Shown: positions 1 to 64,000 of the stretch, in pieces
How the letters are laid out: each line of letters begins with the position of its first letter
Numbering within the stretch: the first letter of the stretch is position 1
Assembly (NCBI RefSeq): GCF_009687865.1
Contig: NZ_BLAE01000066.1
Span: forward strand, 1 to 64,000
From: Acrocarpospora macrocephala
GTDB taxonomy: Bacteria > Actinomycetota > Actinomycetes > Streptosporangiales > Streptosporangiaceae
Direction: 5' to 3'
Length of the DNA: 64,000 bases
The notes under the pieces: generated by a model
Told to the model about the DNA's origin: nothing
The model's input: only the letters and a program-made list of their open reading frames with translations
The model's database searches: none
Position numbers and translations under genes: made by a program

Positions 1-20
1 CCCCCGCCCCGCCCCGAACA

Positions 21-140
21 TCACACCCAACTGCGGCCCCGCCCCGGGCATCGCACCCAACCCCGGCATCGCCCGCGATACCGCACCCAACCGCGGCATA
101 GACCGGGGTGTCACACCCGACTCCGGCCGCGTACCCCGGA
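21..140. repeat. Four imperfect 30-bp tandem repeats at the left edge
   Basis: The element CACCCAAC or CACCCGAC recurs exactly every 30 bp, in blocks starting at 21, 51, 81 and 111, each followed by a GC-rich variable part. One plus-strand frame stays open from about position 2 to a TGA near 322. In it the repeat reads as a 10-residue period with Pro-Asn-x-Gly. The block may be the 3' end of a gene cut by the window edge, or a non-coding minisatellite; no homology was recognised. Confidence 0.5.
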
Positions 141-562
141 CCCACCCCCCGCTTGGAGGACGACACACGCCTGCAGGCAGACGCCACCGGCCACCCTCAT
201 CCCACGAGCGCGGTCAGATCAGCACCATGGGTGCGGAGACAGTGACCCGCAGAAGATCACAAGGAACCGCTGAAGATCACGAGCTGATCGGCATCGGATC
301 GCCGCGTTCGAGCAGGCTGTGAGCAGGACTTTGAGCAGGCTGTGTGCACGGCATCCTCGGCCCTTTGGGCGCGTTCACCATGGAAGGGCCGGTCGCTCTC
401 GCCGACCCCGGATATGAGGACGCTCCCAGGGTGGGCGGGAGAACCATCGCGGCCATGGCGACGGCGGGGGCGGGCGGAGCCGGGAAGAAACCGGAGGGTG
501 GGTGGGAGGTCCACGGTGATCGTTGGATGTTTGTAAGGGGGTGGTGGTGAGAGGTTGATGGT
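141..562. other. Intergenic region without a recognised gene
   Basis: No frame here shows the coding bias of the neighbouring genes or a recognisable product. The element GAAGATCAC occurs twice around 253-281. A GAGAGG ribosome-binding site lies just before the MFS gene start. Any promoter for that gene should be in this stretch, but no convincing -35/-10 pair was identified. Confidence 0.4.
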
Positions 563-2017
563 GTGAGTAGTCCACCCGCTGGGCGGCAGGATGCGTACGA
601 GCCGGGGCAGGATCCCCGGCGGTGGCGGGCGCTGACGGTCTGCCTGGTGGCGGGGTTCATGACATTGCTGGATATCAGCATCGTCAACGTGGCGTTGCCG
701 TCCATTCAGGCGAGCTTGCACGCCTCGGACAGTGCGCTGCAGTGGGTGCTGTCGGGTTATGCCCTGACGTTCGGCTTGGCCCTGGTCCCTGCGGGAAGGC
801 TGGGGGACGCGCGTAGCAGGCGGGCCGTGTTCATGATCGGGGTGGCGCTGTTCACGGTGACCAGCGCGGCGGCGGGGGCGGCGCAGCACGAGTGGTGGCT
901 GGTGGGGGCGCGGCTGGTGCAGGGCGTGGCGGGCGGGATCATGATGCCGCAGGTGTCCGGGTTCATCCAGGAACTGTTCGCCGGGGCCGAGCGGGGGCGC
1001 GCGTTCGGGATGCAGGGGGCGGTGGTCGGGCTGTCGACGGCGGTGGGGCCGCTGCTCGGCGGGGTGCTGATCCAGGTGTTCGGGGCGGCGGACGGGTGGC
1101 GGTGGGTGTTCTACGTGAACCTGCCGATCGGGCTGGCCGCGCTGGTGCTGGCGCGGCGGCTGCTTCCCGCGCGTCACCCGGTCGCGAAACCGGCCGCCGA
1201 GGCGAGGCAGCGCGGGTTCGACCCGGTGGGGACCCTGCTGCTCGGCACGGCCGTGATGCTGATCCTGCTGCCCTTCCTGCAGGAACGTATGTGGCCAGGA
1301 TGGCAGAAATGGCTGCTCGAACCCGTGGGGCTGCTGCTGATCGTGGTGTTCGTGCGCTGGGAGCGCCGTGCCGCGAAAGGGATCGAGCCGCTGGTCCACA
1401 TGGACCTGTTCCGCATTCGCGAATACCGGCTAGGCGCGCTGCTCTCGCTGAGCTACTTCGCCGGATTCACCGCCGTCTTCTTCACCTTCACCCTCTTCCT
1501 GCAGAACGGGCTGCACTACACAGCGCTGCTCGCGGGCGTCGCCTCGACCCCGTTCGCGCTCGGCTCCGCGCTCTCGGCGGCCGTCGGCGGCCGGCTGGTG
1601 CTCCGGTTAGGCCGGGCCATGGTCGCGGGCGGGCTGCTGATGGTGGCGGCGGGATTGCTGGGCACGATGTGGGCCGTGCACCAGGTGCCTGGCCCGCACG
1701 TGGGCTGGGCGACGGCGGGCCCACTCCTGCTGGCAGGCCTGGGCAGCGGCCTGGTGATCACGCCGAACCAGACGCTGACGCTCAGCCAGGTGCCGGTGAT
1801 CCGCGCGGGCAGCGCGGGCGGCGTGCTGCAGACCGGGCAGCGCATCGGCGGCGCGGCGGGCATCGCCACCGTCGGCGCGGTGTTCTTCGCCCACCTCGCC
1901 GGCTCCGGCGGCGATTGGGCGGCCGCGTTCCAGCTCGGCATGCTGACGTCGACGATGTTCGTGCTGATCGCCCTCCTGGTGGCGCTTTACGACCTGTTCG
2001 GCCCGGGTTCTCTCTAG
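563..2017 (+). CDS. MFS transporter, DHA2 (EmrB/QacA) drug-efflux family
   Basis: This 484-residue protein is an integral membrane proton antiporter of the 14-helix DHA2 type, expected to export drugs or other small hydrophobic molecules. After a short polar N-terminus, the first helix reads FMTLLDISIVNVALPSIQ, the usual motif of this family. It is followed by LGDARSRR, a motif-A-like loop between helices 2 and 3, and by repeated hydrophobic helices to the C-terminus. The GTG start is chosen for its GAGAGG ribosome-binding site and because it sits just before the conserved first helix. The SanA-like gene follows 9 bp downstream and may be co-transcribed. The substrate cannot be predicted. Confidence 0.9.
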   Translation: MSSPPAGRQDAYEPGQDPRRWRALTVCLVAGFMTLLDISIVNVALPSIQASLHASDSALQWVLSGYALTFGLALVPAGRLGDARSRRAVFMIGVALFTVTSAAAGAAQHEWWLVGARLVQGVAGGIMMPQVSGFIQELFAGAERGRAFGMQGAVVGLSTAVGPLLGGVLIQVFGAADGWRWVFYVNLPIGLAALVLARRLLPARHPVAKPAAEARQRGFDPVGTLLLGTAVMLILLPFLQERMWPGWQKWLLEPVGLLLIVVFVRWERRAAKGIEPLVHMDLFRIREYRLGALLSLSYFAGFTAVFFTFTLFLQNGLHYTALLAGVASTPFALGSALSAAVGGRLVLRLGRAMVAGGLLMVAAGLLGTMWAVHQVPGPHVGWATAGPLLLAGLGSGLVITPNQTLTLSQVPVIRAGSAGGVLQTGQRIGGAAGIATVGAVFFAHLAGSGGDWAAAFQLGMLTSTMFVLIALLVALYDLFGPGSL

Positions 2018-2615
2018 CATTCAGCTATGAAGCGATTAGCGTTCCAGGTGGCGGTGGGGCTGAGCGTGCTGGCGATCGCGCCCATGACCTGGGCGTGGCT
2101 GGTGAGCTCGCCGTACCGGACGGACGCGGTCACCCGCGACTGGGTCGAGCGCGTGCCCGCCGCGCCGGTGGCGCTGGTGCTCGGCGCGGGTATCTGGGGT
2201 GACCACCCGACGCCGATGCTGGGCTCCCGGCTCGACATCGCCACCACGCTGTACGCCCAGGGCAAGATCAAGGCCATCCTCGTCTCCGGCGACAACCACA
2301 TCAAGGCGTACGACGAGCCGACCGTCATGCGCGACTACCTGATCGCCAAAGGCGTGCCCAAGGACAAGATCGTGCTCGACTACGCGGGCTTCGACACCTG
2401 GGACTCCTGCGTCCGCGCGAAGAAGATCTTCGGCGCGAGCGCGGTGACGGTCGTCACCCAGAGTTTCCACCTGCCCCGGGCGGTGACCCTGTGCCGGACG
2501 GCGGGCCTGGAGGCGTACGGCGTGGGCGACGACTCCTCCCAGGCGTTCCGCGGCACCACCTACGTCTACGCGGCCCGCGAGTTCTTCGCCTCAGGCAAGG
2601 GCTTCCTGGACGCCG

Positions 2616-5909
<3,294 letters not shown>

Positions 5910-5936
5910 GGATGAAGCGTACGGCCGGTCGTGAAC

Positions 5937-5968
5937 GGCTTGGAAGTGGCTTGGACCGTGTCCAAGCC
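5937..5968. promoter_or_regulatory. Candidate SARP operator: 11-bp spaced direct repeat plus perfect inverted repeat
   Basis: GGCTTGGA occurs at 5937-5944 and again at 5948-5955, exactly 11 bp apart, the spacing expected for SARP activators. The second copy is also the left arm of a perfect 9-bp inverted repeat: GGCTTGGAC at 5948-5956, spacer CGT, GTCCAAGCC at 5960-5968. It lies between the divergent SARP gene and the FAD oxidoreductase gene. Binding by that regulator is inferred from spacing and position. Confidence 0.6.
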
Positions 5969-6036
5969 GCCTCCAGGAAGCCTACAAACGCCCCCACGCA
6001 CCCTGAAGTCACACAAAGACCTTTCAGGGGAGAACC

Positions 6037-7401
6037 ATGAACGACTTCAGCGCCCTCCGGTCCGATCTGCGCCGTGTCGTGCGCGGGCGGGTGTTCGTCA
6101 GCGGCGACTCCGGTTTCGACGACGCGCGGGCGGCCTGGGACTCGGCGGTCGAGCAGCGGGTCAAGGCGGTCGTCGAGGTGGCCGACGCCGCCGACGTGGC
6201 CGCGCTGGTCGGATACGCCCGCGAGGCCGGGATCGGCCTCGCCACCCAGCCGCTGGGCCACGCCCCGGCGAGCTTCGACGACGCGATCCTGGTGCGAACC
6301 AAGAACCTATCCGATATCCAGATATTTCCCGATCAGCGCCGGGCGAAGGTCGGGTCGGGCGCGCTCTGGGGCGACGTGCTCGCCCAGTCCGCCAAGCACC
6401 AGCTGACCGGTCTGGCCGGGAGTACCACCTATGTGAGCACCACCGGCTTCACCCTCGGCGGCGGCCTCAGCTGGTTCGGCCGCAAGCACGGCTTCGCCGC
6501 CAACCACGTGCACGCCTTCGAGGTCGTCGACGCCGACGGCGTCCCGCAGCGGGTCACCGCCGACTCCGATCCTGACCTGTTCTGGGCGCTGCGCGGCGGC
6601 GGTGGTGACTTCGCCCTGGTCACGAGCGTCGAGTTCGACCTGTTCCCGGCCCCGGAGCTGTACGGCGGGCGCATCCTCTGGCCGGCCGCCCGCGCCCAGG
6701 AGGTCATGGCGGCCTTCCGCGAGGTCACCGCCACCGCCCCCGAGGAGCTGAGCACCTGGTTCACGCTGATCCAGTTCCCGCCCTTCCCCGAACTGCCCGA
6801 CTTCCTGCGCGGCCTGTCCGCCGTCGCCATCGACGTCACGTACCTGGGCGCCACCGCGGCGGCCGCCGACCTGCTGGCCGCCTTCGACCGCATCCCCGGC
6901 GTGATCATGGACACCCGCGGCCAGGTGAACATCGCCGACCTCGGCGACATCTGCGCCGAGCCCACCGAGCCGACGGTCGCCCTGCTGCGCACCGAACTCT
7001 TCGACCGCTTCGACGAGGAGACCTCCTCCGCGCTGCTGGCCGCCGCCGGCCCCGGCACCGTCGCCCCGCTGGCCGTCCTCCAGGTACGGCACCTGGGCGG
7101 CGCCCTCAGCCGCCCGGCCGGCACCGACGGCGCCTGCGGCCACCTGACCGAGCCCTACCTGCTGTTCATGCTCGGCATCCTGCCCTTCCCCGAACTCGCC
7201 GGCCCGATCCAGGAACGCCAGCGCGCCATCGCCCGCGCGGTCGCCCCGTCCCTGAGCGGCCGCCGGCCCTTCACCCTGCTCAGCCACGACGTCCCCGCCG
7301 AAGCGGCCTTCCCCGCCGAGACCCTCGACCGGCTGCGCGACATCAAGCGCCGCCGCGACCCCCAGGGCGTCTTCCGCAGCAACCACCCGGTTCTCGGCTG
7401 A
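6037..7401 (+). CDS. FAD-binding oxidoreductase (berberine-bridge-enzyme-like)
   Basis: This 454-residue protein belongs to the PCMH-type FAD oxidoreductases with a C-terminal BBE segment. It has the N-terminal FAD fold, a PLGHAP segment where the FAD-linking His normally sits, GGGLSWFGRKHG, and WALRGGGGDFALVTSVEFDL. At the position of the second flavin-linking Cys of bicovalent members the sequence reads GLAGSTTYVSTTGFTLGGG, with no Cys, so linkage is probably single. The C-terminal IKRRRDPQGVFRSNHPV is the usual family ending. A GGGGAG ribosome-binding site precedes the ATG. It is divergent from the SARP regulator and likely controlled by it. Substrate is unknown; oxidation of an alcohol or sugar-like metabolite is the family norm. 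Confidence 0.9.
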   Translation: MNDFSALRSDLRRVVRGRVFVSGDSGFDDARAAWDSAVEQRVKAVVEVADAADVAALVGYAREAGIGLATQPLGHAPASFDDAILVRTKNLSDIQIFPDQRRAKVGSGALWGDVLAQSAKHQLTGLAGSTTYVSTTGFTLGGGLSWFGRKHGFAANHVHAFEVVDADGVPQRVTADSDPDLFWALRGGGGDFALVTSVEFDLFPAPELYGGRILWPAARAQEVMAAFREVTATAPEELSTWFTLIQFPPFPELPDFLRGLSAVAIDVTYLGATAAAADLLAAFDRIPGVIMDTRGQVNIADLGDICAEPTEPTVALLRTELFDRFDEETSSALLAAAGPGTVAPLAVLQVRHLGGALSRPAGTDGACGHLTEPYLLFMLGILPFPELAGPIQERQRAIARAVAPSLSGRRPFTLLSHDVPAEAAFPAETLDRLRDIKRRRDPQGVFRSNHPVLG

Positions 7402-7434
7402 TGGGCGGCAATATCAGCCTTCTACGGTAGATAT

Positions 7435-7466
7435 GAGCGCGGGGTCTCATGGGAGATCCCGCGCTC
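7435..7466 (+). terminator. Hairpin terminator after the FAD oxidoreductase gene
   Basis: Two 14-nt arms (7435-7448 and 7453-7466) pair with a single G-T wobble around the loop ATGG. The hairpin starts 33 bp after the stop codon and ends 61 bp before the next start. There is no strong T-run, as is common in high-GC actinomycetes. Confidence 0.7.
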
Positions 7467-7527
7467 ACTGCCGTAGCCGGCTCGTGCCCGCTGGTCCCTG
7501 AAATCCCATGACCCTGCTGGAGTCGCA

Positions 7528-8061
7528 ATGTCTTCGCGAACTAACGCTGCCTTGGCAGTTGTCCTCGGTGGTGCGGTAGTGATCGGTGCGGTGGTCGCCC
7601 TAATGATCGCGCTTGCGCCGGCCGGCGAGACTCCCGCTGGCGGCCGGACCTCCTACTCGGGTCCGCATGCGAGCGGCGGCTCCGAGGAGCGATCAGAGGC
7701 GGGGGCGCGAGCGGCCGCGACGCGGGCGTTCGACGCCTACTCGGCTGGGGACTACGAAACGTTCCGTGAGATGTGGTCGATGTCGGCCCATGGCCTCATC
7801 ACGCCGCCGGACTATGCGCGACTGCAGGAGCTGTGCCCTCCAAGTGACCACGGGGTGCGGCACACGGTGGAATCTGTTCGGCTGGCGGGGGACGTAGCGG
7901 AGGTTAACGTCGCCACAACCGATGGAACCGTCATCCACGAGTTCGTCTTTGAGGACGGCCGCTGGCGGTACAGGCTGTCGGCAGAGCAGTACGCGGAGTA
8001 CGCAGAGAATTCGGTTGAGCGGATTGTCATCGACAGGCGCCAGGCGGACGCCTGCGCGTAG
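7528..8061 (+). CDS. Small exported or membrane-anchored protein, NTF2-like
   Basis: The 177-residue product has a single N-terminal hydrophobic helix (about 8-31, rich in Val, Ala and Gly). A Gly/Ser-rich stretch follows, then a soluble domain of about 110 residues. The domain begins AATRAFDAYSAGDYETFREM and ends with a strand pair around VIHEFVFEDGRWRYRL, the pattern of SnoaL/NTF2-like folds such as Mce-associated or lumazine-binding-like proteins. It has a GGAG ribosome-binding site and is flanked by its own terminator upstream. No enzymatic residues are recognised. The fold assignment is inferred from pattern only. Confidence 0.7.
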   Translation: MSSRTNAALAVVLGGAVVIGAVVALMIALAPAGETPAGGRTSYSGPHASGGSEERSEAGARAAATRAFDAYSAGDYETFREMWSMSAHGLITPPDYARLQELCPPSDHGVRHTVESVRLAGDVAEVNVATTDGTVIHEFVFEDGRWRYRLSAEQYAEYAENSVERIVIDRRQADACA

Positions 8062-8146
8062 AGATCGATTACACGGCTGACCGATGTCGATCCGGGCGCG
8101 GGCCGTTCGTATAAGGGGTGAGAAGCTGAACGAGGAGGGGCCAGAG

Positions 8147-8491
8147 ATGAAGCAATACCTGCTCAGCGTTTACCAGCCCGACGGCGACCCGCCGCCCGAC
8201 GTCGACCTGCAAGCGATCATGCGCGGGGTCGAGGAGTGGGACCGGGAGCTGCGGGACGCCGGGGCGTGGGTCTTCACCGGAGCGCTGCACCCGGCGAGCA
8301 CCGCCACCGTGGTCAAGGCCAAGGACGGCGACCTGCTCCTCACCGACGGCCCGTATGTCGAGGGCAAGGAGCACCTGGGGGGCTTCACGGTGATTCGGGC
8401 CGAGGATCTGGACGCGGCGCTCGGCTGGGCGGGCAAGCTCGGCCGGATCACCACGCTGCCGATCGAGGTGCGCCCCGTCCACGAGGGCTGA
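8147..8491 (+). CDS. YCII-domain (DGPF) protein paired with ECF42 sigma factor
   Basis: This 114-residue YCII/DGPF-domain protein begins [13 protein letters not shown] and carries [17 protein letters not shown], the family signature. ATG 8147 is chosen over the in-frame ATG 63 bp upstream because a strong GAGGAGGGG ribosome-binding site (8132-8140) precedes it and the family starts here. Its TGA overlaps the ATG of the sigma factor (TGATG). In actinomycetes, DGPF proteins are encoded next to ECF42 sigma factors and are functionally linked to them, though the biochemical role is unclear. Confidence 0.9.
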
Positions 8492-9696
8492 TGCACGACA
8501 TCGACCGGATCTTCCGGGGCGAGTACGGCCGCGCGGTGGCCGTCCTGGCCCGCGTCTTCGGCGACCTCGACATCGCCGAGGAGGCGGTCCAGGACGCGTT
8601 CGCGGCGGCCGTACGGCTCTGGCCGGAGAGCGGCGTGCCGCCCAGCCCGGCCGGATGGATCATCGTCACCGCGCGGAACCGGGCCGTCGACCGGCTGCGC
8701 AGGGAGGCCGCCAGGGACGCCAAGCACGCGCAGGCCGCGCTGCTGAGCGCCGAGGCCGAGCAGGTGGAGGAGGGCGCGGTGCGCGACGAACGGCTTCGCC
8801 TGATCTTCATCTGCTGCCATCCGGCGCTGGGCACGGGGGCCCAGGTGGCGCTGACGCTGCGCTTGCTGGGCGGGCTCACCACGGGGGAGATCGCGCACGC
8901 GTTCCAGGTGCCGGAGCCGACGATGGCGCAGCGTCTGGTCCGGGCCAAGGGCAAGATCCGGGACGCGGGCATTCCCTACCGGGTGCCGCGCGAGGCCGAT
9001 CTGCCCGACCGGGTGCGCGCGGTCCTCGCGGTGATCTACCTCATCTTCAATGAGGGATATTTCGCGACTTCGGGCGATCGCCTGGTGCGGGAGGACCTGT
9101 GCGGGGAGGCGATCCGGCTGGGGCGGGTGCTGGCCGAGCTGATGCCTGACGAGCCTGAGGCCCTGGGATTGCTGGCGCTGATGCTGCTCATCGAAGCCCG
9201 GCGGGACGCGCGCGTCTCCGGTGGCGAGCTGGTGCCGCTGGGCGAGCAGGATCGGAGCCGGTGGGATTCCGCGCTGATATCCGAAGGGCGAATCCTGGTC
9301 AGGCGATGCCTGCGGCGGGGCAAGCCGGGGCCGTACCAGATTCAGGCGGCGATCAACGCCGTGCACACGGATGCGGGTGGGACCGACTGGGAGCAGGTCC
9401 TCCGGCTGTACGACCAGCTGATGGTCGTAGCGCCTTCGCCGGTGGCTGAGCTCAACCGGGCGGTCGCGGTGGCCGAGGTCTCCGGGCCCGGAGAGGCGCT
9501 GGGCCTCGTCGACGGGCTGGGTCTCGATGGGTATCACGTGTTCCACGCGGTCCGGGCGAACCTGCTGCGTCGTCTCGGCCGGGACGACGAGGCGGTGGCC
9601 GCCTACGAGGCGGCGCTGGCCAGGACCGGGAACGAGGTGGAGCGCGAGTTCCTGCGCAAGGGCCTTAGCCAGGCCTCAGGCCGCGTCGATGACTGA
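8491..9696 (+). CDS. ECF42-family RNA polymerase sigma factor with C-terminal TPR extension
   Basis: This is a 401-residue ECF sigma factor. Residues about 1-75 form sigma region 2 ([16 protein letters not shown]), about 110-165 region 4 ([21 protein letters not shown]). The remaining ~230 residues form the long helical, TPR-like extension typical of ECF42 ([43 protein letters not shown]). No anti-sigma gene is adjacent; in this group the extension takes over a regulatory role. It is translationally coupled to the YCII gene by a one-base overlap. The start replaces a longer open frame because region 2 begins immediately after this ATG. Confidence 0.93.
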
Positions 9697-9719
9697 TGGC
9701 GCGGCCTGTGCGACGGGGT

Positions 9720-9911
9720 TCACGCGGCGACCAGGGTGCCTCGGTGCGGAGTCATCACGGAACGGTCCGGCATGAGCAGGCCGGTGTCCTCGAACAGGAT
9801 GACGCCGTTGCACAGCAGGCTCCAGCCCTGTTCCGGGTGGGCGGCGGTGACGTGCGCGGCCTCGCGGTCGGGTGCGTACGGGGACGGGCAGTGCGGCTGG
9901 TGGTTGCACAT
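9720..9911 (-). CDS. DUF5999 family small protein
   Basis: The 63-residue protein starts MCNHQPHCPSPYAPDREAAH and continues HPEQGWSLLCNGVILFEDTG, the hallmark of the DUF5999 family found across actinomycetes. Cys2, Cys8 and Cys34 with the N-terminal His residues could bind metal, but this is not established. The ATG at 9911 is supported by a GAAGGA ribosome-binding site. It is convergent with the sigma factor, 23 bp away. A candidate 33-codon ORF lies 38 bp upstream on the same strand. Confidence 0.9.
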   Translation of the reverse strand: MCNHQPHCPSPYAPDREAAHVTAAHPEQGWSLLCNGVILFEDTGLLMPDRSVMTPHRGTLVAA

Positions 9912-9949
9912 GATCTTGGTCCTTCTCGGGTTTCTCCAGGTTTGGTCGT

Positions 9950-10051
9950 TCAGTAGGGCAACGTGCGGCCCGATGGCGTGCGGAGGTCGGCGGCGGCGAG
10001 CCGGGTCGGCCGCTTGGGCCGAGGCCGGAGCCTGATCTGTGCCATCCTCAT
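9950..10051 (-). CDS. Candidate small basic ORF (33 residues) upstream of DUF5999
   Basis: The frame encodes MRMAQIRLRPRPKRPTRLAA followed by a short tail ending RTLPY. About 90% of third codon positions are G or C, similar to genuine genes here. A GAAGAGGA ribosome-binding site lies 4 nt before ATG 10051 (10 nt before the second ATG at 10045). The product is strongly basic with Arg-Pro repeats. It could be a small nucleic-acid-binding or leader peptide, or a fortuitous frame; no family was recognised. Confidence 0.4.
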   Translation of the reverse strand: MRMAQIRLRPRPKRPTRLAAADLRTPSGRTLPY

Positions 10052-10481
10052 CACGTCCTCTTCGGTGGTATACGGCGATCCGTACGTCTAGAGTGTCCCA
10101 GTCCCCACTGACATTTTCGTCGTATTTTTCCGGGTTCCGGGTCGTCGTCCGGTCTCGCAAGTTCAGAGTGCGCCGCGGCGCTGACAGTTTGCTTTCATTG
10201 CGCTTTCCATCCCCTTACCGGGGGTGGCGGGTGTGTTCACCGCCCTAGCGCGGTGCAGCGTGGCGATCGGCCAGCCGCTGCGGCGTGGTTTGAGTTGTGT
10301 ACTTCTTTGTCAACGGCATAGGGCTCGCCCGTAATCCCGCTTCTGAGGGTCAGGCTCCGGTTATCCAGGTAAAGGATCCTGCGCGATGACGCAATGTCAG
10401 TCTAACGCGAGGCAAGGGCTATACAACCCCTTTGACCTGGCATTTTGAAAGATCTACCCAACAGGACGCCAGGGTGATCAC
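10052..10481. other. AT-richer intergenic stretch
   Basis: This region is noticeably less GC-rich than its surroundings, particularly 10290-10460, and no frame looks coding. Promoters for the minus-strand small genes should lie in its left part. No clear intrinsic terminator, tRNA or repeat was seen. Confidence 0.5.
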
Positions 10482-10506
10482 ATGACTGTCGTCAAGCTGA
10501 TCACCC
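10472..10506. promoter_or_regulatory. Perfect 9-bp inverted repeat over the RidA pseudogene start
   Basis: GGGTGATCA (10472-10480) and TGATCACCC (10498-10506) are exact inverted copies separated by 17 bp, and they span the ATG at 10482. The arrangement could be an old operator or an RNA hairpin hiding the start codon. Its function is unknown. Confidence 0.4.
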
Positions 10507-10713
10507 CCGCCACCTGCCCCTGGCCAACGGCTACAGCCATGTGGCCGAAATAGCCCCCTGGAAGCCGCATTATCTGGACATCCGGCCATGGTCCCGATCT
10601 CCGCCCGACGGCGCGCAGGAGACGGGGAATCCCAGACGCGTCAAGACAAGGTCAACGTGGGTCTGGCACCGGAAGCCGCCGGGACCGGCCGGATATCGTG
10701 GTCTTGGGAGGAA
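10482..10713 (+). pseudogene. Decayed RidA/YjgF-family gene fragment with several frameshifts
   Basis: Consecutive pieces of a RidA-like N-terminus appear in different frames. MTVVKLITPAT is read from 10482. LPLANGYSHVAEIAP is read from 10514 in a second frame. LSGHPAMVPISARR through SQTRQDKVNVGLAPEAAGT is read from about 10573 in a third frame. A final RPDIVVL is in the frame that leads into the next gene. In intact relatives these segments follow each other in the same order (GYSHVAE, then SGQ, then QTRQ...N.G..L.AAG, then D.V.L). The catalytic C-terminal part is absent, replaced by the sulfite-oxidase-like gene. Recognition is by motif order, not by search. Confidence 0.6.
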
Positions 10714-10715
10714 TC

Positions 10716-11315
10716 ATGGGAATCGTTTCGCGTGGCTTCTTTGGGCGGCGGCGGGAAGAGGACGTCAAGCTTCCGCCGGGGCAGTACCTCACCCACGACT
10801 TCCCGGTGCTGTCGGCGGGGCCGACGCCGCGGATCGGGCTCGATCGGTGGGAGTTCGCGATCGACACCGAGCTGGGGGAGACCCATCGCTGGTCCTGGCC
10901 GGAGCTGCTGGCGCTGCCGTCGGAGACGCCCACCGTGGACCTGCATTGCGTGACGAAATGGTCAAAGCTCGGCACCGGCTGGCAGGGCGTGTCGCTGGAC
11001 GTGCTGATGGAGAACGTCGAGACGGGCGCCGAATACGCGCTGGCCTACTCCTACGGCGGATACACCACCAACCTGCCGCTGGAGGACCTGCTCGACGGCA
11101 AGGCGTGGATCGCCTACAAATACGACGGCGACGACCTGGAGCCCCGGCACGGCGGGCCCGCCAGGCTGCTGGTGCCCCACCTGTACCTGTGGAAATCCGC
11201 GAAATGGGTGCGCGGCATCCGGCTGATGAACGAGGACTGGCCGGGCTTCTGGGAGACGGCCGGATACCACAACTACGGCGACCCGTGGCGCGAGCAGCGC
11301 TACCAGGGCGACTGA
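10716..11315 (+). CDS. Sulfite-oxidase-like molybdopterin-dependent oxidoreductase
   Basis: The 199-residue protein is a compact sulfite-oxidase-fold molybdoenzyme domain, comparable in size to MsrP/YedY-like single-domain enzymes. The segment VDLHCVTKWSKLGTGWQGV contains the conserved Cys expected to ligate molybdenum. LPPGQYLTHDFPVLSAGPTP and the C-terminal VRGIRLMNEDWPGFWE are typical of the actinobacterial group. No Tat signal is seen, so it is probably cytoplasmic. ATG 10716 has a GGAGG site 4 nt upstream and replaces an in-frame GTG 18 bp earlier. Its stop overlaps the ATG of the flavin reductase gene, indicating a functional pair. The substrate is unknown. Confidence 0.88.
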   Translation: MGIVSRGFFGRRREEDVKLPPGQYLTHDFPVLSAGPTPRIGLDRWEFAIDTELGETHRWSWPELLALPSETPTVDLHCVTKWSKLGTGWQGVSLDVLMENVETGAEYALAYSYGGYTTNLPLEDLLDGKAWIAYKYDGDDLEPRHGGPARLLVPHLYLWKSAKWVRGIRLMNEDWPGFWETAGYHNYGDPWREQRYQGD

Positions 11316-12028
11316 TGCCGCGCCTGCCCTGGCGCGTGGCCAAACTGGTCGAGATCCGCCAGGAGACGGCCACCGCGCGCACGCTGGTCTTCCAGATCCC
11401 GGGCTGGCCGGGGCATCTGGCCGGTCAGCACGTGGACGTGCGGCTGACCGCGCCGGACGGCTACAGCACCGAGCGCAGCTACTCGGTGGCCGCGCCGGAG
11501 CAGGGGGATCGGGTCGAGCTGACGGTGGAGCTGGTCCCCGACGGGGAGGTCTCGCCGTACCTGCTGGAGATCCTGGAGGTCGGCGACGAGGTGGAGATCC
11601 GCGGGCCGGTCGGCGGGTGGTTCGTCTGGCGGCCGGACCACACGACGCCGGTGCTGCTGGTGGCGGGCGGCTCGGGCGTGGTGCCGCTGATGGCCATGAT
11701 CCGGGCTCGCCGCGCGGCGGGCAGCTCCGCGCCGTTCCGCCTGATCTATTCGGTACGGGAACCCGATCAGCGCTTCTACCTGGACGAACTGGCCAATCCC
11801 GACCCCGGCTTGGACATCGCTTACCTGTTCACCCGCAAAACCCCCGACGGCTGGGCCAGACCTCCCGGGCGCATCACCCAGGCCGACCTGACCGGAGCGT
11901 CCACGGACATCGACAGTTACGTCTGCGGCCCGACCGGGTTCGTGGAGGCCGCCGCCGACCATCTGATCGCCCTCGGCCACGCCCCGGACCGCATCAGAAC
12001 CGAACGTTTCGGACCCACTGGAGGCTGA
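11315..12028 (+). CDS. Ferredoxin-reductase-type FAD/NAD(P)H oxidoreductase
   Basis: This 237-residue protein has the FNR fold. It has an N-terminal beta-barrel with the flavin motif RSYSVA (about residues 53-58), GGWF, the nucleotide-binding loop LLVAGGSGVVPLMAMIR, and a C-terminal YVCGPTGFVEAA motif. There is no C-terminal 2Fe-2S domain, so electrons probably pass directly to a partner. The partner is most likely the molybdoenzyme encoded one base upstream (TGATG overlap). A longer upstream frame exists but lacks homology before this start. DUF6510 follows after 1 bp. Confidence 0.9.
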   Translation: MPRLPWRVAKLVEIRQETATARTLVFQIPGWPGHLAGQHVDVRLTAPDGYSTERSYSVAAPEQGDRVELTVELVPDGEVSPYLLEILEVGDEVEIRGPVGGWFVWRPDHTTPVLLVAGGSGVVPLMAMIRARRAAGSSAPFRLIYSVREPDQRFYLDELANPDPGLDIAYLFTRKTPDGWARPPGRITQADLTGASTDIDSYVCGPTGFVEAAADHLIALGHAPDRIRTERFGPTGG

Positions 12029-12029
12029 C

Positions 12030-12305
12030 ATGTCCATCGACTACCTGGACGGCAACGCGCTGGCGGGCCCGCTCGGCGAGCTGTTCGCGGTCGACGTGAC
12101 CGCCGCGATCGGCACCTGCGCGGGCTGCGGCGCCGCGGGCCCGGTCGCCGCCCTGCAGGTGTACGGCCCCGAGCCCGGCCTGGTCGCCCGCTGCCCCAGC
12201 TGCGAGGAGGTCGTGCTGCGCCTGGTCAGGACCCCGGACGCGGCCTGGCTCGACCTGCGCGGCGCGGTCTCGCTGCGCATCCCGATGCCGGAAACGCGGA
12301 GTTAA
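12030..12305 (+). CDS. DUF6510 family zinc-ribbon-like protein
   Basis: The 91-residue product starts MSIDYLDGNALAGPLGELFA and contains two CxxC pairs, CAGCG (about residues 31-35) and CPSCEE (about 57-61), consistent with one zinc ribbon. DUF6510 genes regularly sit beside the sulfite-oxidase-like enzyme and flavin reductase, as here. This suggests a role as accessory or iron/zinc-binding partner of that redox pair. The exact function is not known. Confidence 0.88.
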   Translation: MSIDYLDGNALAGPLGELFAVDVTAAIGTCAGCGAAGPVAALQVYGPEPGLVARCPSCEEVVLRLVRTPDAAWLDLRGAVSLRIPMPETRS

Positions 12306-12331
12306 TAGGGTTTACGGGGTATTCACCACGG

Positions 12332-12348
12332 CTTGCGCCAGGCGCAAG
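12332..12348. promoter_or_regulatory. 17-bp palindrome, candidate operator
   Basis: CTTGCGCC and GGCGCAAG flank a single A, an almost continuous dyad 44 bp before the luciferase-like gene. The one-base centre makes it unlikely to be a terminator. It is a plausible site for the IclR regulator encoded in the same operon. Confidence 0.45.
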
Positions 12349-12391
12349 ACCCGCATTGCTTGCAAATATGGCGGTATCTGACGATCTTTTC

Positions 12392-13570
12392 ATGAGGTTC
12401 TCCCTGTTCTATCCAGTCGCCGTGGCCGGCGCCGCGGAGCTCGGGACCGGCCTGCTCGGCCTGGATCGGCAGCGTTACCAGACCACGATCAACGAACTCC
12501 GCGAGCAGGCGATCTGCGCCGACGAGTCCGGCTGGACCTCGCTCATGCTCGCCGAGCACCACTTCGAGGTGGAGGGCTACCAGGTCACCCCGAACCCGCT
12601 GCTGCTCAACGTCTACCTGGCCCAGCACACGACCCGGCTCCGCCACGGTCAGATGGGCCTGGTCCTGCCCAACTGGAACCCGCTCCGCCTGGCCGAGGAC
12701 ATCGCGCTGGCGGACCACATGACCGGCGGACGGCTGGACATCGGGCTGAGCCGCGGCTACCAGAACCGCTCGGTCGGCGTGCTCGGCCAGCACTACGGCG
12801 CCAACGTGGCCGGCAGCGGCAAGGCCGAGGTCGAGGCCCGCAACCGCAGGGTCTTCGAGGAGTGGTTCGAGGTGCTGCGCCGCGCCTGGACCGAGGACCT
12901 GTGGTCGTACCAGGGGGAGTTCATCGAGATCCCGGTGCCCGGCCTGGAGTGGCCGCACCCCGTCTCGGCCCGGCTCGGCGCCGGGGTCGAGGACGGCGAG
13001 ATCAGGCAGATCGCGGTGGTGCCCAAGCCGCTGCAGACCCCGCATCCGCCGCTGTTCACCACGCTCACCCAGAGCGCGGCCACGCTGGACTGGGCGGCCA
13101 AAGTAGGCAGCACTGTCGTCACCATCGCCACCGACCAAGAAATGCTGCGCGGCATCGTCCAGGGGTACGCCGACCTCGCCACCGGATACGGCCGCCCCAC
13201 CCTGCCCGGCGAGGGAGTGGCGATCTGCCGGGGGATCGCGGTGGGCAGGACGCACGAGGAGGCGTGGGAGACCGCCCGGCAGGGTATGTCGATCACGGCC
13301 GACTGGCTCGGCGGGTTCGGGTTCTTCGAGGCCTGGCGGCTGCCCGGCCAGGAAGGCCCGGTGCCGCGCACGCTGGAGCAGATGGCGGCGGCCGGAGCCA
13401 TGCTGGTGGGCACCCCGGACGAGGTGGGTGAGCAGGTGGAGCGACTCCGCGACGAGCTGGGCGTCCAGCACTTCGTGTTCATGGCGGCCGCCGGCGCGAC
13501 CGAGCACGCCCGGATGCTGGACACCATCCAGCTGTTCGGCGAGCACGTGATCGCCGGCGTGCCGGTGTGA
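12392..13570 (+). CDS. LLM-class flavin-dependent oxidoreductase
   Basis: This 392-residue protein is a bacterial-luciferase-like FMN monooxygenase. Recognisable parts are MRFSLFYPVAVAG at the N-terminus, WTSLMLAEHHFEVEGY (the EHH motif), NPLRLAEDIALADHMTGGRL and GLSRGYQ. It is expected to use reduced flavin and oxygen to oxidise an organic substrate. ATG 12392 is preferred to one 36 bp upstream because the first beta strand starts here. Its stop codon overlaps the GTG start of the IclR gene (GTGA), so the two are co-expressed. The substrate is unknown. Confidence 0.9.
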   Translation: MRFSLFYPVAVAGAAELGTGLLGLDRQRYQTTINELREQAICADESGWTSLMLAEHHFEVEGYQVTPNPLLLNVYLAQHTTRLRHGQMGLVLPNWNPLRLAEDIALADHMTGGRLDIGLSRGYQNRSVGVLGQHYGANVAGSGKAEVEARNRRVFEEWFEVLRRAWTEDLWSYQGEFIEIPVPGLEWPHPVSARLGAGVEDGEIRQIAVVPKPLQTPHPPLFTTLTQSAATLDWAAKVGSTVVTIATDQEMLRGIVQGYADLATGYGRPTLPGEGVAICRGIAVGRTHEEAWETARQGMSITADWLGGFGFFEAWRLPGQEGPVPRTLEQMAAAGAMLVGTPDEVGEQVERLRDELGVQHFVFMAAAGATEHARMLDTIQLFGEHVIAGVPV

Positions 13571-14331
13571 GCCCGTCGTTCGACGGCCACATCCGATCGG
13601 TGCGGCGCGGCCTCGCCGCCCTGGATCTGCTCGTGGCCGCGGCCCCGAACACCGTGCGGGTCGTCGACGTGGCCGAACATCTGGAAGTCGATCAGGGTAC
13701 GGCGTCCCGCATGCTGGCCACCCTGGTCGAGTCGGGATACGCCAGCCGTACGCCGGATCGGCGGTTCACGGTCGGGCCCAGGTCGCTGCCGATGGCGACG
13801 CACTGGATCTCCCGGCTGCGGAACGCGGCGGCGGCGCCGATGGCCCGGGTGAGCCGGGCCACCGGTGAGATCGTGCTCCTCAGCCAGCTGCTCGGGAGCC
13901 AGGACGTGCCGATCGCGTATCTGCCGGGCCGGGACGGGGACCGGCACGGGCTGACGGCCGGTTTCACCTCGACCTACCCGCTGTGGGCGACGGCCAGCGG
14001 GCGGGCGCTGCTGAGCCGGCTGTCGCCCGCGAACCAGGTGCAGCTGCTGCCGCCGGAGCCGTACCCGCGGCTGACCCCGCGCACCACCAGCGACTGGCAG
14101 GGGCTGCGGGACACGATCAGGGAGGGTTCGAAGCGGCGGGTGTACATCGAGCAGGACGAGGTGATCGCGGGGTTCTGGTGTGCTTTCGTGCCGCTGGAGC
14201 GGTGCGTGGGCGGGGAGTTGCTGGCCATGGGCGTGGTCGTGCGGGGTGAGCTGTCGGGGCGGCAACGGGCGCGCATCCTGAACACGCTCGCGGCCGAGAC
14301 GCGGGATCTGGGGTTCGCGCTGACCGCGTGA
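13567..14331 (+). CDS. IclR-family transcriptional regulator
   Basis: The 254-residue protein carries an N-terminal winged helix (about 5-65; VVDVAEHLEVDQGTASRMLA) and a C-terminal effector-binding GAF-like domain (TAGFTSTYPLWATASGRALLS). It overlaps the luciferase-like gene by 4 bp and probably controls that operon through the palindrome at 12332-12348. The stop codon abuts the stop of the convergent NmrA-type gene with no spacing. The ligand is unknown. Confidence 0.9.
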   Translation: MSPSFDGHIRSVRRGLAALDLLVAAAPNTVRVVDVAEHLEVDQGTASRMLATLVESGYASRTPDRRFTVGPRSLPMATHWISRLRNAAAAPMARVSRATGEIVLLSQLLGSQDVPIAYLPGRDGDRHGLTAGFTSTYPLWATASGRALLSRLSPANQVQLLPPEPYPRLTPRTTSDWQGLRDTIREGSKRRVYIEQDEVIAGFWCAFVPLERCVGGELLAMGVVVRGELSGRQRARILNTLAAETRDLGFALTA

Positions 14332-15174
14332 TCAGGCGGCGCTCCGGCGGAGCACCTCGGCCAGCGGCGTCGCCGGATGCCCGGTGATGTCGGGTACGGC
14401 GCTGCTGACCCCGTCCATCTCGCCATTCGCGAGGGCGGTGTAGGTGGACACCCAGGCGTCCACCAGCCAGCCGGGGGCGTTGTAGGAGGAACGCGACGCG
14501 TAGGCTTCCTCGATCGTTTCCTGCTGGTAGCGGACGGGGTCGCCGGTGACCTCGGTGATGATCTCGCACATGTCCGCGAGGGTGAGGGCTTCGGGGCCGG
14601 TCAGGTCGTGGGTGAGGCCGGTGTGCGGGGCCGGATCGCGGAGTACGGCCGTGGTCACGTCGGCGATGTCGTCCTGGGCGACCACGGAGGCGCGGCCGGT
14701 TCCGGCGGGGCCGCGGATCACGCCGTCCGCGCCGACCATCATGGGGACGAAGTCGGCGTAGAGGTTGTCGCGGAGGAAGGTGTGGGGGAGGCCGGTGGTC
14801 TTGATGTGTTCCTCGGTGGCCCAGTGGTCGCGGGCCAGGGTGAACGTGGACGTGGGGCCCGCGCCGTAGAAGGAGATGTAGACGAGGTGGCCGATGCCGG
14901 CCTCGGCGGCGGCGTCCACGAAGGTGCGATGCTGGGCCAGGCGGCCGGCGTCCTCGGCGGCGGAGACCATCAGGACCGTGTCCGCGCCGGTCATCGCGGT
15001 CCGGCAGGCGGTGTGGTCGCTGTATTCCGCGGTGGCCACCGTGGCGCCGGGCAGGTGTGGCGCTCTGGCCTGGTCGCGGACGAGCAGGCGTTGCGGCACT
15101 CCGGCGGCGGCCAGGCGGCGGGCCACCCGGCCGCCCAGCCGGCCGGTGGATCCGGTGACGACGATCAGCCCCAT
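14332..15174 (-). CDS. NmrA/NAD(P)H-binding SDR (quinone oxidoreductase 2-like)
   Basis: This 280-residue atypical short-chain dehydrogenase opens with the nucleotide-binding motif VVTGSTGRLGGRVARRL. It continues with the HLVYISFYGAG strand and a C-terminal substrate region resembling QorB/NmrA-like proteins (TFLRDNLYADFVPMMVG). It lacks the Tyr-x-x-x-Lys dyad of classical SDRs, so it could be a quinone reductase or a redox sensor. It is separated by only 15 bp from the end of the membrane lipase-like gene on the same strand. Confidence 0.85.
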   Translation of the reverse strand: MGLIVVTGSTGRLGGRVARRLAAAGVPQRLLVRDQARAPHLPGATVATAEYSDHTACRTAMTGADTVLMVSAAEDAGRLAQHRTFVDAAAEAGIGHLVYISFYGAGPTSTFTLARDHWATEEHIKTTGLPHTFLRDNLYADFVPMMVGADGVIRGPAGTGRASVVAQDDIADVTTAVLRDPAPHTGLTHDLTGPEALTLADMCEIITEVTGDPVRYQQETIEEAYASRSSYNAPGWLVDAWVSTYTALANGEMDGVSSAVPDITGHPATPLAEVLRRSAA

Positions 15175-15189
15175 GAGGTCATCATGGCA

Positions 15190-17280
15190 TCAGGGGGTGG
15201 TGAGCGAGTTCAGCGCGGTGCGGTAGTCGTCGTCCACGTAGTAGTCGATGTGGCCGCGGATGGGGGAGTCCGGGGGCGGGGAGACGGGGTCCCAGACGGC
15301 CTGGTCGATGTCGGTGGTGACGGGGCCGCCGATGGGGTCGGAGTTGCGGTAGAGGTTGTTCCAGGGGGTGGCGTGCTGGACTTCGCGCAGGGTGGTCATG
15401 TCGAAGTACGTGGGGAAGTAGCGGGCGTACAGGCGGCGCAGGGGGGAGCCGTGGGTGAGCAGGCGGGTGGACGGGCGGGCGGCGGGGTCCAGCTGGAGCA
15501 CGACGGCGGCGGCGATCACGCTGCCCTGGCTGTGGCCGGAGAGGACCACGATGTTGCCGTCGGCGATGAGGTGGTTGACGCGGGTGATGAGTTCGGGGAC
15601 CACGCGTTCGCTGTAGCAGGGGGGTGCGAAGGGGTGGGTAGCGCGGGGCCAGAACGTGCTGATGTCCCAGAGCACGCCGACCGTGCGGCGCAGGCTGGGC
15701 AGGCGGTAGGCCGCGTATCCGACCACCATCAGGGCGACCACGAACACGATCAGGATGATCGCTCCGGCCAGGACCAGGGGAGGCGAGGGTTTCGTGGTCA
15801 TCTGGGTGGTGAGGATCACGCCGACCAGGATGAGGGTGCCGATCGCGGTCAACGCGATGGTGGCGAACACCGCCTGCGCCCTGTCGGTGAGCGCCGCGGC
15901 GGCCCAGGCTTTGCTCACGCGTTCGTGTTCGGGTTGCGGGTAGTGGGAGGAGATCAAGTCGTTTGTGTTGCGGGCGGTTCGGCGGTAGGTCAGCCAGAGC
16001 CATAGCGCGAGGGCGATGAGCATGAGAACCGCGATCGGGACCGCGTAGAGCGCCCACGCGAACGACTCCGGGAGCACGATCGCCTCCGGGACCTGGAATC
16101 GCGAGAACGCAGGGGTTCCCACCATTTCAGCGACGATGAACGCCGCGCCGATCGCCAGCGCCGCCGTGTAGGTCCAGGCGATGAGCATGGTGGCCGGCGC
16201 CGCGAGCCCCATCAGCGCGCGCCCGTAGCGCTTGTCCCCCGAGGTGTCCTCATGACCCCGGGCGAGTATCGCCACACCGATCGCGACCACGACCATCAAC
16301 ACGATCTGCGTCCAGAAAACGCTCTCCACCATGGGATCGAAGCCCGGGAGCGCTCCAGGGGTCGCTTGCTTGCCGGGTCCGGAGAGGGGGATGAGCAGGG
16401 CGGCCACATAAACGAGCAGTCCGGCCCAGCGGAGGCTCGTACAAAAAGCAGTTAGGAGGCGCTCGCGCTCGGCCTCCGGGTCCTTTCGGGTTGCCGCCTG
16501 GGGTAAAGCGACGGTCAGGACGATGGCGGCTCCGATGATGGCTTCTGCGGTCAGGAGCCAGGGGTGGGGGTCGGCGAGGGTCAGGGTGGTGGCGATCAAG
16601 GTGAAGCCGAAGCCGACGTGGAGGGAGCGGAGGCGGCCGACTGGGGGGCCGCCGTTCCACATGCGGCGGCGGGTGAGGAGGGGGCCGTCGGAGGGAGGGG
16701 CGCCTTGGGGGACGGGGATTTGGTCGGTGTGTTTCCAGGTGCGGCTGCTGAGGAGCCACATGAGGGAGAGGGCCAGGGCGGGGATGAGGGAGGAGAGGGA
16801 CAGGCGGAGGGAGATGTCGTTGGCGTTGAGGGTGCCTATCCAGGAGAGGGGGCCGCCGAAGGGGGTGAGGGAGGATTGCCAGGCGAGGATGTTGAGGTAG
16901 ACGCCGGTGAAGCCGAACAGGGCGGTGGCGGTCAGGGAGAGGGCGAAGAGGCGTTGCAGGGAGTCGATGGTTTTGCGGAGGGGCTTGCTGCGTTCCCTGC
17001 CGTCGATGATGCGGTGGGGGGTCATGAAGAAGGCGATGTTGACCAGGGCGAAGGGGAGGAGCAGTAGCCAGAGGGCGCGGGTTCTGGAGCCGGAGGTGAG
17101 GCCGCCCCAGACGTAGGCCTGGCGGATCCAGCCGGGGGTGGGCTGCGGGTCGGGGCGGTAGAAGCCGACGCCGCCGGAGACGCCGTCTTCGAGGAGCTTG
17201 CCGGGCTTATCGGAGCCGGGATAAAGGACAGACCCGGGGGAGGCCCCCGCGACGCCGTGGATGCGTAATTCGACCTTCAT
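15190..17280 (-). CDS. Membrane protein with C-terminal lipase-like alpha/beta-hydrolase domain
   Basis: The 696-residue protein begins MKVELRIHGVAGASPGSVLY, then has roughly ten hydrophobic segments between about 60 and 545. It ends with a hydrolase segment holding VVLSGHSQGSVIAAAVVLQL, the nucleophile elbow G-x-S-x-G. The C-terminal region also has LTHGSPLRRLYARYFP, typical of lipase-class-3-like domains. The hydrolase should sit at the membrane surface. Lipid or thioester hydrolysis is possible, but no substrate can be named. ATG 17280 precedes the conserved IHGV segment. It is divergent from the XRE gene. Confidence 0.8.
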   Translation of the reverse strand: MKVELRIHGVAGASPGSVLYPGSDKPGKLLEDGVSGGVGFYRPDPQPTPGWIRQAYVWGGLTSGSRTRALWLLLLPFALVNIAFFMTPHRIIDGRERSKPLRKTIDSLQRLFALSLTATALFGFTGVYLNILAWQSSLTPFGGPLSWIGTLNANDISLRLSLSSLIPALALSLMWLLSSRTWKHTDQIPVPQGAPPSDGPLLTRRRMWNGGPPVGRLRSLHVGFGFTLIATTLTLADPHPWLLTAEAIIGAAIVLTVALPQAATRKDPEAERERLLTAFCTSLRWAGLLVYVAALLIPLSGPGKQATPGALPGFDPMVESVFWTQIVLMVVVAIGVAILARGHEDTSGDKRYGRALMGLAAPATMLIAWTYTAALAIGAAFIVAEMVGTPAFSRFQVPEAIVLPESFAWALYAVPIAVLMLIALALWLWLTYRRTARNTNDLISSHYPQPEHERVSKAWAAAALTDRAQAVFATIALTAIGTLILVGVILTTQMTTKPSPPLVLAGAIILIVFVVALMVVGYAAYRLPSLRRTVGVLWDISTFWPRATHPFAPPCYSERVVPELITRVNHLIADGNIVVLSGHSQGSVIAAAVVLQLDPAARPSTRLLTHGSPLRRLYARYFPTYFDMTTLREVQHATPWNNLYRNSDPIGGPVTTDIDQAVWDPVSPPPDSPIRGHIDYYVDDDYRTALNSLTTP

Positions 17281-17522
17281 CGCGTGCCACTTCCTGCTCA
17301 GCCCCGATCTTGAAAGAACCTGGTGCCTCAGTGTCCGCGCCGGTCGCGGGTGGTCACAGTCTCCGTAGAGTGCGTCCGCCGTACCCGAGTATTCTGGTGA
17401 ACTTGACGTAACGATCAGTGGGAGCTCCAGCAGGGGGGCAGGGCAGGTGGGAAATCGGGTGGGTCTCGTGCGACACTCAGGGAAGGCCAGAAATCTGGTG
17501 AAATTGCTGCTTTGGAGCGAAT

Positions 17523-18425
17523 ATGCGCGTTGATCGGGCTGGAACCGATCTGCCCGACGTATCCGGCTTAGCCAACCAGCAGGCCGGTCCGACCATATTG
17601 CGTATCCTGGTCGGCGCGCACCTGCGCCGATTGCGCGAGGCCAGAGGCATCTCCCGGGAGAAGGCGGGCTACGCCATCCGCGGCTCGCACTCCAAGATCA
17701 GCCGCCTCGAGCTGGGTCGCAGCAGCTTCAAGCTCCGCGACATCGCCGACCTGCTCTCCCTGTACGGCATCCGCGACGAGGCCGAGCGCTCCGCCCTCCT
17801 CGCCCTGGCCGAACAGAGCAACGAGCCCGGCTGGTGGGACGAGTTCAAGGATGTCACGCCCGAATGGTTCGAGCCCTTCCTCGGCCTGGAGCAGGGCGCG
17901 TCCGTGATCCGCGGCTACGACGTGCAGTTCGTGCCCGGCCTGCTGCAGACCGAGCAGTACGCCACGTCGGTCATCAGGCTCGGCCACCCCGACCTCCCCA
18001 CGGCCCAGGTCGAGCGCCGGGTCACCCTGCGCATGCGCCGCCAGGAGATCCTGGAGCGGCACGACCCGCCCCGGCTCTGGATGATCGTGGACGAGGGCGC
18101 CCTGCGCCGCCAGATCGGCGACCCCGCCACCATGCGCGGCCAGCTCAAGCACCTGACCACGATGGCCAGGCGGCCGCGGGTCACCCTCCAGGTGATGCCG
18201 TTCTCGGCCGGTCACCCGCTGGGCGGCGGCCCGGTCACCCTGCTCAGGTTCGCGGAGGACGAGCTGGACGACGTCGTCTATCTCGAACAGCTCGCCCACG
18301 CGATCTACGTCACCAAGGCCGCGGAGCTGGCGCCGTACTGGCACTTCATGAACCAGCTCGGGGTGCGCGCCCTGCCTCCGGACGACTCCGTCGAGATGAT
18401 CGAACGGATCATGGCGGAGGACTGA
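17523..18425 (+). CDS. XRE-family HTH regulator with DUF5753 domain
   Basis: This 300-residue protein has an N-terminal Cro/C1-type helix-turn-helix (about 28-85; LRRLREARGISREKAGYAIR) and a C-terminal DUF5753 domain (about 105-290). The latter includes QFVPGLLQTEQYA and DEGALRRQIGD. Members of this group are very numerous in actinomycetes and often pair with DUF397 proteins, which are not present here. It runs convergently into the DUF574 methyltransferase gene with 4 bp between stops. The target is unknown. Confidence 0.92.
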   Translation: MRVDRAGTDLPDVSGLANQQAGPTILRILVGAHLRRLREARGISREKAGYAIRGSHSKISRLELGRSSFKLRDIADLLSLYGIRDEAERSALLALAEQSNEPGWWDEFKDVTPEWFEPFLGLEQGASVIRGYDVQFVPGLLQTEQYATSVIRLGHPDLPTAQVERRVTLRMRRQEILERHDPPRLWMIVDEGALRRQIGDPATMRGQLKHLTTMARRPRVTLQVMPFSAGHPLGGGPVTLLRFAEDELDDVVYLEQLAHAIYVTKAAELAPYWHFMNQLGVRALPPDDSVEMIERIMAED

Positions 18426-18429
18426 GACT

Positions 18430-19236
18430 TTACTTTCGCCCGACCCCGCAGAGCCCGTCGACCTCGGCCGGCGGGCCGAAGGGGTCGGGGTCGGGCCGCC
18501 ACAGCGTGATCGACACGATGCCCGGGTCCACCAGTTCCAGGCCGTGGAAGAAGCCCGCCATCTGCTCCCGGTCGCGCAGCGTGTACGGCGGCATGGCCGC
18601 GCTCGCGTTGAGATTCTCCTGGGCCTCGTCGAGCGCCGGTCCGGTGACCACGTTGGAACCGTCCCACATGGCCAGGTAGCTGCCCCGGGGGAGCGGGTCG
18701 AGCAGGCGCTTGACGATGCCGTAGGGATCCTCGCTCTCCTGCACGTAGCCGAGGATGCCCATCAGCATGAGCGCCACCGGCTGGTCGAAGTCGAGCGTGC
18801 CCGCGGCGGCTTCGAGGATCCGGTCGGGGTCGCGCAGGTCGGCGTCGATGTAGTGAGTGGCGCCTTCGGGGGTGCCCACCAGCAGGGCCCGGGCGTGCGC
18901 GAGCACCAGCGGGTCGTTGTCCACGTAGACCACGCGCGCCGTCGGATCCACCCGCTGCGCGAGCGTGTGGGTGTTGTCGACGGTCGGCAGCCCGGTCCCG
19001 ATGTCCAGGAACTGCCGGACCCCGGCCTCGCCGGCCAGGTAGCCCACCATGCGCGCCAGCAGGTGCCGGGAGAGCCGGGCGATGGCCACGATGTCGGGGA
19101 ACGCCTCCCGGAACTGGTCACCGGCCTCGCGGTCCACCGGGTAGTGGTCCTTCCCGCCCAGCCAGTAATTCCACATTCGAGCCGAATGCGGCACCGAAGT
19201 GTCGATCTGGGGATCGAACTCTAATTCGTCAGCCAC
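18430..19236 (-). CDS. SAM-dependent methyltransferase, DUF574 family
   Basis: The 268-residue protein matches the DUF574 methyltransferases of actinomycetes. Motifs are PHSARMWNYWLGGKDHYPVD near the N-terminus, QFLDIGTGLP for AdoMet binding, ARVVYVDNDPLVLAHARALL and LMGILGYV. Members are Rossmann-fold enzymes with unknown acceptors. It is convergent with the XRE regulator. Upstream is a dyad at 19254-19278 that may control it. Confidence 0.92.
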   Translation of the reverse strand: MADELEFDPQIDTSVPHSARMWNYWLGGKDHYPVDREAGDQFREAFPDIVAIARLSRHLLARMVGYLAGEAGVRQFLDIGTGLPTVDNTHTLAQRVDPTARVVYVDNDPLVLAHARALLVGTPEGATHYIDADLRDPDRILEAAAGTLDFDQPVALMLMGILGYVQESEDPYGIVKRLLDPLPRGSYLAMWDGSNVVTGPALDEAQENLNASAAMPPYTLRDREQMAGFFHGLELVDPGIVSITLWRPDPDPFGPPAEVDGLCGVGRK

Positions 19237-19253
19237 GCGAGACTTCTCCTACG

Positions 19254-19278
19254 TTGTCGCATCTGTCGGTAGCGACAA
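19254..19278. promoter_or_regulatory. Inverted repeat upstream of the DUF574 gene
   Basis: TTGTCGC (19254-19260) and GCGACAA (19272-19278) are exact inverted copies 11 bp apart, starting 17 bp before the methyltransferase ATG on the minus strand. The arrangement fits a dimeric repressor site covering the promoter. Confidence 0.4.
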
Positions 19279-19311
19279 ACTTAGTGGCCGCGAGCCGCGA
19301 CATGCCGGGAA

Positions 19312-19339
19312 AAACGGGCACCCAGCCGGGTGCCCGTTT
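19312..19339 (-). terminator. Intrinsic terminator of the GH95/GH38/ABC operon
   Basis: A perfect 12-bp stem (19312-19323 with 19328-19339) with a four-base loop lies 6 bp beyond the stop of the GH95-type gene. On the minus strand it is followed by a run of Ts. It is a strong terminator for the six-gene operon. Confidence 0.85.
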
Positions 19340-19345
19340 CTCCGG

Positions 19346-22114
19346 TCAGACGACGGTGACGCTGTACGTCGCCCCCGCCACGGTCGGGAAGGTGATCACA
19401 TCATTGGCCACGGTGTGGCTCACCGTGCCGGTGCCGACGCGGGTGACCAGGACGGTCCTGCCGGGCCACGGGTTGGCCAGCCGGACCTGCTTGCCCGTCC
19501 CGCTGGTGATGTCCACGTAGCCGACCTGCCCGCCGGAGCGGGCGCTGGACACCACGAACGCGTTCTTGGCCCGCAGCTTCACGAACGAGCCGTTCTTTCC
19601 GGACGGCCAGACCGGGAACACCCGCATGACGCCGCCGTCGGTCTGCAGCAGCATGCTGTTGACGGCCTCGATCGCGCCCGCCTTCTCCAGGCCGTGGTTG
19701 CCGTCGTACACCCGGCCGTTCTGCATGAGCTTGGTGGTCAGCTGGCCCTTGAGCTTGTCGATCAGGCTCTGGGCCGGGTAGCCGACCCTGGCGGCCTGGG
19801 TGAAGACCTTCGGGAAGCTGTTCTCCTGGCCCCAGGAGTTCATCTGGTCCAGGCTGGTGATCGCCACCTGCCGGTCGGCGGCCGGGCTGCTGAGGCCGAG
19901 CACCTCGCCCGGGTGGATGAACTCGAGGTTGACGGTGTTGTCGCCCGGGCGGAAGACCCGGGTGTCGCCGCCGGTCATCGTGCCGGGGTCGGCCAGGGCG
20001 TACACGGTCTGGCCGTTCTGGGTGGTGCGCGGGATGGGCGGCAGCGCGTTGATGATGTTCTGCCAGGTGGTGCGGTCGGCGGCGTCCACGTTCAGCTCGA
20101 CGCTGGCGTTGACCAGGAAGGTGAGCACCTGGCGGAGCATGCCCAGGTCGGGGCTGGAGTTACGGCCCCAGGTGCCCTCGTGCGGCCCGGCCCAGAGCCG
20201 GTACCTGCCGCTGGCCGAGTCGAACTCCAGCCACGCCTTGAAGAAGGTCGCGATCTCCTTCAGGAAGGGATACGCCTTGGAAGTCAGGAAATTTCGGTCC
20301 TGGGTGTACTCGTAGTACGAGACGTACTGGGTGGCGGTGAACAGGGAGTTCGCCACCTGCTGGTGGTAGGAGCCGTCCGAGGTGAAGGTGAACGGGGTGA
20401 TGCCGACCGGGAAGAGCACGCCGCCCGCGATGCCGTTGGGGAAACGCGCGGCGACGTAGTCGGCTTTGACCCGGTTGAGTTCCTGGACCGACTTGCGCCT
20501 GGCCTCGGGCAGGAAGGTGGTGACCAGGTCGTAGAAGGGGAGTGCCAGGTCGGCGCGGTTGCTGGAGTAGACGCCGTAGTAGTTGGCCTGCCAGTTGTAG
20601 TTGAGGTGCATGTCGCCGCCCCACTGCGGCCAGTCGGTGGTGGCCCAGATGCCGTACAGGCCGGAGGCCGTCTTGCCCTGGCGCAGCGAGGAGCCGAGCA
20701 GGTAAAGCGAGCCGTAGTAGAAACGTTCGAGCAGGTCGTCGTCCAGGTCCGCGTAGGACTTGAGCCAGTACTGCTTCCACCATTCGACGTGCGCGTTGTA
20801 GAGGCCGTCCAGGGACCCGGAGTTCTGGGCGTCGGCCAGCCCGCGCGCGGCCGGGGCCGGGTCGGCCGGGTTCATGCCGCCGCCCGCGACGCCGGTGACG
20901 ATATGCGCGGTCTGGCCTGCGGGCAGGTCGAAGACGATCCGCCCGGCCGCGCCGCTCGCGGTCGGGGCGCCGATCTGGGTGCCGCCGACGACCCGGGTGG
21001 CCATCGAGGCCCGGGAGACCGGGTTCGAGCCGCCCGCGGTCTGCCTGGTCGCCCAGACGGTGTTGCCGGAGACGCCGGAGGTGCTGGTGAAGCCGCTTCG
21101 GGCGTCCGGGGTGCCGGTGGCGGTCTCGACCTGGAGCCGGACGGTGGAAGTGCCCGTGGACTGGATCCTGGTCACCATCAGGTTGTCGTCGGCCGCCGTC
21201 CAGGTGCGCATCGAGACGGGCACGCCGCCGATGCTCATTGAGGTGTCGATGTCACCCTTGAGGATGTTCTGCTCCTCCAGGAACGGCCCGGGCGGCGGGT
21301 TCGTGCCGCTGCCGTTGTAGAGCTCGAACTGGCCGATCCTGGCGCGCGGGTTGTTGATCGAGTCCTGCGTGGTGCCCTGGGTGGGCTCGGTGATGTTGAG
21401 GCGCAGGTAGCGGACCGTGGTCGACGGCAGCGTGCGGTCGGTGACGTTCGCCGTGTTGTTGGTGACGGTGTCGACCGTGTTCCAGGTGCTGCCGTTGGTG
21501 CTGGTGGCCAGCGTCCAGTTCTTGGTGTTGTTGGCGGTCTCGGCCGGGCGGGCCGCCGCGTCGTGCCGGAGCACGTAGCGGGTGAAGGTCTTGGCGGTGC
21601 CCAGGTCGAGGGTGAGCGTCTGCGGCTTGCCGATGTCGGAGACCCAGCCCTCGTAGCCGGCGCCCCACTGGCCGCTCACCGCGCGGCTGGCCGGGAAGGC
21701 CGGGTGCGTGCTGGAGGCGGTGGCGGTCGCGCCGAGCGCCAGGTTGGCGGATCCGGTGCCGCCGCCGACGGGGGTCACCTTCACCGTGCCGAGGGCGACG
21801 AGGGAGTTGCCGCCGTTGACGGTCCAGAAGTTGCCCTTGGAGACGGCGAAGGTCTTGAAGCCCTCGCCGCCGCCGGAGGTGATGGCGATGTCGCCGTTGC
21901 CGGCCAGCGCGGTCTCCGGCATCGTGCGGCTGACGAAACCGGCGTAGTTCTGGCTGGTCCAGCGGCCCTTGACGGCGCCAACCAGCTGCTGGACCGCGGT
22001 CCACTGCTGATCCGGGGTCGGGGTGGCGGCTGCGGCTGGCTCGGCGGCCAGCAGGGTGGCGAGAAGTGCGGAGGCGATGGCGGCGGGTAAGAACCCGCCC
22101 CGGCGTCGCTTCAT
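19346..22114 (-). CDS. Secreted GH95-like glycoside hydrolase with inserted F5/8-type C domain
   Basis: This 922-residue secreted enzyme has a signal peptide (MKRRRGGFLPAAIASALLAT then a stretch ending PAAAA). A split N-terminal beta domain carries an inserted discoidin-like (F5/8 type C) carbohydrate-binding domain at about 120-270. The catalytic (alpha/alpha)6 barrel follows (LYLLGSSLRQGKTASGLYGI; MHLNYNWQANYYGVYSSNRA), with a C-terminal beta domain. GH95 enzymes are mostly alpha-L-fucosidases, though alpha-galactosidase activity is also known. ATG 22114 is used instead of a frame 105 bp longer because the signal peptide starts here. It is the last gene of the LacI-controlled operon. Confidence 0.82.
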   Translation of the reverse strand: MKRRRGGFLPAAIASALLATLLAAEPAAAATPTPDQQWTAVQQLVGAVKGRWTSQNYAGFVSRTMPETALAGNGDIAITSGGGEGFKTFAVSKGNFWTVNGGNSLVALGTVKVTPVGGGTGSANLALGATATASSTHPAFPASRAVSGQWGAGYEGWVSDIGKPQTLTLDLGTAKTFTRYVLRHDAAARPAETANNTKNWTLATSTNGSTWNTVDTVTNNTANVTDRTLPSTTVRYLRLNITEPTQGTTQDSINNPRARIGQFELYNGSGTNPPPGPFLEEQNILKGDIDTSMSIGGVPVSMRTWTAADDNLMVTRIQSTGTSTVRLQVETATGTPDARSGFTSTSGVSGNTVWATRQTAGGSNPVSRASMATRVVGGTQIGAPTASGAAGRIVFDLPAGQTAHIVTGVAGGGMNPADPAPAARGLADAQNSGSLDGLYNAHVEWWKQYWLKSYADLDDDLLERFYYGSLYLLGSSLRQGKTASGLYGIWATTDWPQWGGDMHLNYNWQANYYGVYSSNRADLALPFYDLVTTFLPEARRKSVQELNRVKADYVAARFPNGIAGGVLFPVGITPFTFTSDGSYHQQVANSLFTATQYVSYYEYTQDRNFLTSKAYPFLKEIATFFKAWLEFDSASGRYRLWAGPHEGTWGRNSSPDLGMLRQVLTFLVNASVELNVDAADRTTWQNIINALPPIPRTTQNGQTVYALADPGTMTGGDTRVFRPGDNTVNLEFIHPGEVLGLSSPAADRQVAITSLDQMNSWGQENSFPKVFTQAARVGYPAQSLIDKLKGQLTTKLMQNGRVYDGNHGLEKAGAIEAVNSMLLQTDGGVMRVFPVWPSGKNGSFVKLRAKNAFVVSSARSGGQVGYVDITSGTGKQVRLANPWPGRTVLVTRVGTGTVSHTVANDVITFPTVAGATYSVTVV

Positions 22115-22133
22115 GGTGCCTCTCTTCAGTGCT

Positions 22134-22685
22134 TCAGTGGCGGTGGGTGTGATCCGGGTGCCGAATATCCCCGGGGTGTTCGAATCCGGGCAGAAGGGTC
22201 GCCCGGGCGCAGCGGGCATCGGCCCACAGCGCGAATTGACGGCGCCGCCGCGCGCCCAGCAGGTCCGCCCGGATCCCGGGCGCCGCCTGCTCGTACGTGA
22301 TTCCGCGATACCGATCTTGATTGTTCGAGAAATATTGGGAAATTTCGGTTTCTGGGATGAGCTGGTGGGCGGTGAGGGCGCGGTACAGGGCTTGCGCGAG
22401 GGGGTTGCCGGACAGGACGGCCGCCATCACACTGCCGAGTTCCAGCCGGGCGGTCGGGGTGAGCTCCAGCGGCGGGCCGCCGGGCACGATCCCGCGCCTG
22501 GCGGCTTCGTCGGCCACGATCTGCTCGGCGATGAGGATCTGGGTGACCCAGCGGCGCAGCTGCCGCCCTTCCGCCGTGCCGTCGGCGGGCAGGAGTTCCC
22601 CGCGCGGGCCCTGGCGCAGGCGCCGTACCCGCCGCTCGACCGTCTCGACGGTGATCGGCGTCTCGCCGACCAGGGCGGCGATCAC
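22134..22685 (-). CDS. SurA/parvulin N-terminal-like small protein (DUF7158-like)
   Basis: This 183-residue protein begins VIAALVGETPITVETVERRV and contains VTQILIAEQIVADEAARRG and LIPETEISQYFSNNQDRY. This helical pattern resembles the N-terminal chaperone part of SurA/PpiC-like proteins without the prolyl-isomerase domain. The C-terminus is His-rich (HPGDIRHPDHTHRH), suggesting metal binding. There is no signal peptide. The GTG start overlaps the alpha-mannosidase stop (GTGA), so it is translationally coupled. A role in folding or maturation of the neighbouring hydrolases is possible but unproven; the family name is a tentative recollection. Confidence 0.6.
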   Translation of the reverse strand: MIAALVGETPITVETVERRVRRLRQGPRGELLPADGTAEGRQLRRWVTQILIAEQIVADEAARRGIVPGGPPLELTPTARLELGSVMAAVLSGNPLAQALYRALTAHQLIPETEISQYFSNNQDRYRGITYEQAAPGIRADLLGARRRRQFALWADARCARATLLPGFEHPGDIRHPDHTHRH

Positions 22686-25600
22686 CGGATCACCATCGGC
22701 ACCGCCGGGGAGTACGACACCCGCCCGAACCACATGCACTTGACCAGCAGCCACCAGGTCCCCGGCCGGGCCCCGAGCGGCACGTCGATGTCCACGGTCA
22801 ACCGGTCCCGGGAGCCGGCGGCCACCGCGATCGGGTGCACACCGGGCCCGGCCAGGTCCCAGGTGCCCCACGGGCTGATCACCTGGGCCTCACCCCGGAT
22901 GTCGAACCGCGCGGTGTTCCGCAGCCCGACCGTCCACCGGGCCCGCTGCCCCGGCGCGAGCTCGATCGGCTCCACGTCCACCAGCAGCGCCCCCGCGCCG
23001 GGCTGCCCGCCGACGAAGACCACATCCTCATGGACCTGCCCGCCGTGCTCCAGCTGTACGGCCACCGGCCACGGCCCCGGTTCGGGTTCCCCCGGCGGGG
23101 TGAGCGTCACATCGAAGCCGGTCCAGTCGCCGGGCGCGAGCCGTACCACCTGATCGGCAGGGGAGGCGTCCCAGCCGGGCGGCGGGACGACCTGGAGTTT
23201 GCCCTCGGCCTCGATGTCGGTGCGGTCGCTGGCCAGGGTGACGTGCACGGTGCCGCCGTCGAGGCGGGCGTGCACGCTCATCGGCTGGTAACCGATCGGC
23301 CCCGAGCCCCGGTTGTGCAGCCAGAACCGGGAGAAAACCGGCTGGGCGGGCTCCGCGTCGCGCCCGAGAGACTCGGAACCCTCCTCATCGGTGTCAGTGT
23401 GCAGGACATAGGTGGCGATCTGGCTAGGGGCGAGCGCGGCGTGCAGGGCGCCGTCGCGGGTCTTGGCCTCGCCCGTCTCCACCTCCAGCACGTCGGCCAG
23501 GGCCGCCGTCACGAACGGGACCTGCGAGCTCAGCTGGAAGGAGACGTCCCGGCCGTGCGGCTCGTACAGCCGTGCCGTGAAACTGCCAGGTTCCGCCTGG
23601 CCGCGCCCGTGCGCGGTGGGGTTGCCCGCCGCCTTGAACGCCGCGAGCACGGCTTCGCCCGCCGGTTCGACGGTCAGCAGCGACGCGGTCGCCGGGAGAG
23701 GGCCGTCGTGCGCCTCCTCGACGACCGCCCGGAGCGGGTGACTGAAGTCGTGCGCGCGCGCCACCACACCCGCGTCCCGCCAGTCGCCCGCCCCAGAGGC
23801 CAGCGCGTATTCGAACGAGTGGCTCCAGTGCTGGAGCTGGAAACCGCTGCCATCCGGCGCGGTCCGCCGCGGCGGGTCGATCCACACCCCGGACGGCCAG
23901 CCGGTGCACGAACGCATCAACGACAGGTGCAACCGCCCCTCCGTGTCCACGGCGAAGCCCGGAATGCCCCGGTTGAGCACGGCCACCGTGCGGTTCTCAG
24001 CCGGTTCGCCCGGATCCACCGCGCAGGCGACCTCGATGACCGAGTCGGCCAGGTCGGCCACCACGGCCGCGACGGCGGCCCGCAGGTCGGGACCCGCGAT
24101 CACCAGCACCGGCAGGTCGCCGGCCGCCCGCAGGTCCGCGTCCGGCCGGAACGTCTCGGCCGGGCCACGCGCAGCCGGGATCCACAACACCCCGGGCTCC
24201 CCGGCGGCCAGCAGCCGCTCCAGCTCCGCCCGATGGCGCGAATCCGCCAGAACCTCGGCCGCGAAAACGTTATCCTGCGGCCCGCCGATAACAATGCGCA
24301 CGTCCGGCAGGTTGGAGTCAAACGAGAGCAGCCCATAACGGTTGCCCTCGGCGTGCGTCGTGGTCGCGGTGACCCCCGACTGCGCCAGCCGGATCGCCAG
24401 GTCGCGGCCCAGCTCGGCGGTGTCCTCCTCACGCGGCACGACGATCTCCGCCACCCCGAAGGCCGCACCCGCCGACACCCGCGCCATCGAGCTCAGCCCG
24501 AACCACTGGTACGCCGGGTTGTCCAGCGTCCACGGATGGCGGGCGGCGTCCACGTCCGGGTGCGCGAACGGCCGTCCCACCACCGCGTGCCCGACCTCCG
24601 AGACCGGTTTCGCTCCCGGGATCGCGCACGGCCAGCGCAGCCGCAGCAGCTGGTCGGACCCGTCGAAACCGTCCAGGTGCGTCACGCAGTCCACCCGGTT
24701 CACGCCGTGCCACAGCGTGATCACCTGGGTGTACCGGATCGTCCCGAGCGCACCGGTGACGGTGATCCGCTCCCCGAGAGGAGACCGCTCGGCCCGCACC
24801 GACAGCGCCGGAGCGGACGCCGAACCCGCGGACGCTCCGGTGGGCAGCAGATGCCAAGGGCCCTCACGGAAGACGGGATGCTCGTGATACTCCTCGTAGA
24901 CCACGATCTCGTTCCCGGCCTCGCCCGGCGTGATCAGCTCATCGCCGGTCGCCATGTCCACCAGGCTGACCACGGCGCCGCCACGCGCCGGATCGACGGT
25001 CAGCCGATGGTGACCGTTGGCGATCGTGACCCGGTCCACGTCCCGCCACCGCGTCGGATCGACCGTGGCCGGAACCGGGTGCGGGAACCCGGCCAGCACG
25101 TATGTCCGGTAGCCCAGCGAAGGCACCTCCGCCACGAACACGATCTCGGCCCGCTCGCCGTCCTCGCCCTCCACCACGGCCGGGACCGGCACGCCATGCT
25201 CGTCGGTCAGACCGCGAAAGGGCGCGGGCACGCTAACCCGGACCACGTCCGTACGCGGCCAGGCCAGCGCGTTGAACACCGTCACCCGATGCCCCTCGCC
25301 CCCGGCCCGGTTGTCCACCCGGGCCGCCAGGTGCCGGATCGCGCCGTCGTGCACCTGCCTGGCCAGGTCGTACGCCTCCCGCCACCCCGCCAGCAGATCC
25401 AGATAGACCTGATCCGACTCGGTCCCCGTGATCGCGTCGTGGTGCGCGCCGTACACCAGCTGCCGCCACGCCTTGTCCAGCGCGGCCTCCGGATAGCCGG
25501 CGTCCCCCGCCAGGCAGGCCAGCGCGGCGAACTTCTCCGCGTCCAGCAGCTCGTTCTCGGCCGCCCGCTGCGCCTGCTTGGTGTCGATGTAGGAGACGTC

Positions 25601-26830
25601 CTTGCCGGTGTAGATGGGGTTCATGTCCCGGCTCTGCGGCGACAGCCGGGCTCCCGTCTCGGCCAGCTCCGCCGACACCGCCGCGAAGAAGTCCCGGGGC
25701 AGCGCGCACACGAACTTCGGCCAGGCGTAGCGGGTGGGCCAGTCGCGGTGGATCTCGGTCAGCCACTTGTTCGGCGGGCTGTAGTCGGTGCCGACGGGGA
25801 CGAGCACGTTCTTGGTGGCGGAAACCTTCTTCATGCGCAGGAACAGGCCGTAGACCGACTCCTCCGCGTCCGGGAGGGTCTGCGCGGAGTCCATCGACCA
25901 GCCCGCGCTGTAGTGCGCCGCCATGTAGTGCGTGAGCAGCCCCCGCCCGCTGGGCGAGATCCACTCGAACTCGCTGCGGAACTGCATCCCCGACGGGTCG
26001 CCGTGCGGGGTGTCATAGGTCCCCATCTCCAGCGTCGGACCCCACTGGTGGAACGGCCCCCGCGCCCACGCGCTGGAGGTCAGCCCCGCGTCCGCCATCA
26101 ACCCGGGGAACTGCGGATCGTGCCCGAACGAGTCCAGCTGCCACGCCGTAGCCGGAGCGCCCCCCAGGATGTCCCGCTGGAACCCGACCCCGTACACCGC
26201 GTTCCGGATCGTCGTCTCCGCCCCGGTCAGGTTGGTGTTCGGCTCGTTGTACGTGCCACCCATGATCTCCAACCGGCCCGCGCCGACCAGCTTCCCGATG
26301 ATCTCCCGGTTCTCCGGGAACGCGTCCCAGTACGGCTTCAGGTAGTCCACCTCGGCCAGCACGAACCGGTAGTCGGGATCCCGCCTGGCCAGCTCCAGAT
26401 GCGCGTCGATCAGCTGGAACGCGGTGAACTGGAAGCTCATCCGCACGTCCTGGGCGTCGGGTAGGGCGTCCCACTCGCTCGCGTACCCGGCCTGGGTGTT
26501 CCACCACACGGGGTCGTAGTGGAAGTGCGACACCAGGAACACCGTCCAGCCGGGTTCGGCGACGGTGAGGGAGCCGGGGGCGGTAGCCGTACCGGCGGGG
26601 CCGGAGGCCGTCACCACGACGGACAGCACGGAGCCGGGCGGCGCGCCGGTGGTCACCGGGATCTCGTGCAGGCCGGTGCCGGGGACGCCGGTCAGGTGTC
26701 CCTCGGCGTCGCCCGAGACGCGCAGGTCGATCGGGGAGTCGGCGGAGGTCCGGACCCGGAGGATCTGGCGCGGGGCGTCGTCGGGCCCGGCGAACAGCTC
26801 GGTGGACTCGACGGCGTCGATGGTCAGCAT
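22682..26830 (-). CDS. GH38-family alpha-mannosidase
   Basis: The 1382-residue enzyme has a short N-terminal beta domain, then the GH38 catalytic domain from about 95. It includes the zinc motif HFHYDPVW (about 102-109), FVLAEVDYLKPYW, and WQLDSFGHDP, whose Asp near 233 is the expected nucleophile. A middle three-helix region (YGAHHDAITGTESD) and long beta-sandwich domains follow. The C-terminal ~300 residues resemble an NEW3-type sandwich. No signal peptide is evident, so it is probably cytoplasmic and acts on imported oligosaccharides. ATG 26830 has an AAAGG site 6 nt upstream and is preferred to TTG 26845. Confidence 0.92.
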   Translation of the reverse strand: MLTIDAVESTELFAGPDDAPRQILRVRTSADSPIDLRVSGDAEGHLTGVPGTGLHEIPVTTGAPPGSVLSVVVTASGPAGTATAPGSLTVAEPGWTVFLVSHFHYDPVWWNTQAGYASEWDALPDAQDVRMSFQFTAFQLIDAHLELARRDPDYRFVLAEVDYLKPYWDAFPENREIIGKLVGAGRLEIMGGTYNEPNTNLTGAETTIRNAVYGVGFQRDILGGAPATAWQLDSFGHDPQFPGLMADAGLTSSAWARGPFHQWGPTLEMGTYDTPHGDPSGMQFRSEFEWISPSGRGLLTHYMAAHYSAGWSMDSAQTLPDAEESVYGLFLRMKKVSATKNVLVPVGTDYSPPNKWLTEIHRDWPTRYAWPKFVCALPRDFFAAVSAELAETGARLSPQSRDMNPIYTGKDVSYIDTKQAQRAAENELLDAEKFAALACLAGDAGYPEAALDKAWRQLVYGAHHDAITGTESDQVYLDLLAGWREAYDLARQVHDGAIRHLAARVDNRAGGEGHRVTVFNALAWPRTDVVRVSVPAPFRGLTDEHGVPVPAVVEGEDGERAEIVFVAEVPSLGYRTYVLAGFPHPVPATVDPTRWRDVDRVTIANGHHRLTVDPARGGAVVSLVDMATGDELITPGEAGNEIVVYEEYHEHPVFREGPWHLLPTGASAGSASAPALSVRAERSPLGERITVTGALGTIRYTQVITLWHGVNRVDCVTHLDGFDGSDQLLRLRWPCAIPGAKPVSEVGHAVVGRPFAHPDVDAARHPWTLDNPAYQWFGLSSMARVSAGAAFGVAEIVVPREEDTAELGRDLAIRLAQSGVTATTTHAEGNRYGLLSFDSNLPDVRIVIGGPQDNVFAAEVLADSRHRAELERLLAAGEPGVLWIPAARGPAETFRPDADLRAAGDLPVLVIAGPDLRAAVAAVVADLADSVIEVACAVDPGEPAENRTVAVLNRGIPGFAVDTEGRLHLSLMRSCTGWPSGVWIDPPRRTAPDGSGFQLQHWSHSFEYALASGAGDWRDAGVVARAHDFSHPLRAVVEEAHDGPLPATASLLTVEPAGEAVLAAFKAAGNPTAHGRGQAEPGSFTARLYEPHGRDVSFQLSSQVPFVTAALADVLEVETGEAKTRDGALHAALAPSQIATYVLHTDTDEEGSESLGRDAEPAQPVFSRFWLHNRGSGPIGYQPMSVHARLDGGTVHVTLASDRTDIEAEGKLQVVPPPGWDASPADQVVRLAPGDWTGFDVTLTPPGEPEPGPWPVAVQLEHGGQVHEDVVFVGGQPGAGALLVDVEPIELAPGQRARWTVGLRNTARFDIRGEAQVISPWGTWDLAGPGVHPIAVAAGSRDRLTVDIDVPLGARPGTWWLLVKCMWFGRVSYSPAVPMVIR

Positions 26831-26872
26831 GGAGAGCCTTTGCAAAGAGAGGGAACGGGACGAAAGGCGCGG

Positions 26873-27706
26873 CTAACCTTTGACCGCGCCTCCGGTCAGG
26901 CCCTTCACGAAGTTCTTCTGCAGGGCGAGGTAGAAGATCAGGATCGGGAGGGTGGCCAGGAACATGAAGGCGAACAGGTCGCCGAAGTCGGATTCGTACT
27001 GGCCGATCGCCCGGTAGACGCCGACCGTCACCGTGGTGCCGCTGTCCGGGCCCAGCACGATCAGCGGGGTCAGGAAGTCGTTCCAGATCCACACCCCGAG
27101 GAAGATCAGCACACTGGCCGAGGCCGGGCGCAGCAGCGGGAAGACGACCTGCCAGAACACCCGGAACCTGCTCGCGCCGTCCAGCTCGGCCGCCTCCTCC
27201 AGCTCGCGCGGCACGCCCTTGACGAACCCCATGAACAGCAGCACGCCGAACGGCACGTAGTAGCCGACGTTCACCAGCACCAGGCCCTGCAACGTCGCCA
27301 TCAGGTCGAACGCCTTCAGCACCGACGTCACCGGGGACAGGATCACCGGAATCGGGATCATCAGCCCGCACAGCAACGTCACCAGCAGCACCTTCGCGAA
27401 CAGCCGGGTCGAGCGGGCCAGGTAGTGGCCGAGCATGGCCGACAGCACGGTCAGGATCGTGATCGACAGCGCGGTCACCGCGATGCTGTTGACCAGGCCG
27501 AAGGTGAACAGGTTGTCCTCGCGGGCGAACACCCCGCTGATGTTCTCCAGCGTCGGCGGCAGCGGCAGGCTGGCCGGGCTCGGCAGGATCTCCTCGCCCG
27601 GTTTGAAGACGTTCACCAGCATCAGGTAGAGCGGCAGGAAGAACGCCGCGCCCACGAAGATCGCGACCAGGGGCCGCAGCCAGGCATGCGTGCGCGCGTC
27701 GATCAC
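26873..27706 (-). CDS. Carbohydrate ABC transporter permease (MalG type)
   Basis: This 277-residue inner-membrane permease has six predicted helices and the EAA loop EEAAELDGASRFRVFWQVVF, which contacts the ATPase. It is the second permease of a CUT1-type importer and is followed 42 bp downstream by the alpha-mannosidase gene. No ATPase gene is in the operon, so a shared MsiK-type ATPase encoded elsewhere is expected. The substrate is probably a mannose- or fucose-containing oligosaccharide, judged from the neighbours. Confidence 0.92.
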   Translation of the reverse strand: MIDARTHAWLRPLVAIFVGAAFFLPLYLMLVNVFKPGEEILPSPASLPLPPTLENISGVFAREDNLFTFGLVNSIAVTALSITILTVLSAMLGHYLARSTRLFAKVLLVTLLCGLMIPIPVILSPVTSVLKAFDLMATLQGLVLVNVGYYVPFGVLLFMGFVKGVPRELEEAAELDGASRFRVFWQVVFPLLRPASASVLIFLGVWIWNDFLTPLIVLGPDSGTTVTVGVYRAIGQYESDFGDLFAFMFLATLPILIFYLALQKNFVKGLTGGAVKG

Positions 27707-27719
27707 TGAGTCACCTCTC

Positions 27720-28682
27720 TCATCGCGTCACCTCACGTCGCTGGAGCACCCGGAGCACGACCACCGAGACGCCCGCGACCAGCGCGAGCATCACCGCGGC
27801 CAGCGCCGAGGAGTAGCCGATCCGGTTGCCGACGAAGGCCTCCTTCACGACCTGGAAGGCCATGGTCGCGGTCGCCCCGGTGCCGGGACCGCCGTTGGTG
27901 ATCACCTGGATCTGGTCGTACGCCTTGAAGCCGGTGATCAGCAGCATCACGGTGTTGATGGTCAGCGCCGGGGCCAGCATCGGCCAGGTCACGTTCCTGA
28001 ACCGGGCCAGGCCGCCGGCGCCGTCGATGGCCGCCGCCTCCTGGAGCTCCCGCGGCACGCCCTGCAGCCCCGCCAGGTAGACCACCACGCAGAAGCCGAG
28101 CATCTGCCAGGTGATGATCCACGCGATCGAGTACAGCGCCAGCTCGGGATCCGACAGCCAGCCGGGCGGGTTCGCCACGCCCAGGCCGCGCAGCGCCGAG
28201 TTGAGCAGCCCGTCGTCGGTGAGCACAGAGCGCCAGATGACGCTGATCACCACCGAGCTGAGCACCACCGGGGTGAAGAACACCCCGCGCAGGGCCAGGT
28301 AGAGCTTGGACGGCCGGTCCAGCAACATCGCGATCAGCAGCCCGCCCACGTTCGCCAGCACGGTCACGATGAGCGTGATGATCACTGTGTTGGCGAGCGC
28401 CTGCAGGAACTCCGGGTCGCTCGCGAGCGTGACGTAGTTCCGGAACCCGACGAACTCGGTCGGCGGGTTGAACGGGTTGCGGTTGGTGAAGCTGTAGTAG
28501 CCCGTCATCAGGATGGGCAGCAGGACGAACAGTCCGTACGCCAGCAGACCGGGCAGGGCGAACAGGGCGAAGCGCCCCAGCTTCGGCGTCAGCCGGGCTC
28601 GGGCCGATCGCCGAGCCCGGGATGTGCGCGGCGGCGTGGCGAGCGCGGGCTCGCCACGAACCGCGTGCTTGGTGTCAGCCAT
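27720..28682 (-). CDS. Carbohydrate ABC transporter permease (MalF type)
   Basis: The 320-residue permease has an N-terminal basic cytoplasmic segment, six to seven helices, and an EAA loop reading LQEAAAIDGAGGLARFRNVT. It forms a heterodimer with the MalG-type permease encoded 13 bp downstream. The ATG directly follows the stop codon of the binding-protein gene, so all three transporter genes are co-transcribed. Confidence 0.92.
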   Translation of the reverse strand: MADTKHAVRGEPALATPPRTSRARRSARARLTPKLGRFALFALPGLLAYGLFVLLPILMTGYYSFTNRNPFNPPTEFVGFRNYVTLASDPEFLQALANTVIITLIVTVLANVGGLLIAMLLDRPSKLYLALRGVFFTPVVLSSVVISVIWRSVLTDDGLLNSALRGLGVANPPGWLSDPELALYSIAWIITWQMLGFCVVVYLAGLQGVPRELQEAAAIDGAGGLARFRNVTWPMLAPALTINTVMLLITGFKAYDQIQVITNGGPGTGATATMAFQVVKEAFVGNRIGYSSALAAVMLALVAGVSVVVLRVLQRREVTR

Positions 28683-29999
28683 CTACTGGGTTGCCTTGGC
28701 GTACTGCTCGTCGAGGTAGGCCGCGAACTCCTCGGCCGTCTTCTTGCCGGTGATCAGGTCCTGCACCGCCGTCGCCGCGGCGTCGGCCAGGCCCGGCGGC
28801 AGCGAGGCGTCCCCGGCCTCCTGGGAGAAGGCGTTGACGATCGACCCGTCCTTCATGCCCTGGTCGTAGATCGCGACGGTCGCCTGGTAGACCGGGCCCA
28901 TGTCGGTCGGCGGGACATAGCCCTTGATCGCCGGGATCGACCCGTCGGCCTTGACGAAGGCGTCGTTGTTCTCCTTGTCCTCGTCGAACGCCAGCGCCCA
29001 CTTCTTGGCCAGCTCGACGTTCTTCGCCGAGGAGCTGACCAGGGTGCCGCCGCCGGTGAAGGTCGGGGTGACCGGGGAGCCGTCGTCGGACGGCCACGGG
29101 AACGCGCCGATCTCGAAGCTCGGCTTGTTGTTGTCGGCCGAGGTCGCGAACCACGAGCCCATCGGATACATGGCGCCCTTGCCGTCCCGGAAGGCCTGCT
29201 CGCCGTCGGCGTAGGAGCGGCTAAGCCCGGCCTTGTCGATGTAGCCGTTCTTGGCCAGATCGGCGATCTTGCCCGCCGCCTTCACGAAGTCGGGGTCGCT
29301 GAACTTGACCGCGCCGGTGCGCCGCTGGACCAGCCAGTCCGGCGTCTTCTTGTAGACGTCGGTGGCCACCGTGCCGGTCAGCGGATACATGTCCGCCCAG
29401 GTGTCCGCGCCGCCACCGCTGACGATCATCGCGGTGAACCCGGCCTTCTTCAGCTTGGCCGACGCGTCTAGAAGCTCCTGGTACGTCGTGGGCGTCGCGG
29501 TGATACCCGCTTTGGAGAACTGGTCCTTGTTGTAGTAGACAACCGGGATGACCTGCGTGTTGTACGGCAACTGGTACACCTTGCCGTCGATCGCCCCCGC
29601 CGCCGGCGCGGTGAAGTTGGCCAGTTCCTCCGGCGTGAACGGAGCGAGCTTGCCCGCCTCGGCGAATCCGGCCGGGTTGACCGACTGCAGGATGTCCGGC
29701 AGGTTTCCGGCGGCGTCGAGCTGCTTGGCGTACGCGGTCCGGTCCACGTTCGGCGTGACCAGCTTCTTGATCTTCACCCCCGGTACCTTGGCGGTGGCCC
29801 GGGCGATGGCGGCGTCCCAGAACGCCGCGTTCAGGTTGGGCGTCTCGAAGACCAGGAAGGACAGCTCGACCTCGGCCGCCGCCCCGCTGGCGGCGGGCGC
29901 GCCGGACGGCTCCTGCGTACCCATTCCGCAACCCGCGGCCACCAGCATGCTGGTCACCGTTAATGCTATCGATCTGCGCACAAAAGTGGATCTGCGCAC
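28683..29999 (-). CDS. Sugar ABC transporter substrate-binding lipoprotein
   Basis: This 438-residue extracellular solute-binding protein (family 1) has a lipoprotein signal ending in LVAAGC with the lipid-modified Cys near residue 24. The mature domain shows the two-lobe pattern (YQLPYNTQVIPVVYYNKDQF; KGAMYPMGSWFA). The GTG at 29999 is preferred over an upstream ATG because a perfect AAGGAGGG site sits 7 nt before it. It is the first gene of the operon that continues with two permeases, GH38, the SurA-like protein and GH95. It is divergent from the LacI gene across a palindromic operator. Confidence 0.9.
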   Translation of the reverse strand: MRRSTFVRRSIALTVTSMLVAAGCGMGTQEPSGAPAASGAAAEVELSFLVFETPNLNAAFWDAAIARATAKVPGVKIKKLVTPNVDRTAYAKQLDAAGNLPDILQSVNPAGFAEAGKLAPFTPEELANFTAPAAGAIDGKVYQLPYNTQVIPVVYYNKDQFSKAGITATPTTYQELLDASAKLKKAGFTAMIVSGGGADTWADMYPLTGTVATDVYKKTPDWLVQRRTGAVKFSDPDFVKAAGKIADLAKNGYIDKAGLSRSYADGEQAFRDGKGAMYPMGSWFATSADNNKPSFEIGAFPWPSDDGSPVTPTFTGGGTLVSSSAKNVELAKKWALAFDEDKENNDAFVKADGSIPAIKGYVPPTDMGPVYQATVAIYDQGMKDGSIVNAFSQEAGDASLPPGLADAAATAVQDLITGKKTAEEFAAYLDEQYAKATQ

Positions 30000-30045
30000 T
30001 GCACAGCCCTCCTTGCTCCAGTTCGGCTCCCCGGAGCCGGGGTGA

Positions 30046-30057
30046 GATAACGTTATC
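30046..30057. promoter_or_regulatory. LacI-type operator, perfect GATAACGTTATC palindrome
   Basis: The 12-bp palindrome with central CG lies between the divergent binding-protein gene and the LacI gene, about 46 bp before the former's start. Central-CG palindromes are the classic target of LacI/GalR regulators. Repression of both genes by the adjacent LacI is inferred. Confidence 0.75.
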
Positions 30058-30162
30058 CCGAAAGGTAGAGTGTTACTGCGAGGTTTCAAAGAGCGAGGAC
30101 GGCAACGAATTGGTCACATCCCCCGGATGGCCAAGAACGGCGATCATGAGAATGATGGGCAC

Positions 30163-31173
30163 ATGCACGGTGAGGTGAACAAGCGCGGCAGGACCCGGCG
30201 GCCGACGATGGTCGACGTGGCCCGGGAGGCGGGCGTGGCCCTGCGCACGGTCTCGCGGGTGGTCAACGACGACGCGACGGTCGGCTCCGAGCTGGCCAAA
30301 CGGGTGCACGACGCGATCGCCGCGCTCGACTACCGGCCGGACGAGCGGGCCCGGCACCTGCGCCTGGGCGTGACCGGCACGCTCGGCGCGGCCGTCCGCC
30401 AGCTCTCCCACGTCAACCCGGTGCTGCGCGCCGTCGAGCGGGCGGCCAGGGCGGCCGACCTGATGGTGCTGGCCGCCTCCACCGAGGACGACGAACGGCT
30501 GGAACGCCGGGTGGTCGAGTCGATGTGCCGCCGCCGCTTCGACGGGATCGTGCTGGAGCCGATCGGCGCCGACCACGGCTACCTGCTGCCGGAACTGGCC
30601 GCCGGGCTCTGCCTGGTCGCCGTGGACCGGCCGGTGCTCGGCCTGGACGTGGACTGCGTGATCTCCGACAACGTGGCCGGCATCCAGGCGGCGTACGCGC
30701 ACCTGGCCGCGCACGGCCACCGCCGCATCGCCTACGTCGGCGACGACGAGCGCATCTTCACCGCCCAGGAACGTGCCACCGCGTTCCGCGCCTGCGCCGC
30801 CGAGGCCGGAGCGGCCTTGGACGGCATGGTCCACACCGGCCCGATCGAACCGGCCAGGATCGTGCACGCCCTGGCCACCGCGCTGGAGGGCCCCGATCCG
30901 GCGACCGCGATCATCACGGGCAACGCCACGATCAGCGTCGAGGTGGTCCGCAGCTTCGACGACAGGAGGGTGGCCATCGTCGGGTTCGACGACTCCGAGC
31001 TGGCCACCTTGTTACGGCCGGACCTGACCGTGGTGGCCCAGGACGACCAGGCCATCGGCTCCACCGCCATCGACCTGCTCAGGGCCCGCATCGCCGACCA
31101 CAACCGCCCGGTCCACCGGGTCACGGTCCCGGTGGAACTGCTCGCCCGGGGTTCGGGCGAGCAGCCCCCGTGA
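30163..31173 (+). CDS. LacI-family transcriptional regulator
   Basis: The protein of about 336 residues contains the LacI helix-turn-helix TMVDVAREAGVALRTVSRVV and hinge DYRPDERARHLR. A periplasmic-binding-like effector domain follows (AATFRAC region, GFDDSELATLLRPDLTVVAQ). It likely represses the divergent glycan operon through GATAACGTTATC. The start is uncertain: ATG 30163, GTG 30175 and farther in-frame starts are all possible and none has a strong ribosome-binding site. The last codons lie within a hairpin shared with the convergent hydrolase gene, so the tail ARGSGEQPP is encoded by terminator sequence. Confidence 0.85.
   Translation: MHGEVNKRGRTRRPTMVDVAREAGVALRTVSRVVNDDATVGSELAKRVHDAIAALDYRPDERARHLRLGVTGTLGAAVRQLSHVNPVLRAVERAARAADLMVLAASTEDDERLERRVVESMCRRRFDGIVLEPIGADHGYLLPELAAGLCLVAVDRPVLGLDVDCVISDNVAGIQAAYAHLAAHGHRRIAYVGDDERIFTAQERATAFRACAAEAGAALDGMVHTGPIEPARIVHALATALEGPDPATAIITGNATISVEVVRSFDDRRVAIVGFDDSELATLLRPDLTVVAQDDQAIGSTAIDLLRARIADHNRPVHRVTVPVELLARGSGEQPP
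31138..31164. terminator. Bidirectional hairpin inside the LacI 3' end
   Basis: Eleven-bp arms (31138-31148 and 31154-31164) surround the loop GGGTT. It lies in the last codons of the LacI gene and just beyond the stop of the convergent hydrolase. A longer near-identical copy is found at 33040-33076 after the second hydrolase. Confidence 0.65.
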
Positions 31174-32688
31174 TCAGGTGCCCGCCGCGCAGACGGCCCC
31201 GTTCCTGGGCGCCTTCCCCGTCAGCAGGTACGCGCTGACCTGGCCGTTCACGCACCTGGACTGAAAGAAGGCGGTGTGCCCGTCCCCGTCGAAGGTGAGC
31301 AGCACCCCGGACTCGAACTGCCGCGCCAGCGCCTTGGCCTGCTCGTACGGCGTGGCCGAGTCGCGTACCGTGCCCACCACCAGGATGGGCGCCGAGCCCT
31401 TGGCCGGTAGCGACTGGGGCACCGGGGACGGCTTGGCCGGCCACTCCGCGCACTCGTCGGCGGTGTCGTCTCCGTCGGAGAAGTAGTCGCCGAACAGCTC
31501 CGGCTTCCCGCCTTTCCCGCCTTTCCCGGCGTTTCCGGAGGAGGCGACCGGCGTGCCCCGCGGCCGGTCGGCGCAGTTGACCGCGCGGAACGCGTCGTCG
31601 ATGTTGCTGTACGTTCCGTCCGGTCCCCGCTCGTGGTAGGAGTCGGCCAGCGCCTGGAGTGCCGTGCCGTCGCCGCCGAATCCCCCGGCCAGTGCCACCC
31701 GCAGGTCCGGCCAGCTGTCGGAGTCGTACAGGGCGGACATGATGCCGGTCAGAACCACCGGCTCGGTCACCTTCCTGCCGTCCGTTGTGGCGGGGAGCGC
31801 TTCGCGGTCGGCCCGCTTCAGCAGTTTCCTGGTCTCGGTGAACGCCTTGGCCACGGTACGCCCCTTGAACGGGCAGTTCGCGGCCTTGAAGCAGTCCGTC
31901 ACGAAGGCGGTGTAGGCCACGTCGAAGCCCTTGCCCTGGCCCGCGGCCGCCTCGTTGCCGGTGAGCGCCGGGTCCATCGCGCCGTCCAGGGTCATCGCCC
32001 TGACCCGCTTGGGGAACAGGTCGGCGTAGACCGCGCCCAGGTAGGTGCCGTAGGAGAAGCCCAGGTAGGTCATCCGCTCGTCGCCGAGCGCGGCCCGCAG
32101 CACGTCCATGTCCCTGGCCGCGTTGAGCGTGCCCACATGCGGCAGCAGGCGGCCGGAGTTGCGCGCGCAAGCCTTCAGGTAATCGCGGTCCGCCGTGGCC
32201 AGCGCCCGCTCCTCGGCCTTGGTCTCGGGGGTGTCGTCCACGGCGAAGTACGCGTCCTGCTCCGGGCCGGTCAGGCAGCGCACCGGCGCCGATTCGCCCA
32301 CCCCGCGCGGGTCGAAACTGACCAGGTCGAACTGGGCCCGCAAGGCCGGGCTGAAGGTGCCCTTGCCGCCGCGCAGGAACTCGAGCCCCGACCCGCCCGG
32401 GCCGCCGGGGTTGGTGACCAGGGAGCCGATGCGTTTGCCGCCGCCGGCCGGCAGCCGGATCACCGAAAGCTGGATGGTCTCCCCACCGGCGTCGCGGTAG
32501 TTCAGCGGCACGGTCAGCCTCGCGCACTGGAAACCGTCGCCACAGCCGGTCCAGCTGAGCCGTTGGGTGTAGAACCTGCCCAGATCGGGCTTCTCGGTTG
32601 CGGGCTGGTTGGCCCGGGCCGGCGACGCGAAGGGCGTGGCGAGCAGGCCCACGCCCAGCATCGTGATAAGTCGGGATGCGCGTCCCAT
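31174..32688 (-). CDS. Secreted alpha/beta-hydrolase, TAP-like (tripeptidyl aminopeptidase-type), copy 1
   Basis: This 504-residue secreted hydrolase has a signal peptide (start MGRASRLITMLGVGLLATPF), an alpha/beta-hydrolase core with NPGGPGGSG as oxyanion segment, and the nucleophile elbow YLGFSYGTYLGA. A TAP-like C-terminal domain has ILVVGTVRDSATPY and the catalytic-His segment DGDGHTAFF. Relatives (SlpD/SlpE, Tap) release short peptides from polypeptide N-termini. ATG 32688 with an AAGGA site is preferred over a 54-bp longer frame. It is a diverged tandem copy of the gene at 33080-34612 and ends abutting the LacI stop. Confidence 0.88.
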   Translation of the reverse strand: MGRASRLITMLGVGLLATPFASPARANQPATEKPDLGRFYTQRLSWTGCGDGFQCARLTVPLNYRDAGGETIQLSVIRLPAGGGKRIGSLVTNPGGPGGSGLEFLRGGKGTFSPALRAQFDLVSFDPRGVGESAPVRCLTGPEQDAYFAVDDTPETKAEERALATADRDYLKACARNSGRLLPHVGTLNAARDMDVLRAALGDERMTYLGFSYGTYLGAVYADLFPKRVRAMTLDGAMDPALTGNEAAAGQGKGFDVAYTAFVTDCFKAANCPFKGRTVAKAFTETRKLLKRADREALPATTDGRKVTEPVVLTGIMSALYDSDSWPDLRVALAGGFGGDGTALQALADSYHERGPDGTYSNIDDAFRAVNCADRPRGTPVASSGNAGKGGKGGKPELFGDYFSDGDDTADECAEWPAKPSPVPQSLPAKGSAPILVVGTVRDSATPYEQAKALARQFESGVLLTFDGDGHTAFFQSRCVNGQVSAYLLTGKAPRNGAVCAAGT

Positions 32689-32770
32689 ATCCGTGTCCTT
32701 CGGGGTTGATTCGGATAGCAGGCTCAACCCGAATCGGCGCATCCCGCGCTTGCGGGGTTCTTGGGGTCGC

Positions 32771-33018
32771 TATTCCTTGATCGCTCCCATGAGGCCATTG
32801 GAGCGCTGGAGGAACGGGACGCGGCCATGACCTCGATGTGGCGGGGGACCTGGCTGGGGATCAGATTCCTGGGCGGTAGCACGCGGGGTCGTTGACGGAC
32901 ACCCGGGTCAGGACGCACTCGTTCCAGGTCGGCACGGCGGTCAGGACCGCGATGGTGATGTGCGCTGGGCGAGCCAGCGGCAAGTATACCGATGCGGAAG
33001 ATGCCACGACCCTGGCGC
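32771..33018 (-). pseudogene. Decayed 3' fragment of a MalG-type ABC permease gene
   Basis: This stretch aligns by eye with the 3' end of the intact permease gene (34695-35010). Matching segments include CCTTGATCGC, GGCACCTGGCTGG-like text, the ACCCGGGTCAG block and CTCGTTCCAGGTCGGCAC. About 70 bp are missing in total and no frame is open across it. It lies between two paralogous hydrolase genes in the same relative position as the intact permease does to copy 2. It is a remnant of a permease-hydrolase duplication. Confidence 0.8.
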
Positions 33019-33039
33019 CAAATGATCTACCACAGGATG

Positions 33040-33076
33040 CGTGGCTGCTCGCCCGGAGTTCGGGCGAGCAGCCACG
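33040..33076 (-). terminator. Strong hairpin terminator after hydrolase copy 2
   Basis: A perfect 16-bp stem (33040-33055 with 33061-33076) around the loop GAGTT lies 3 bp beyond the hydrolase stop. It is nearly identical in its inner 11 bp to the hairpin at 31138-31164 and is part of the duplicated unit. No T-run is present. Confidence 0.75.
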
Positions 33077-33079
33077 TGA

Positions 33080-34612
33080 TCAGACCTGCGCCTCCTGCTT
33101 GCAGACGAACCCCTTCTTGGGCGTCTCCAAGGTGATCAGGTACTTGTCGATGACGTCGGAGGAGCAGAAGGAGTTGCCGTAGGCGGTGTGCCCGTCGTCG
33201 TCGTTGGTGAGCAGCACGCCGGAGGTCAGGTGCTTGGCCAGGGCCACCGCCTCGCGGTACGGCGTGGCCGGGTCCCGGGTCGTGCCCACCACCAGGATGG
33301 GCGGCGCGCCCTTGGCCCGCATGGACCGGGGGACCGGCGTGACCTTGGCGGGCCACAGCGAGCACTCGTCGAACTTGTTCCGCTTCGGGCGCGGGTTGTC
33401 CAGGCAGTTGATGGCCCGGAACGCCGGGTCGGCGTTGGTGTAGGTGCCGTCGGCGGCGCGCTGGAAGTAGATGTCGGAGAACTGGATCAGGCCGGTGCCG
33501 TCGCCCCGGAACGCCTGGGTCAGCGCCACCCGCAGCTGCGGCCAGGTGAACTTGCTGTACAGCGCCGACCGCCAGCCCCACAGCGCGACGTTCATGGTGA
33601 CCTTACGGTCGTCGATGGTGGTGGAGAACGGAGTCTTGTCGGCTTTGAGGAACATCGCGTTGGTGCGCTTCGCCGCCTTCAGGAGGTCGGCGTCGGTGCC
33701 GCGGCCCTTGAACGGGCAGTCCTTCCGCTTGAAGCAGTCCTTCAGGAAGGACGCGTAGGCTTCGGCGAATCCGTTGCTCTGGCCGGTGTTCTGCTCGGTC
33801 TGGGATTTGGTCGGGTCCATCGCCCCGTCCAGGACCAGCGCGCGGATCCGGGTCGGGAACAGGTGGGCGTAGACGGTGCCCAGGTAGGTGCCGTAGGAGA
33901 AGCCCAGGTAGCTCATCTTGGGGTCGCCGAGGGCGGCTCGCAGGATGTCCATGTCCCTGGCGGCGTTCATGGTGCCGATGTGGCCGATCAGTTTCGGCGA
34001 GCGCGTCCGGCAGGCCTGGACGAAGCGCTGGGCGGTGTTCTCGAGGAACCTGATCTCCGCCTTGGTCTCGGGGGTGATGTCCATCGCGATCTCGGCGTCG
34101 CGCTCCTTGTCGGTCAGGCAGTCGAGGCGCGTGGACAGGTTCACGCCACGCGGGTCGAAGCCGATCACGTCGAAGTTCTGCCGGAGCCGCTGGAACAGCG
34201 GGGCGCTTCCGAAGACGAACTCCACTCCGGACCGGCCGGGGCCGCCGGGGTTGGTCAGCAGCGATCCGATCTTCTCGCCCTCGCCTGTGGACGGCAGGCG
34301 CAGGACGGCGATCTTGATCTGGTCGGCCTCGGGCCTGGCGTAGTCGAGCGGGACCGTCAGCTGGGCGCACTGGACGCCCTTCTGGCAGTCGGTCCAGATC
34401 AGCTGCTGGGTGTAGTAGCCCTCGAGACCGGGCGGGGCCGGTGGCATCTCCTCGTCGCCGCGGCCCGGCTGGTCGCCGGTGTCGCCGGTGGACGGCGTGC
34501 CGTCGTTGTAGGTGGGCGGGACGTCGGCCAGCGCTGCCTGGGTGGGGAGAACGAGTGCTGTGGCCAGGATTGCGACAGCCAACGTCGTTGTGGTTCGGGC
34601 GGCGCGTCCCAT
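33080..34612 (-). CDS. Secreted alpha/beta-hydrolase, TAP-like (tripeptidyl aminopeptidase-type), copy 2
   Basis: The 510-residue protein has a signal peptide (MGRAARTTTTLAVAILATAL) and a short acidic linker. Its hydrolase core has NPGGPGRSGVEFVFG, nucleophile elbow YLGFSYGTYLGT, and a TAP-like C-terminal domain with ILVVGTTRDPATPY and DDDGHTAYG. It is clearly paralogous to the gene at 31174-32688 over its whole length, at roughly half identity by eye. An AAGGAAG site precedes the ATG. It lies 84 bp after the permease gene and may be the last gene of that ABC operon. Peptidase activity is inferred from the family. Confidence 0.88.
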   Translation of the reverse strand: MGRAARTTTTLAVAILATALVLPTQAALADVPPTYNDGTPSTGDTGDQPGRGDEEMPPAPPGLEGYYTQQLIWTDCQKGVQCAQLTVPLDYARPEADQIKIAVLRLPSTGEGEKIGSLLTNPGGPGRSGVEFVFGSAPLFQRLRQNFDVIGFDPRGVNLSTRLDCLTDKERDAEIAMDITPETKAEIRFLENTAQRFVQACRTRSPKLIGHIGTMNAARDMDILRAALGDPKMSYLGFSYGTYLGTVYAHLFPTRIRALVLDGAMDPTKSQTEQNTGQSNGFAEAYASFLKDCFKRKDCPFKGRGTDADLLKAAKRTNAMFLKADKTPFSTTIDDRKVTMNVALWGWRSALYSKFTWPQLRVALTQAFRGDGTGLIQFSDIYFQRAADGTYTNADPAFRAINCLDNPRPKRNKFDECSLWPAKVTPVPRSMRAKGAPPILVVGTTRDPATPYREAVALAKHLTSGVLLTNDDDGHTAYGNSFCSSDVIDKYLITLETPKKGFVCKQEAQV

Positions 34613-34696
34613 AGGTGTCTTCCTTGCTCATGCGGCCGTTCTCGGGTTCCCCGGTATTGCCGCATTTGCGAGTAGACGCCCGCTTGCAAGGTGCTA

Positions 34697-35512
34697 TCAG
34701 CCCTTGATCGCCCCCAGCAGGCCGTTCACGAAATACCTCTGAAGGAACAGGAACAGGGCGATAACGGGCAGCACGATGATCAGCGAGGCCGCCATCACCT
34801 CGTTGTAGCGCGGCACCTGGCTGGAGATCAGCGACTGCAGGCCGAGCGGCAGCGTGTAGAGCGACGGGTCGTTGATCGACACCCGGGTCAGCACGTACTC
34901 GTTCCAGGTCGGCACCGCGGTCAGCACCGCGATCGTGATGTGCGCGGGCCGCGCCAGCGGCAGATACACCGACCAGAAGATCCGCGCCTCCCGCGCGCCG
35001 TCCGCCCGCGCCGCCTCCCGCAGCTCCTTCGGAATCGACCGGTACGCCCCCGTGAGCAGCAACACGGTCAGCGGCGCCGTCCCGTTCACGAACGGCAGCA
35101 CCAGCCCGAGGTGCGACCCCAGGATGCCGAGGTTCTTCTCCAGGATCACCACCGGCAGCAGCATCGTGATCCCGGGCACGAACAGCAGCGACACGAAGAA
35201 CCAGAACAGGGCCCGCCGCCCGGGGAAGTCGAGCACCGCGAACGCGTACGACGCCAGCGAGTACACCACCAGCACCCCGAGCACGGTCAGCCCGGTCACC
35301 ACCAGGCTGTTGCGGAAGTACTCCACGAAGTGCAGCTGGTTCCAGGTGGTGACCAGGGTCTCCCAGGTCGGCAGCCGGGGGATGAGATGCCCGCCTTCCA
35401 GCACCTCCTCGCGGGTTTTGACCGCGCCCGACACCATCCACAGGAACGGGTAGACGCTGATCACGGCGTAGGCCGTGAGCACCGCGTACCCCGCGATCCG
35501 GCCGGCTCTCAT
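34697..35512 (-). CDS. Carbohydrate ABC transporter permease (MalG type)
   Basis: This 271-residue permease has six helices and the coupling loop LREAARADGAREARIFWSVY. It overlaps the MalF-type gene by 4 bp (stop/start), so both are made together. It belongs to the importer whose binding protein is encoded at 36441-37820. As in the other CUT1-like operon, no ATPase gene is present. A decayed copy of its 3' end is found at 32771-33018. Confidence 0.92.
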   Translation of the reverse strand: MRAGRIAGYAVLTAYAVISVYPFLWMVSGAVKTREEVLEGGHLIPRLPTWETLVTTWNQLHFVEYFRNSLVVTGLTVLGVLVVYSLASYAFAVLDFPGRRALFWFFVSLLFVPGITMLLPVVILEKNLGILGSHLGLVLPFVNGTAPLTVLLLTGAYRSIPKELREAARADGAREARIFWSVYLPLARPAHITIAVLTAVPTWNEYVLTRVSINDPSLYTLPLGLQSLISSQVPRYNEVMAASLIIVLPVIALFLFLQRYFVNGLLGAIKG

Positions 35513-36444
35513 CGGACCCTCCTCAGCAGTCGCGCGTTGGCCAGCGTCAGCAGCAGCGCGCCGGCGAACAGCAGCCAGCCGAGCGCGCTCGACACCCCGA
35601 GGGTGGCGGCCAACCCTTTGAAGAACGCCAGCCGGTAGGACTGCAGCCCGAGCACGTCGGTATGCCCGCCGGGCCCGCCGTCCGTCATGATCAGGAAGAT
35701 CTGGAAGCCGTGCAGGGAGTCACGAATCCCCAGCAGCACGATCCCGGCCGTGAGCGGCGTCAGCAGCGGCCAGGTGATCCGGCGCAGCAGCTGGCGCGGC
35801 GCCGCGCCGTCGATCCGCGCGGCCTCGAACAGCGCGGGGTCGATGGTCTGCAGGCCGGTCAGGTAGAGCAGGGTCGCGATCGGCACGCTCGACCACACCA
35901 GCACGACGATCAGCGTCGGCAGCGCGGTCGACGGGTTGCCCAGGAACCCTTGGGGTTGCGCCAGCGTGCCCAGTCCCAGCGAGCGCAGCAGCAGGTTGAT
36001 CGCGCCGTCGGGCTCCAGGATGTACCGCCAGGCGTAATACACGGCGATGCCGCTCGTGACGTACGGCAGGAAATACACCGACCGTAAGACCGCCCGCAGC
36101 CGTTTCACCGAGTTGAGCACGACGGCGAGCGGCAGCGAGATGGCGACGGTGAGCAGCGGCACCAGCACCATCACCTGTCCTGTGTTCCAGGCCGCCTTGC
36201 GTAGCGGGGGAGCCAGCGACGGATCGGCGTAGAGCAGGTCGAGGTAGTTGTCGAAACCGACCCAGATCCAGTTCGGGGTGAAGCCGTTCCACTTGGCGAA
36301 GCTGAGCGCCAGGCCGCTGCCGATCGTGTAGACGCCCATCACCGCGAACAGGGCCACGGCGGGGAAGACGAACGCCCACCCGGTCAGGGCGGCCCGCCAC
36401 CGGCCGGGCGGCCTGCGCCGCCCGGCCACGTGCTGGGTGATCAT
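35509..36444 (-). CDS. Carbohydrate ABC transporter permease (MalF type)
   Basis: The 311-residue permease begins MITQHVAGRRRPPGRWRAAL, has six helices, and a coupling loop FEAARIDGAAPRQLLRRITW. ATG 36444 is chosen because it overlaps the binding-protein stop as ATGA; a start 15 bp upstream is possible. It pairs with the MalG-type permease just downstream. The substrate is unknown but probably a glycan-derived sugar. Confidence 0.92.
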   Translation of the reverse strand: MITQHVAGRRRPPGRWRAALTGWAFVFPAVALFAVMGVYTIGSGLALSFAKWNGFTPNWIWVGFDNYLDLLYADPSLAPPLRKAAWNTGQVMVLVPLLTVAISLPLAVVLNSVKRLRAVLRSVYFLPYVTSGIAVYYAWRYILEPDGAINLLLRSLGLGTLAQPQGFLGNPSTALPTLIVVLVWSSVPIATLLYLTGLQTIDPALFEAARIDGAAPRQLLRRITWPLLTPLTAGIVLLGIRDSLHGFQIFLIMTDGGPGGHTDVLGLQSYRLAFFKGLAATLGVSSALGWLLFAGALLLTLANARLLRRVR

Positions 36445-37820
36445 TCCGACGATTTCCACATCGCGCCGAAGATCTCGTCGAGTTCGGATCCGGCCTGGGC
36501 GGGGGTGCGCTCCTTCAGCGGGCTCAGCCTGACCATCGCGTCACCCGGCTTGACCTGGTCGTAGTCCGGCGGGAAGAACGTGTTGTCGGCCGCGTCGTAG
36601 GTGCTCTCCGGGGTGCCGGTGAAGTACTTCTGCAGGGCCGCCAGGTCGGGGCCGACCAGGCTCGCCGCGTCCGTGCCCAGGTCGGTGGCGGGCAGGTCGA
36701 GCGAAGCCGAGGCGACGATCCCGGCACCCTTGGCCGAGGTGGCGAAGTCGATCCACTTGATCGCCGCCTCCCGGTTCTCAGTGGTGGCGGTGACGCCGAG
36801 CGAGGTCAGCGCCAGCGGCGCCATCGCGATCTCCTTCTGCTGCCCGCCGGCCGAGGGCGGGATCGGGAAGGCGAGCACCTTGTCCGGCGACATGCCGTTC
36901 TGAGCGAGGAACGCGAGCGTGAACGTGCCGCCCACATTGAAGGCCGACTTGCCCTGCGCGAACGCGATGTCCGCTTCGTCGATGTTGAGCGTGGTGGAGC
37001 TGGGCATCCAGTACGGCGTGAGCTGCCCGTACAGCTCCAGGGTCTTGACGCCGTCAGGGGAGCCGAAGCCCTGCGCGGCGCCCTTGGCGAACAGCGCCTG
37101 GAACCGGTCGCGGCCCAGGTAGGAGTGGGCCAGCGGCTGATACACCCAGTTGAAGCCGGTCTGGCTCACCTTCAGGCCGAGGGAGAGCCCGCCCGCGTCC
37201 GGCTCCTTCTCGGTGGTCGCCTTCAGCGCGGCCAGGAACTCCTCCCACGTCTTGGGCGGCGTGTCCGGGCTGAGCCCCGCGGCGGCGAGCTTCTCCTTGT
37301 TGGCGAAGACGATGCCGAACGCGCCGGCCGTGAACGGCACGCTGAACAGCGTCCCCGCCTTGACCTGCTTGAACGGCGAGTCGGCCGCGGCCCGGTCGAT
37401 GACGGCCTGGCTCATCAGACCGGCCTCCCTGGTGGTCGGCAGCAGCCGGTTCAGCCACTCCGCGCCGACGTCCGCCGACAGGTCGGACAGCAGCCCCGAC
37501 GCGCCCATCTCCCGGTCCTCGCCGCCCGCGTGCACCTCCAGCACGTCGGGCAGGTCGCCGGTCTGGGCCGCGCTCTGCACCTTGGCCTTGAACACGTCGT
37601 CCGGAGTGACCGCCTCGACCACGACACTGATCCCCGTGTCGGTCTTGAACTGCGCCGCCGCCTTGTTCAGCGCGTCGGCATGGGACTGCTTGAACGTCCA
37701 CATCCGTAAGGACTGCCCCGCCGCCTGGCTCCCTTCCGCGGCAGGCTGCGCGCCGGTGGAACACGCCGCCGCCAGCACTCCGCACAGGGCCACCGTGAGG
37801 ATTCGCGCTCGATAAGTCAT
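36441..37820 (-). CDS. Sugar ABC transporter substrate-binding lipoprotein
   Basis: This 459-residue family-1 extracellular binding protein has a lipoprotein signal ending LAAAC at Cys20, followed by LRMWTFKQSHADALNKAAAQ, a typical start of the mature domain. ATG 37820 has a GGAAGGG site and replaces a 78-bp longer frame. It heads an operon with two permeases and probably hydrolase copy 2. A near-consensus promoter with internal palindromes lies just upstream, directly behind the TetR-LacI fusion gene, which is the likely regulator. Confidence 0.9.
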   Translation of the reverse strand: MTYRARILTVALCGVLAAACSTGAQPAAEGSQAAGQSLRMWTFKQSHADALNKAAAQFKTDTGISVVVEAVTPDDVFKAKVQSAAQTGDLPDVLEVHAGGEDREMGASGLLSDLSADVGAEWLNRLLPTTREAGLMSQAVIDRAAADSPFKQVKAGTLFSVPFTAGAFGIVFANKEKLAAAGLSPDTPPKTWEEFLAALKATTEKEPDAGGLSLGLKVSQTGFNWVYQPLAHSYLGRDRFQALFAKGAAQGFGSPDGVKTLELYGQLTPYWMPSSTTLNIDEADIAFAQGKSAFNVGGTFTLAFLAQNGMSPDKVLAFPIPPSAGGQQKEIAMAPLALTSLGVTATTENREAAIKWIDFATSAKGAGIVASASLDLPATDLGTDAASLVGPDLAALQKYFTGTPESTYDAADNTFFPPDYDQVKPGDAMVRLSPLKERTPAQAGSELDEIFGAMWKSSE

Positions 37821-37870
37821 CAGGACCCTTCCGAGTGATGGATGACGCAAATCGTTAAGACTGACCCTGG

Positions 37871-37898
37871 AATCTACACGCGTGCATTCACGTGTCAA
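37871..37898 (-). promoter_or_regulatory. Promoter with two palindromes between -35 and -10, upstream of the ABC operon
   Basis: On the minus strand, TTGACA (37893-37898) and TAGATT (37871-37876) are separated by 16 bp. CACGCGTG (37877-37884) and CACGTG (37889-37894) are perfect palindromes whose centres are 11 bp apart, one helical turn. A repressor bound here would block RNA polymerase. The central-CG symmetry fits a LacI-type HTH. Confidence 0.65.
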
Positions 37899-37901
37899 GG
37901 G

Positions 37902-39725
37902 TTACGCGGACTCGCGTTCGACTAGGCGGGCCGGGATGACGATCTCCGTCGGGATCAGTGCGGCCGGCTCGCCGGAGAGGCGTTCCAGCAGGCGCATCCC
38001 GCATGCGCGTCCGATCTCTCTGGCTGGGTTCGCCATCGTGGTCAGGCGGGGACGGACCAGGCTGGCCGCGTCGATGTCGTCGAAGCCCATCACGGCCAGG
38101 TCTCCTGGCACGTGGAGGCCGCGTCCTCCTGCTGCGTCGAGGGCGCCTATCGCCATCAGGTCGTTGGCGCACAACACGGCGTCGGGGGGTTCGGACAGGT
38201 CCAGCAGCCGGGATACGCCCGCCGCGCCGCCGTGCCTGCTGAAGTGCGTGTACGCCACGAGCTCCGGGTCTGTCGCTACTCCGGCGGCGAGTAGCGCGGA
38301 CCGGTAACCGGACACTCGTTCGGCTGCCGGGCCCTCAGCGCTCGGTCCGCAGATGAAACCGATTCGGCGGTAGCCGCGGGTTAGCAGGTAGCGGGTGGCC
38401 TCGGCAGCGCCGCCCTCGTCGTCGCTGTGGACCAGGTCGACGCCGTCCTGGACCAGGGTGCCGCCCAGCCGTACCACCGGGATGCCCGCTTCGATGGCCG
38501 GGTTCAGGTCTTCGGCGTGGGTGTGGAAGACGGCGAAGGCCAGGCCGTCCACCTGGCGGGCGATCATCTGCTCGATGGCGGCGCGTTCGCGGGTCCGGTC
38601 GCCGTCGGTGTTGCTGATGATCTCGTCGTATCCGGCCGGTCGGAGCACGTCCTGCAGGCCGCGGGCCAGGGCTGGGTAGAACGGGTTGGTGATGTCCGGG
38701 ATGACCAGGCCGATGGTCTGGCTGCGGTTGGTGCGCAGGCCTCTGGCCAGCGCATTCGGGCGGTAACCGAGCTGGCGGATGGCTTCCAGCACGCGGTCGC
38801 GGGTCTCGGCGGCGACCGGGCGGCGGCCGTTCAGGGTGTGCGAGACGGTGGTCGCGCTCACCCCGGCGACCCGGGCGACCCGGACGATGCTGACCCGTTC
38901 CCCGCCCCGGTCGCCGCGTTGTGCGGGTTTGGGCGGGTTGAGCAGGTTGAGGGTCTCCTGCGGGTCCAGGGGAGCGCTGGATGGGCGAGGGGTCCTGACC
39001 GGCGCGCGGTTGCGGGACAGCAGGTCGAGCGCGTTCATCAGGATGCGCCTGCCGTGCGCCGCCGCGTCCCCCGGATTCCCCTTGTCGGCCAGCATGAGCA
39101 GCGCGGACTCCCACGCCTCCCGCACGGCGGCCAGCAGCAGCGCGGCCATCACGCCCGGCGAAATCGCCAGATGACCGGCCTCGATGGCGCGAGATAGCGC
39201 GGCCTCGCGCGCCGCGAACGCCTCCCGCGCGTGCGCGCGCAACAGCGGGCTGTCCCGGTAGACAACCGCGCGTTCAGCCAGCGCCACGGCCGGGTTGGCT
39301 AGCGACCCCGCCGGGTTGGCCAGCGGTCCCGCCGGGTTGGCGAGGGGTCTGGTCGGGTTGGTCGGTGGTGCAGCCGGGTTGGCGAGCGGTCTGGTCGGGT
39401 TGGTCGGTGGTGCAGCCGGGGTGGCCAGCGGTGCGGTCGCGCATGCCCATTCGGCCAGGCCCTGGCGGAGGGTCTCCGGGCTGGTCCAGGAGGCGTCCGG
39501 CAGATCGGGCGGCAGCAACTTTGGCTCGGCGTCGAAGAAGAGCTGCTCTTTGGTGGGGAAGTAGTTGAAGATGGTCTTCGCGGCCACATCGGCGGCCACC
39601 GCGATCTCGGCCACGGTGACAGCCTCGAAACCGCGCTCCGCGAACAGGCGTTGCGCCGTATCGGCGATCGAGCGCCGGGTCAGCGCCTTCCGCCGTTCAC
39701 GGCGATCGGGGACCTGCTCGGACAT
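37902..39725 (-). CDS. TetR-LacI fusion transcriptional regulator
   Basis: This 607-residue protein joins two complete regulator types. Residues about 12-62 are a TetR helix-turn-helix (TVAEIAVAADVAAKTIFNYF). Residues 63-235 resemble a TetR ligand domain interrupted by seven heptapeptide repeats (99-147). Residues about 278-330 are a LacI helix-turn-helix (IVRVARVAGVSATTVSHTLN), and 335-605 a LacI effector domain (GLVIPDITNPFYPALARGLQ). No stop separates the halves, and there is no ATG, GTG or TTG between Met230 and the LacI recognition helix, so LacI cannot start on its own by ordinary means. The ATG has a weak ribosome-binding site; TATAAG 9 nt upstream suggests leaderless mRNA. It lies 81 bp upstream of the ABC operon it probably controls. 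Confidence 0.85.
   Translation of the reverse strand: MSEQVPDRRERRKALTRRSIADTAQRLFAERGFEAVTVAEIAVAADVAAKTIFNYFPTKEQLFFDAEPKLLPPDLPDASWTSPETLRQGLAEWACATAPLATPAAPPTNPTRPLANPAAPPTNPTRPLANPAGPLANPAGSLANPAVALAERAVVYRDSPLLRAHAREAFAAREAALSRAIEAGHLAISPGVMAALLLAAVREAWESALLMLADKGNPGDAAAHGRRILMNALDLLSRNRAPVRTPRPSSAPLDPQETLNLLNPPKPAQRGDRGGERVSIVRVARVAGVSATTVSHTLNGRRPVAAETRDRVLEAIRQLGYRPNALARGLRTNRSQTIGLVIPDITNPFYPALARGLQDVLRPAGYDEIISNTDGDRTRERAAIEQMIARQVDGLAFAVFHTHAEDLNPAIEAGIPVVRLGGTLVQDGVDLVHSDDEGGAAEATRYLLTRGYRRIGFICGPSAEGPAAERVSGYRSALLAAGVATDPELVAYTHFSRHGGAAGVSRLLDLSEPPDAVLCANDLMAIGALDAAGGRGLHVPGDLAVMGFDDIDAASLVRPRLTTMANPAREIGRACGMRLLERLSGEPAALIPTEIVIPARLVERESA
39285..39431 (-). repeat. Seven 21-bp repeats encoding heptapeptides inside the fusion regulator
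   Basis: Residues 99-147 consist of seven heptads of the forms PLANPAA/PLANPAG and PPTNPTR. The first four form two copies of a 14-residue (42-bp) unit that are almost identical in DNA. All repeats keep the reading frame. The stretch is Pro/Asn-rich and probably flexible, inserted in the TetR ligand-binding part. Confidence 0.85.
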
Positions 39726-39733
39726 GGACCGAT

Positions 39734-39767
39734 CTTATATCGAGACACTCCTTACACCGGCTATAAG
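39734..39767. promoter_or_regulatory. CTTATA...TATAAG inverted repeat upstream of the fusion regulator
   Basis: CTTATA (39734-39739) and TATAAG (39762-39767) are inverted copies just upstream of the regulator start. On the minus strand the proximal one reads TATAAG and could serve as -10. The site could be an autoregulatory operator. Confidence 0.35.
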
Positions 39768-39831
39768 TTAAGGGATCTGAGAAGGTCGCCAGCTTGCTCG
39801 CCGTTACCCGGCGCCGATCACGCCGACGATG

Positions 39832-39976
39832 GTTCTCGCCGTACCGGCGCCAAGGAGCGACGGCGAAGGTTCTTGCCGTACCGGCGCCATGGAGCGACGG
39901 CGAAGGTTCTTGCCGTACCGGCGCCGAGGAGCGACGGCGAAGGTTCCCGCCGTACCGGCGCCATGGAGCGACGGCG
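39832..39976. repeat. 37-bp tandem repeat, about four copies
   Basis: The unit, containing GCCGTACCGGCGCC and GGAGCGACGGCGAAGG, repeats with an exact 37-bp period (GTACCGGC at 39841, 39878, 39915 and 39952). Differences between copies are few. Each unit has an internal GCCG-TAC-CGGC dyad. A 37-bp period cannot preserve a reading frame, so it is non-coding. The rest of the 39726-40107 gap holds nothing else recognised. Confidence 0.85.
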
Positions 39977-40107
39977 GCATTCTGAGTGGGTTCAAGGGCC
40001 AGCAGAGCAATAACTCATAGATCCTCAAGCCGCTGACCTCGGCGAACCCTTGGTGAGCACGCAAGTTATTTCTCTGCGGGCCCAAGCTTCAGAGCGCTTC
40101 TCGGGCT

Positions 40108-41361
40108 TCAGGGTGCTTCGATTCCGCCGTCTGGGCGGCGGACTCGGGAGGACCAGCGTTCGTGTTGGTGGGCCACTGGGGGGTGTTCTGCCGCTCTGGC
40201 CTCGTCTAGGTCGATTCCCCAGCCGGGGGTGTTGTTTGGGTAGAGGTAGCCGTTTGTTGGGTGGATTGTGCCGGGGAAGACCTCGTGGACGGTGTCGGCG
40301 TAGATGTGGCCTTCCTGGATTTGGAAGGCGGGGGAGGTGACGTCGAGGGCCACGTTGGCGGCGGCGCCGATGGGGGAGACGTCGGCGGGGGAGTGCCAGG
40401 CGGTGCCGACGCCGGTTAGTTCGCAGAGGGCGGTGAGTTTGCGGGCGGGGGTGAGGCCGCCGATCGCGGAGACGTGCAGGCGTAGCAGGTCGATGCCGCC
40501 GCCGGTGATCAGGCGAGCCGCGTCGGACACTGAGCTGAGCTGCTCGCCGGCGGCGATCGGCATTGGTGCGGCGGCGCGGACCTCGGGGAGCCGGTCGTAG
40601 AGTTCGGGTGCGATCGGGTCTTCCAGGAAGAACAGCCGGTAGGGCTCCAGTGCGCGGGCCAAGCCAACCGCTTGCTTGGGTGTGAGACGGGAATGCACAT
40701 CGTGCATCAGGCCCGGTTCCTCGCCCAGCTCTTGGCGGGCACGCTCGAACAGCAGCGGGGTTTCGCGCAGGTAGCGCTGGACGTCCCAGCCGTCGGGGTA
40801 GGGCGAATTCGGGTAGCCGCCCGGGGATCCTGGCGCGCCGTAGTGGCCGAGGCCGGGTGCGCCGGTCTGGAGGCGGACATGGCGGTAGCCGGAGGCCAGC
40901 AGGGTGCGGGCGTGCTCGATGGTCTCCTCGAGAGTGGCGGCGCCCGCGTGCAGGTAGGTGTCGGCGGCGGCGCGAACCCGGCCGCCGAGCAGCTCGTAGA
41001 CCGGCATTCCGGCGCGTTTGCCCGCGATGTCCCACAGCGCTTGGTCCACACCGGAGAGAGCGCTGTTCAGAACCGGACCGCCACGCCAGTACGAGGAATA
41101 GTGCACCATCCGCGTGATGTCCTCGATGTCCGCCGGATGACGACCCGTCAGCATCGGGGCCACATGCTGGTCGACCGCGGCGGCCACGGCGTGGAAACGC
41201 TGGGTGAAAGTGGCGCACCCCAGGCCGTACAGACCGGGTTCGGTGGTGTCGACCTTGACCACCACCAGCGGCACGCCCTCGGGGGCGGTGACGATGGCGC
41301 GGACTCTGGTGATGCGCAGGGCGTCGCGGGCCGCCCAGGGGGCCTGGGTCTCCTCCATCAT
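40108..41361 (-). CDS. Enolase-superfamily sugar-acid dehydratase (RspA/ManD-like)
   Basis: This 417-residue protein is a mandelate-racemase-type enzyme close to the RspA/mannonate dehydratase group. The N-terminal capping domain includes GRHPADIEDITRMVHYSSYW and SGVDQALWDIAGKRAGMPVY. In the barrel, metal ligands are seen in HDVHSRL (Asp), FFLEDPIAP (Glu) and AAGEQLS (Glu), with a late AWHSPAD that supplies a catalytic His. The ATG overlaps the stop of the upstream SDR gene (ATGA). Together they could oxidise a sugar or lactone and dehydrate the acid. The precise substrate is not resolved. Confidence 0.88.
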   Translation of the reverse strand: MMEETQAPWAARDALRITRVRAIVTAPEGVPLVVVKVDTTEPGLYGLGCATFTQRFHAVAAAVDQHVAPMLTGRHPADIEDITRMVHYSSYWRGGPVLNSALSGVDQALWDIAGKRAGMPVYELLGGRVRAAADTYLHAGAATLEETIEHARTLLASGYRHVRLQTGAPGLGHYGAPGSPGGYPNSPYPDGWDVQRYLRETPLLFERARQELGEEPGLMHDVHSRLTPKQAVGLARALEPYRLFFLEDPIAPELYDRLPEVRAAAPMPIAAGEQLSSVSDAARLITGGGIDLLRLHVSAIGGLTPARKLTALCELTGVGTAWHSPADVSPIGAAANVALDVTSPAFQIQEGHIYADTVHEVFPGTIHPTNGYLYPNNTPGWGIDLDEARAAEHPPVAHQHERWSSRVRRPDGGIEAP

Positions 41362-42209
41362 GGCGCGAACAGGTGCTGGGCGGTGAAGCCGAGCAGGTCG
41401 GCGGCCACGGCGAGATCCACGGGCGCGGTATGGCCGGGCAGGGGCGATCGGCGTTCCACATCGGGATGGTAGCGGCCGAGCAGCTCCTCGGTCGGCTGCG
41501 GCGCCAGCGTCGTCGGCGCGGTCACGAAGACCGCGTGATACCCGCTGATCGGCCGCGTGAGCGCCTGCCACCCGGCCATCGCCGCGTCCCTGCTGTCCAG
41601 GTACGTCCACAGCTCCTTGGCCCCCGACTCAGGCGAGACCGCATACCGCGCCGCGGTGTCCTCGAACTTGTCGCCAGGCCCGCCCAGCAGCGGAAATCGC
41701 AACGCGACCACGGTCATCCCGTGCCGGCGCGCCATCATCGCCGCCGTGGCCTCGTCCACCTGCTTCGACAGCCCGTACGGATCCTCGATCTGCACCGGCA
41801 GCGCCTCGTCCACCGGCACGTACGCCGGATGCAACCGCCGAGCCGCCCACGGCAACCCGAGCACGGACAGGCTGCTGGCCACCACCGCCCGCGACACCCC
41901 GGCCTGCCCCGCCTCCTCCAGCACCACGAAGGTCGCCCGTGTATTCCCGCAGAAGACCGCTTCCGGCGTATCCAGCGTGGGCGCCGGAATCGCGGCCAGA
42001 TGCGCCACCGCGTCCACGCCCTTGAGCGCCTCCCGCACCACCTCCGGATCGCCCGCGCCGCCCACCACGACCCGATCCGCTACATCGCCGGGATCTCGCT
42101 GGTCGAGCGCGGTAGCCGCGACGCCCATGGCCGCGAGCAGGCGGAGCGTGGCCCGCCCCAACCGGCCCGCTGCCCCCGTGACCAGGACCCGGCGAGGGAC
42201 CTCCGCCAT
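41358..42209 (-). CDS. NAD(P)-dependent SDR/epimerase-like sugar dehydrogenase
   Basis: The 283-residue extended-type SDR has VLVTGAAGRLGRATLRLLAA, the AHLAAIPAP segment, and an active-site DPYGLSKQVDEA holding Tyr-x-x-x-Lys. The layout resembles uronate dehydrogenases and related sugar oxidoreductases. It is translationally coupled to the downstream dehydratase and preceded by a palindromic operator, making a two-gene sugar-acid operon. Confidence 0.87.
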   Translation of the reverse strand: MAEVPRRVLVTGAAGRLGRATLRLLAAMGVAATALDQRDPGDVADRVVVGGAGDPEVVREALKGVDAVAHLAAIPAPTLDTPEAVFCGNTRATFVVLEEAGQAGVSRAVVASSLSVLGLPWAARRLHPAYVPVDEALPVQIEDPYGLSKQVDEATAAMMARRHGMTVVALRFPLLGGPGDKFEDTAARYAVSPESGAKELWTYLDSRDAAMAGWQALTRPISGYHAVFVTAPTTLAPQPTEELLGRYHPDVERRSPLPGHTAPVDLAVAADLLGFTAQHLFAP

Positions 42210-42233
42210 GCAACACCCTCCGCTTTCCGAGGT

Positions 42234-42247
42234 GCAAAACGTTTTGC
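42234..42247. promoter_or_regulatory. LacI-type operator, perfect GCAAAACGTTTTGC palindrome
   Basis: This 14-bp palindrome with central CG lies 25 bp upstream of the SDR start. It resembles catabolite-control and LacI-family sites. The controlling protein is unknown; the TetR-LacI fusion encoded 2.5 kb away is one candidate. Confidence 0.7.
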
Positions 42248-42344
42248 CACCGTAGCGTGACCCGCCCTAACGCCTGTTGTCAATGCTCAGCCCTCAATGA
42301 TCTTGCACTCGATGGCAGCAGGGCCCGGAAAAATAACGATCTTG

Positions 42345-42359
42345 ATACATCCGATGAAT
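42345..42359. promoter_or_regulatory. ATACATCCGATG operator copy, site A
   Basis: ATACATCCGATGAAT matches the 15-bp palindrome ATACATC-N-GATGTAT at 13 of 15 positions. Related sites occur at 42487 (weak), 45995, 46063 and 46239. The surrounding gap 42248-42750 has no gene; it holds this site and a probable promoter for the GH95-like gene. Confidence 0.6.
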
Positions 42360-42474
42360 GCACAGATTGTTGATAGGGGTTTCGGTCGTGGTTCGACAAA
42401 AATCCCCGCAGCTCGCCCCTGGTGCTGGGCATTTCTGATCGCTTTTGTTGGATAAGTAGTCAGCCAGCAGGCTA

Positions 42475-42503
42475 TTGACGCCCTAAAGACATCCAATGTT
42501 AAC
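42475..42503 (+). promoter_or_regulatory. Probable promoter of the GH95-like gene with overlapping operator-like site
   Basis: TTGACG (42475-42480) is followed after 17 bp by GTTAAC (42498-42503). A degenerate copy of the ATACATC-N-GATGTAT site (42487-42501, 11 of 15 matches) overlaps the spacer and -10. A repressor bound here would block initiation. Confidence 0.45.
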
Positions 42504-42750
42504 TGCGCCTGACAGTCCCGAACTGGTGTTGGTGCGATGGCCTAGGCCACTGACCACCAGTGGTGCACATCGGGTCTGTGCTGCGCAGAGGGGCCTTCGG
42601 GCCGTACCCCGGTCGCCGATTGCCGGGCGTGCGTCTCGTGGCCCCTCTGCCAGGCTCCGCACCCCCCACCTGTCTGCCCAGAGTCACGCATTGCGGCGCC
42701 AATCCGTGCACGACCCCGCAACCTTTCGCTGGTCGCGAGGAAGCGAGATC

Positions 42751-45700
42751 ATGTCAATGAGGCTTCAACGAATCCTGCTGGTGTCGCTCCTGGCGGCCGG
42801 ACTGGGGCTGACCGGCGTGCCGGCGCCGGCCGTGGCCTCCACCACCGACCATGCCTTCGACCAGGCCGGCGGGACACTGAACGTCAACCGCGCGGCCTAC
42901 ATGTCCAAGCACGACATCGTGTACAACCGGCCGAACACCAACCCGCTGCACGGGCTCACGGTGGGCAACGGCAAGACCGGCGCGATGGTCTGGCACCAGA
43001 ACGGCCTCACCATGCAGGTCGGCGGCGTGGACCTGTCCCAGCAGTCCGCCTTCGGCGCGGGCCTGCTCAACCTGCGGACCACCCCCGCGATGGACAGCGG
43101 CTACAGCACGTACCAGGAGCGCCTCTCCCTGTACGACGGCACGCACACCACCAAGTACGACAACAACCGCACCGTCACCATCATGGGCTCGCCCGGCTCC
43201 GAGGTGATGGGCATCCACGTGGACGACAGCCGTAGCGGCCTGTCCAACATCACGTTCGAGCTCAGCATGTGGGACCCGAACACGGTCCAGAACATGGCCG
43301 ACGTGCCCGACCTCAACACCTGGCGGAACATCACCTCCTTCGCGGACGCCACCGCCGCCGGCATCAGCCGCGGCCAGACCGACGCGAACAACTTCGGCTA
43401 CACCCTGGCCGCCAGCGTCGAGGGCGCGAACTTCACCACCCAGGCCGTCAACAACCGCACGGTCCGCTTCACCATCACCCCGACCGCCAGCTACACCATC
43501 TGGTTCACCGCGGCCAGCCGGATCAACTCGCCCGGCCTCAACTCGGTGACCCAGGCGCGCAACCAGCTGACCGCCGTGAAGAACACCGGCTACAGCACCA
43601 CGTTCACCAACTACAAGAACTGGTGGCACGCGTTCTGGGAGAAGTCGTTCGTGCAGTACTCGAACGGCTCCAAGGACGCGGACTACATGGAGAACGTGTA
43701 CTACCTGAGCACGTACATGATCGCGTCCGCGGGTTTCGGTAACTACCCGGCGCACTTCATCAACGGCAACTTCCGGGCGACGCAGGATCAGACCAAGTGG
43801 AGTAACGCGTACTGGTACTGGAACCAGCGCGACGTCTACTACTCCTTCCTGGCGTCCAACCACGCGGACATGTACAACACGTTCAACCGGTTGCAGAGCC
43901 GTAACTACAACGCGCTGAAGGCGTACACGCAGACCCGGTACAACGCCGACGCCCTCTGGGTGCCCGAGACGATGGGCTGGGACGGCAACGCGCGCGGGAC
44001 GATCAACAGCGACTACACCAAGAACATCCTGTCCACGGGCACCGAGGCCGCCTACAGCATGTACCTGCAGTATCGGTACACCAACGACCTCAACTACCTG
44101 CAGACCGTGGCGTACCCGTTCATGCGGGAGTCGGTGAAGCTCTACAAGGCGCTGCTGTCCTTCGACAGCGCGACCGGCAAGTACTACATGGCCAACTCCA
44201 ACTCGCACGAGACCTACTGGAACGTGCGCAACGCCATCACCGACCTCACCTCGGTGCGGCTGCTGTTCCCGCTGACCATCGCGGTGAGCCAGCAGCTGGG
44301 CGTGGACGCCGGCCTGCGGGCCGACTGGCAGAACATCCTGAACAACCTGGTCGCCTACAGCGTCGTCAACAACGCCTACCAGCCGCACCAGCCGCCGATC
44401 TCGCAGACCCGCAACAACGAGAACGTGGCCGCCGAGATCATCTGGCCGTACGACCTGACCGGCATCGGCTACCCCGACTACGGAACCGCCGTGCAGACCT
44501 GGAACGTCCGGCCGCACCCGTACGGCAACGTCTGGTCCAACGACCACGCCCAGGCCGCCCGCCTCGGCCTCGGCGACCAGACGTACAACGGCATGAAGAC
44601 CATGCTGCAGCGGTACCAGAACTACCCGAACGGCATGACCAACAACACCAACGGCGTCTTCGAGTACCTCGGCATCCACCTGGTCGCGATGAACGAGTCG
44701 CTGCTGCAGTCGTACAACGACAAGATCAGGGTCTTCCCGGCGGTCCCGGGCGACTCCACCTTCGTCGGCAAGTTCACCCTGCTCGCCAAGGACGGCCACC
44801 TGGTCAGCTCCGAGCGCGAGGGCGGCGAGATCAAGTACGTCGGCCTCAAGTCGCTGTACGGCAAGCAGGCCACCGTGGTCAACCCGTGGGGCACCCAGCA
44901 GGTCCGGGTCCGCCGCACCTCCGACAACGCGATCATCACCACCAGCTCGGCCGCCGAGATCAGCTTCGCCACCGCCGCCAACACGGTCTACGTGGTGGAG
45001 CGCACCGGCAAGCTGCTGTCGGCCTACAGCGCCACCCAGCTGACCGGCACCGCCAACCAGGGCCAGAAGGCCCTGTCCGGCACCGCCTCCACGCTGGGCC
45101 TGGGCAGCGGCTCGGGCGGCGGCCTGATCAACGACACCGACCTCACCTACGACGCCAACTGGCACCACACCACCGCGCGGGGTTACGGCGACTACAACGA
45201 CGACACCCACCACAGCAACACGGTGAACGCCGCCGCGACCTACACCTTCACCGGGACCGGGATCGAGATCCTGTCCGAGCGGTTCAGCGACATGGGCAAC
45301 ATGGATGTCTATCTCGACAACGTGTTCCAGCAGAACGTCAATCTGAACCAGGGCGGCGCCCGCCAGGCCCAGCAGGTCGTCTACGCCAAGACCGGCCTGG
45401 CCAGCGGCCAGCACACGCTCCGGGTGGTCAACAAGACGACCTCGGTCGGCATGATCGACGCCCTCCGGGTCACCACCGGCGGCACCCCGCCCACCGGGAA
45501 CATCGTCGCCCTGCGGTCCCGGGCGAACAACCAGTACGTCACCGCCGCCAACGGCGTCGCGCTGATCGCCAACTCCACCACCGTGGGCACCGGCCAGAAG
45601 TTCGAGCGGGTCGACCTGGGCGGCGGCAACATCGCGCTCAAGGCCCAGGTCAACAACCAGTTCGTGGCCGCCGAGAACGCGGGCGCGGCGCCGCTCATCG

Positions 45701-45885
45701 CCAACCGCCCGTCGGCCGGCGCCTGGGAGACGTTCGCCCTGGTGAACAACCCCAACGGCTCGGTCAGCCTGCGGGCCACGGTGAACAACATGTACGTCTG
45801 CGCGGAAGGCGGCGGCGCCCAGTCGCTGATCGCCAACCGGGCAGCCATCGGACCATGGGAGCAGTTCGACCTGGTCCCCAGCTGA
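42751..45885 (+). CDS. Secreted GH95-like (DUF5703) hydrolase with carbohydrate-binding and fascin-like domains
   Basis: This 1044-residue secreted protein has a signal peptide (MSMRLQRILLVSLLAAGLGL, ending near PAVAS). A GH95-like/DUF5703 N-terminal beta domain follows (NPLHGLTVGNGKTGAMVW), then an (alpha/alpha)6 barrel (WYWNQRDVYYSFLASNHADM). A galactose-binding-like sandwich spans about 770-910. The C-terminus has three beta-trefoil repeats of fascin type (ALRSRANNQYVTAANG; ALKAQVNNQFVAAENAG; SLRATVNNMYVCAEGGG). An alpha-L-fucosidase-like or related exoglycosidase role is inferred. ATG 42751 has a GAGGAAG site 7 nt upstream; the longer frame lacks a signal peptide. It precedes the fuconate dehydratase operon. 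Confidence 0.8.
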   Translation: MSMRLQRILLVSLLAAGLGLTGVPAPAVASTTDHAFDQAGGTLNVNRAAYMSKHDIVYNRPNTNPLHGLTVGNGKTGAMVWHQNGLTMQVGGVDLSQQSAFGAGLLNLRTTPAMDSGYSTYQERLSLYDGTHTTKYDNNRTVTIMGSPGSEVMGIHVDDSRSGLSNITFELSMWDPNTVQNMADVPDLNTWRNITSFADATAAGISRGQTDANNFGYTLAASVEGANFTTQAVNNRTVRFTITPTASYTIWFTAASRINSPGLNSVTQARNQLTAVKNTGYSTTFTNYKNWWHAFWEKSFVQYSNGSKDADYMENVYYLSTYMIASAGFGNYPAHFINGNFRATQDQTKWSNAYWYWNQRDVYYSFLASNHADMYNTFNRLQSRNYNALKAYTQTRYNADALWVPETMGWDGNARGTINSDYTKNILSTGTEAAYSMYLQYRYTNDLNYLQTVAYPFMRESVKLYKALLSFDSATGKYYMANSNSHETYWNVRNAITDLTSVRLLFPLTIAVSQQLGVDAGLRADWQNILNNLVAYSVVNNAYQPHQPPISQTRNNENVAAEIIWPYDLTGIGYPDYGTAVQTWNVRPHPYGNVWSNDHAQAARLGLGDQTYNGMKTMLQRYQNYPNGMTNNTNGVFEYLGIHLVAMNESLLQSYNDKIRVFPAVPGDSTFVGKFTLLAKDGHLVSSEREGGEIKYVGLKSLYGKQATVVNPWGTQQVRVRRTSDNAIITTSSAAEISFATAANTVYVVERTGKLLSAYSATQLTGTANQGQKALSGTASTLGLGSGSGGGLINDTDLTYDANWHHTTARGYGDYNDDTHHSNTVNAAATYTFTGTGIEILSERFSDMGNMDVYLDNVFQQNVNLNQGGARQAQQVVYAKTGLASGQHTLRVVNKTTSVGMIDALRVTTGGTPPTGNIVALRSRANNQYVTAANGVALIANSTTVGTGQKFERVDLGGGNIALKAQVNNQFVAAENAGAAPLIANRPSAGAWETFALVNNPNGSVSLRATVNNMYVCAEGGGAQSLIANRAAIGPWEQFDLVPS

Positions 45886-45936
45886 GGCACCTGATACCGA
45901 GCTGAGACCCGCACACCCCTTCAAATCGTCTAATGT

Positions 45937-45968
45937 CCGACCGGCGGTGGTTTTCCACCGCCGGTCGG
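45937..45968 (+). terminator. Intrinsic terminator after the GH95-like gene
   Basis: A perfect 14-bp stem (45937-45950 with 45955-45968) closes over the loop TTTT, 51 bp beyond the stop codon. It separates the glycosidase gene from the fuconate dehydratase operon. Confidence 0.85.
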
Positions 45969-45994
45969 CGGCGTTGCACGGTCTTCACCCGCAT

Positions 45995-46009
45995 AGTCAT
46001 CCGATGTAT
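45995..46009. promoter_or_regulatory. ATACATC-N-GATGTAT operator copy, site B
   Basis: AGTCATCCGATGTAT has a perfect right half and core. It lies 15 bp upstream of a TTGACG -35 element (46024-46029). The CATGAT at 46048-46053 could be the -10, with 18-bp spacing. Confidence 0.6.
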
Positions 46010-46062
46010 TGTCGACGGAACTCTTGACGTAACTCAGCAGTAAACGGCATGATTTAGAGACG

Positions 46063-46077
46063 AAACATCGGATGTAT
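46063..46077. promoter_or_regulatory. ATACATC-N-GATGTAT operator copy, site C
   Basis: AAACATCGGATGTAT matches the palindrome at all but one position outside the variable centre. It lies just downstream of the probable promoter, where a bound protein would hinder RNA polymerase. Confidence 0.65.
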
Positions 46078-46238
46078 GGAGAGTCTCTGTGGATCTGTTG
46101 CGGGCCAGACCGGCGCTCACCGGTCAGACGGCAGGTGCCGAAATGCTGGTGGACGGCGGCAAGTGCAGCGCTCTCCGCGTGGTAACCGTATCTTTGCCGG
46201 ATCATGTCTGGAAATGTGACCAGATTTCCGACGGCGGG

Positions 46239-46253
46239 ATTAATCCGATGTAT
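46239..46253. promoter_or_regulatory. ATACATC-N-GATGTAT operator copy, site D
   Basis: ATTAATCCGATGTAT ends 14 bp before the ATG of the fuconate dehydratase gene. With sites B and C it makes three sites in about 260 bp upstream of this operon. The remainder of the 45886-46267 gap holds no gene. Confidence 0.6.
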
Positions 46254-46267
46254 CGGGTCGGAGTGGT

Positions 46268-47569
46268 ATGAGGGTCGTCGCGCTGGAAACCCACGACATC
46301 CGGTTTCCCACCTCACTCGAGCTCGACGGCTCCGACGCCATGAACCCCGACCCCGACTACTCCGCCGCCTACGTGGTGCTCCGCACCGACGAGGGCGCCA
46401 AGGGCCACGGCTTCGCCTTCACCATCGGCCGCGGCAACGACATCCAGACCACCGCGATCAAGGCGCTGGAGCCGTACGTGGTGGGCCGGGACTGCTCCGA
46501 CCTGGGCGCGGTCTACCGCGACATCGTCGGCGACTCGCAGCTGCGCTGGCTGGGCCCGGAGAAGGGCGTCATGCACATGGCCATCTCGGCCGTGATGAAC
46601 GCCCTGTGGGACCTGCGCGCCAAGCTGGCGGGCAAGCCGCTCTGGCTGCTGCTGGCCGAGCTGAGCCCCGAGGAGATCGTCGACCTCCTCGACTTCCGCT
46701 ACATCACCGACGCCCTCACCCAGCAGGACGCCCTGGACATCCTGCGCGCCGCGGAACCCGGCAAGCGGGCCAGGATCGAGCAGCTGCGCGCCGACGGCTT
46801 CCCCGCCTACACCACCTCGCCCGGCTGGCTCGGCTACGACGACGACAAGCTCCGCCGCCTCTGCAAGGAGGCGCTCGACGAGGGCTTCACCCAGATCAAG
46901 CTGAAGGTCGGCGCCGACCTGGACGACGACAAGCGCCGGATGCGCATCGCCCGCGAGGTCTGCGGCACCGGCTTCCCGATCGCCGTCGACGCCAACCAGC
47001 GCTGGGACGTGGAGACCGCGATCGCCTGGATCGGCGCGCTGGCCGAGTTCGAGCCCTGGTGGGTGGAGGAGCCGACCAGCCCCGACGACATGCTCGGCCA
47101 CGCCGCCATCGCCCGCGAGATCGCCCCGATCCCGGTCGCCACCGGCGAGCACGTGCAGAACCGGATCGTCTTCAAACAGCTTCTGCAGGCGGGCGCGATC
47201 TCGTTCCTGCAGCTGGACGCCGCGCGGGTGGGCGGCGTCAACGAGAACATCGCCATCCTCCTGCTGGCCGCCAAGTTCGGCGTGCCCGTCTGCCCGCACG
47301 CGGGCGGCGTGGGCCTGTGCGAGCTGGTCCAGCACCTGGCCATGTTCGACTTCATCGCGGTGAGCGGATCCATGGACGGCCGCGTCATCGAGTACATCGA
47401 CCACCTCCACGAGCACTTCGTGGACCCGGTCGTGATCGAGAACGGCAGCTATGTCGCTCCCCTCGCGCCGGGTTTCAGTTCGGCCCTGCGGGCGGAATCG
47501 CTCGCCGAGTTCGCGTACCCCTGGGGTCCGGTCTGGAACACCGCCAATGAATCACCCCCCATTTCCTGA
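46268..47569 (+). CDS. fucD: L-fuconate dehydratase
   Basis: The 433-residue enolase-superfamily enzyme closely follows the L-fuconate dehydratase (FucD/ENOSF1) pattern. It begins [20 protein letters not shown] with the [15 protein letters not shown] segment and [20 protein letters not shown]. Barrel motifs are FTQIKLKVG (Lys pair), [19 protein letters not shown] and [10 protein letters not shown], plus [11 protein letters not shown] with the catalytic His. It converts L-fuconate to 2-keto-3-deoxy-L-fuconate in the non-phosphorylating fucose pathway. It is followed 13 bp later by a sugar-binding protein gene and lies downstream of three copies of a palindromic operator. Confidence 0.92.
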
Positions 47570-47582
47570 AAGGCAAATCGGC

Positions 47583-48641
47583 ATGAAAAACCTATCTGTC
47601 GCGGCGAGCGTCACCCTGCTCGCGCTGGCGCTCGCCGCTTGCGGGTCCGCGGACCCCGCTCCCACGACGGCCGGAAGCGGCGCCGCGTCCGCGCCCGCCG
47701 CGGCCGCCGGGGGCAAGGTGGGCGTGGACTTCCCGCGCGCCGACTCCGACTTCTGGAACTCCTATAACAAGTACGTCCCGGAGCTGGCCACCGAGCAGGG
47801 CGTCGACCTGATGCCCCCGACCAACTCGCAGAACGACATCGCGAAGCTGGTGGCCAACACCCAGGCGCTGGTCAGCCAGGGCGCCAAGGCCATGATCATG
47901 GCCCCCCAGGACACCGGCGCCATCGCCGCCACCCTGGACCAGCTGGCCGAGAAGAAGATCCCGGTGGTCACCGTGGACACCCGCCCCGACAAGGGCAACG
48001 TCTACATGGTCGTGCGCGCCGACAACAAGGCGTACGGCACGAAGGCCTGCGAGTTCCTCGGCGAGAAGCTCGGCGGCACCGGCAAGGTCGTGCAGCTGAT
48101 GGGCGCGCTCTCCTCGATCAACGGCCGCGACCGGGCCGAGGCGTTCCGGGACTGCATGAAGACCAAGTTCCCCGGCATCACCGTCTTCGAGGAGCCCACC
48201 GAGTGGGAGGGCACCAAGGCCGCCTCCATGCTGCAGACCCGCCTGGAGCAGCACCCCGACATCAAGGGCGTCTACATGCACGCCGGCGGTGTGCACCTGG
48301 CCCCCACCCTGCAGGTGCTGAAGGCCAAGAACCTGCTCGTGCCGCCGACCGACCCCAAGCACATCTTCGTGGTCTCCAACGACGGCATCCCGCAGGAGTT
48401 CGCCGCGATCCGGGCCGGTGAGATCGACGCCACCGTGTCCCAGCCCGCCGACCTCTACGCCAAGTACGCGCTCTTCTACGCCAAGGCCGCGATCGAGGGC
48501 AAGACCTTCCAGCCCGGTCCGACCGACCACGACAGCACGATCATCCAGCTGCCCAACGGCATGGAGGACCAGCTGCCGGCCCCCCTCGTCACCAAGGACA
48601 ACGTTGACGACCCCAACCTCTGGGGTAACCAGGTCAAGTAA
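47583..48641 (+). CDS. Ribose-type (PBP4-like) sugar-binding lipoprotein
   Basis: This 352-residue substrate-binding protein of the ribose/CUT2 type has a lipoprotein signal with LALAAC (Cys20) and an Ala/Gly/Pro-rich linker. The binding fold starts at VGVDFPRADSDFWNSYNKYV and contains VVTVDTRPDKGNVYMVV. It likely delivers L-fucose or a related sugar to the downstream permease. The TAA stop overlaps the ATG of the ATPase gene. The start ATG 47583 is followed by a standard signal peptide, unlike the longer frame. Confidence 0.92.
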   Translation: MKNLSVAASVTLLALALAACGSADPAPTTAGSGAASAPAAAAGGKVGVDFPRADSDFWNSYNKYVPELATEQGVDLMPPTNSQNDIAKLVANTQALVSQGAKAMIMAPQDTGAIAATLDQLAEKKIPVVTVDTRPDKGNVYMVVRADNKAYGTKACEFLGEKLGGTGKVVQLMGALSSINGRDRAEAFRDCMKTKFPGITVFEEPTEWEGTKAASMLQTRLEQHPDIKGVYMHAGGVHLAPTLQVLKAKNLLVPPTDPKHIFVVSNDGIPQEFAAIRAGEIDATVSQPADLYAKYALFYAKAAIEGKTFQPGPTDHDSTIIQLPNGMEDQLPAPLVTKDNVDDPNLWGNQVK

Positions 48642-50140
48642 TGACATCTACTGAATTGGCGGTGGTCGAGGCGCGCAATATCACCAAGCGCTTCGGCCCC
48701 ACCGTCGCCCTCGACAACGCCGGCATCACCATCGGCGCCGGCCAGACCCACGCCCTGGTCGGCCGGAACGGGGCGGGCAAGTCCACGCTCGTCTCCATCC
48801 TCACCGGCCTGCAGCGCCCCGACCAGGGCGAGGTGCTCTTCGCGGGCGAGCCCGCGCCCGCGCTCGCCGACCGCGACGCCTGGCGGAGCAGGGTCGCCTG
48901 CGTCTACCAGCGCTCGACCATCATTCCGGCGCTCACGGTCGCGGAGAACCTGTTCATCAACCGCCAGACCGAGGGGGGCCGCCTGATCAACTGGCGCGCC
49001 CTGCGGGCCCGCGCCCAGAACGTCCTCGACCAGTACGGCGTGGCCATCGACGCCGGCAGCCAGGCGGGCGACCTGAGCATCGAGCAGCGCCAGCTGGTCG
49101 AGATCGCCCGGGCGCTCTCCTTCGGCGCGCGATTCATCATCCTCGACGAACCCACCGCCCAGCTGGACGGCCCGGCCATCAGCCGCCTGTTCGACCGCAT
49201 GCGGGCGCTGCGCGAGCAGGGCGTCACGATGATGTTCATCTCGCACCACCTGGAGGAGGTCTACGAGGTCTGCCAGACGGTCACCGTCTTCCGGGACGCC
49301 AGACACGTGATCACCAGCCCCGTGCCCGACCTGCCGCACGACGCCCTGGTGGCCGCGATGACCGGCGAGGCCGCCGTCGCCTACCAGGCCCGCAACCGCA
49401 AGGTGAAGGCTAAGGCCCCCATCGTGCTCGCGGTCTCCGGCCTCGGCCTGGCCGGCCGTTTCCAGGACGTGGACCTCCAGGTCCGGGGCGGGGAGATCGT
49501 CGGTCTCGCCGGTTCCGGCAGCAGCGGCAAGGTGGGCCTGGCCGAGAGCCTGGTCGGCCTGCGCCGCCCCGACACCGGCACGATCACCGTCAACGGCGCC
49601 ACGCCGCGCCTCGGTGACGTGCCGTCAGCCCTGAAGGCCGGGCTCGGGTTCGTCCCGCAGGACCGGCACCACCAGGGCTTCGTCCCGCTGCTGTCGATCG
49701 GCGAGAACGCCACCATGCCGATCGCCCACAAGCTGGGGCGGTTCGGCACGATCTCCTCGGCGCGCCGCCGTACCCGGGCGGAAGGCATGATCGAGCAGCT
49801 GGACATCAAGACCACCGGGCCCGACCAGCCGGTCGGCGACCTGTCCGGCGGCAACGCGCAGAAGGTCGTGCTGGCCCGCGCGCTGGCCGACGACCCGTCC
49901 GCGCTGGTGGTCATCAACCCGACCGCCGGGGTGGACATCAAGGCCAAGCGGGCGCTGCTCGGCTCGGTGGAGGACGCCGCCGCCCGTGGCGCGGGCGCGG
50001 TGCTGGTCTCCGACGAGCTGGACGACCTGCGCATCTGCGATCGGGTGCTGGTCATGTTCCACGGCAGAGTGACGAAGGAATTGCCACGCGGCTGGACCGA
50101 CAGCGAGCTCGTGGCGGCGATGGAAGGTATCTCCTCATGA
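48641..50140 (+). CDS. Sugar ABC transporter ATP-binding protein (two NBDs)
   Basis: The 499-residue ATPase has two nucleotide-binding domains. The first is intact: Walker A GRNGAGKST (about 43-51), signature LSIEQRQLVEIARAL, Walker B ILDEPTAQLD. The second is degenerate: GLAGSGSSGKVGLAESLVG instead of a Walker A and VVINPTAGVDIKAK instead of LxLDEPT, although LSGGNAQKVVLARAL is kept. Only one site may hydrolyse ATP. It couples with the RbsC-type permease gene, with which it overlaps by four bases (ATGA). Confidence 0.92.
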   Translation: MTSTELAVVEARNITKRFGPTVALDNAGITIGAGQTHALVGRNGAGKSTLVSILTGLQRPDQGEVLFAGEPAPALADRDAWRSRVACVYQRSTIIPALTVAENLFINRQTEGGRLINWRALRARAQNVLDQYGVAIDAGSQAGDLSIEQRQLVEIARALSFGARFIILDEPTAQLDGPAISRLFDRMRALREQGVTMMFISHHLEEVYEVCQTVTVFRDARHVITSPVPDLPHDALVAAMTGEAAVAYQARNRKVKAKAPIVLAVSGLGLAGRFQDVDLQVRGGEIVGLAGSGSSGKVGLAESLVGLRRPDTGTITVNGATPRLGDVPSALKAGLGFVPQDRHHQGFVPLLSIGENATMPIAHKLGRFGTISSARRRTRAEGMIEQLDIKTTGPDQPVGDLSGGNAQKVVLARALADDPSALVVINPTAGVDIKAKRALLGSVEDAAARGAGAVLVSDELDDLRICDRVLVMFHGRVTKELPRGWTDSELVAAMEGISS

Positions 50141-51150
50141 CGGACTCAGCCATGTCCGACCGGCGGACCCTCGCCCGTCCGGGAGCCGGGCTGCGACTGG
50201 GCAGGTTCCGCGACCTCACGCTGGTCCCGGTGATCGTGGTGCTGCTCATCGCCGGATCCTTCGTGGACCCGGTCTTCCTCACCCCCGGCAACCTCACCAA
50301 CGTGCTCCAGCAGCAGTCCGCGCTGGCGCTGGTGGTGCTCGCCGAGGCGCTCATCCTGATCGCGGGCAAGTTCGACCTGTCGCTGGAGTCCACGGTCGGC
50401 ATGGCCCCGGCGGTGGCGGTCATGTTCGTCATCCCGGTCTCGGCCGGGGGCTTCGGCCTGGAGATCCCCGCCGCGCTGGCGATCCCGCTGTGCCTGCTCA
50501 TCGGCGCCGCGATCGGGGCCTTCAACGGCTTCCTGATCCTGCGCTTCCAGCTGTCGGCGTTCGTGGTCACGCTGGCCATGCTGATCGTCGTGCACGGCCT
50601 GCAGCTCGGCCTGACCGGCGGCAAGAGCCTGTTCGCGCTGCCCGAGTCGTTCACGTATCTCGGCGGGGCCAACTGGCTCGGCCTGCCCGCCGCCGTCTGG
50701 ATCACCGGTGTCCTGTTCGCCGCCGGAATCGCCGCGCTCGGCTACTTCCGCGCCGGCCGCTCCCTGTACGCCATCGGCGGCAACGCCGACGCGGCCAGGG
50801 CGGCGGGCATCCGGGTGGAGCGCGTGCTCTGGGTGGTCTTCATCGTCGGCGGCACCCTGGCCGCGCTCGCCGGCGTCCTGGAGACCGGCCGCCTGGGCGG
50901 CATCAGCGCCAACCAGGGCGTCGGCTGGATCTTCATGGTCTTCGCCGCGGCGGTCATCGGCGGGGTCAGCATGGACGGCGGCAAGGGCACCATCCTGGGC
51001 GCGCTCACCGGCGTCCTGGTGATCGGCCTGGTGGAGAACATCCTCACCCTCAAGGGCGTGCCCGGCGAGTGGAAGCAGCTCGTGTACGGCGCGATCATCC
51101 TGGTGGCCCTCATGATCAGCCGGTTGGCCGGCGGACGAGCCCAGGACTAA
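50137..51150 (+). CDS. Sugar ABC transporter permease (RbsC type)
   Basis: This 337-residue integral membrane protein has about ten hydrophobic segments and matches the branched-chain/ribose permease family. Motifs are LALVVLAEALILIAGKFDLS, GAFNGFLILRFQLSAFVVTL and YAIGGNADAARAAGIRVERV (the ATPase-contact loop). It forms the membrane channel for the sugar bound by the upstream lipoprotein. The operon is fucD, binding protein, ATPase, permease, with the ROK regulator gene 103 bp downstream. Confidence 0.93.
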   Translation: MTDSAMSDRRTLARPGAGLRLGRFRDLTLVPVIVVLLIAGSFVDPVFLTPGNLTNVLQQQSALALVVLAEALILIAGKFDLSLESTVGMAPAVAVMFVIPVSAGGFGLEIPAALAIPLCLLIGAAIGAFNGFLILRFQLSAFVVTLAMLIVVHGLQLGLTGGKSLFALPESFTYLGGANWLGLPAAVWITGVLFAAGIAALGYFRAGRSLYAIGGNADAARAAGIRVERVLWVVFIVGGTLAALAGVLETGRLGGISANQGVGWIFMVFAAAVIGGVSMDGGKGTILGALTGVLVIGLVENILTLKGVPGEWKQLVYGAIILVALMISRLAGGRAQD

Positions 51151-51253
51151 CCCATGATGCGAATTTGTGATATTTCATGGGGATGTCGGGCGGAGTATGC
51201 CCGTGTTATAAAGCGGTTAATTAATCTCCAATAAAAACAAAGAGGGGAGTGAC

Positions 51254-52543
51254 GTGTCGCGCCAGCCCTCCATCCGGACAGCGCTCCCCAGAGCGCAACC
51301 GGTGGGACACGCCTCCCTTCGCCGGGCCAACCTCTCCCTGGTGCTGCGCCACCTGCGGGACGAGGGCTCGTGCTCCCGCTCCGACGTGGCGGACGCGACC
51401 GGCCTGCACCGGGCCACCGTCTCCAGCCTGATGGCCGAGCTCATCGAACGCGGCCTGGTCCGCGAGCTCGGCACGGCCAGGGCCGGGGCCATCGGCCGCC
51501 CGCGCCGGGCCGTCGCGCTGGACGGCTCGCACGTGGGCGCGCTCGGCATGGAGATCAACGTCGACTACATCGCCGTGCACGGCATCGACCTGGGCGGCCG
51601 GGTCCTGGTGGAGCGGCGGATCGGCTTCGACGCGATGGGCGAGGGCCCCGACCGCTCCCTGGTGGAACTCGGCCGGGTCGCCAGGAAGGCCATCGCCGAG
51701 ATGCGCAGGGCCGGCGCCGCGCCCGGCGGGATCGTGGTCGCGGTCCCGGGCCTGGTCGACATCGGCCCCGGCGTGGTCACCCTGGCCCCCAACCTCGGCT
51801 GGGACGACCTGCCACTCGCCGAGCGGCTCCGCGCCGAACTCGGCGGCTTCCGCGCCCCCGTCGGCGTGGACAACGACGCCAACCTGTCCGCCCTGGCCGA
51901 GTACACCTCGGGCGTGGCGGCGGGGACCCCCGACATGGTCTACCTCACCGGCGAGGTCGGCGTCGGCGGCGGAATCATGGTGGGCGGGCGATTGCTCCGC
52001 GGCGCCGACGGCTTCTCCGGGGAGGTCGGCCACCTGCCGGTCAACCCGTCGGGGCGGCGCTGCGGCTGTGGCCGTACCGGCTGCTGGGAGACCAAGGTGG
52101 GGCTCGCCGCGCTGGTGCGGGCCGCCACCCCGGATCGGGCGTACGAGCGGGGCGCGGCAGCGCCCCCCGACCCCGAGGTACGCGTGAAGGAGATCTCCAG
52201 AGCTCTGGCGGCGGGCGAACCGCGCACGCTGGCCGCCGTCGCGGAGGTAGGCAGATGGCTCGGGCTCGGCGGCTCGATCCTGGTCAACCTCTTCAACCCG
52301 AGAGTGATCGTGATAGGCGGATATTTCGCCCGGCTGGCCGAGCGGCTCATCCCGCCCGCGCAAGCCGAGCTGGAACGCCTCGTGGTGGCGGGCCCGGCGG
52401 CCCGCTGCCGGTTCCTCGCCTCCAACCTGGGTTTTGGCGCCGCATCGCGCGGCGCCGCGAGCATGGTTGTCGATCACATCATGGACGATCCCGCCGCGAT
52501 CGGCTTCGCGCCGGTAGCGCGCTCGTCCGTGGGCAGTGTGTAG
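51254..52543 (+). CDS. ROK-family transcriptional regulator
   Basis: The 429-residue protein has an N-terminal winged helix (about 25-85; SDVADATGLHRATVSSLMAE). An actin-like ROK domain follows with GVDNDANLSALAEYTSG and the zinc motif RCGCGRTGCWETK. The ROK domain binds a sugar. A GTG start follows a GAGGGGAG site. It sits just after the fucose-type ABC operon and probably controls it or is induced with it. A TTAATTAA palindrome lies 30 bp upstream in an AT-rich promoter region. Confidence 0.9.
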   Translation: MSRQPSIRTALPRAQPVGHASLRRANLSLVLRHLRDEGSCSRSDVADATGLHRATVSSLMAELIERGLVRELGTARAGAIGRPRRAVALDGSHVGALGMEINVDYIAVHGIDLGGRVLVERRIGFDAMGEGPDRSLVELGRVARKAIAEMRRAGAAPGGIVVAVPGLVDIGPGVVTLAPNLGWDDLPLAERLRAELGGFRAPVGVDNDANLSALAEYTSGVAAGTPDMVYLTGEVGVGGGIMVGGRLLRGADGFSGEVGHLPVNPSGRRCGCGRTGCWETKVGLAALVRAATPDRAYERGAAAPPDPEVRVKEISRALAAGEPRTLAAVAEVGRWLGLGGSILVNLFNPRVIVIGGYFARLAERLIPPAQAELERLVVAGPAARCRFLASNLGFGAASRGAASMVVDHIMDDPAAIGFAPVARSSVGSV

Positions 52544-52559
52544 TTTGCACTGCCCTTTT
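52531..52559 (+). terminator. Terminator of the ROK gene
   Basis: GGGCAGTG (52531-52538) and CACTGCCC (52548-52555) form an 8-bp stem followed by TTTT. The left arm overlaps the last codons of the ROK gene. It separates the sugar-uptake region from the Ebo operon. Confidence 0.7.
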
Positions 52560-52651
52560 GCTGTACCTGCCGGCGGCGGCACCCCGTCCGGCGACTTGTG
52601 GTATCCGCACGACCGCAGCACCCGGCAACAAGCGCGTCGGCGCGCGCCTTG

Positions 52652-52675
52652 CCTGACAGATCGACTCATGTCAGG
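52652..52675. promoter_or_regulatory. Inverted repeat covering the leader ribosome-binding site
   Basis: CCTGACA (52652-52658) and TGTCAGG (52669-52675) are exact inverted copies 10 bp apart. The right arm includes the first bases of the AGGAAAGGAAG ribosome-binding site of the 12-codon leader. It could act as an operator or as an RNA hairpin that limits translation. Confidence 0.45.
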
Positions 52676-52687
52676 AAAGGAAGTTCC

Positions 52688-52726
52688 ATGTCTCACCACG
52701 TCTCCTCTTCCCTCCAGTCGTCATGA
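52688..52726 (+). CDS. Candidate 12-residue leader peptide of the Ebo operon
   Basis: ATG 52688 has a strong AGGAAAGGAAG site and encodes MSHHVSSSLQSS. Its TGA (52724-52726) overlaps the ATG (52723) of the cyclase gene as ATGA, while that gene has no ribosome-binding site of its own. Translation of the leader is therefore probably needed to start the cyclase by coupling. No regulatory amino-acid run beyond His-His and five Ser is seen. Confidence 0.55.
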   Translation: MSHHVSSSLQSS

Positions 52727-53853
52727 TGGTCGGGATTTGGCTAATCGGGGCGCGAGGCTCGGTGGCGACGACGGTCGTCGCGGGCGCGGCAGCTCTCAGG
52801 GCCGGGCTCGCCCCGCCGATTGGATGTGTTACTGAATCGCCTGAGTTCCGGGGTCATGGACTGCCGGGATTCGGGCACCTCGTGTTCGGTGGACATGACG
52901 TCACCAGCACGCCGCTCACCAAGCGGGCCGAGGAGCTGACCCGGTCCGGGGTCATTCCGCCCCCGCTGGCCGAACTGGTCCGGCCCGCGCTGGACGCGGC
53001 CGACAGCGAGATCCGGCCCGGGGCCACCGAGGGAGGTCCCCAGGGCGCGGTGGCCCGGCGGCTCATCGGCGACCTGGCCGAGTTCCGGGAACGCCGGGGC
53101 CTGGCCCGGGTGATCGTCATCAACGTCTCCTCCACCGAGCCGCCCGCGGCTCCCGATCCCGCGCATCTCAGCCTGGAGGCGCTGGAGCAGGCGCTGGAGG
53201 GCGACTTCCCCGTGCTGCCCCCCTCGTCGCTGTACGCCTATGCGGCGCTCAGCGCCGGTTGCCCGTATGTCGACTTCACTCCCTCCACGGGTGCCCGGTT
53301 ACCCGCCCTGGATGAATTAGCCAGGCGGCGCGGGCTGCCGTACGCCGGGAGTGACGCCAAGACCGGCGAGACGCTGGTCAAGACCGCGCTCGCGCCGATG
53401 TTCGCGGTGCGGGGGCTGGCGGTGCGGTCCTGGTCGGGCACCAACCTGCTGGGCGGCGGGGACGGCGCGACGCTGGCCGATCCGGCGGCGGGGGAGAGCA
53501 AGCTCATCTCCAAGGACCGGGCGCTGGCCGAGATTCTCGGGCATCCGGTGGAGGGGCGCACCCACATCGACAACGTGCCGCATCTGGGTGACTGGAAGAC
53601 GGCCTGGGATCACATCACCTTCGACGGGTTCCTCGGGGTGCGGATGTCGATGCAGTTCACCTGGCAGGGGTGCGACTCGGCGCTGGCCGCGCCGCTGGTG
53701 CTGGACCTGGCGCGGCTGATGGCGCGGGCGCACGAGCGCGGGGTGGCCGGGCCGGTGGCCGAGTTCGGGTTCTTCTTCAAGGATCCGGTCGGCAGCGACG
53801 AGCACCGGTTGCACGCGCAGTACGAGGCGCTCCGCCAGTGGCTGGGGGAGTGA
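52723..53853 (+). CDS. myo-Inositol-phosphate-synthase-like cyclase of the Ebo operon
   Basis: This 376-residue protein resembles inositol-3-phosphate synthase: NAD-binding GIWLIGARGSVATTVVAGAA at the N-terminus, VINVSSTEPP, GSDAKTGETLVKTALAPMFA and SGTNLLGGGDGATLADP. The family cyclises glucose-6-phosphate using NAD. Here it leads an operon of ebo genes, so it may make a cyclitol building block rather than serve general inositol synthesis. ATG 52723 overlaps a 12-codon leader; ATG 52726 is also possible. EboC follows after 1 bp. Confidence 0.85.
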   Translation: MMVGIWLIGARGSVATTVVAGAAALRAGLAPPIGCVTESPEFRGHGLPGFGHLVFGGHDVTSTPLTKRAEELTRSGVIPPPLAELVRPALDAADSEIRPGATEGGPQGAVARRLIGDLAEFRERRGLARVIVINVSSTEPPAAPDPAHLSLEALEQALEGDFPVLPPSSLYAYAALSAGCPYVDFTPSTGARLPALDELARRRGLPYAGSDAKTGETLVKTALAPMFAVRGLAVRSWSGTNLLGGGDGATLADPAAGESKLISKDRALAEILGHPVEGRTHIDNVPHLGDWKTAWDHITFDGFLGVRMSMQFTWQGCDSALAAPLVLDLARLMARAHERGVAGPVAEFGFFFKDPVGSDEHRLHAQYEALRQWLGE

Positions 53854-53854
53854 G

Positions 53855-54685
53855 ATGGATCTCGCCTCGTTAGTCCAGCTCGTCCGGGCTCCGGCCGCGC
53901 TGACCGTGCCGGGCGATACGGTCGCGGGCGGGTCGATCCAGCCTGGTCTGGCCGCGTCGTCGGTGTGCCTGTACTGGGCTGGGATGGCGCTCAACGACTA
54001 CGCCGACCGGGATCTCGACGCGCGGGAGCGGCCCGAGCGGCCGATTCCGTCCGGGCGGATCCAGCCGGGGCAGGCGCTCGCCGTCGCCGCGGGTCTGACC
54101 GCGGCGGGGGTCGGGCTCGCCGGGCTCTCCGGTGGCCGCCGGGGTCTCGGTGTCGCGACCAGTCTGGCCGGGGTGGTCTGGGCGTACGACATGGGTCTGA
54201 AGGACACGGTCCTCGGGCCGGTCGCGATGGCCGCCGCGCGCGGGCTCGACGTGCTGCTCGGCGGGCCTTCGACCAGCCCGCTGGCGGCGGCGTCGGTGGC
54301 CGCGCACACGCTGGGCGTCACCACGCTGAGCCGGGGTGAGGTGAACGGCGGCTCGACGGTCCGATCCGCCGTCACCCTGGCCGCGACGGGCGTGGCGGCC
54401 GGGCTCGCCGCCTGGCACATCGCCAAGGGCGGCGACCGGCTGGCGAAACTCGCCGGGTTCGGGCTGCTCGCCGGTTACGCGGCGCTGGTCGGGCGTCCGC
54501 AGGTGGCGGCGGCCCGCAGCGGCGACGCCAAGCTGACTCGGTCGGCTGTCGGGCGCAGCATCATCGGGCTCCTGCCGTTGCAGGCCGCGCTCACCGCCGG
54601 GAGCGGGCGGCTCGCCCCCGCCCTCGCCCTGGCGGCGGCGCATCCGGTGGCGGCGAACCTGGCCAAGAAGGTGTCACCGACATGA
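53855..54685 (+). CDS. eboC: UbiA-family prenyltransferase, EboC / SCO3242 type
   Basis: The 276-residue integral membrane protein carries the UbiA aspartate-rich motif NDYADRDLDARERPERPIPS (about 49-68) and a second acidic segment near VWAYDMGLKDTVLGP. It has about eight hydrophobic helices. UbiA enzymes transfer isoprenyl groups to aromatic or polar acceptors in the membrane; in Ebo operons the actual acceptor is not known. It is one base after the cyclase gene. Its stop overlaps a mini-ORF that leads into the isomerase gene. Confidence 0.85.
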   Translation: MDLASLVQLVRAPAALTVPGDTVAGGSIQPGLAASSVCLYWAGMALNDYADRDLDARERPERPIPSGRIQPGQALAVAAGLTAAGVGLAGLSGGRRGLGVATSLAGVVWAYDMGLKDTVLGPVAMAAARGLDVLLGGPSTSPLAAASVAAHTLGVTTLSRGEVNGGSTVRSAVTLAATGVAAGLAAWHIAKGGDRLAKLAGFGLLAGYAALVGRPQVAAARSGDAKLTRSAVGRSIIGLLPLQAALTAGSGRLAPALALAAAHPVAANLAKKVSPT

Positions 54686-54738
54686 GGGCCATGACCCTGG
54701 CGAGCTTCAGCGCGTCGGCGAAGAAGGTGTCCCCATGA
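54682..54738 (+). CDS. Candidate 18-residue coupling ORF between eboC and the isomerase
   Basis: ATG 54682 overlaps the eboC stop (ATGA) and the frame runs for 18 codons, MRAMTLASFSASAKKVSP. Its TGA overlaps the isomerase ATG at 54735, again ATGA. The end AKKVSP repeats the end of EboC (AKKVSPT), and the DNA around both junctions is a direct repeat, so the frame likely arose by local duplication. It may only transmit ribosomes to the next gene. Confidence 0.5.
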   Translation: MRAMTLASFSASAKKVSP

Positions 54739-55559
54739 GGTTCGGTTATGGAACCAATGGGTTCGCGAATCATCGATTGTCGGACGCGCTCGTCGTCATC
54801 GCCGACCTCGGCTACGAAGGTGTCGCGCTGACCCTGGACAGCGGCCACCTCGATCCCTACGGGCCGTTCTTGTCCCGGAGGCTCGCTCAGGTCGGTCGCT
54901 GGCTGGATCGGCTCAAGCTGAGCCTGGTGATCGAGACCGGCGGGCGTTATGTCCTCGATCCGGTGCACAAGCACCACCCCACGCTGGTGCACCCGCCGGA
55001 CCAAGCCGCCCCCCGGGTGGATCTGCTTCGGCGGGCTGTCCGGGTCGCGGCCGAACTCGGGGCGGAGGCTGTCTCCTTCTGGAGTGGCACCCGCCCGCCC
55101 GGCGTTCAAGACGGCTGGGACAACCTGGCCAAAGGCGTCGAAGCCGTGCTGGTCGAGGCGGAAACGTGCGGGGTCACGCTCGGGTTCGAGCCGGAGCCCG
55201 GGATGCTCGTTGACGATATCGCCGGGTATGAGCGCTTGCGCGGCATGCTTGGGCAGCCGGCGCGGCTCGGGCTCACGCTCGATATCGGGCACTGCCGGTG
55301 CAATGAGCCGGATTCGGTTCCCGAGGCTGTGCGGCGGGCTGGGCCGTATCTGGTGAATGTGCAGATCGACGACATGCGGCGGGATGTGCACGAGCATCTG
55401 GAGTTCGGCGAAGGAGAGATCGACTTCCCGCCGGTGCTGGCCGCGCTGACCGAGACCGGGTACCAGGGGCTGGTCAGTGTCGAGCTGCCCCGGCACAGCC
55501 ACGCCGCGCCGGCCGTGGCCGAACGTTCACTGCGTTTCCTTCGTGAGGCGGTGTCATGA
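54735..55559 (+). CDS. Sugar-phosphate isomerase/epimerase-like TIM-barrel protein of the Ebo operon
   Basis: This 274-residue protein has an AP-endonuclease-2/xylose-isomerase TIM-barrel pattern. It starts MRFGYGTNGFANHRLSDALV, and metal-binding residues are likely in GFEPEPGMLVDD (Glu), LTLDIGHCRCNE (Asp and His) and VSVELPRHSH. It probably isomerises or epimerises a sugar or cyclitol intermediate. It is flanked by ATGA overlaps on both sides (mini-ORF before, EboA after). No exact reaction can be named. Confidence 0.82.
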   Translation: MRFGYGTNGFANHRLSDALVVIADLGYEGVALTLDSGHLDPYGPFLSRRLAQVGRWLDRLKLSLVIETGGRYVLDPVHKHHPTLVHPPDQAAPRVDLLRRAVRVAAELGAEAVSFWSGTRPPGVQDGWDNLAKGVEAVLVEAETCGVTLGFEPEPGMLVDDIAGYERLRGMLGQPARLGLTLDIGHCRCNEPDSVPEAVRRAGPYLVNVQIDDMRRDVHEHLEFGEGEIDFPPVLAALTETGYQGLVSVELPRHSHAAPAVAERSLRFLREAVS

Positions 55560-56197
55560 TCCCCACCATTCGCTCGTACCTGACCGGCGACGGCGTCAGC
55601 TGGCTGGACGCCGCCATCGCCAAGATCCATGCCGATGCCGGGGCGATCTTCGCGGTCTTCCCGGCGGCCGGGCGGCGTTGCGGCCGGGGCGCGCTTGACG
55701 ACGGCTGGACCGTCGATCAGGCCGTCCGGGTCACCCTGCTGCTGGAACTCCCGCTCGACGGCGAGCCGCTCGGCCTGCTCCTGTTCGACCTGTACGCGCA
55801 CGGCGACGCCGGAGAGCGGCTCGCCGTGCTGGCGTCGCTGTCCGTCTTCGACGACGCCGGTCGCCTCGGCGAAGCCGGGCTGCCGATCGTCCGCGACGCG
55901 TTGCGCACCAGCGACACCCGCCTGATCGGCGCCGCCATGAGCCGGTACGGCGCCGCCCGGCTGCCCGCCGAGGCCTACCGGCAGGCCGTCCTGAAATGCG
56001 TCTTCACCGGTGTGCCCCTGTCCGGCGTGGCCGGTCTGGAGTCGCGCGCGGACCGGGAACTGGCCCGGATGATGGCCGATTTCGCGAAAGAGCGCGAAGC
56101 GGCCGGGCGGGTCGTGCCGCCCGACATCTGGCCGATCCTCGAACGCCACCCGGACCTGCGGGCCGGCCTGTCCTCCGACACGAAGGGTGCGTCGTGA
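55556..56197 (+). CDS. eboA: EboA-domain protein
   Basis: The 213-residue protein is mostly helical and carries the EboA-type segment AYRQAVLKCVFTGVPLSGVA (about 140-159), with no signal peptide or membrane helices. Its biochemical activity is unknown. It belongs to the ebo set found in cyanobacteria, other bacteria and endosymbionts, where the operon is tied to export of secondary metabolites. It overlaps both neighbours (ATGA start; TGATG stop). Confidence 0.85.
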   Translation: MIPTIRSYLTGDGVSWLDAAIAKIHADAGAIFAVFPAAGRRCGRGALDDGWTVDQAVRVTLLLELPLDGEPLGLLLFDLYAHGDAGERLAVLASLSVFDDAGRLGEAGLPIVRDALRTSDTRLIGAAMSRYGAARLPAEAYRQAVLKCVFTGVPLSGVAGLESRADRELARMMADFAKEREAAGRVVPPDIWPILERHPDLRAGLSSDTKGAS

Positions 56198-57048
56198 TGC
56201 GAATCTTCGACCCGCACATCCACATGACCTCGCGAACCACCGACGACTACCGCCGCATGTACGACGCCGGGGTTCGCGCCCTGGTCGAACCCGCGTTCTG
56301 GCTCGGCCAGCCGCGTACGTCGCCGGGGACCTTCGCCGACTACTTCGACGGGCTGCTCGGGTGGGAGCCGTACCGGGCGGCGCAGTATGGAATCGCCCAT
56401 CACTGCGCGATCGCCCTCAATCCCAAGGAGGCCAACGACCCTCGGCTGCGCGGCGTGCTCGACCTGCTGCCGCGTTACCTGGCCAAGGATCGGGTGGTCG
56501 CGGTCGGCGAGGTCGGCTACGACGAGATGACCCCCGCCGAGGACGAGGTGCTCCAAGCTCAGCTGGCGCTCGCTCTCGAACACGAACTGCCGGTCCTGGT
56601 CCACACCCCGCACCGGGACAAAGCGGCAGGAACCCTTCGGACTCTCGACGTGGTGAAGGACTCGGGCCTCCCGCCGGAGATGATCCTCGTCGACCATCTC
56701 AACGAGATGACCGCCAAAGCGGTGGCCGACAGCGGCTGCTGGTCCGGCTTCTCCGTCTATCCGGACACGAAGATGGACGTGCACCGGATGATCGCCCTGC
56801 TTCGCCTGTACGGCACCGACCGGGTTCTGGTGAATTCGGCCGCCGACTGGGGTCACAGCGACCCGCTCAAGACCCGCGCGGTCGGGGACGCCATGCTGGC
56901 CGACGGCTTCACCGAAGAAGACGTGGACAAGGTCCTCTGGGCCAACCCCGTCGCCTTCTACGGGCAAAGCGGGCGACTCGAGCTCGACGAGGTCAGCCCG
57001 GCCGCCGACTACGCCGGAAACACCATCAAACGGGGAGTGGCGCCGTGA
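56197..57048 (+). CDS. eboB: TatD-like metal-dependent hydrolase, EboB type
   Basis: This 283-residue amidohydrolase-fold protein starts MRIFDPHIHMTSRTTDDYRR, the HxH metal motif. It continues with AVGEVGYDEM (Glu), PVLVHTPH (His), LVDHLNE (His) and VNSAADWGHSDPL (Asp). It therefore keeps the two-metal site. TatD relatives act on nucleic acids or other substrates; the Ebo version probably hydrolyses a small metabolite. ATG 56197 shares one base with the eboA stop; an adjacent in-frame GTG is possible. It overlaps eboE by 4 bp. Confidence 0.88.
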   Translation: MRIFDPHIHMTSRTTDDYRRMYDAGVRALVEPAFWLGQPRTSPGTFADYFDGLLGWEPYRAAQYGIAHHCAIALNPKEANDPRLRGVLDLLPRYLAKDRVVAVGEVGYDEMTPAEDEVLQAQLALALEHELPVLVHTPHRDKAAGTLRTLDVVKDSGLPPEMILVDHLNEMTAKAVADSGCWSGFSVYPDTKMDVHRMIALLRLYGTDRVLVNSAADWGHSDPLKTRAVGDAMLADGFTEEDVDKVLWANPVAFYGQSGRLELDEVSPAADYAGNTIKRGVAP

Positions 57049-58199
57049 GGTTCCGCCACCCCGACGGTTCCACCGTGCACCTCGCCTACTGCACGAACGT
57101 GCATCCGGCCGAGGACCTCGCCGGGGTGCTCGCCCAGCTCCGCGACTACGCCGGTCCGGTGCGGCGCAAGCTGGGCGTGTCCCGCCTCGGGGTCGGGCTC
57201 TGGCTGTCCCGCCCGGTCGCCGACGCGCTGGCCGCCAGCCCCGCCGAACCCGTACGTCTTCGCGCGGCCCTCGACCGGGAGGGCCTTGAGGTGGTGACCC
57301 TCAACGGGTTCCCGTATCGGGGGTTCCATGATGAGGCGTCCGCCAAGTTGCGCGTCTACCAGCCGGACTGGACGTCGGACGATCGCCTTTCTTACACGCT
57401 CGATCTGGCCAGACTGCTGACGGGGCTGCTCCCCGATGACGTCGTCACCGGGAGTGTTTCCACGTTGCCGCTGGCTTGGCGTACGCCGTGGTCGGCCGAA
57501 CAAGCCGCCACGGCCGCACGGAACCTGGACCGGTTACGGGACGGGCTCGCGTCGCTGGCCGAGGCGACCGGGCGGACGATCAGGGTCGGCTTCGAGCCCG
57601 AGCCCGGCTGCGTGATCGAGACAACCACCCAGGCGGCTTCCCATTTGACCGGTCTGGATCCCGATTATCTGGGTCTATGCCTGGACACCTGCCATCTGGC
57701 CGTCGGATTCGAGGACCCATTCGAGGCACTCGGCCGGCTGGACGCGGCCGGGCTGCCGATCATCAAGATGCAGGCGTCCTGCGCCCTGCGAATCGACGAC
57801 CCCGGCATCGCGCACGAGGAACTCGCCGCCTTCGACGAACCACGATTCCTCCACCAAACCCGCGAACAGGGCACCCCAGGCACAGACGACCTAGGCGAGG
57901 CACTAGGCGGCGGTTTGCCGGGAACCTCACCATGGCGCGTGCACTTCCACGTACCCCTGCATTCCGCCCCCACCGCACCGCTGGGCTCTACGCAGGACGT
58001 CCTCGACGACACATTCCGGGCGGTTCTCGGCGGGCCGATCGCCCGTACCCACCACATCGAGGCGGAGACGTACACCTGGCAAACCCTCCCACCCGACCGG
58101 CGCCCCCGCACGCGAGAAGCCCTCGTCGACGGGATCGCCAACGAACTCGCCTGGATCCGCAACCGCCTGACCAACCTCGGCCTGAAGGAGGAGGCATGA
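57045..58199 (+). CDS. eboE: Metabolite traffic protein EboE (TIM-barrel)
   Basis: The 384-residue protein is a xylose-isomerase-like barrel of the EboE type. It begins with LAYCTNVHPAEDLAGVLAQL, then TLNGFPYRGFHDEASAKLRV, GFEPEPGCVIE, LCLDTCHLAVGFEDP and WRVHFHVPLHS. These contain the likely metal ligands Glu, Asp and His. In cyanobacteria ebo genes are needed to bring a scytonemin precursor to the periplasm. EboE's chemistry is not established. The GTG start overlaps the eboB stop and its stop overlaps the eboF ATG (ATGA). Confidence 0.88.
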   Translation: MRFRHPDGSTVHLAYCTNVHPAEDLAGVLAQLRDYAGPVRRKLGVSRLGVGLWLSRPVADALAASPAEPVRLRAALDREGLEVVTLNGFPYRGFHDEASAKLRVYQPDWTSDDRLSYTLDLARLLTGLLPDDVVTGSVSTLPLAWRTPWSAEQAATAARNLDRLRDGLASLAEATGRTIRVGFEPEPGCVIETTTQAASHLTGLDPDYLGLCLDTCHLAVGFEDPFEALGRLDAAGLPIIKMQASCALRIDDPGIAHEELAAFDEPRFLHQTREQGTPGTDDLGEALGGGLPGTSPWRVHFHVPLHSAPTAPLGSTQDVLDDTFRAVLGGPIARTHHIEAETYTWQTLPPDRRPRTREALVDGIANELAWIRNRLTNLGLKEEA

Positions 58200-59569
58200 C
58201 AGTCAAGCCTCTGGTGGTCATCGACGTGGTCGGGCTCACCCCCCGGCTGCTCGACCACATGCCCAACCTGCGCAGACTCGGTGCCCCCGCCACCCTGGGA
58301 ACCGTGCTCCCGGCCGTCACCTGCTCCGTGCAGTCGACCCTGCTCACCGGCAGACCCCCGCGCGACCACGGCATCGTCGGCAACGGCTGGTATTTCCGCG
58401 ACCTCGGCGAAATCATGCTCTGGCGCCAGCACAACGGCCTCGTCGAAGGCCCCAAAATCTGGGACGACGCCCGCGCCGTCAAACCCGACTACAGAGTCGC
58501 CAACATCTGCTGGTGGTACGCCATGGGCGCCGCCACCGAAATCACCGTGACCCCCCGCCCGATCTACCACGCCGACGGCCGCAAATCCCCCGACTGCTAC
58601 ACAACCCCACCCGAACTCCGCGTCGACCTCACCCGCGAACTCGGCCGCTTCCCCCTCTTCTCCTACTGGGGCCCCAAAGCAGGCATCGAATCCAGCCGCT
58701 GGATCATCGCCGCCGCCCGCCGCATCCTCACCACCGAACGCCCCGACCTCACCCTCGTCTACGTCCCCCACCTCGACTACGACCTCCAGCGCTTCGGCCC
58801 ATCCGGCCCCGAGGCCATCGCCGCCGCCCGCGACGTCGACCAAGCCCTCGGCCCCCTGCTGGACGACGCCTCCGCCGCGGGCGCGACCACCGTCGTCCTC
58901 TCCGAGTACGGCATCGTCGACGTCTCCCGCCCCATCGACATCAACCGCGCCCTCCGCGAGGAGGGCTTGCTGTCGGTCTACCGCCAGGCGGGCATGGAAT
59001 ACCTCGACCCCTGGACCTCGCGCGCCTTCGCCGTCGCCGACCACCAGCTCGCCCATATATACGTGCGCGACGAATCCGACACCCCCGCCGTACGCAAGCT
59101 CATCTCCGCCCTCTCCGGCGTCGACCAGGTCCTCGACGCCGACGGCAAAGCCGCCTTCGGCGTCGACCACTCCCGCGCCGGCGAACTCGTCGCCGTCGCC
59201 GACCCCGACGCCTGGTTCACCTACTACTACTGGCTCAACGACGCCCAGGCCCCCGACTTCGCCCGCGGCGTCGACATCCACCGCAAACCCGGCTACGACC
59301 CCGCCGAACTCTTCCTCAACCCCCAAGACCGCTGGGTCAAAGCCAAAGCCGGCCTAGCCTTGGCCAAAAAAGAACTCGGCTTCCGCTACACCATGCCCGT
59401 CGTCCCCCTCGACCCGTCCTGCGTCCGAGGCAGCCACGGCCGCCTCCCAGACGACCCACTCGACGGCCCGGTCCTCCTCAGCGACGCCACCCTGGATCAG
59501 GGAACCTACGCGGCCACCGACGTGAAGGACTTGCTCCTTCGTCTCTCCGGACTCAAAACGTCAGCCTGA
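58196..59569 (+). CDS. eboF: Alkaline-phosphatase-superfamily phosphodiesterase, EboF-like
   Basis: This 457-residue protein belongs to the nucleotide pyrophosphatase/phosphodiesterase branch. It has metal Asp in VVIDVVGLTP, the nucleophile Thr in AVTCSVQSTLLTG, GIVGNGWYFRD, a second metal set VPHLDYDLQRFGP (Asp, His) and LSEYGI. There is no signal peptide, so it is likely cytoplasmic. It probably removes a phosphate or splits a phosphodiester from the cluster's metabolite. A GGAGGAGG site precedes ATG 58196, which overlaps the eboE stop. It is the final gene before a strong terminator. Confidence 0.87.
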   Translation: MTVKPLVVIDVVGLTPRLLDHMPNLRRLGAPATLGTVLPAVTCSVQSTLLTGRPPRDHGIVGNGWYFRDLGEIMLWRQHNGLVEGPKIWDDARAVKPDYRVANICWWYAMGAATEITVTPRPIYHADGRKSPDCYTTPPELRVDLTRELGRFPLFSYWGPKAGIESSRWIIAAARRILTTERPDLTLVYVPHLDYDLQRFGPSGPEAIAAARDVDQALGPLLDDASAAGATTVVLSEYGIVDVSRPIDINRALREEGLLSVYRQAGMEYLDPWTSRAFAVADHQLAHIYVRDESDTPAVRKLISALSGVDQVLDADGKAAFGVDHSRAGELVAVADPDAWFTYYYWLNDAQAPDFARGVDIHRKPGYDPAELFLNPQDRWVKAKAGLALAKKELGFRYTMPVVPLDPSCVRGSHGRLPDDPLDGPVLLSDATLDQGTYAATDVKDLLLRLSGLKTSA

Positions 59570-59583
59570 GCCACCGCTCGCGG

Positions 59584-59630
59584 CGGCATTCCGCTAGGAG
59601 TTCTTCTTCGAACTTCGAAGCGGAATGCCG
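59584..59630. terminator. Bidirectional terminator between the Ebo operon and the phosphotransferase gene
   Basis: CGGCATTCCGCT (59584-59595) pairs perfectly with AGCGGAATGCCG (59619-59630). Inside, GTTC and GAAC add a second short stem around TTCTTC. It lies between the convergent ends of eboF and the phosphotransferase gene. Confidence 0.85.
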
Positions 59631-59645
59631 TCGTGTCTGATACCG

Positions 59646-60617
59646 CTACTGCCAGCCGACGCGGGTACGAAGCCATTCCAGACCAGCCCTGCCCTGAGCG
59701 CCCTGAAACTCGCGCAACGTCGGCAGGCCGGGCGGTGCCGGCTGGCGCGCTTGCCCGACAAAATACCCGGTGAGCGCGGTCAGGACCGCCGTCACCGACC
59801 CTGGATCCGCGTTCTTGGCGACTGGGTGGTCGTCGAACAATGATTCGGGTGGTGGACCACCTTGCATGCGCACGCTTGGCAACATGGCGAGCAGGTCGAA
59901 CCATGGAGCCGCGACACACGCCCACGGCCAGTCGACGATGAGCACCCGGTCGCGGGTGAGCAAGAGGTTGTCCGCTCGCAGATCCGCGTGCACCAGAGCG
60001 GTGCCCCTGGCCGCAGTGCTCCAGCCGGCCTCCATGGCCGCCAACTCCGTCAAGTGCCGGCGCGCCCATGGGTCGAGACCATCCAGCGTGTCGTCACCGC
60101 GGCGGTGCGCCGCTGCGAGGCGGCGCCATCCTTGGAATTGATCGCCGAACCGGACGGCGACGGGCGGAGCTTCCACCGGGGCCGGAGTCAAGCTCTCCGC
60201 CAGATCACCCAGCGCGTCGAGAACGCGATCCAACTCCGCCATGACCCACGGCTGGGCCGGCATGACGCCTTCCACGTCCTCGAACAGCAGGACGACCCAG
60301 CCGTGCCGGTCGAAGGAACCCAGCAACCGGGGCGCCGGCGTCTGGTCAGGCAGCCTCGCCGCGATGCGCGCCTCAGCCCGGTGGATGTCTGGGCTGTCAG
60401 GGTTCGGCGTCGGTCCGACGGCCTTGACGAAGGCCCGGCTTCCATCACTCAACCGCAGACGAGCGGCTACTCCTGGGGAGAAACCACCCGGCTGCGTGAC
60501 GGCCTCGACAACCCGACCGCCAAGACGCTCCTCAACGGCCTCGCGCAGCTCGACGGGCACCGCAGACCAGGGAAGACGCACCCCGACCGCTGGCGGCGGA
60601 GCATGCTGACCGTTCAT
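59646..60617 (-). CDS. Aminoglycoside-phosphotransferase-family kinase
   Basis: The 323-residue protein has the APH/ChoK kinase fold with catalytic loop LVHADLRADNLL (the Asp and Asn residues) and a metal motif VLIVDWPWACVAAP in place of the usual DxE/DFG form. The N-terminal lobe contains AFVKAVGPTPN, whose Lys would bind ATP. It may phosphorylate a small molecule; resistance cannot be claimed. The start is uncertain: ATG 60617 is used, with a frame 33 bp longer also open, and neither has a strong ribosome-binding site. Confidence 0.82.
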   Translation of the reverse strand: MNGQHAPPPAVGVRLPWSAVPVELREAVEERLGGRVVEAVTQPGGFSPGVAARLRLSDGSRAFVKAVGPTPNPDSPDIHRAEARIAARLPDQTPAPRLLGSFDRHGWVVLLFEDVEGVMPAQPWVMAELDRVLDALGDLAESLTPAPVEAPPVAVRFGDQFQGWRRLAAAHRRGDDTLDGLDPWARRHLTELAAMEAGWSTAARGTALVHADLRADNLLLTRDRVLIVDWPWACVAAPWFDLLAMLPSVRMQGGPPPESLFDDHPVAKNADPGSVTAVLTALTGYFVGQARQPAPPGLPTLREFQGAQGRAGLEWLRTRVGWQ

Positions 60618-60665
60618 CTGAACAGGATCCCCGCAAGACCGCCACGCCACAAACGAATTCCGCGT

Positions 60666-61121
60666 TCAGAGCGTCCTCGTCATGAACGCGCTGTACGGGT
60701 CGAGCTTGTAGTCCGCGAACGGCTCGCAGTAATCGAACCCGAATTTCTCGTACAGTTTTCTGGCGGGCAGGAAGAAATCGTCCGAGCCGGTCTCGAGGCT
60801 CAGCCGGGTGAAGCCCATGCGCGTGGCCTCGGTGATGATGTGCTCCAGCAACAGGGATGCGATCCCGCTCCGCTTGCGCACCGATGTGGTGCGCATCGAC
60901 TTCACCTCGGCGTGGTCCGGGTCCAGTCTCTTGATCGCACCGCAGCCCACCAGGGTGTCGCCGTCCATGACCGACCAGAACGTGATCTCGGGCTTGCGGA
61001 GCCCGTCGAGGTCGAGGGCGTGCTTGCTCTCCGGGGGAGAGACGGACCGCATCTCCTGGATGTGCTCGTTGAGGAACTCGGCGATCTCCGGCCCGGAGAG
61101 GTCGTCTACTACGATCTTCAC
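60666..61121 (-). CDS. GNAT-family N-acetyltransferase
   Basis: This 151-residue acetyltransferase shows the acetyl-CoA-binding segment VRKRSGIASLLLEHIITEA and the strand-helix RLSLETGSDDFFLPARKLYE. A C-terminal FGFDYCEPFADYKLDPYSAF is typical of PhnO/YhbS-like GNATs. GTG 61121 is preferred because of a GGGAGC site and because the longer start adds a non-conserved extension. Acceptor unknown. It lies 48 bp upstream of the phosphotransferase gene on the same strand. Confidence 0.88.
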   Translation of the reverse strand: MKIVVDDLSGPEIAEFLNEHIQEMRSVSPPESKHALDLDGLRKPEITFWSVMDGDTLVGCGAIKRLDPDHAEVKSMRTTSVRKRSGIASLLLEHIITEATRMGFTRLSLETGSDDFFLPARKLYEKFGFDYCEPFADYKLDPYSAFMTRTL

Positions 61122-61152
61122 TTTGCTCCCGTTCCATCGACGCCATGTCATG

Positions 61153-62379
61153 TTACTCAGTCGGCGTACGGGCTCTCCTACGGATAGCCCGGCCGAACAC
61201 CCACGTTCGCAGGAGGAGGAATCGCAGGCACGTGGTGGCCAGGTTGGCCACTACCAGCACGCCGAGTTCCAGCGGCTGGGCGGGGTCCGGGTTGAGGGCG
61301 TGCAGCATGGCGAGCGAGCCGCTGGTCAGGCCGAGACCCGCGGCGAAGACCACGAGGCCTTGGGCCTGGTGCAGCCAGAGGCGGCCGGTGCCGCGCACGC
61401 CGAAGGTGAACCGGCGGTTGAGCGCGGTGTTGGCCACGGTGGTGATGAGGAGGGCGATGAGGTTGGCCGTCTGGGCTCCGGTTCCCGTGCGCAGCAAGGC
61501 GTACAGGATCAGGTAGGCGAGGGTGCTGGCGATGCCGACGGCGGCGAAGCGGAGCAGCTGGCCGGTCAGGCCGACGGGCAGCGGGGCGCGCCCGAGCTGC
61601 TCGGGCAGCCGTGCCAGGGGCAGCCGGGCGGTGCTGAGCGCTTTGGCCAGCCGGGCGATGCCCTTGAGGTCGGCGATGGCGGTCTGCAGGATGTCGACGC
61701 GGCTGTCGGGGTCGTCCACCCAGTCGACCGGCACCTCGTGGATGCGCAGCCCGGCGCGTTCGGTGAGCACGAGCAGCTCGGTGTCGAAGAACCAGCCGGT
61801 GTCCTCCACCAGGGGCAGCAGCCGCGCGGCCACGTCGGCGCGGACGGCCTTGAAGCCGCACTGCGCGTCGGAGAAGCGGGCCGAGAGCGTGCCGCGCAGC
61901 AGCAGGTTGTAGCAGCGGGAGATGATCTCCCGTTTGGGACCGCGGGTCACCCGGGCGCCGCGGGTGAGGCGCGAGCCGATCGCCAGGTCGGAGTGGCCGG
62001 AGATGAGCGGCGCCACCAGCGGCAGCAGCGCGGTGAGGTCGGTGGACAGGTCGACGTCCATGTAGGCGAGCACCTGCGCGTCGGAGGCCGACCAGGTGTG
62101 CTTGAGCGCGCGGCCCCGCCCCTTGACGGCGAGCCGTACGGAGGTGACCTCCGGCAGCTCGGCGGCGAGCCTGGCCGCGATCCGCGGGGTGTCGTCGGTG
62201 CTGGCGTTGTCGGCGATCGTGATGCGGAAGGGGTAGGGGAAGCCGTGGAGCAGGTGGTCGTGCAGGCGGCGCACGCAAGGGCCGAGGTCGTCCTGCTCGT
62301 TGTAGACGGGGACCACGACATCGAGGACCGGCGCGCGCGCCGCCGGCTCTGCGGGCGCGACCTGTGCGGAGCCGATCAT
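61153..62379 (-). CDS. GT2 glycosyltransferase (DPM1-like) fused to a GtrA domain
   Basis: The 408-residue protein starts with a GT-A domain: LDVVVPVYNEQDDLGPCVRR, DNASTDDT, LAYMDVDLSTDL (DxD region) and DAQCGFKAV. After about residue 260 it has a four-helix GtrA-like membrane domain (ANLIALLITTVANTALNRRF). Such proteins attach sugars, often mannose, to polyprenyl phosphate and present them to membrane transferases. Its ATG overlaps the stop of the GT39 gene, forming a functional pair. Confidence 0.9.
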   Translation of the reverse strand: MIGSAQVAPAEPAARAPVLDVVVPVYNEQDDLGPCVRRLHDHLLHGFPYPFRITIADNASTDDTPRIAARLAAELPEVTSVRLAVKGRGRALKHTWSASDAQVLAYMDVDLSTDLTALLPLVAPLISGHSDLAIGSRLTRGARVTRGPKREIISRCYNLLLRGTLSARFSDAQCGFKAVRADVAARLLPLVEDTGWFFDTELLVLTERAGLRIHEVPVDWVDDPDSRVDILQTAIADLKGIARLAKALSTARLPLARLPEQLGRAPLPVGLTGQLLRFAAVGIASTLAYLILYALLRTGTGAQTANLIALLITTVANTALNRRFTFGVRGTGRLWLHQAQGLVVFAAGLGLTSGSLAMLHALNPDPAQPLELGVLVVANLATTCLRFLLLRTWVFGRAIRRRARTPTE

Positions 62380-64000
62380 GGGGTCGAGCCGGAGGATGAC
62401 GTCAGGTCGTAGACGGTGACGCCGTCGACCGTGGTGGCGGGGAAGGTGGCCGTCACCCATGCCGAGATCTGCGAGGCGGTGTTGTCGCCGTCGTTGCCGC
62501 CCATGGGGCCGCGGTCGCCGCCGATGAAGTAGTGGATCTGCTTGTCGGCGACGTACTGCTGGAATTGGGCGAGGGTGGGCGAGGGATCGCTGCCGTTGAA
62601 GCCACCGATCGGCATGACCGGATCGCCGGTGGCCAGTTGGTAGCCGGAGGCGTTCTGCGAACCGATCGCCGCCGCCACCCAGGTGTAGGAGCCGGCTTCG
62701 CGCCGCAGCAGCTCGACCATGTCCGCGCCAGGAGTGGAGCCGTTGAGCAGTCCGCCCATGCCGCCCCGCCCCATGCCGCCTGGCGGCGTACCGCCCGGTG
62801 GCGCGCCACCGTTCCGCGCCGTGCCGAGCCCTGGTGGCATGCCACCCGGGAAGCGGCCGCCCCTGCCTCCGGATCCGGCTGTCACGGAAGGACCGGCCGA
62901 CGGGATCGAGCCGCCATGCGGGGTGGCGGCGGTGTCCATCGCGTACGCCCCGGGCCCGGCCAGGACCATGGCGAGCGCCAGCGCCGCGCTCACCCAGGCC
63001 ACCCGCGCGGGCAGCCATCTGGAGGCCAGCAAACCGAGCGCCGCCAGGAGCCCGCCGATGAGCACCACCCAGCGCAGCCACGGCAGGAAGTCGCCGCTGC
63101 GCCCGAGCAGCTCATACGACCACCAGGCCGTGACCATCACGCTGGCAGCCGCGGCGGGTGCGGCCCACGCGCGGCCCCACTGCCTCCACAGCGTCACCGC
63201 GCCCATGCCGGCCAGCGCGCCGAGGGCCGGAGCGAGGGCCACGGTGTAATAGGCGTGGAAGATGCCCGCCATGAAGCTGAACACCCCGGCGGTGATCAGC
63301 AGCCAGCCGCCCCACAGCACGAACCCGGCGCGGGTACGGTCGGTGCGTGCCGCCCGGGCCGTCACCGCGAGGCCCACGGCCAGCAGGATGAGTGCGGCGG
63401 GCAGCAGCCAGGCGACCTGGCCGCCCTGCGCGGCGTCGAACATGCGCGTCCAGCCGGTCTCGCCCCAGCCGCCGCCCGGCCTGCCGCCGACGCTGCCGGT
63501 CTCGTTGCCGTTCAGCCGGCCGAGGCCGTTGTAGCCCAGGGTCAATTCCAGGAGGCTGTTGTGCTGCGAACCGCCGATGTAGGGGCGCGCCGAGGCGGGC
63601 ACCAGCTCGACGACGGCGACGTACCAGCCGGCCGAGACGACCAGCGCGACACCCGCCAGGAGGAGTTGCAGGATGCGCCTGCCGAGCTTGGGCGGCCCCG
63701 CGATGAGGTAGACCAGCGCGAACACCGGGACCACCAGCAGCGCCTGGAGCATCTTGGCCAGGAAGCCGAAGCCGACGAAGACCCCCGCCCATACCAGCCA
63801 CTTGGTGGCGCCGCTCTCGACGGCCCGGACGATCGCGTACGCGCCGGCGACCATGAGCAGCACCAGCAGCGCGTCGGGGTTGTTGAAGCGGAACATCAGT
63901 ACCGCCACCGGCGTCAGCGCCGTCGCCGCACCGGCGATGAGGCCCGCCGCCGGGCCGTACCAGCGCCGTACGGTCGCGAAGAGGAGCCCGACCGTGGCGA
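62376..64000 (-). CDS. GT39-family membrane glycosyltransferase, 5' end outside the window
   Basis: At least 541 residues are visible; the reading frame continues past the right edge. The visible part begins in helices of the ArnT/PMT-like (GT39) family (VAVLMFRFNNPDALLVLLMV), followed by more hydrophobic segments. A Gly/Pro/Met-rich loop comes next (GGMPPGLGTARNGGAPPGG), then a C-terminal extracytoplasmic domain (YTWVAAAIGSQNASGYQLAT). These enzymes take sugars from polyprenyl-phosphate, which the downstream GT2-GtrA protein could supply. The apparent GTG at 63908 is internal, as conserved sequence continues upstream. Confidence 0.9.
   Translation of the reverse strand, partial: ATVGLLFATVRRWYGPAAGLIAGAATALTPVAVLMFRFNNPDALLVLLMVAGAYAIVRAVESGATKWLVWAGVFVGFGFLAKMLQALLVVPVFALVYLIAGPPKLGRRILQLLLAGVALVVSAGWYVAVVELVPASARPYIGGSQHNSLLELTLGYNGLGRLNGNETGSVGGRPGGGWGETGWTRMFDAAQGGQVAWLLPAALILLAVGLAVTARAARTDRTRAGFVLWGGWLLITAGVFSFMAGIFHAYYTVALAPALGALAGMGAVTLWRQWGRAWAAPAAAASVMVTAWWSYELLGRSGDFLPWLRWVVLIGGLLAALGLLASRWLPARVAWVSAALALAMVLAGPGAYAMDTAATPHGGSIPSAGPSVTAGSGGRGGRFPGGMPPGLGTARNGGAPPGGTPPGGMGRGGMGGLLNGSTPGADMVELLRREAGSYTWVAAAIGSQNASGYQLATGDPVMPIGGFNGSDPSPTLAQFQQYVADKQIHYFIGGDRGPMGGNDGDNTASQISAWVTATFPATTVDGVTVYDLTSSSGSTP

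Follow-up and report, generated by a model that had tools for sequence, protein, structure and literature searches.

The window, a stretch of 64,000 nucleotides of Acrocarpospora macrocephala DNA, carries on its reverse strand a gene (37902..39725, −) in which a stop-free frame of 607 codons joins a TetR-type regulator to a LacI-type regulator. In a Pfam search with the fusion protein, TetR_N was matched at residues 20-64 (E 1.3e-16) and the LacI helix-turn-helix (HTH) at residues 283-324 (E 1.4e-14), together with Peripla_BP_1 (residues 336-583) and Peripla_BP_3 (residues 445-606), so that the LacI-type sugar-binding stretch spans residues 336-606 overall. The protein can be divided into a TetR-type HTH DNA-binding domain (residues 9-66; 39528..39701, −), a TetR C-terminal helical part of variable length (residues 67-238; 39012..39527, −), an interdomain linker (residues 239-276; 38898..39011, −), a LacI-type HTH and hinge region (residues 277-330; 38736..38897, −) and a LacI/PBP-type effector and dimerisation domain (residues 331-607; 37905..38735, −), for which the best solved matches were CcpA chains, followed by RbsR and PurR. 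The best NCBIfam match of the TetR half is MftR, below the cut-off of that family. A Pro-rich tandem repeat lies inside the TetR C-terminal part (residues 96-146 approximately; 39289..39439, −; periods of 21 and 42 bp by Tandem Repeats Finder). The preliminary description of this DNA had read one uninterrupted frame with two DNA-binding domains of different families and had proposed a domain search and a count of genomes with the same domain order; Pfam confirms both HTHs in the 607-residue product, and the TetR–LacI order recurs in 25 genomes.

The GC content at third codon positions (GC3) is 0.82-0.93 across all parts of the fusion gene except the Pro-rich repeat (0.78), with a value of 0.82 for the linker at the junction; a hidden frameshift is unlikely because GC3 stays high along the whole gene, linker included. 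A −10-like box, TATAAGATC (39731..39739, −), which was read from the sequence and stands 5 bp before the ATG, speaks for the full-length start. With at most one mismatch and at 4-7 bp before the start, this box is kept in 24 of the 25 fusions, Nonomuraea MG754425 being the exception, and its position suggests that the promoter of the fusion gene is leaderless. Past Met230, the first in-frame start codon is GTG289, which lies inside the LacI HTH just ahead of the predicted recognition helix (residues 291-299). The earlier statement that no start codon occurs between Met230 and this helix had missed the GTG in the turn of the HTH; the conclusion drawn from it, that a stand-alone LacI is unlikely to arise from the window gene, nevertheless stands. 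A 37-bp tandem repeat of 4.8 copies (39797-39976) separates the enolase stop from the fusion promoter; the enolase gene ends approximately 45 bp before the fusion ATG in two other Acrocarpospora.

The neighbouring genes on the same strand encode an NAD-dependent epimerase/dehydratase (SDR; 41358..42209, −; Pfam Epimerase), a ManD-like dehydratase of the enolase superfamily (MR_MLE; 40108..41382, −, the likely coding part of the open reading frame 40108-41610), which scored 357 bits against NCBIfam ManD, under the cut-off of 550, and the components of a sugar ABC transporter, namely a substrate-binding protein (SBP; 36441..37820, −; SBP_bac_1), permease 1 (35509..36459, −; BPD_transp_1) and permease 2 (34697..35512, −; BPD_transp_1). 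Twenty of the 25 loci have orthologues of the SDR and SBP genes next to the fusion. No orthologous SDR, SBP, enolase or complete transporter was found within the 11.7-13.3 kb examined in five Nonomuraea (A123, MG754425, endophytica, PA05 and gerenzanensis). In Nonomuraea A123, the fusion is directly followed by 62 residues of permease 1 at 90% identity (L065 6715-6900), which are likely to be a remnant of a lost transporter operon. The fusion has GH99 genes as neighbours in N. jiangxiensis and N. endophytica. A sugar acid or a mannose-type glycan is a plausible substrate of the locus.

A TetR–LacI fusion in one open frame was found in 25 actinomycete genomes, the window included, comprising three Acrocarpospora (with the window), seven Nonomuraea, seven Herbidospora, five Planotetraspora, one Streptosporangium, one Microtetraspora and G181. 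A scan of named genomes, with one genome for each of 84,980 species and with TetR-HTH patterns only, so that it is blind to unfused LacI counts, returned 66 loci, 22 of which are fusions (two Acrocarpospora, six Nonomuraea, seven Herbidospora, five Planotetraspora, one Streptosporangium and one Microtetraspora); these, with the window, G181 and Nonomuraea gerenzanensis, make up the 25. The other 44 loci of the scan showed a TetR-HTH match or, at L084 and L122, a LacI by itself, and five further long TetR frames (L057-L061) were without a LacI match. One of these, a 425-residue frame at L061 2322-3596(+), contains two TetR_N stretches, like the double-TetR type of Mce3R, and a second 425-residue frame with two TetR matches occurs in G186 (contig C214).

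Searches were also made with the fusion protein in 100 related genomes and with the LacI half in a 150-genome sample of the family. At E 1e-90, the LacI half was matched in 20 of the 150 family genomes, 18 at 73-100% identity and two as distant homologues (49-53%). The LacI orthologue (at least 73% identity) is fused in 16 of those 18 genomes and unfused in two, G186 and G148. Within the genus of the window, three of five genomes carry the fusion, and the other two (G003 and G004) gave no match to it at E 1e-80. Among 79 genomes of the class, three matches were obtained at E ≤1e-80, namely the window and two unfused LacI proteins. TetR_N (PF00440) and LacI (PF00356) were both matched in 23 of 23 aligned fusions, which goes beyond chance, and so were Peripla_BP_1 and Peripla_BP_3. 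The recurrence of a single open frame in 25 actinomycete genomes upholds the earlier proposal of a genuine fusion. Relatives with two separate genes in its place had been named as a finding that would speak against it; this check left the fusion unrefuted, as the two genomes with an unfused LacI have no TetR gene alongside.

Sequence comparison within four genus groups shows that both HTHs are under purifying selection: dN/dS was 0.03, 0.26, 0.16 and 0.16 for the TetR HTH and 0.04-0.07 for the LacI HTH, with 0.06-0.16 for the LacI effector domain, 0.13-0.44 for the TetR C-terminal part and 0.14-1.01 for the linker. The TetR HTH is 58 residues long in all 24 fusions compared, and its recognition-helix residues are invariant. 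In the same 24 fusions, the linker varies from 17 to 102 residues and the TetR C-terminal part from 105 to 179 residues, the latter with a mean identity of 39% between genera. A TetR C-terminal family (TetR_C_14) was matched in only 4 of the 23 aligned fusions, and a Pro-rich stretch interrupts this part in the window and in Acrocarpospora pleiomorpha. Positions with an unchanged L, F, W or E nevertheless persist in the C-terminal helical stretches of the 23 aligned TetR halves. In one AlphaFold model of the window protein, the blocks of the TetR half from residue 11 have pLDDT 73-93 outside the insertion, the insertion itself is predicted to be disordered (pLDDT <50 at residues 104-141), the linker is of low confidence (pLDDT <50 at residues 241-276), and the LacI half is weakly modelled (mean pLDDT 68.8, pTM 0.39). 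The 50 Foldseek matches listed are LacI-family chains and, given the weak model of this half, only repeat the LacI assignment. The preliminary description had credited both halves with an effector domain; this is so for the LacI half, but the TetR C-terminal part is eroded in places and may sense nothing.

Two candidate LacI operators were found at the locus. The first, O1 (GCAAAACGTTTTGC; 42234..42247, −), lies before the SDR gene and is a perfect palindrome with a central CG. It is the sole match in the window at up to two mismatches, and 12 of 100 shuffles likewise gave one. All 20 loci that have the SDR gene carry the form CAAAWCGWTTTGC in front of it. A 15-base form of O1, GCAAAWCGWTTTGCR, has one exact place in the genome of the window and matches in 9 of 14 genomes, with two in G145; it is absent, like the 14-base form, from three of the 12 fusion genomes searched (G013, G106 and G181), because the first base differs there, and it is also absent from both genomes with an unfused LacI. 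Even palindromes centred on CG are the norm for sites of the LacI family, according to the excerpted text of PMC4052901. In Herbidospora (L066-L070, L075 and L076), O1 has an extra TTTTGC arm six bases before GCAAAAC, approximately 27-50 bp before the SDR start, and overlapping palindromes thus share the site.

The second, O2 (TCTTAACGATTTGCG; 37846..37860, −), lies before the transporter operon and starts 10 bp past a promoter-like TTGACA-N16-TAGATT (37871..37898, −), which was read from the sequence and has similar strings, recognized by eye, in 11 loci. O2 has a central CG and is an imperfect palindrome. With at most one mismatch, each of 11 fusion genomes has it in a single place, just 3′ of the fusion, and it is exact in nine; the pattern read backwards, used as a control, gave one match among the 11 genomes, in G149. 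When the first 13 bases were searched with one mismatch, O2 was present within 900 bp downstream of the fusion in 22 of 25 loci and absent from this interval in Nonomuraea A123, MG754425 and endophytica. The transporter genes follow O2, with one extra gene between them in Planotetraspora silvatica and N. jiangxiensis. In Nonomuraea endophytica, an O2-type site (L079 4882(−)) stands before the GH99 gene that is divergent from the fusion.

O2 is also found where the TetR half is missing. In G186 and G148, the LacI orthologue stands alone with a GTG start behind the Shine-Dalgarno sequence AAGGAGGT, and the same O2 site is kept downstream of it before the same transporter genes; O2 is therefore assigned to the LacI half. 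No TetR gene adjoins the unfused LacI in these two genomes, no SDR or enolase gene was found in the stretch examined, and a close separate TetR was not detected elsewhere in either genome, the best match having 46-58% identity over the HTH region. A more distant unfused LacI (54%) occurs in G224, from another family, beside an enolase gene that begins like that of the window, as compared by eye (L147 173-1474(+) and 1498-2520(−)). The loci of G186, G148 and G224 thus indicate that the LacI module exists with the transporter or the enolase without a TetR half. In the phylogenetic tree, the unfused pair is nested among the fused proteins (starred support 99/97) and the outgroup branches are long; an alternative tree in which the fused proteins were held together was not rejected (p-AU 0.44 and 0.26).

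A candidate operator for the TetR half was found in the promoter of the fusion gene. The imperfect inverted repeat CTTATA-N5-TGTAAG (39751..39767, −) sits upstream of the −10 box and contains the top-scoring inverted repeat (5+5+5, score 0.744) in the 60 bp upstream of the 25 fusions, weighted by genus. Column permutations reached this score in 0 of 300 and 3 of 1000 trials. Six rows (Planotetraspora and N. soli) had been moved by one base manually, as their ATG lies one base further; with these rows left in place, the figure was 2 of 1000. Between some lineages, the half-sites differ on both sides (TTATA/TATAA and TTTCA/TGAAA), and such two-sided differences would fit a dimer site. Only two or three of the five pairs are kept in 9 of the 25 loci (five Planotetraspora, Microtetraspora, and Nonomuraea MG754425, soli and gerenzanensis).

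A matrix made from this repeat, with the genus under test left out, was then applied to the SDR side. Nine of 18 loci (N. jiangxiensis, N. soli, five Herbidospora, Streptosporangium and Microtetraspora) gave a TetR-like box at shuffle p ≤0.04, against 2 of 24 for the O2 stretch as a control; the shuffles are of single bases, the p values are uncorrected, related loci are non-independent, and the five Herbidospora scored do not include L075 and L076. The box is non-significant in the window and two Acrocarpospora (p 0.13-0.21), in the five Planotetraspora and in G181. The SDR-side matches of Herbidospora overlap the string TATAAGATC, as in the −10 box of the fusion itself, and may therefore be promoter elements. 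In Herbidospora, Streptosporangium and N. soli, the TetR-like box lies approximately 80-106 bp and O1 approximately 27 bp before the SDR start. The inverted repeat at 39751-39767, in the promoter of the fusion gene itself, is probably bound by the TetR half, and these patterns favour a TetR half that binds DNA, most likely to autoregulate its gene and, in some members of the clade, to act on the SDR promoter as well.

On the basis of the domain conservation and the candidate sites, the fusion may control a sugar-acid locus as a conserved one-component regulator with two heads, an autoregulatory TetR half and a LacI half acting on O1 and O2; a probability of roughly 0.53 is given to this reading. 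In the proposed mechanism, the LacI half would sense a sugar or sugar-acid ligand and would repress the SDR–enolase genes via O1 and the ABC transporter genes via O2. The TetR half, as a dimer, could occupy the inverted repeat at the fusion's own promoter, which would result in autoregulation, and in several genera it could also take the similar box upstream of the SDR promoter. The flexible linker would hold both repressors at equal dose, and one molecule could reach two classes of sites. Site binding by the two halves, the direction of regulation, the ligands, the oligomeric state and DNA bridging are points that we infer from sequence. The bridging of two operators, which had been suggested at the outset, would agree with candidate sites that are separate for TetR and LacI. 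The further step, in which the TetR and LacI heads would sit at the same time on adjacent boxes at the SDR promoter and would also link the promoters of the fusion and the transporter, with a two-ligand logic beyond that of separate repressors, is doubtful.

The alternative that survives best, though it is itself rather unlikely, is that the TetR half is a mere DNA-anchoring and autoregulatory add-on whose sensing is gone, so that the LacI half alone governs induction. The variable length of the TetR C-terminal part, its low identity between genera and its Pro-rich insertion agree with such a loss, as does the retention of O2 by unfused LacI proteins without an adjacent TetR. Against it, the invariant positions in the C-terminal helical stretches of the 23 TetR halves, which are confidently predicted in the window, would fit at least dimerisation. 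It is improbable that the TetR half has become a functionless vestige and that the protein acts as a plain LacI repressor: the LacI-only genomes and the drift of the TetR C-terminal part and linker could be read in this way, but purifying selection acts on the TetR HTH, whose recognition helix has invariant residues, an inverted repeat is found at the fusion promoter, and the two halves are fused in 16 of the 18 family genomes with the LacI orthologue.

The production of two proteins from one frame, with a LacI protein released by an internal start or by proteolysis, is very unlikely. Of the 25 fusions, 20 have at least one start codon in the stretch from 70 to 10 residues ahead of the LacI HTH motif, five of them with a purine-rich, Shine-Dalgarno-like string; however, the other five fusions have no start codon in that stretch, the positions of internal starts are not conserved, and the AAGGAGGT site of the unfused LacI is missing at that place in the fusions. 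An internal LacI start was accordingly rejected as unlikely in the window. A sequencing, assembly or frameshift artefact joining two genes has a negligible probability and was ruled out by the fusions of the relatives, 25 genomes in all, and by the GC3 that continues through the junction.

The fusion resembles the LacI/GalR sugar repressors with the CcpA, RbsR and PurR fold in its HTH, hinge, PBP-like effector domain and candidate CG-centred sites before sugar-uptake genes. Standard LacI/GalR members begin at the HTH, whereas the fusion carries an N-terminal TetR module, which comprises roughly 165-250 residues in the alignments. With TetR-family repressors it shares the TetR_N HTH, a C-terminal part predicted to be helical and a candidate inverted repeat in its own promoter, and it differs from them in being joined to a LacI protein and in a C-terminal part that is short in some members and interrupted by a Pro-rich stretch in others. 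In chimeras of the AraR type (GntR–LacI) and the XylR type (LacI-like–AraC), a LacI-type effector is combined with part of another regulator family, and these proteins possess one type of DNA-binding domain; in contrast, the fusion possesses two DNA-binding domains of different families. Bacterial one-component regulators normally consist of one DNA-binding head and one sensor. Heads from two families, separate candidate sites and a natural unfused lineage make the fusion a testable case of regulator rewiring by fusion, and gene switches with two inputs could be built on it as a ready natural scaffold.

The nearest printed precedent found is Mce3R, an autoregulated double-TetR repressor, which, as described in the excerpts of PMC11667970, has a single ligand-binding domain and a non-palindromic operator. 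Like the fusion, Mce3R holds two different HTHs in one polypeptide; both of its halves are TetR, whereas the fusion combines one TetR_N stretch with LacI and has separate candidate sites of palindromic form. No natural TetR–LacI fusion was recognized from titles and the beginnings of abstracts in the open-access full-text literature, and the pair is not named in the excerpts of PMC5882156 on the companion domains of 19 regulator families. The TetR–LacI architecture is real and conserved and, as far as the literature searched shows, undescribed, in agreement with the initial impression that no such family was known.

Elsewhere in the window, a second, ordinary LacI regulator was identified by Pfam at 30070-31173(+), and the region beside it (26873-29999(−)) apparently contains another sugar ABC transporter operon, as judged from gene calls only. 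A 1056-residue open frame at 42754-45924(−) runs antisense to a GH95-like gene and is probably a by-product of high GC content.
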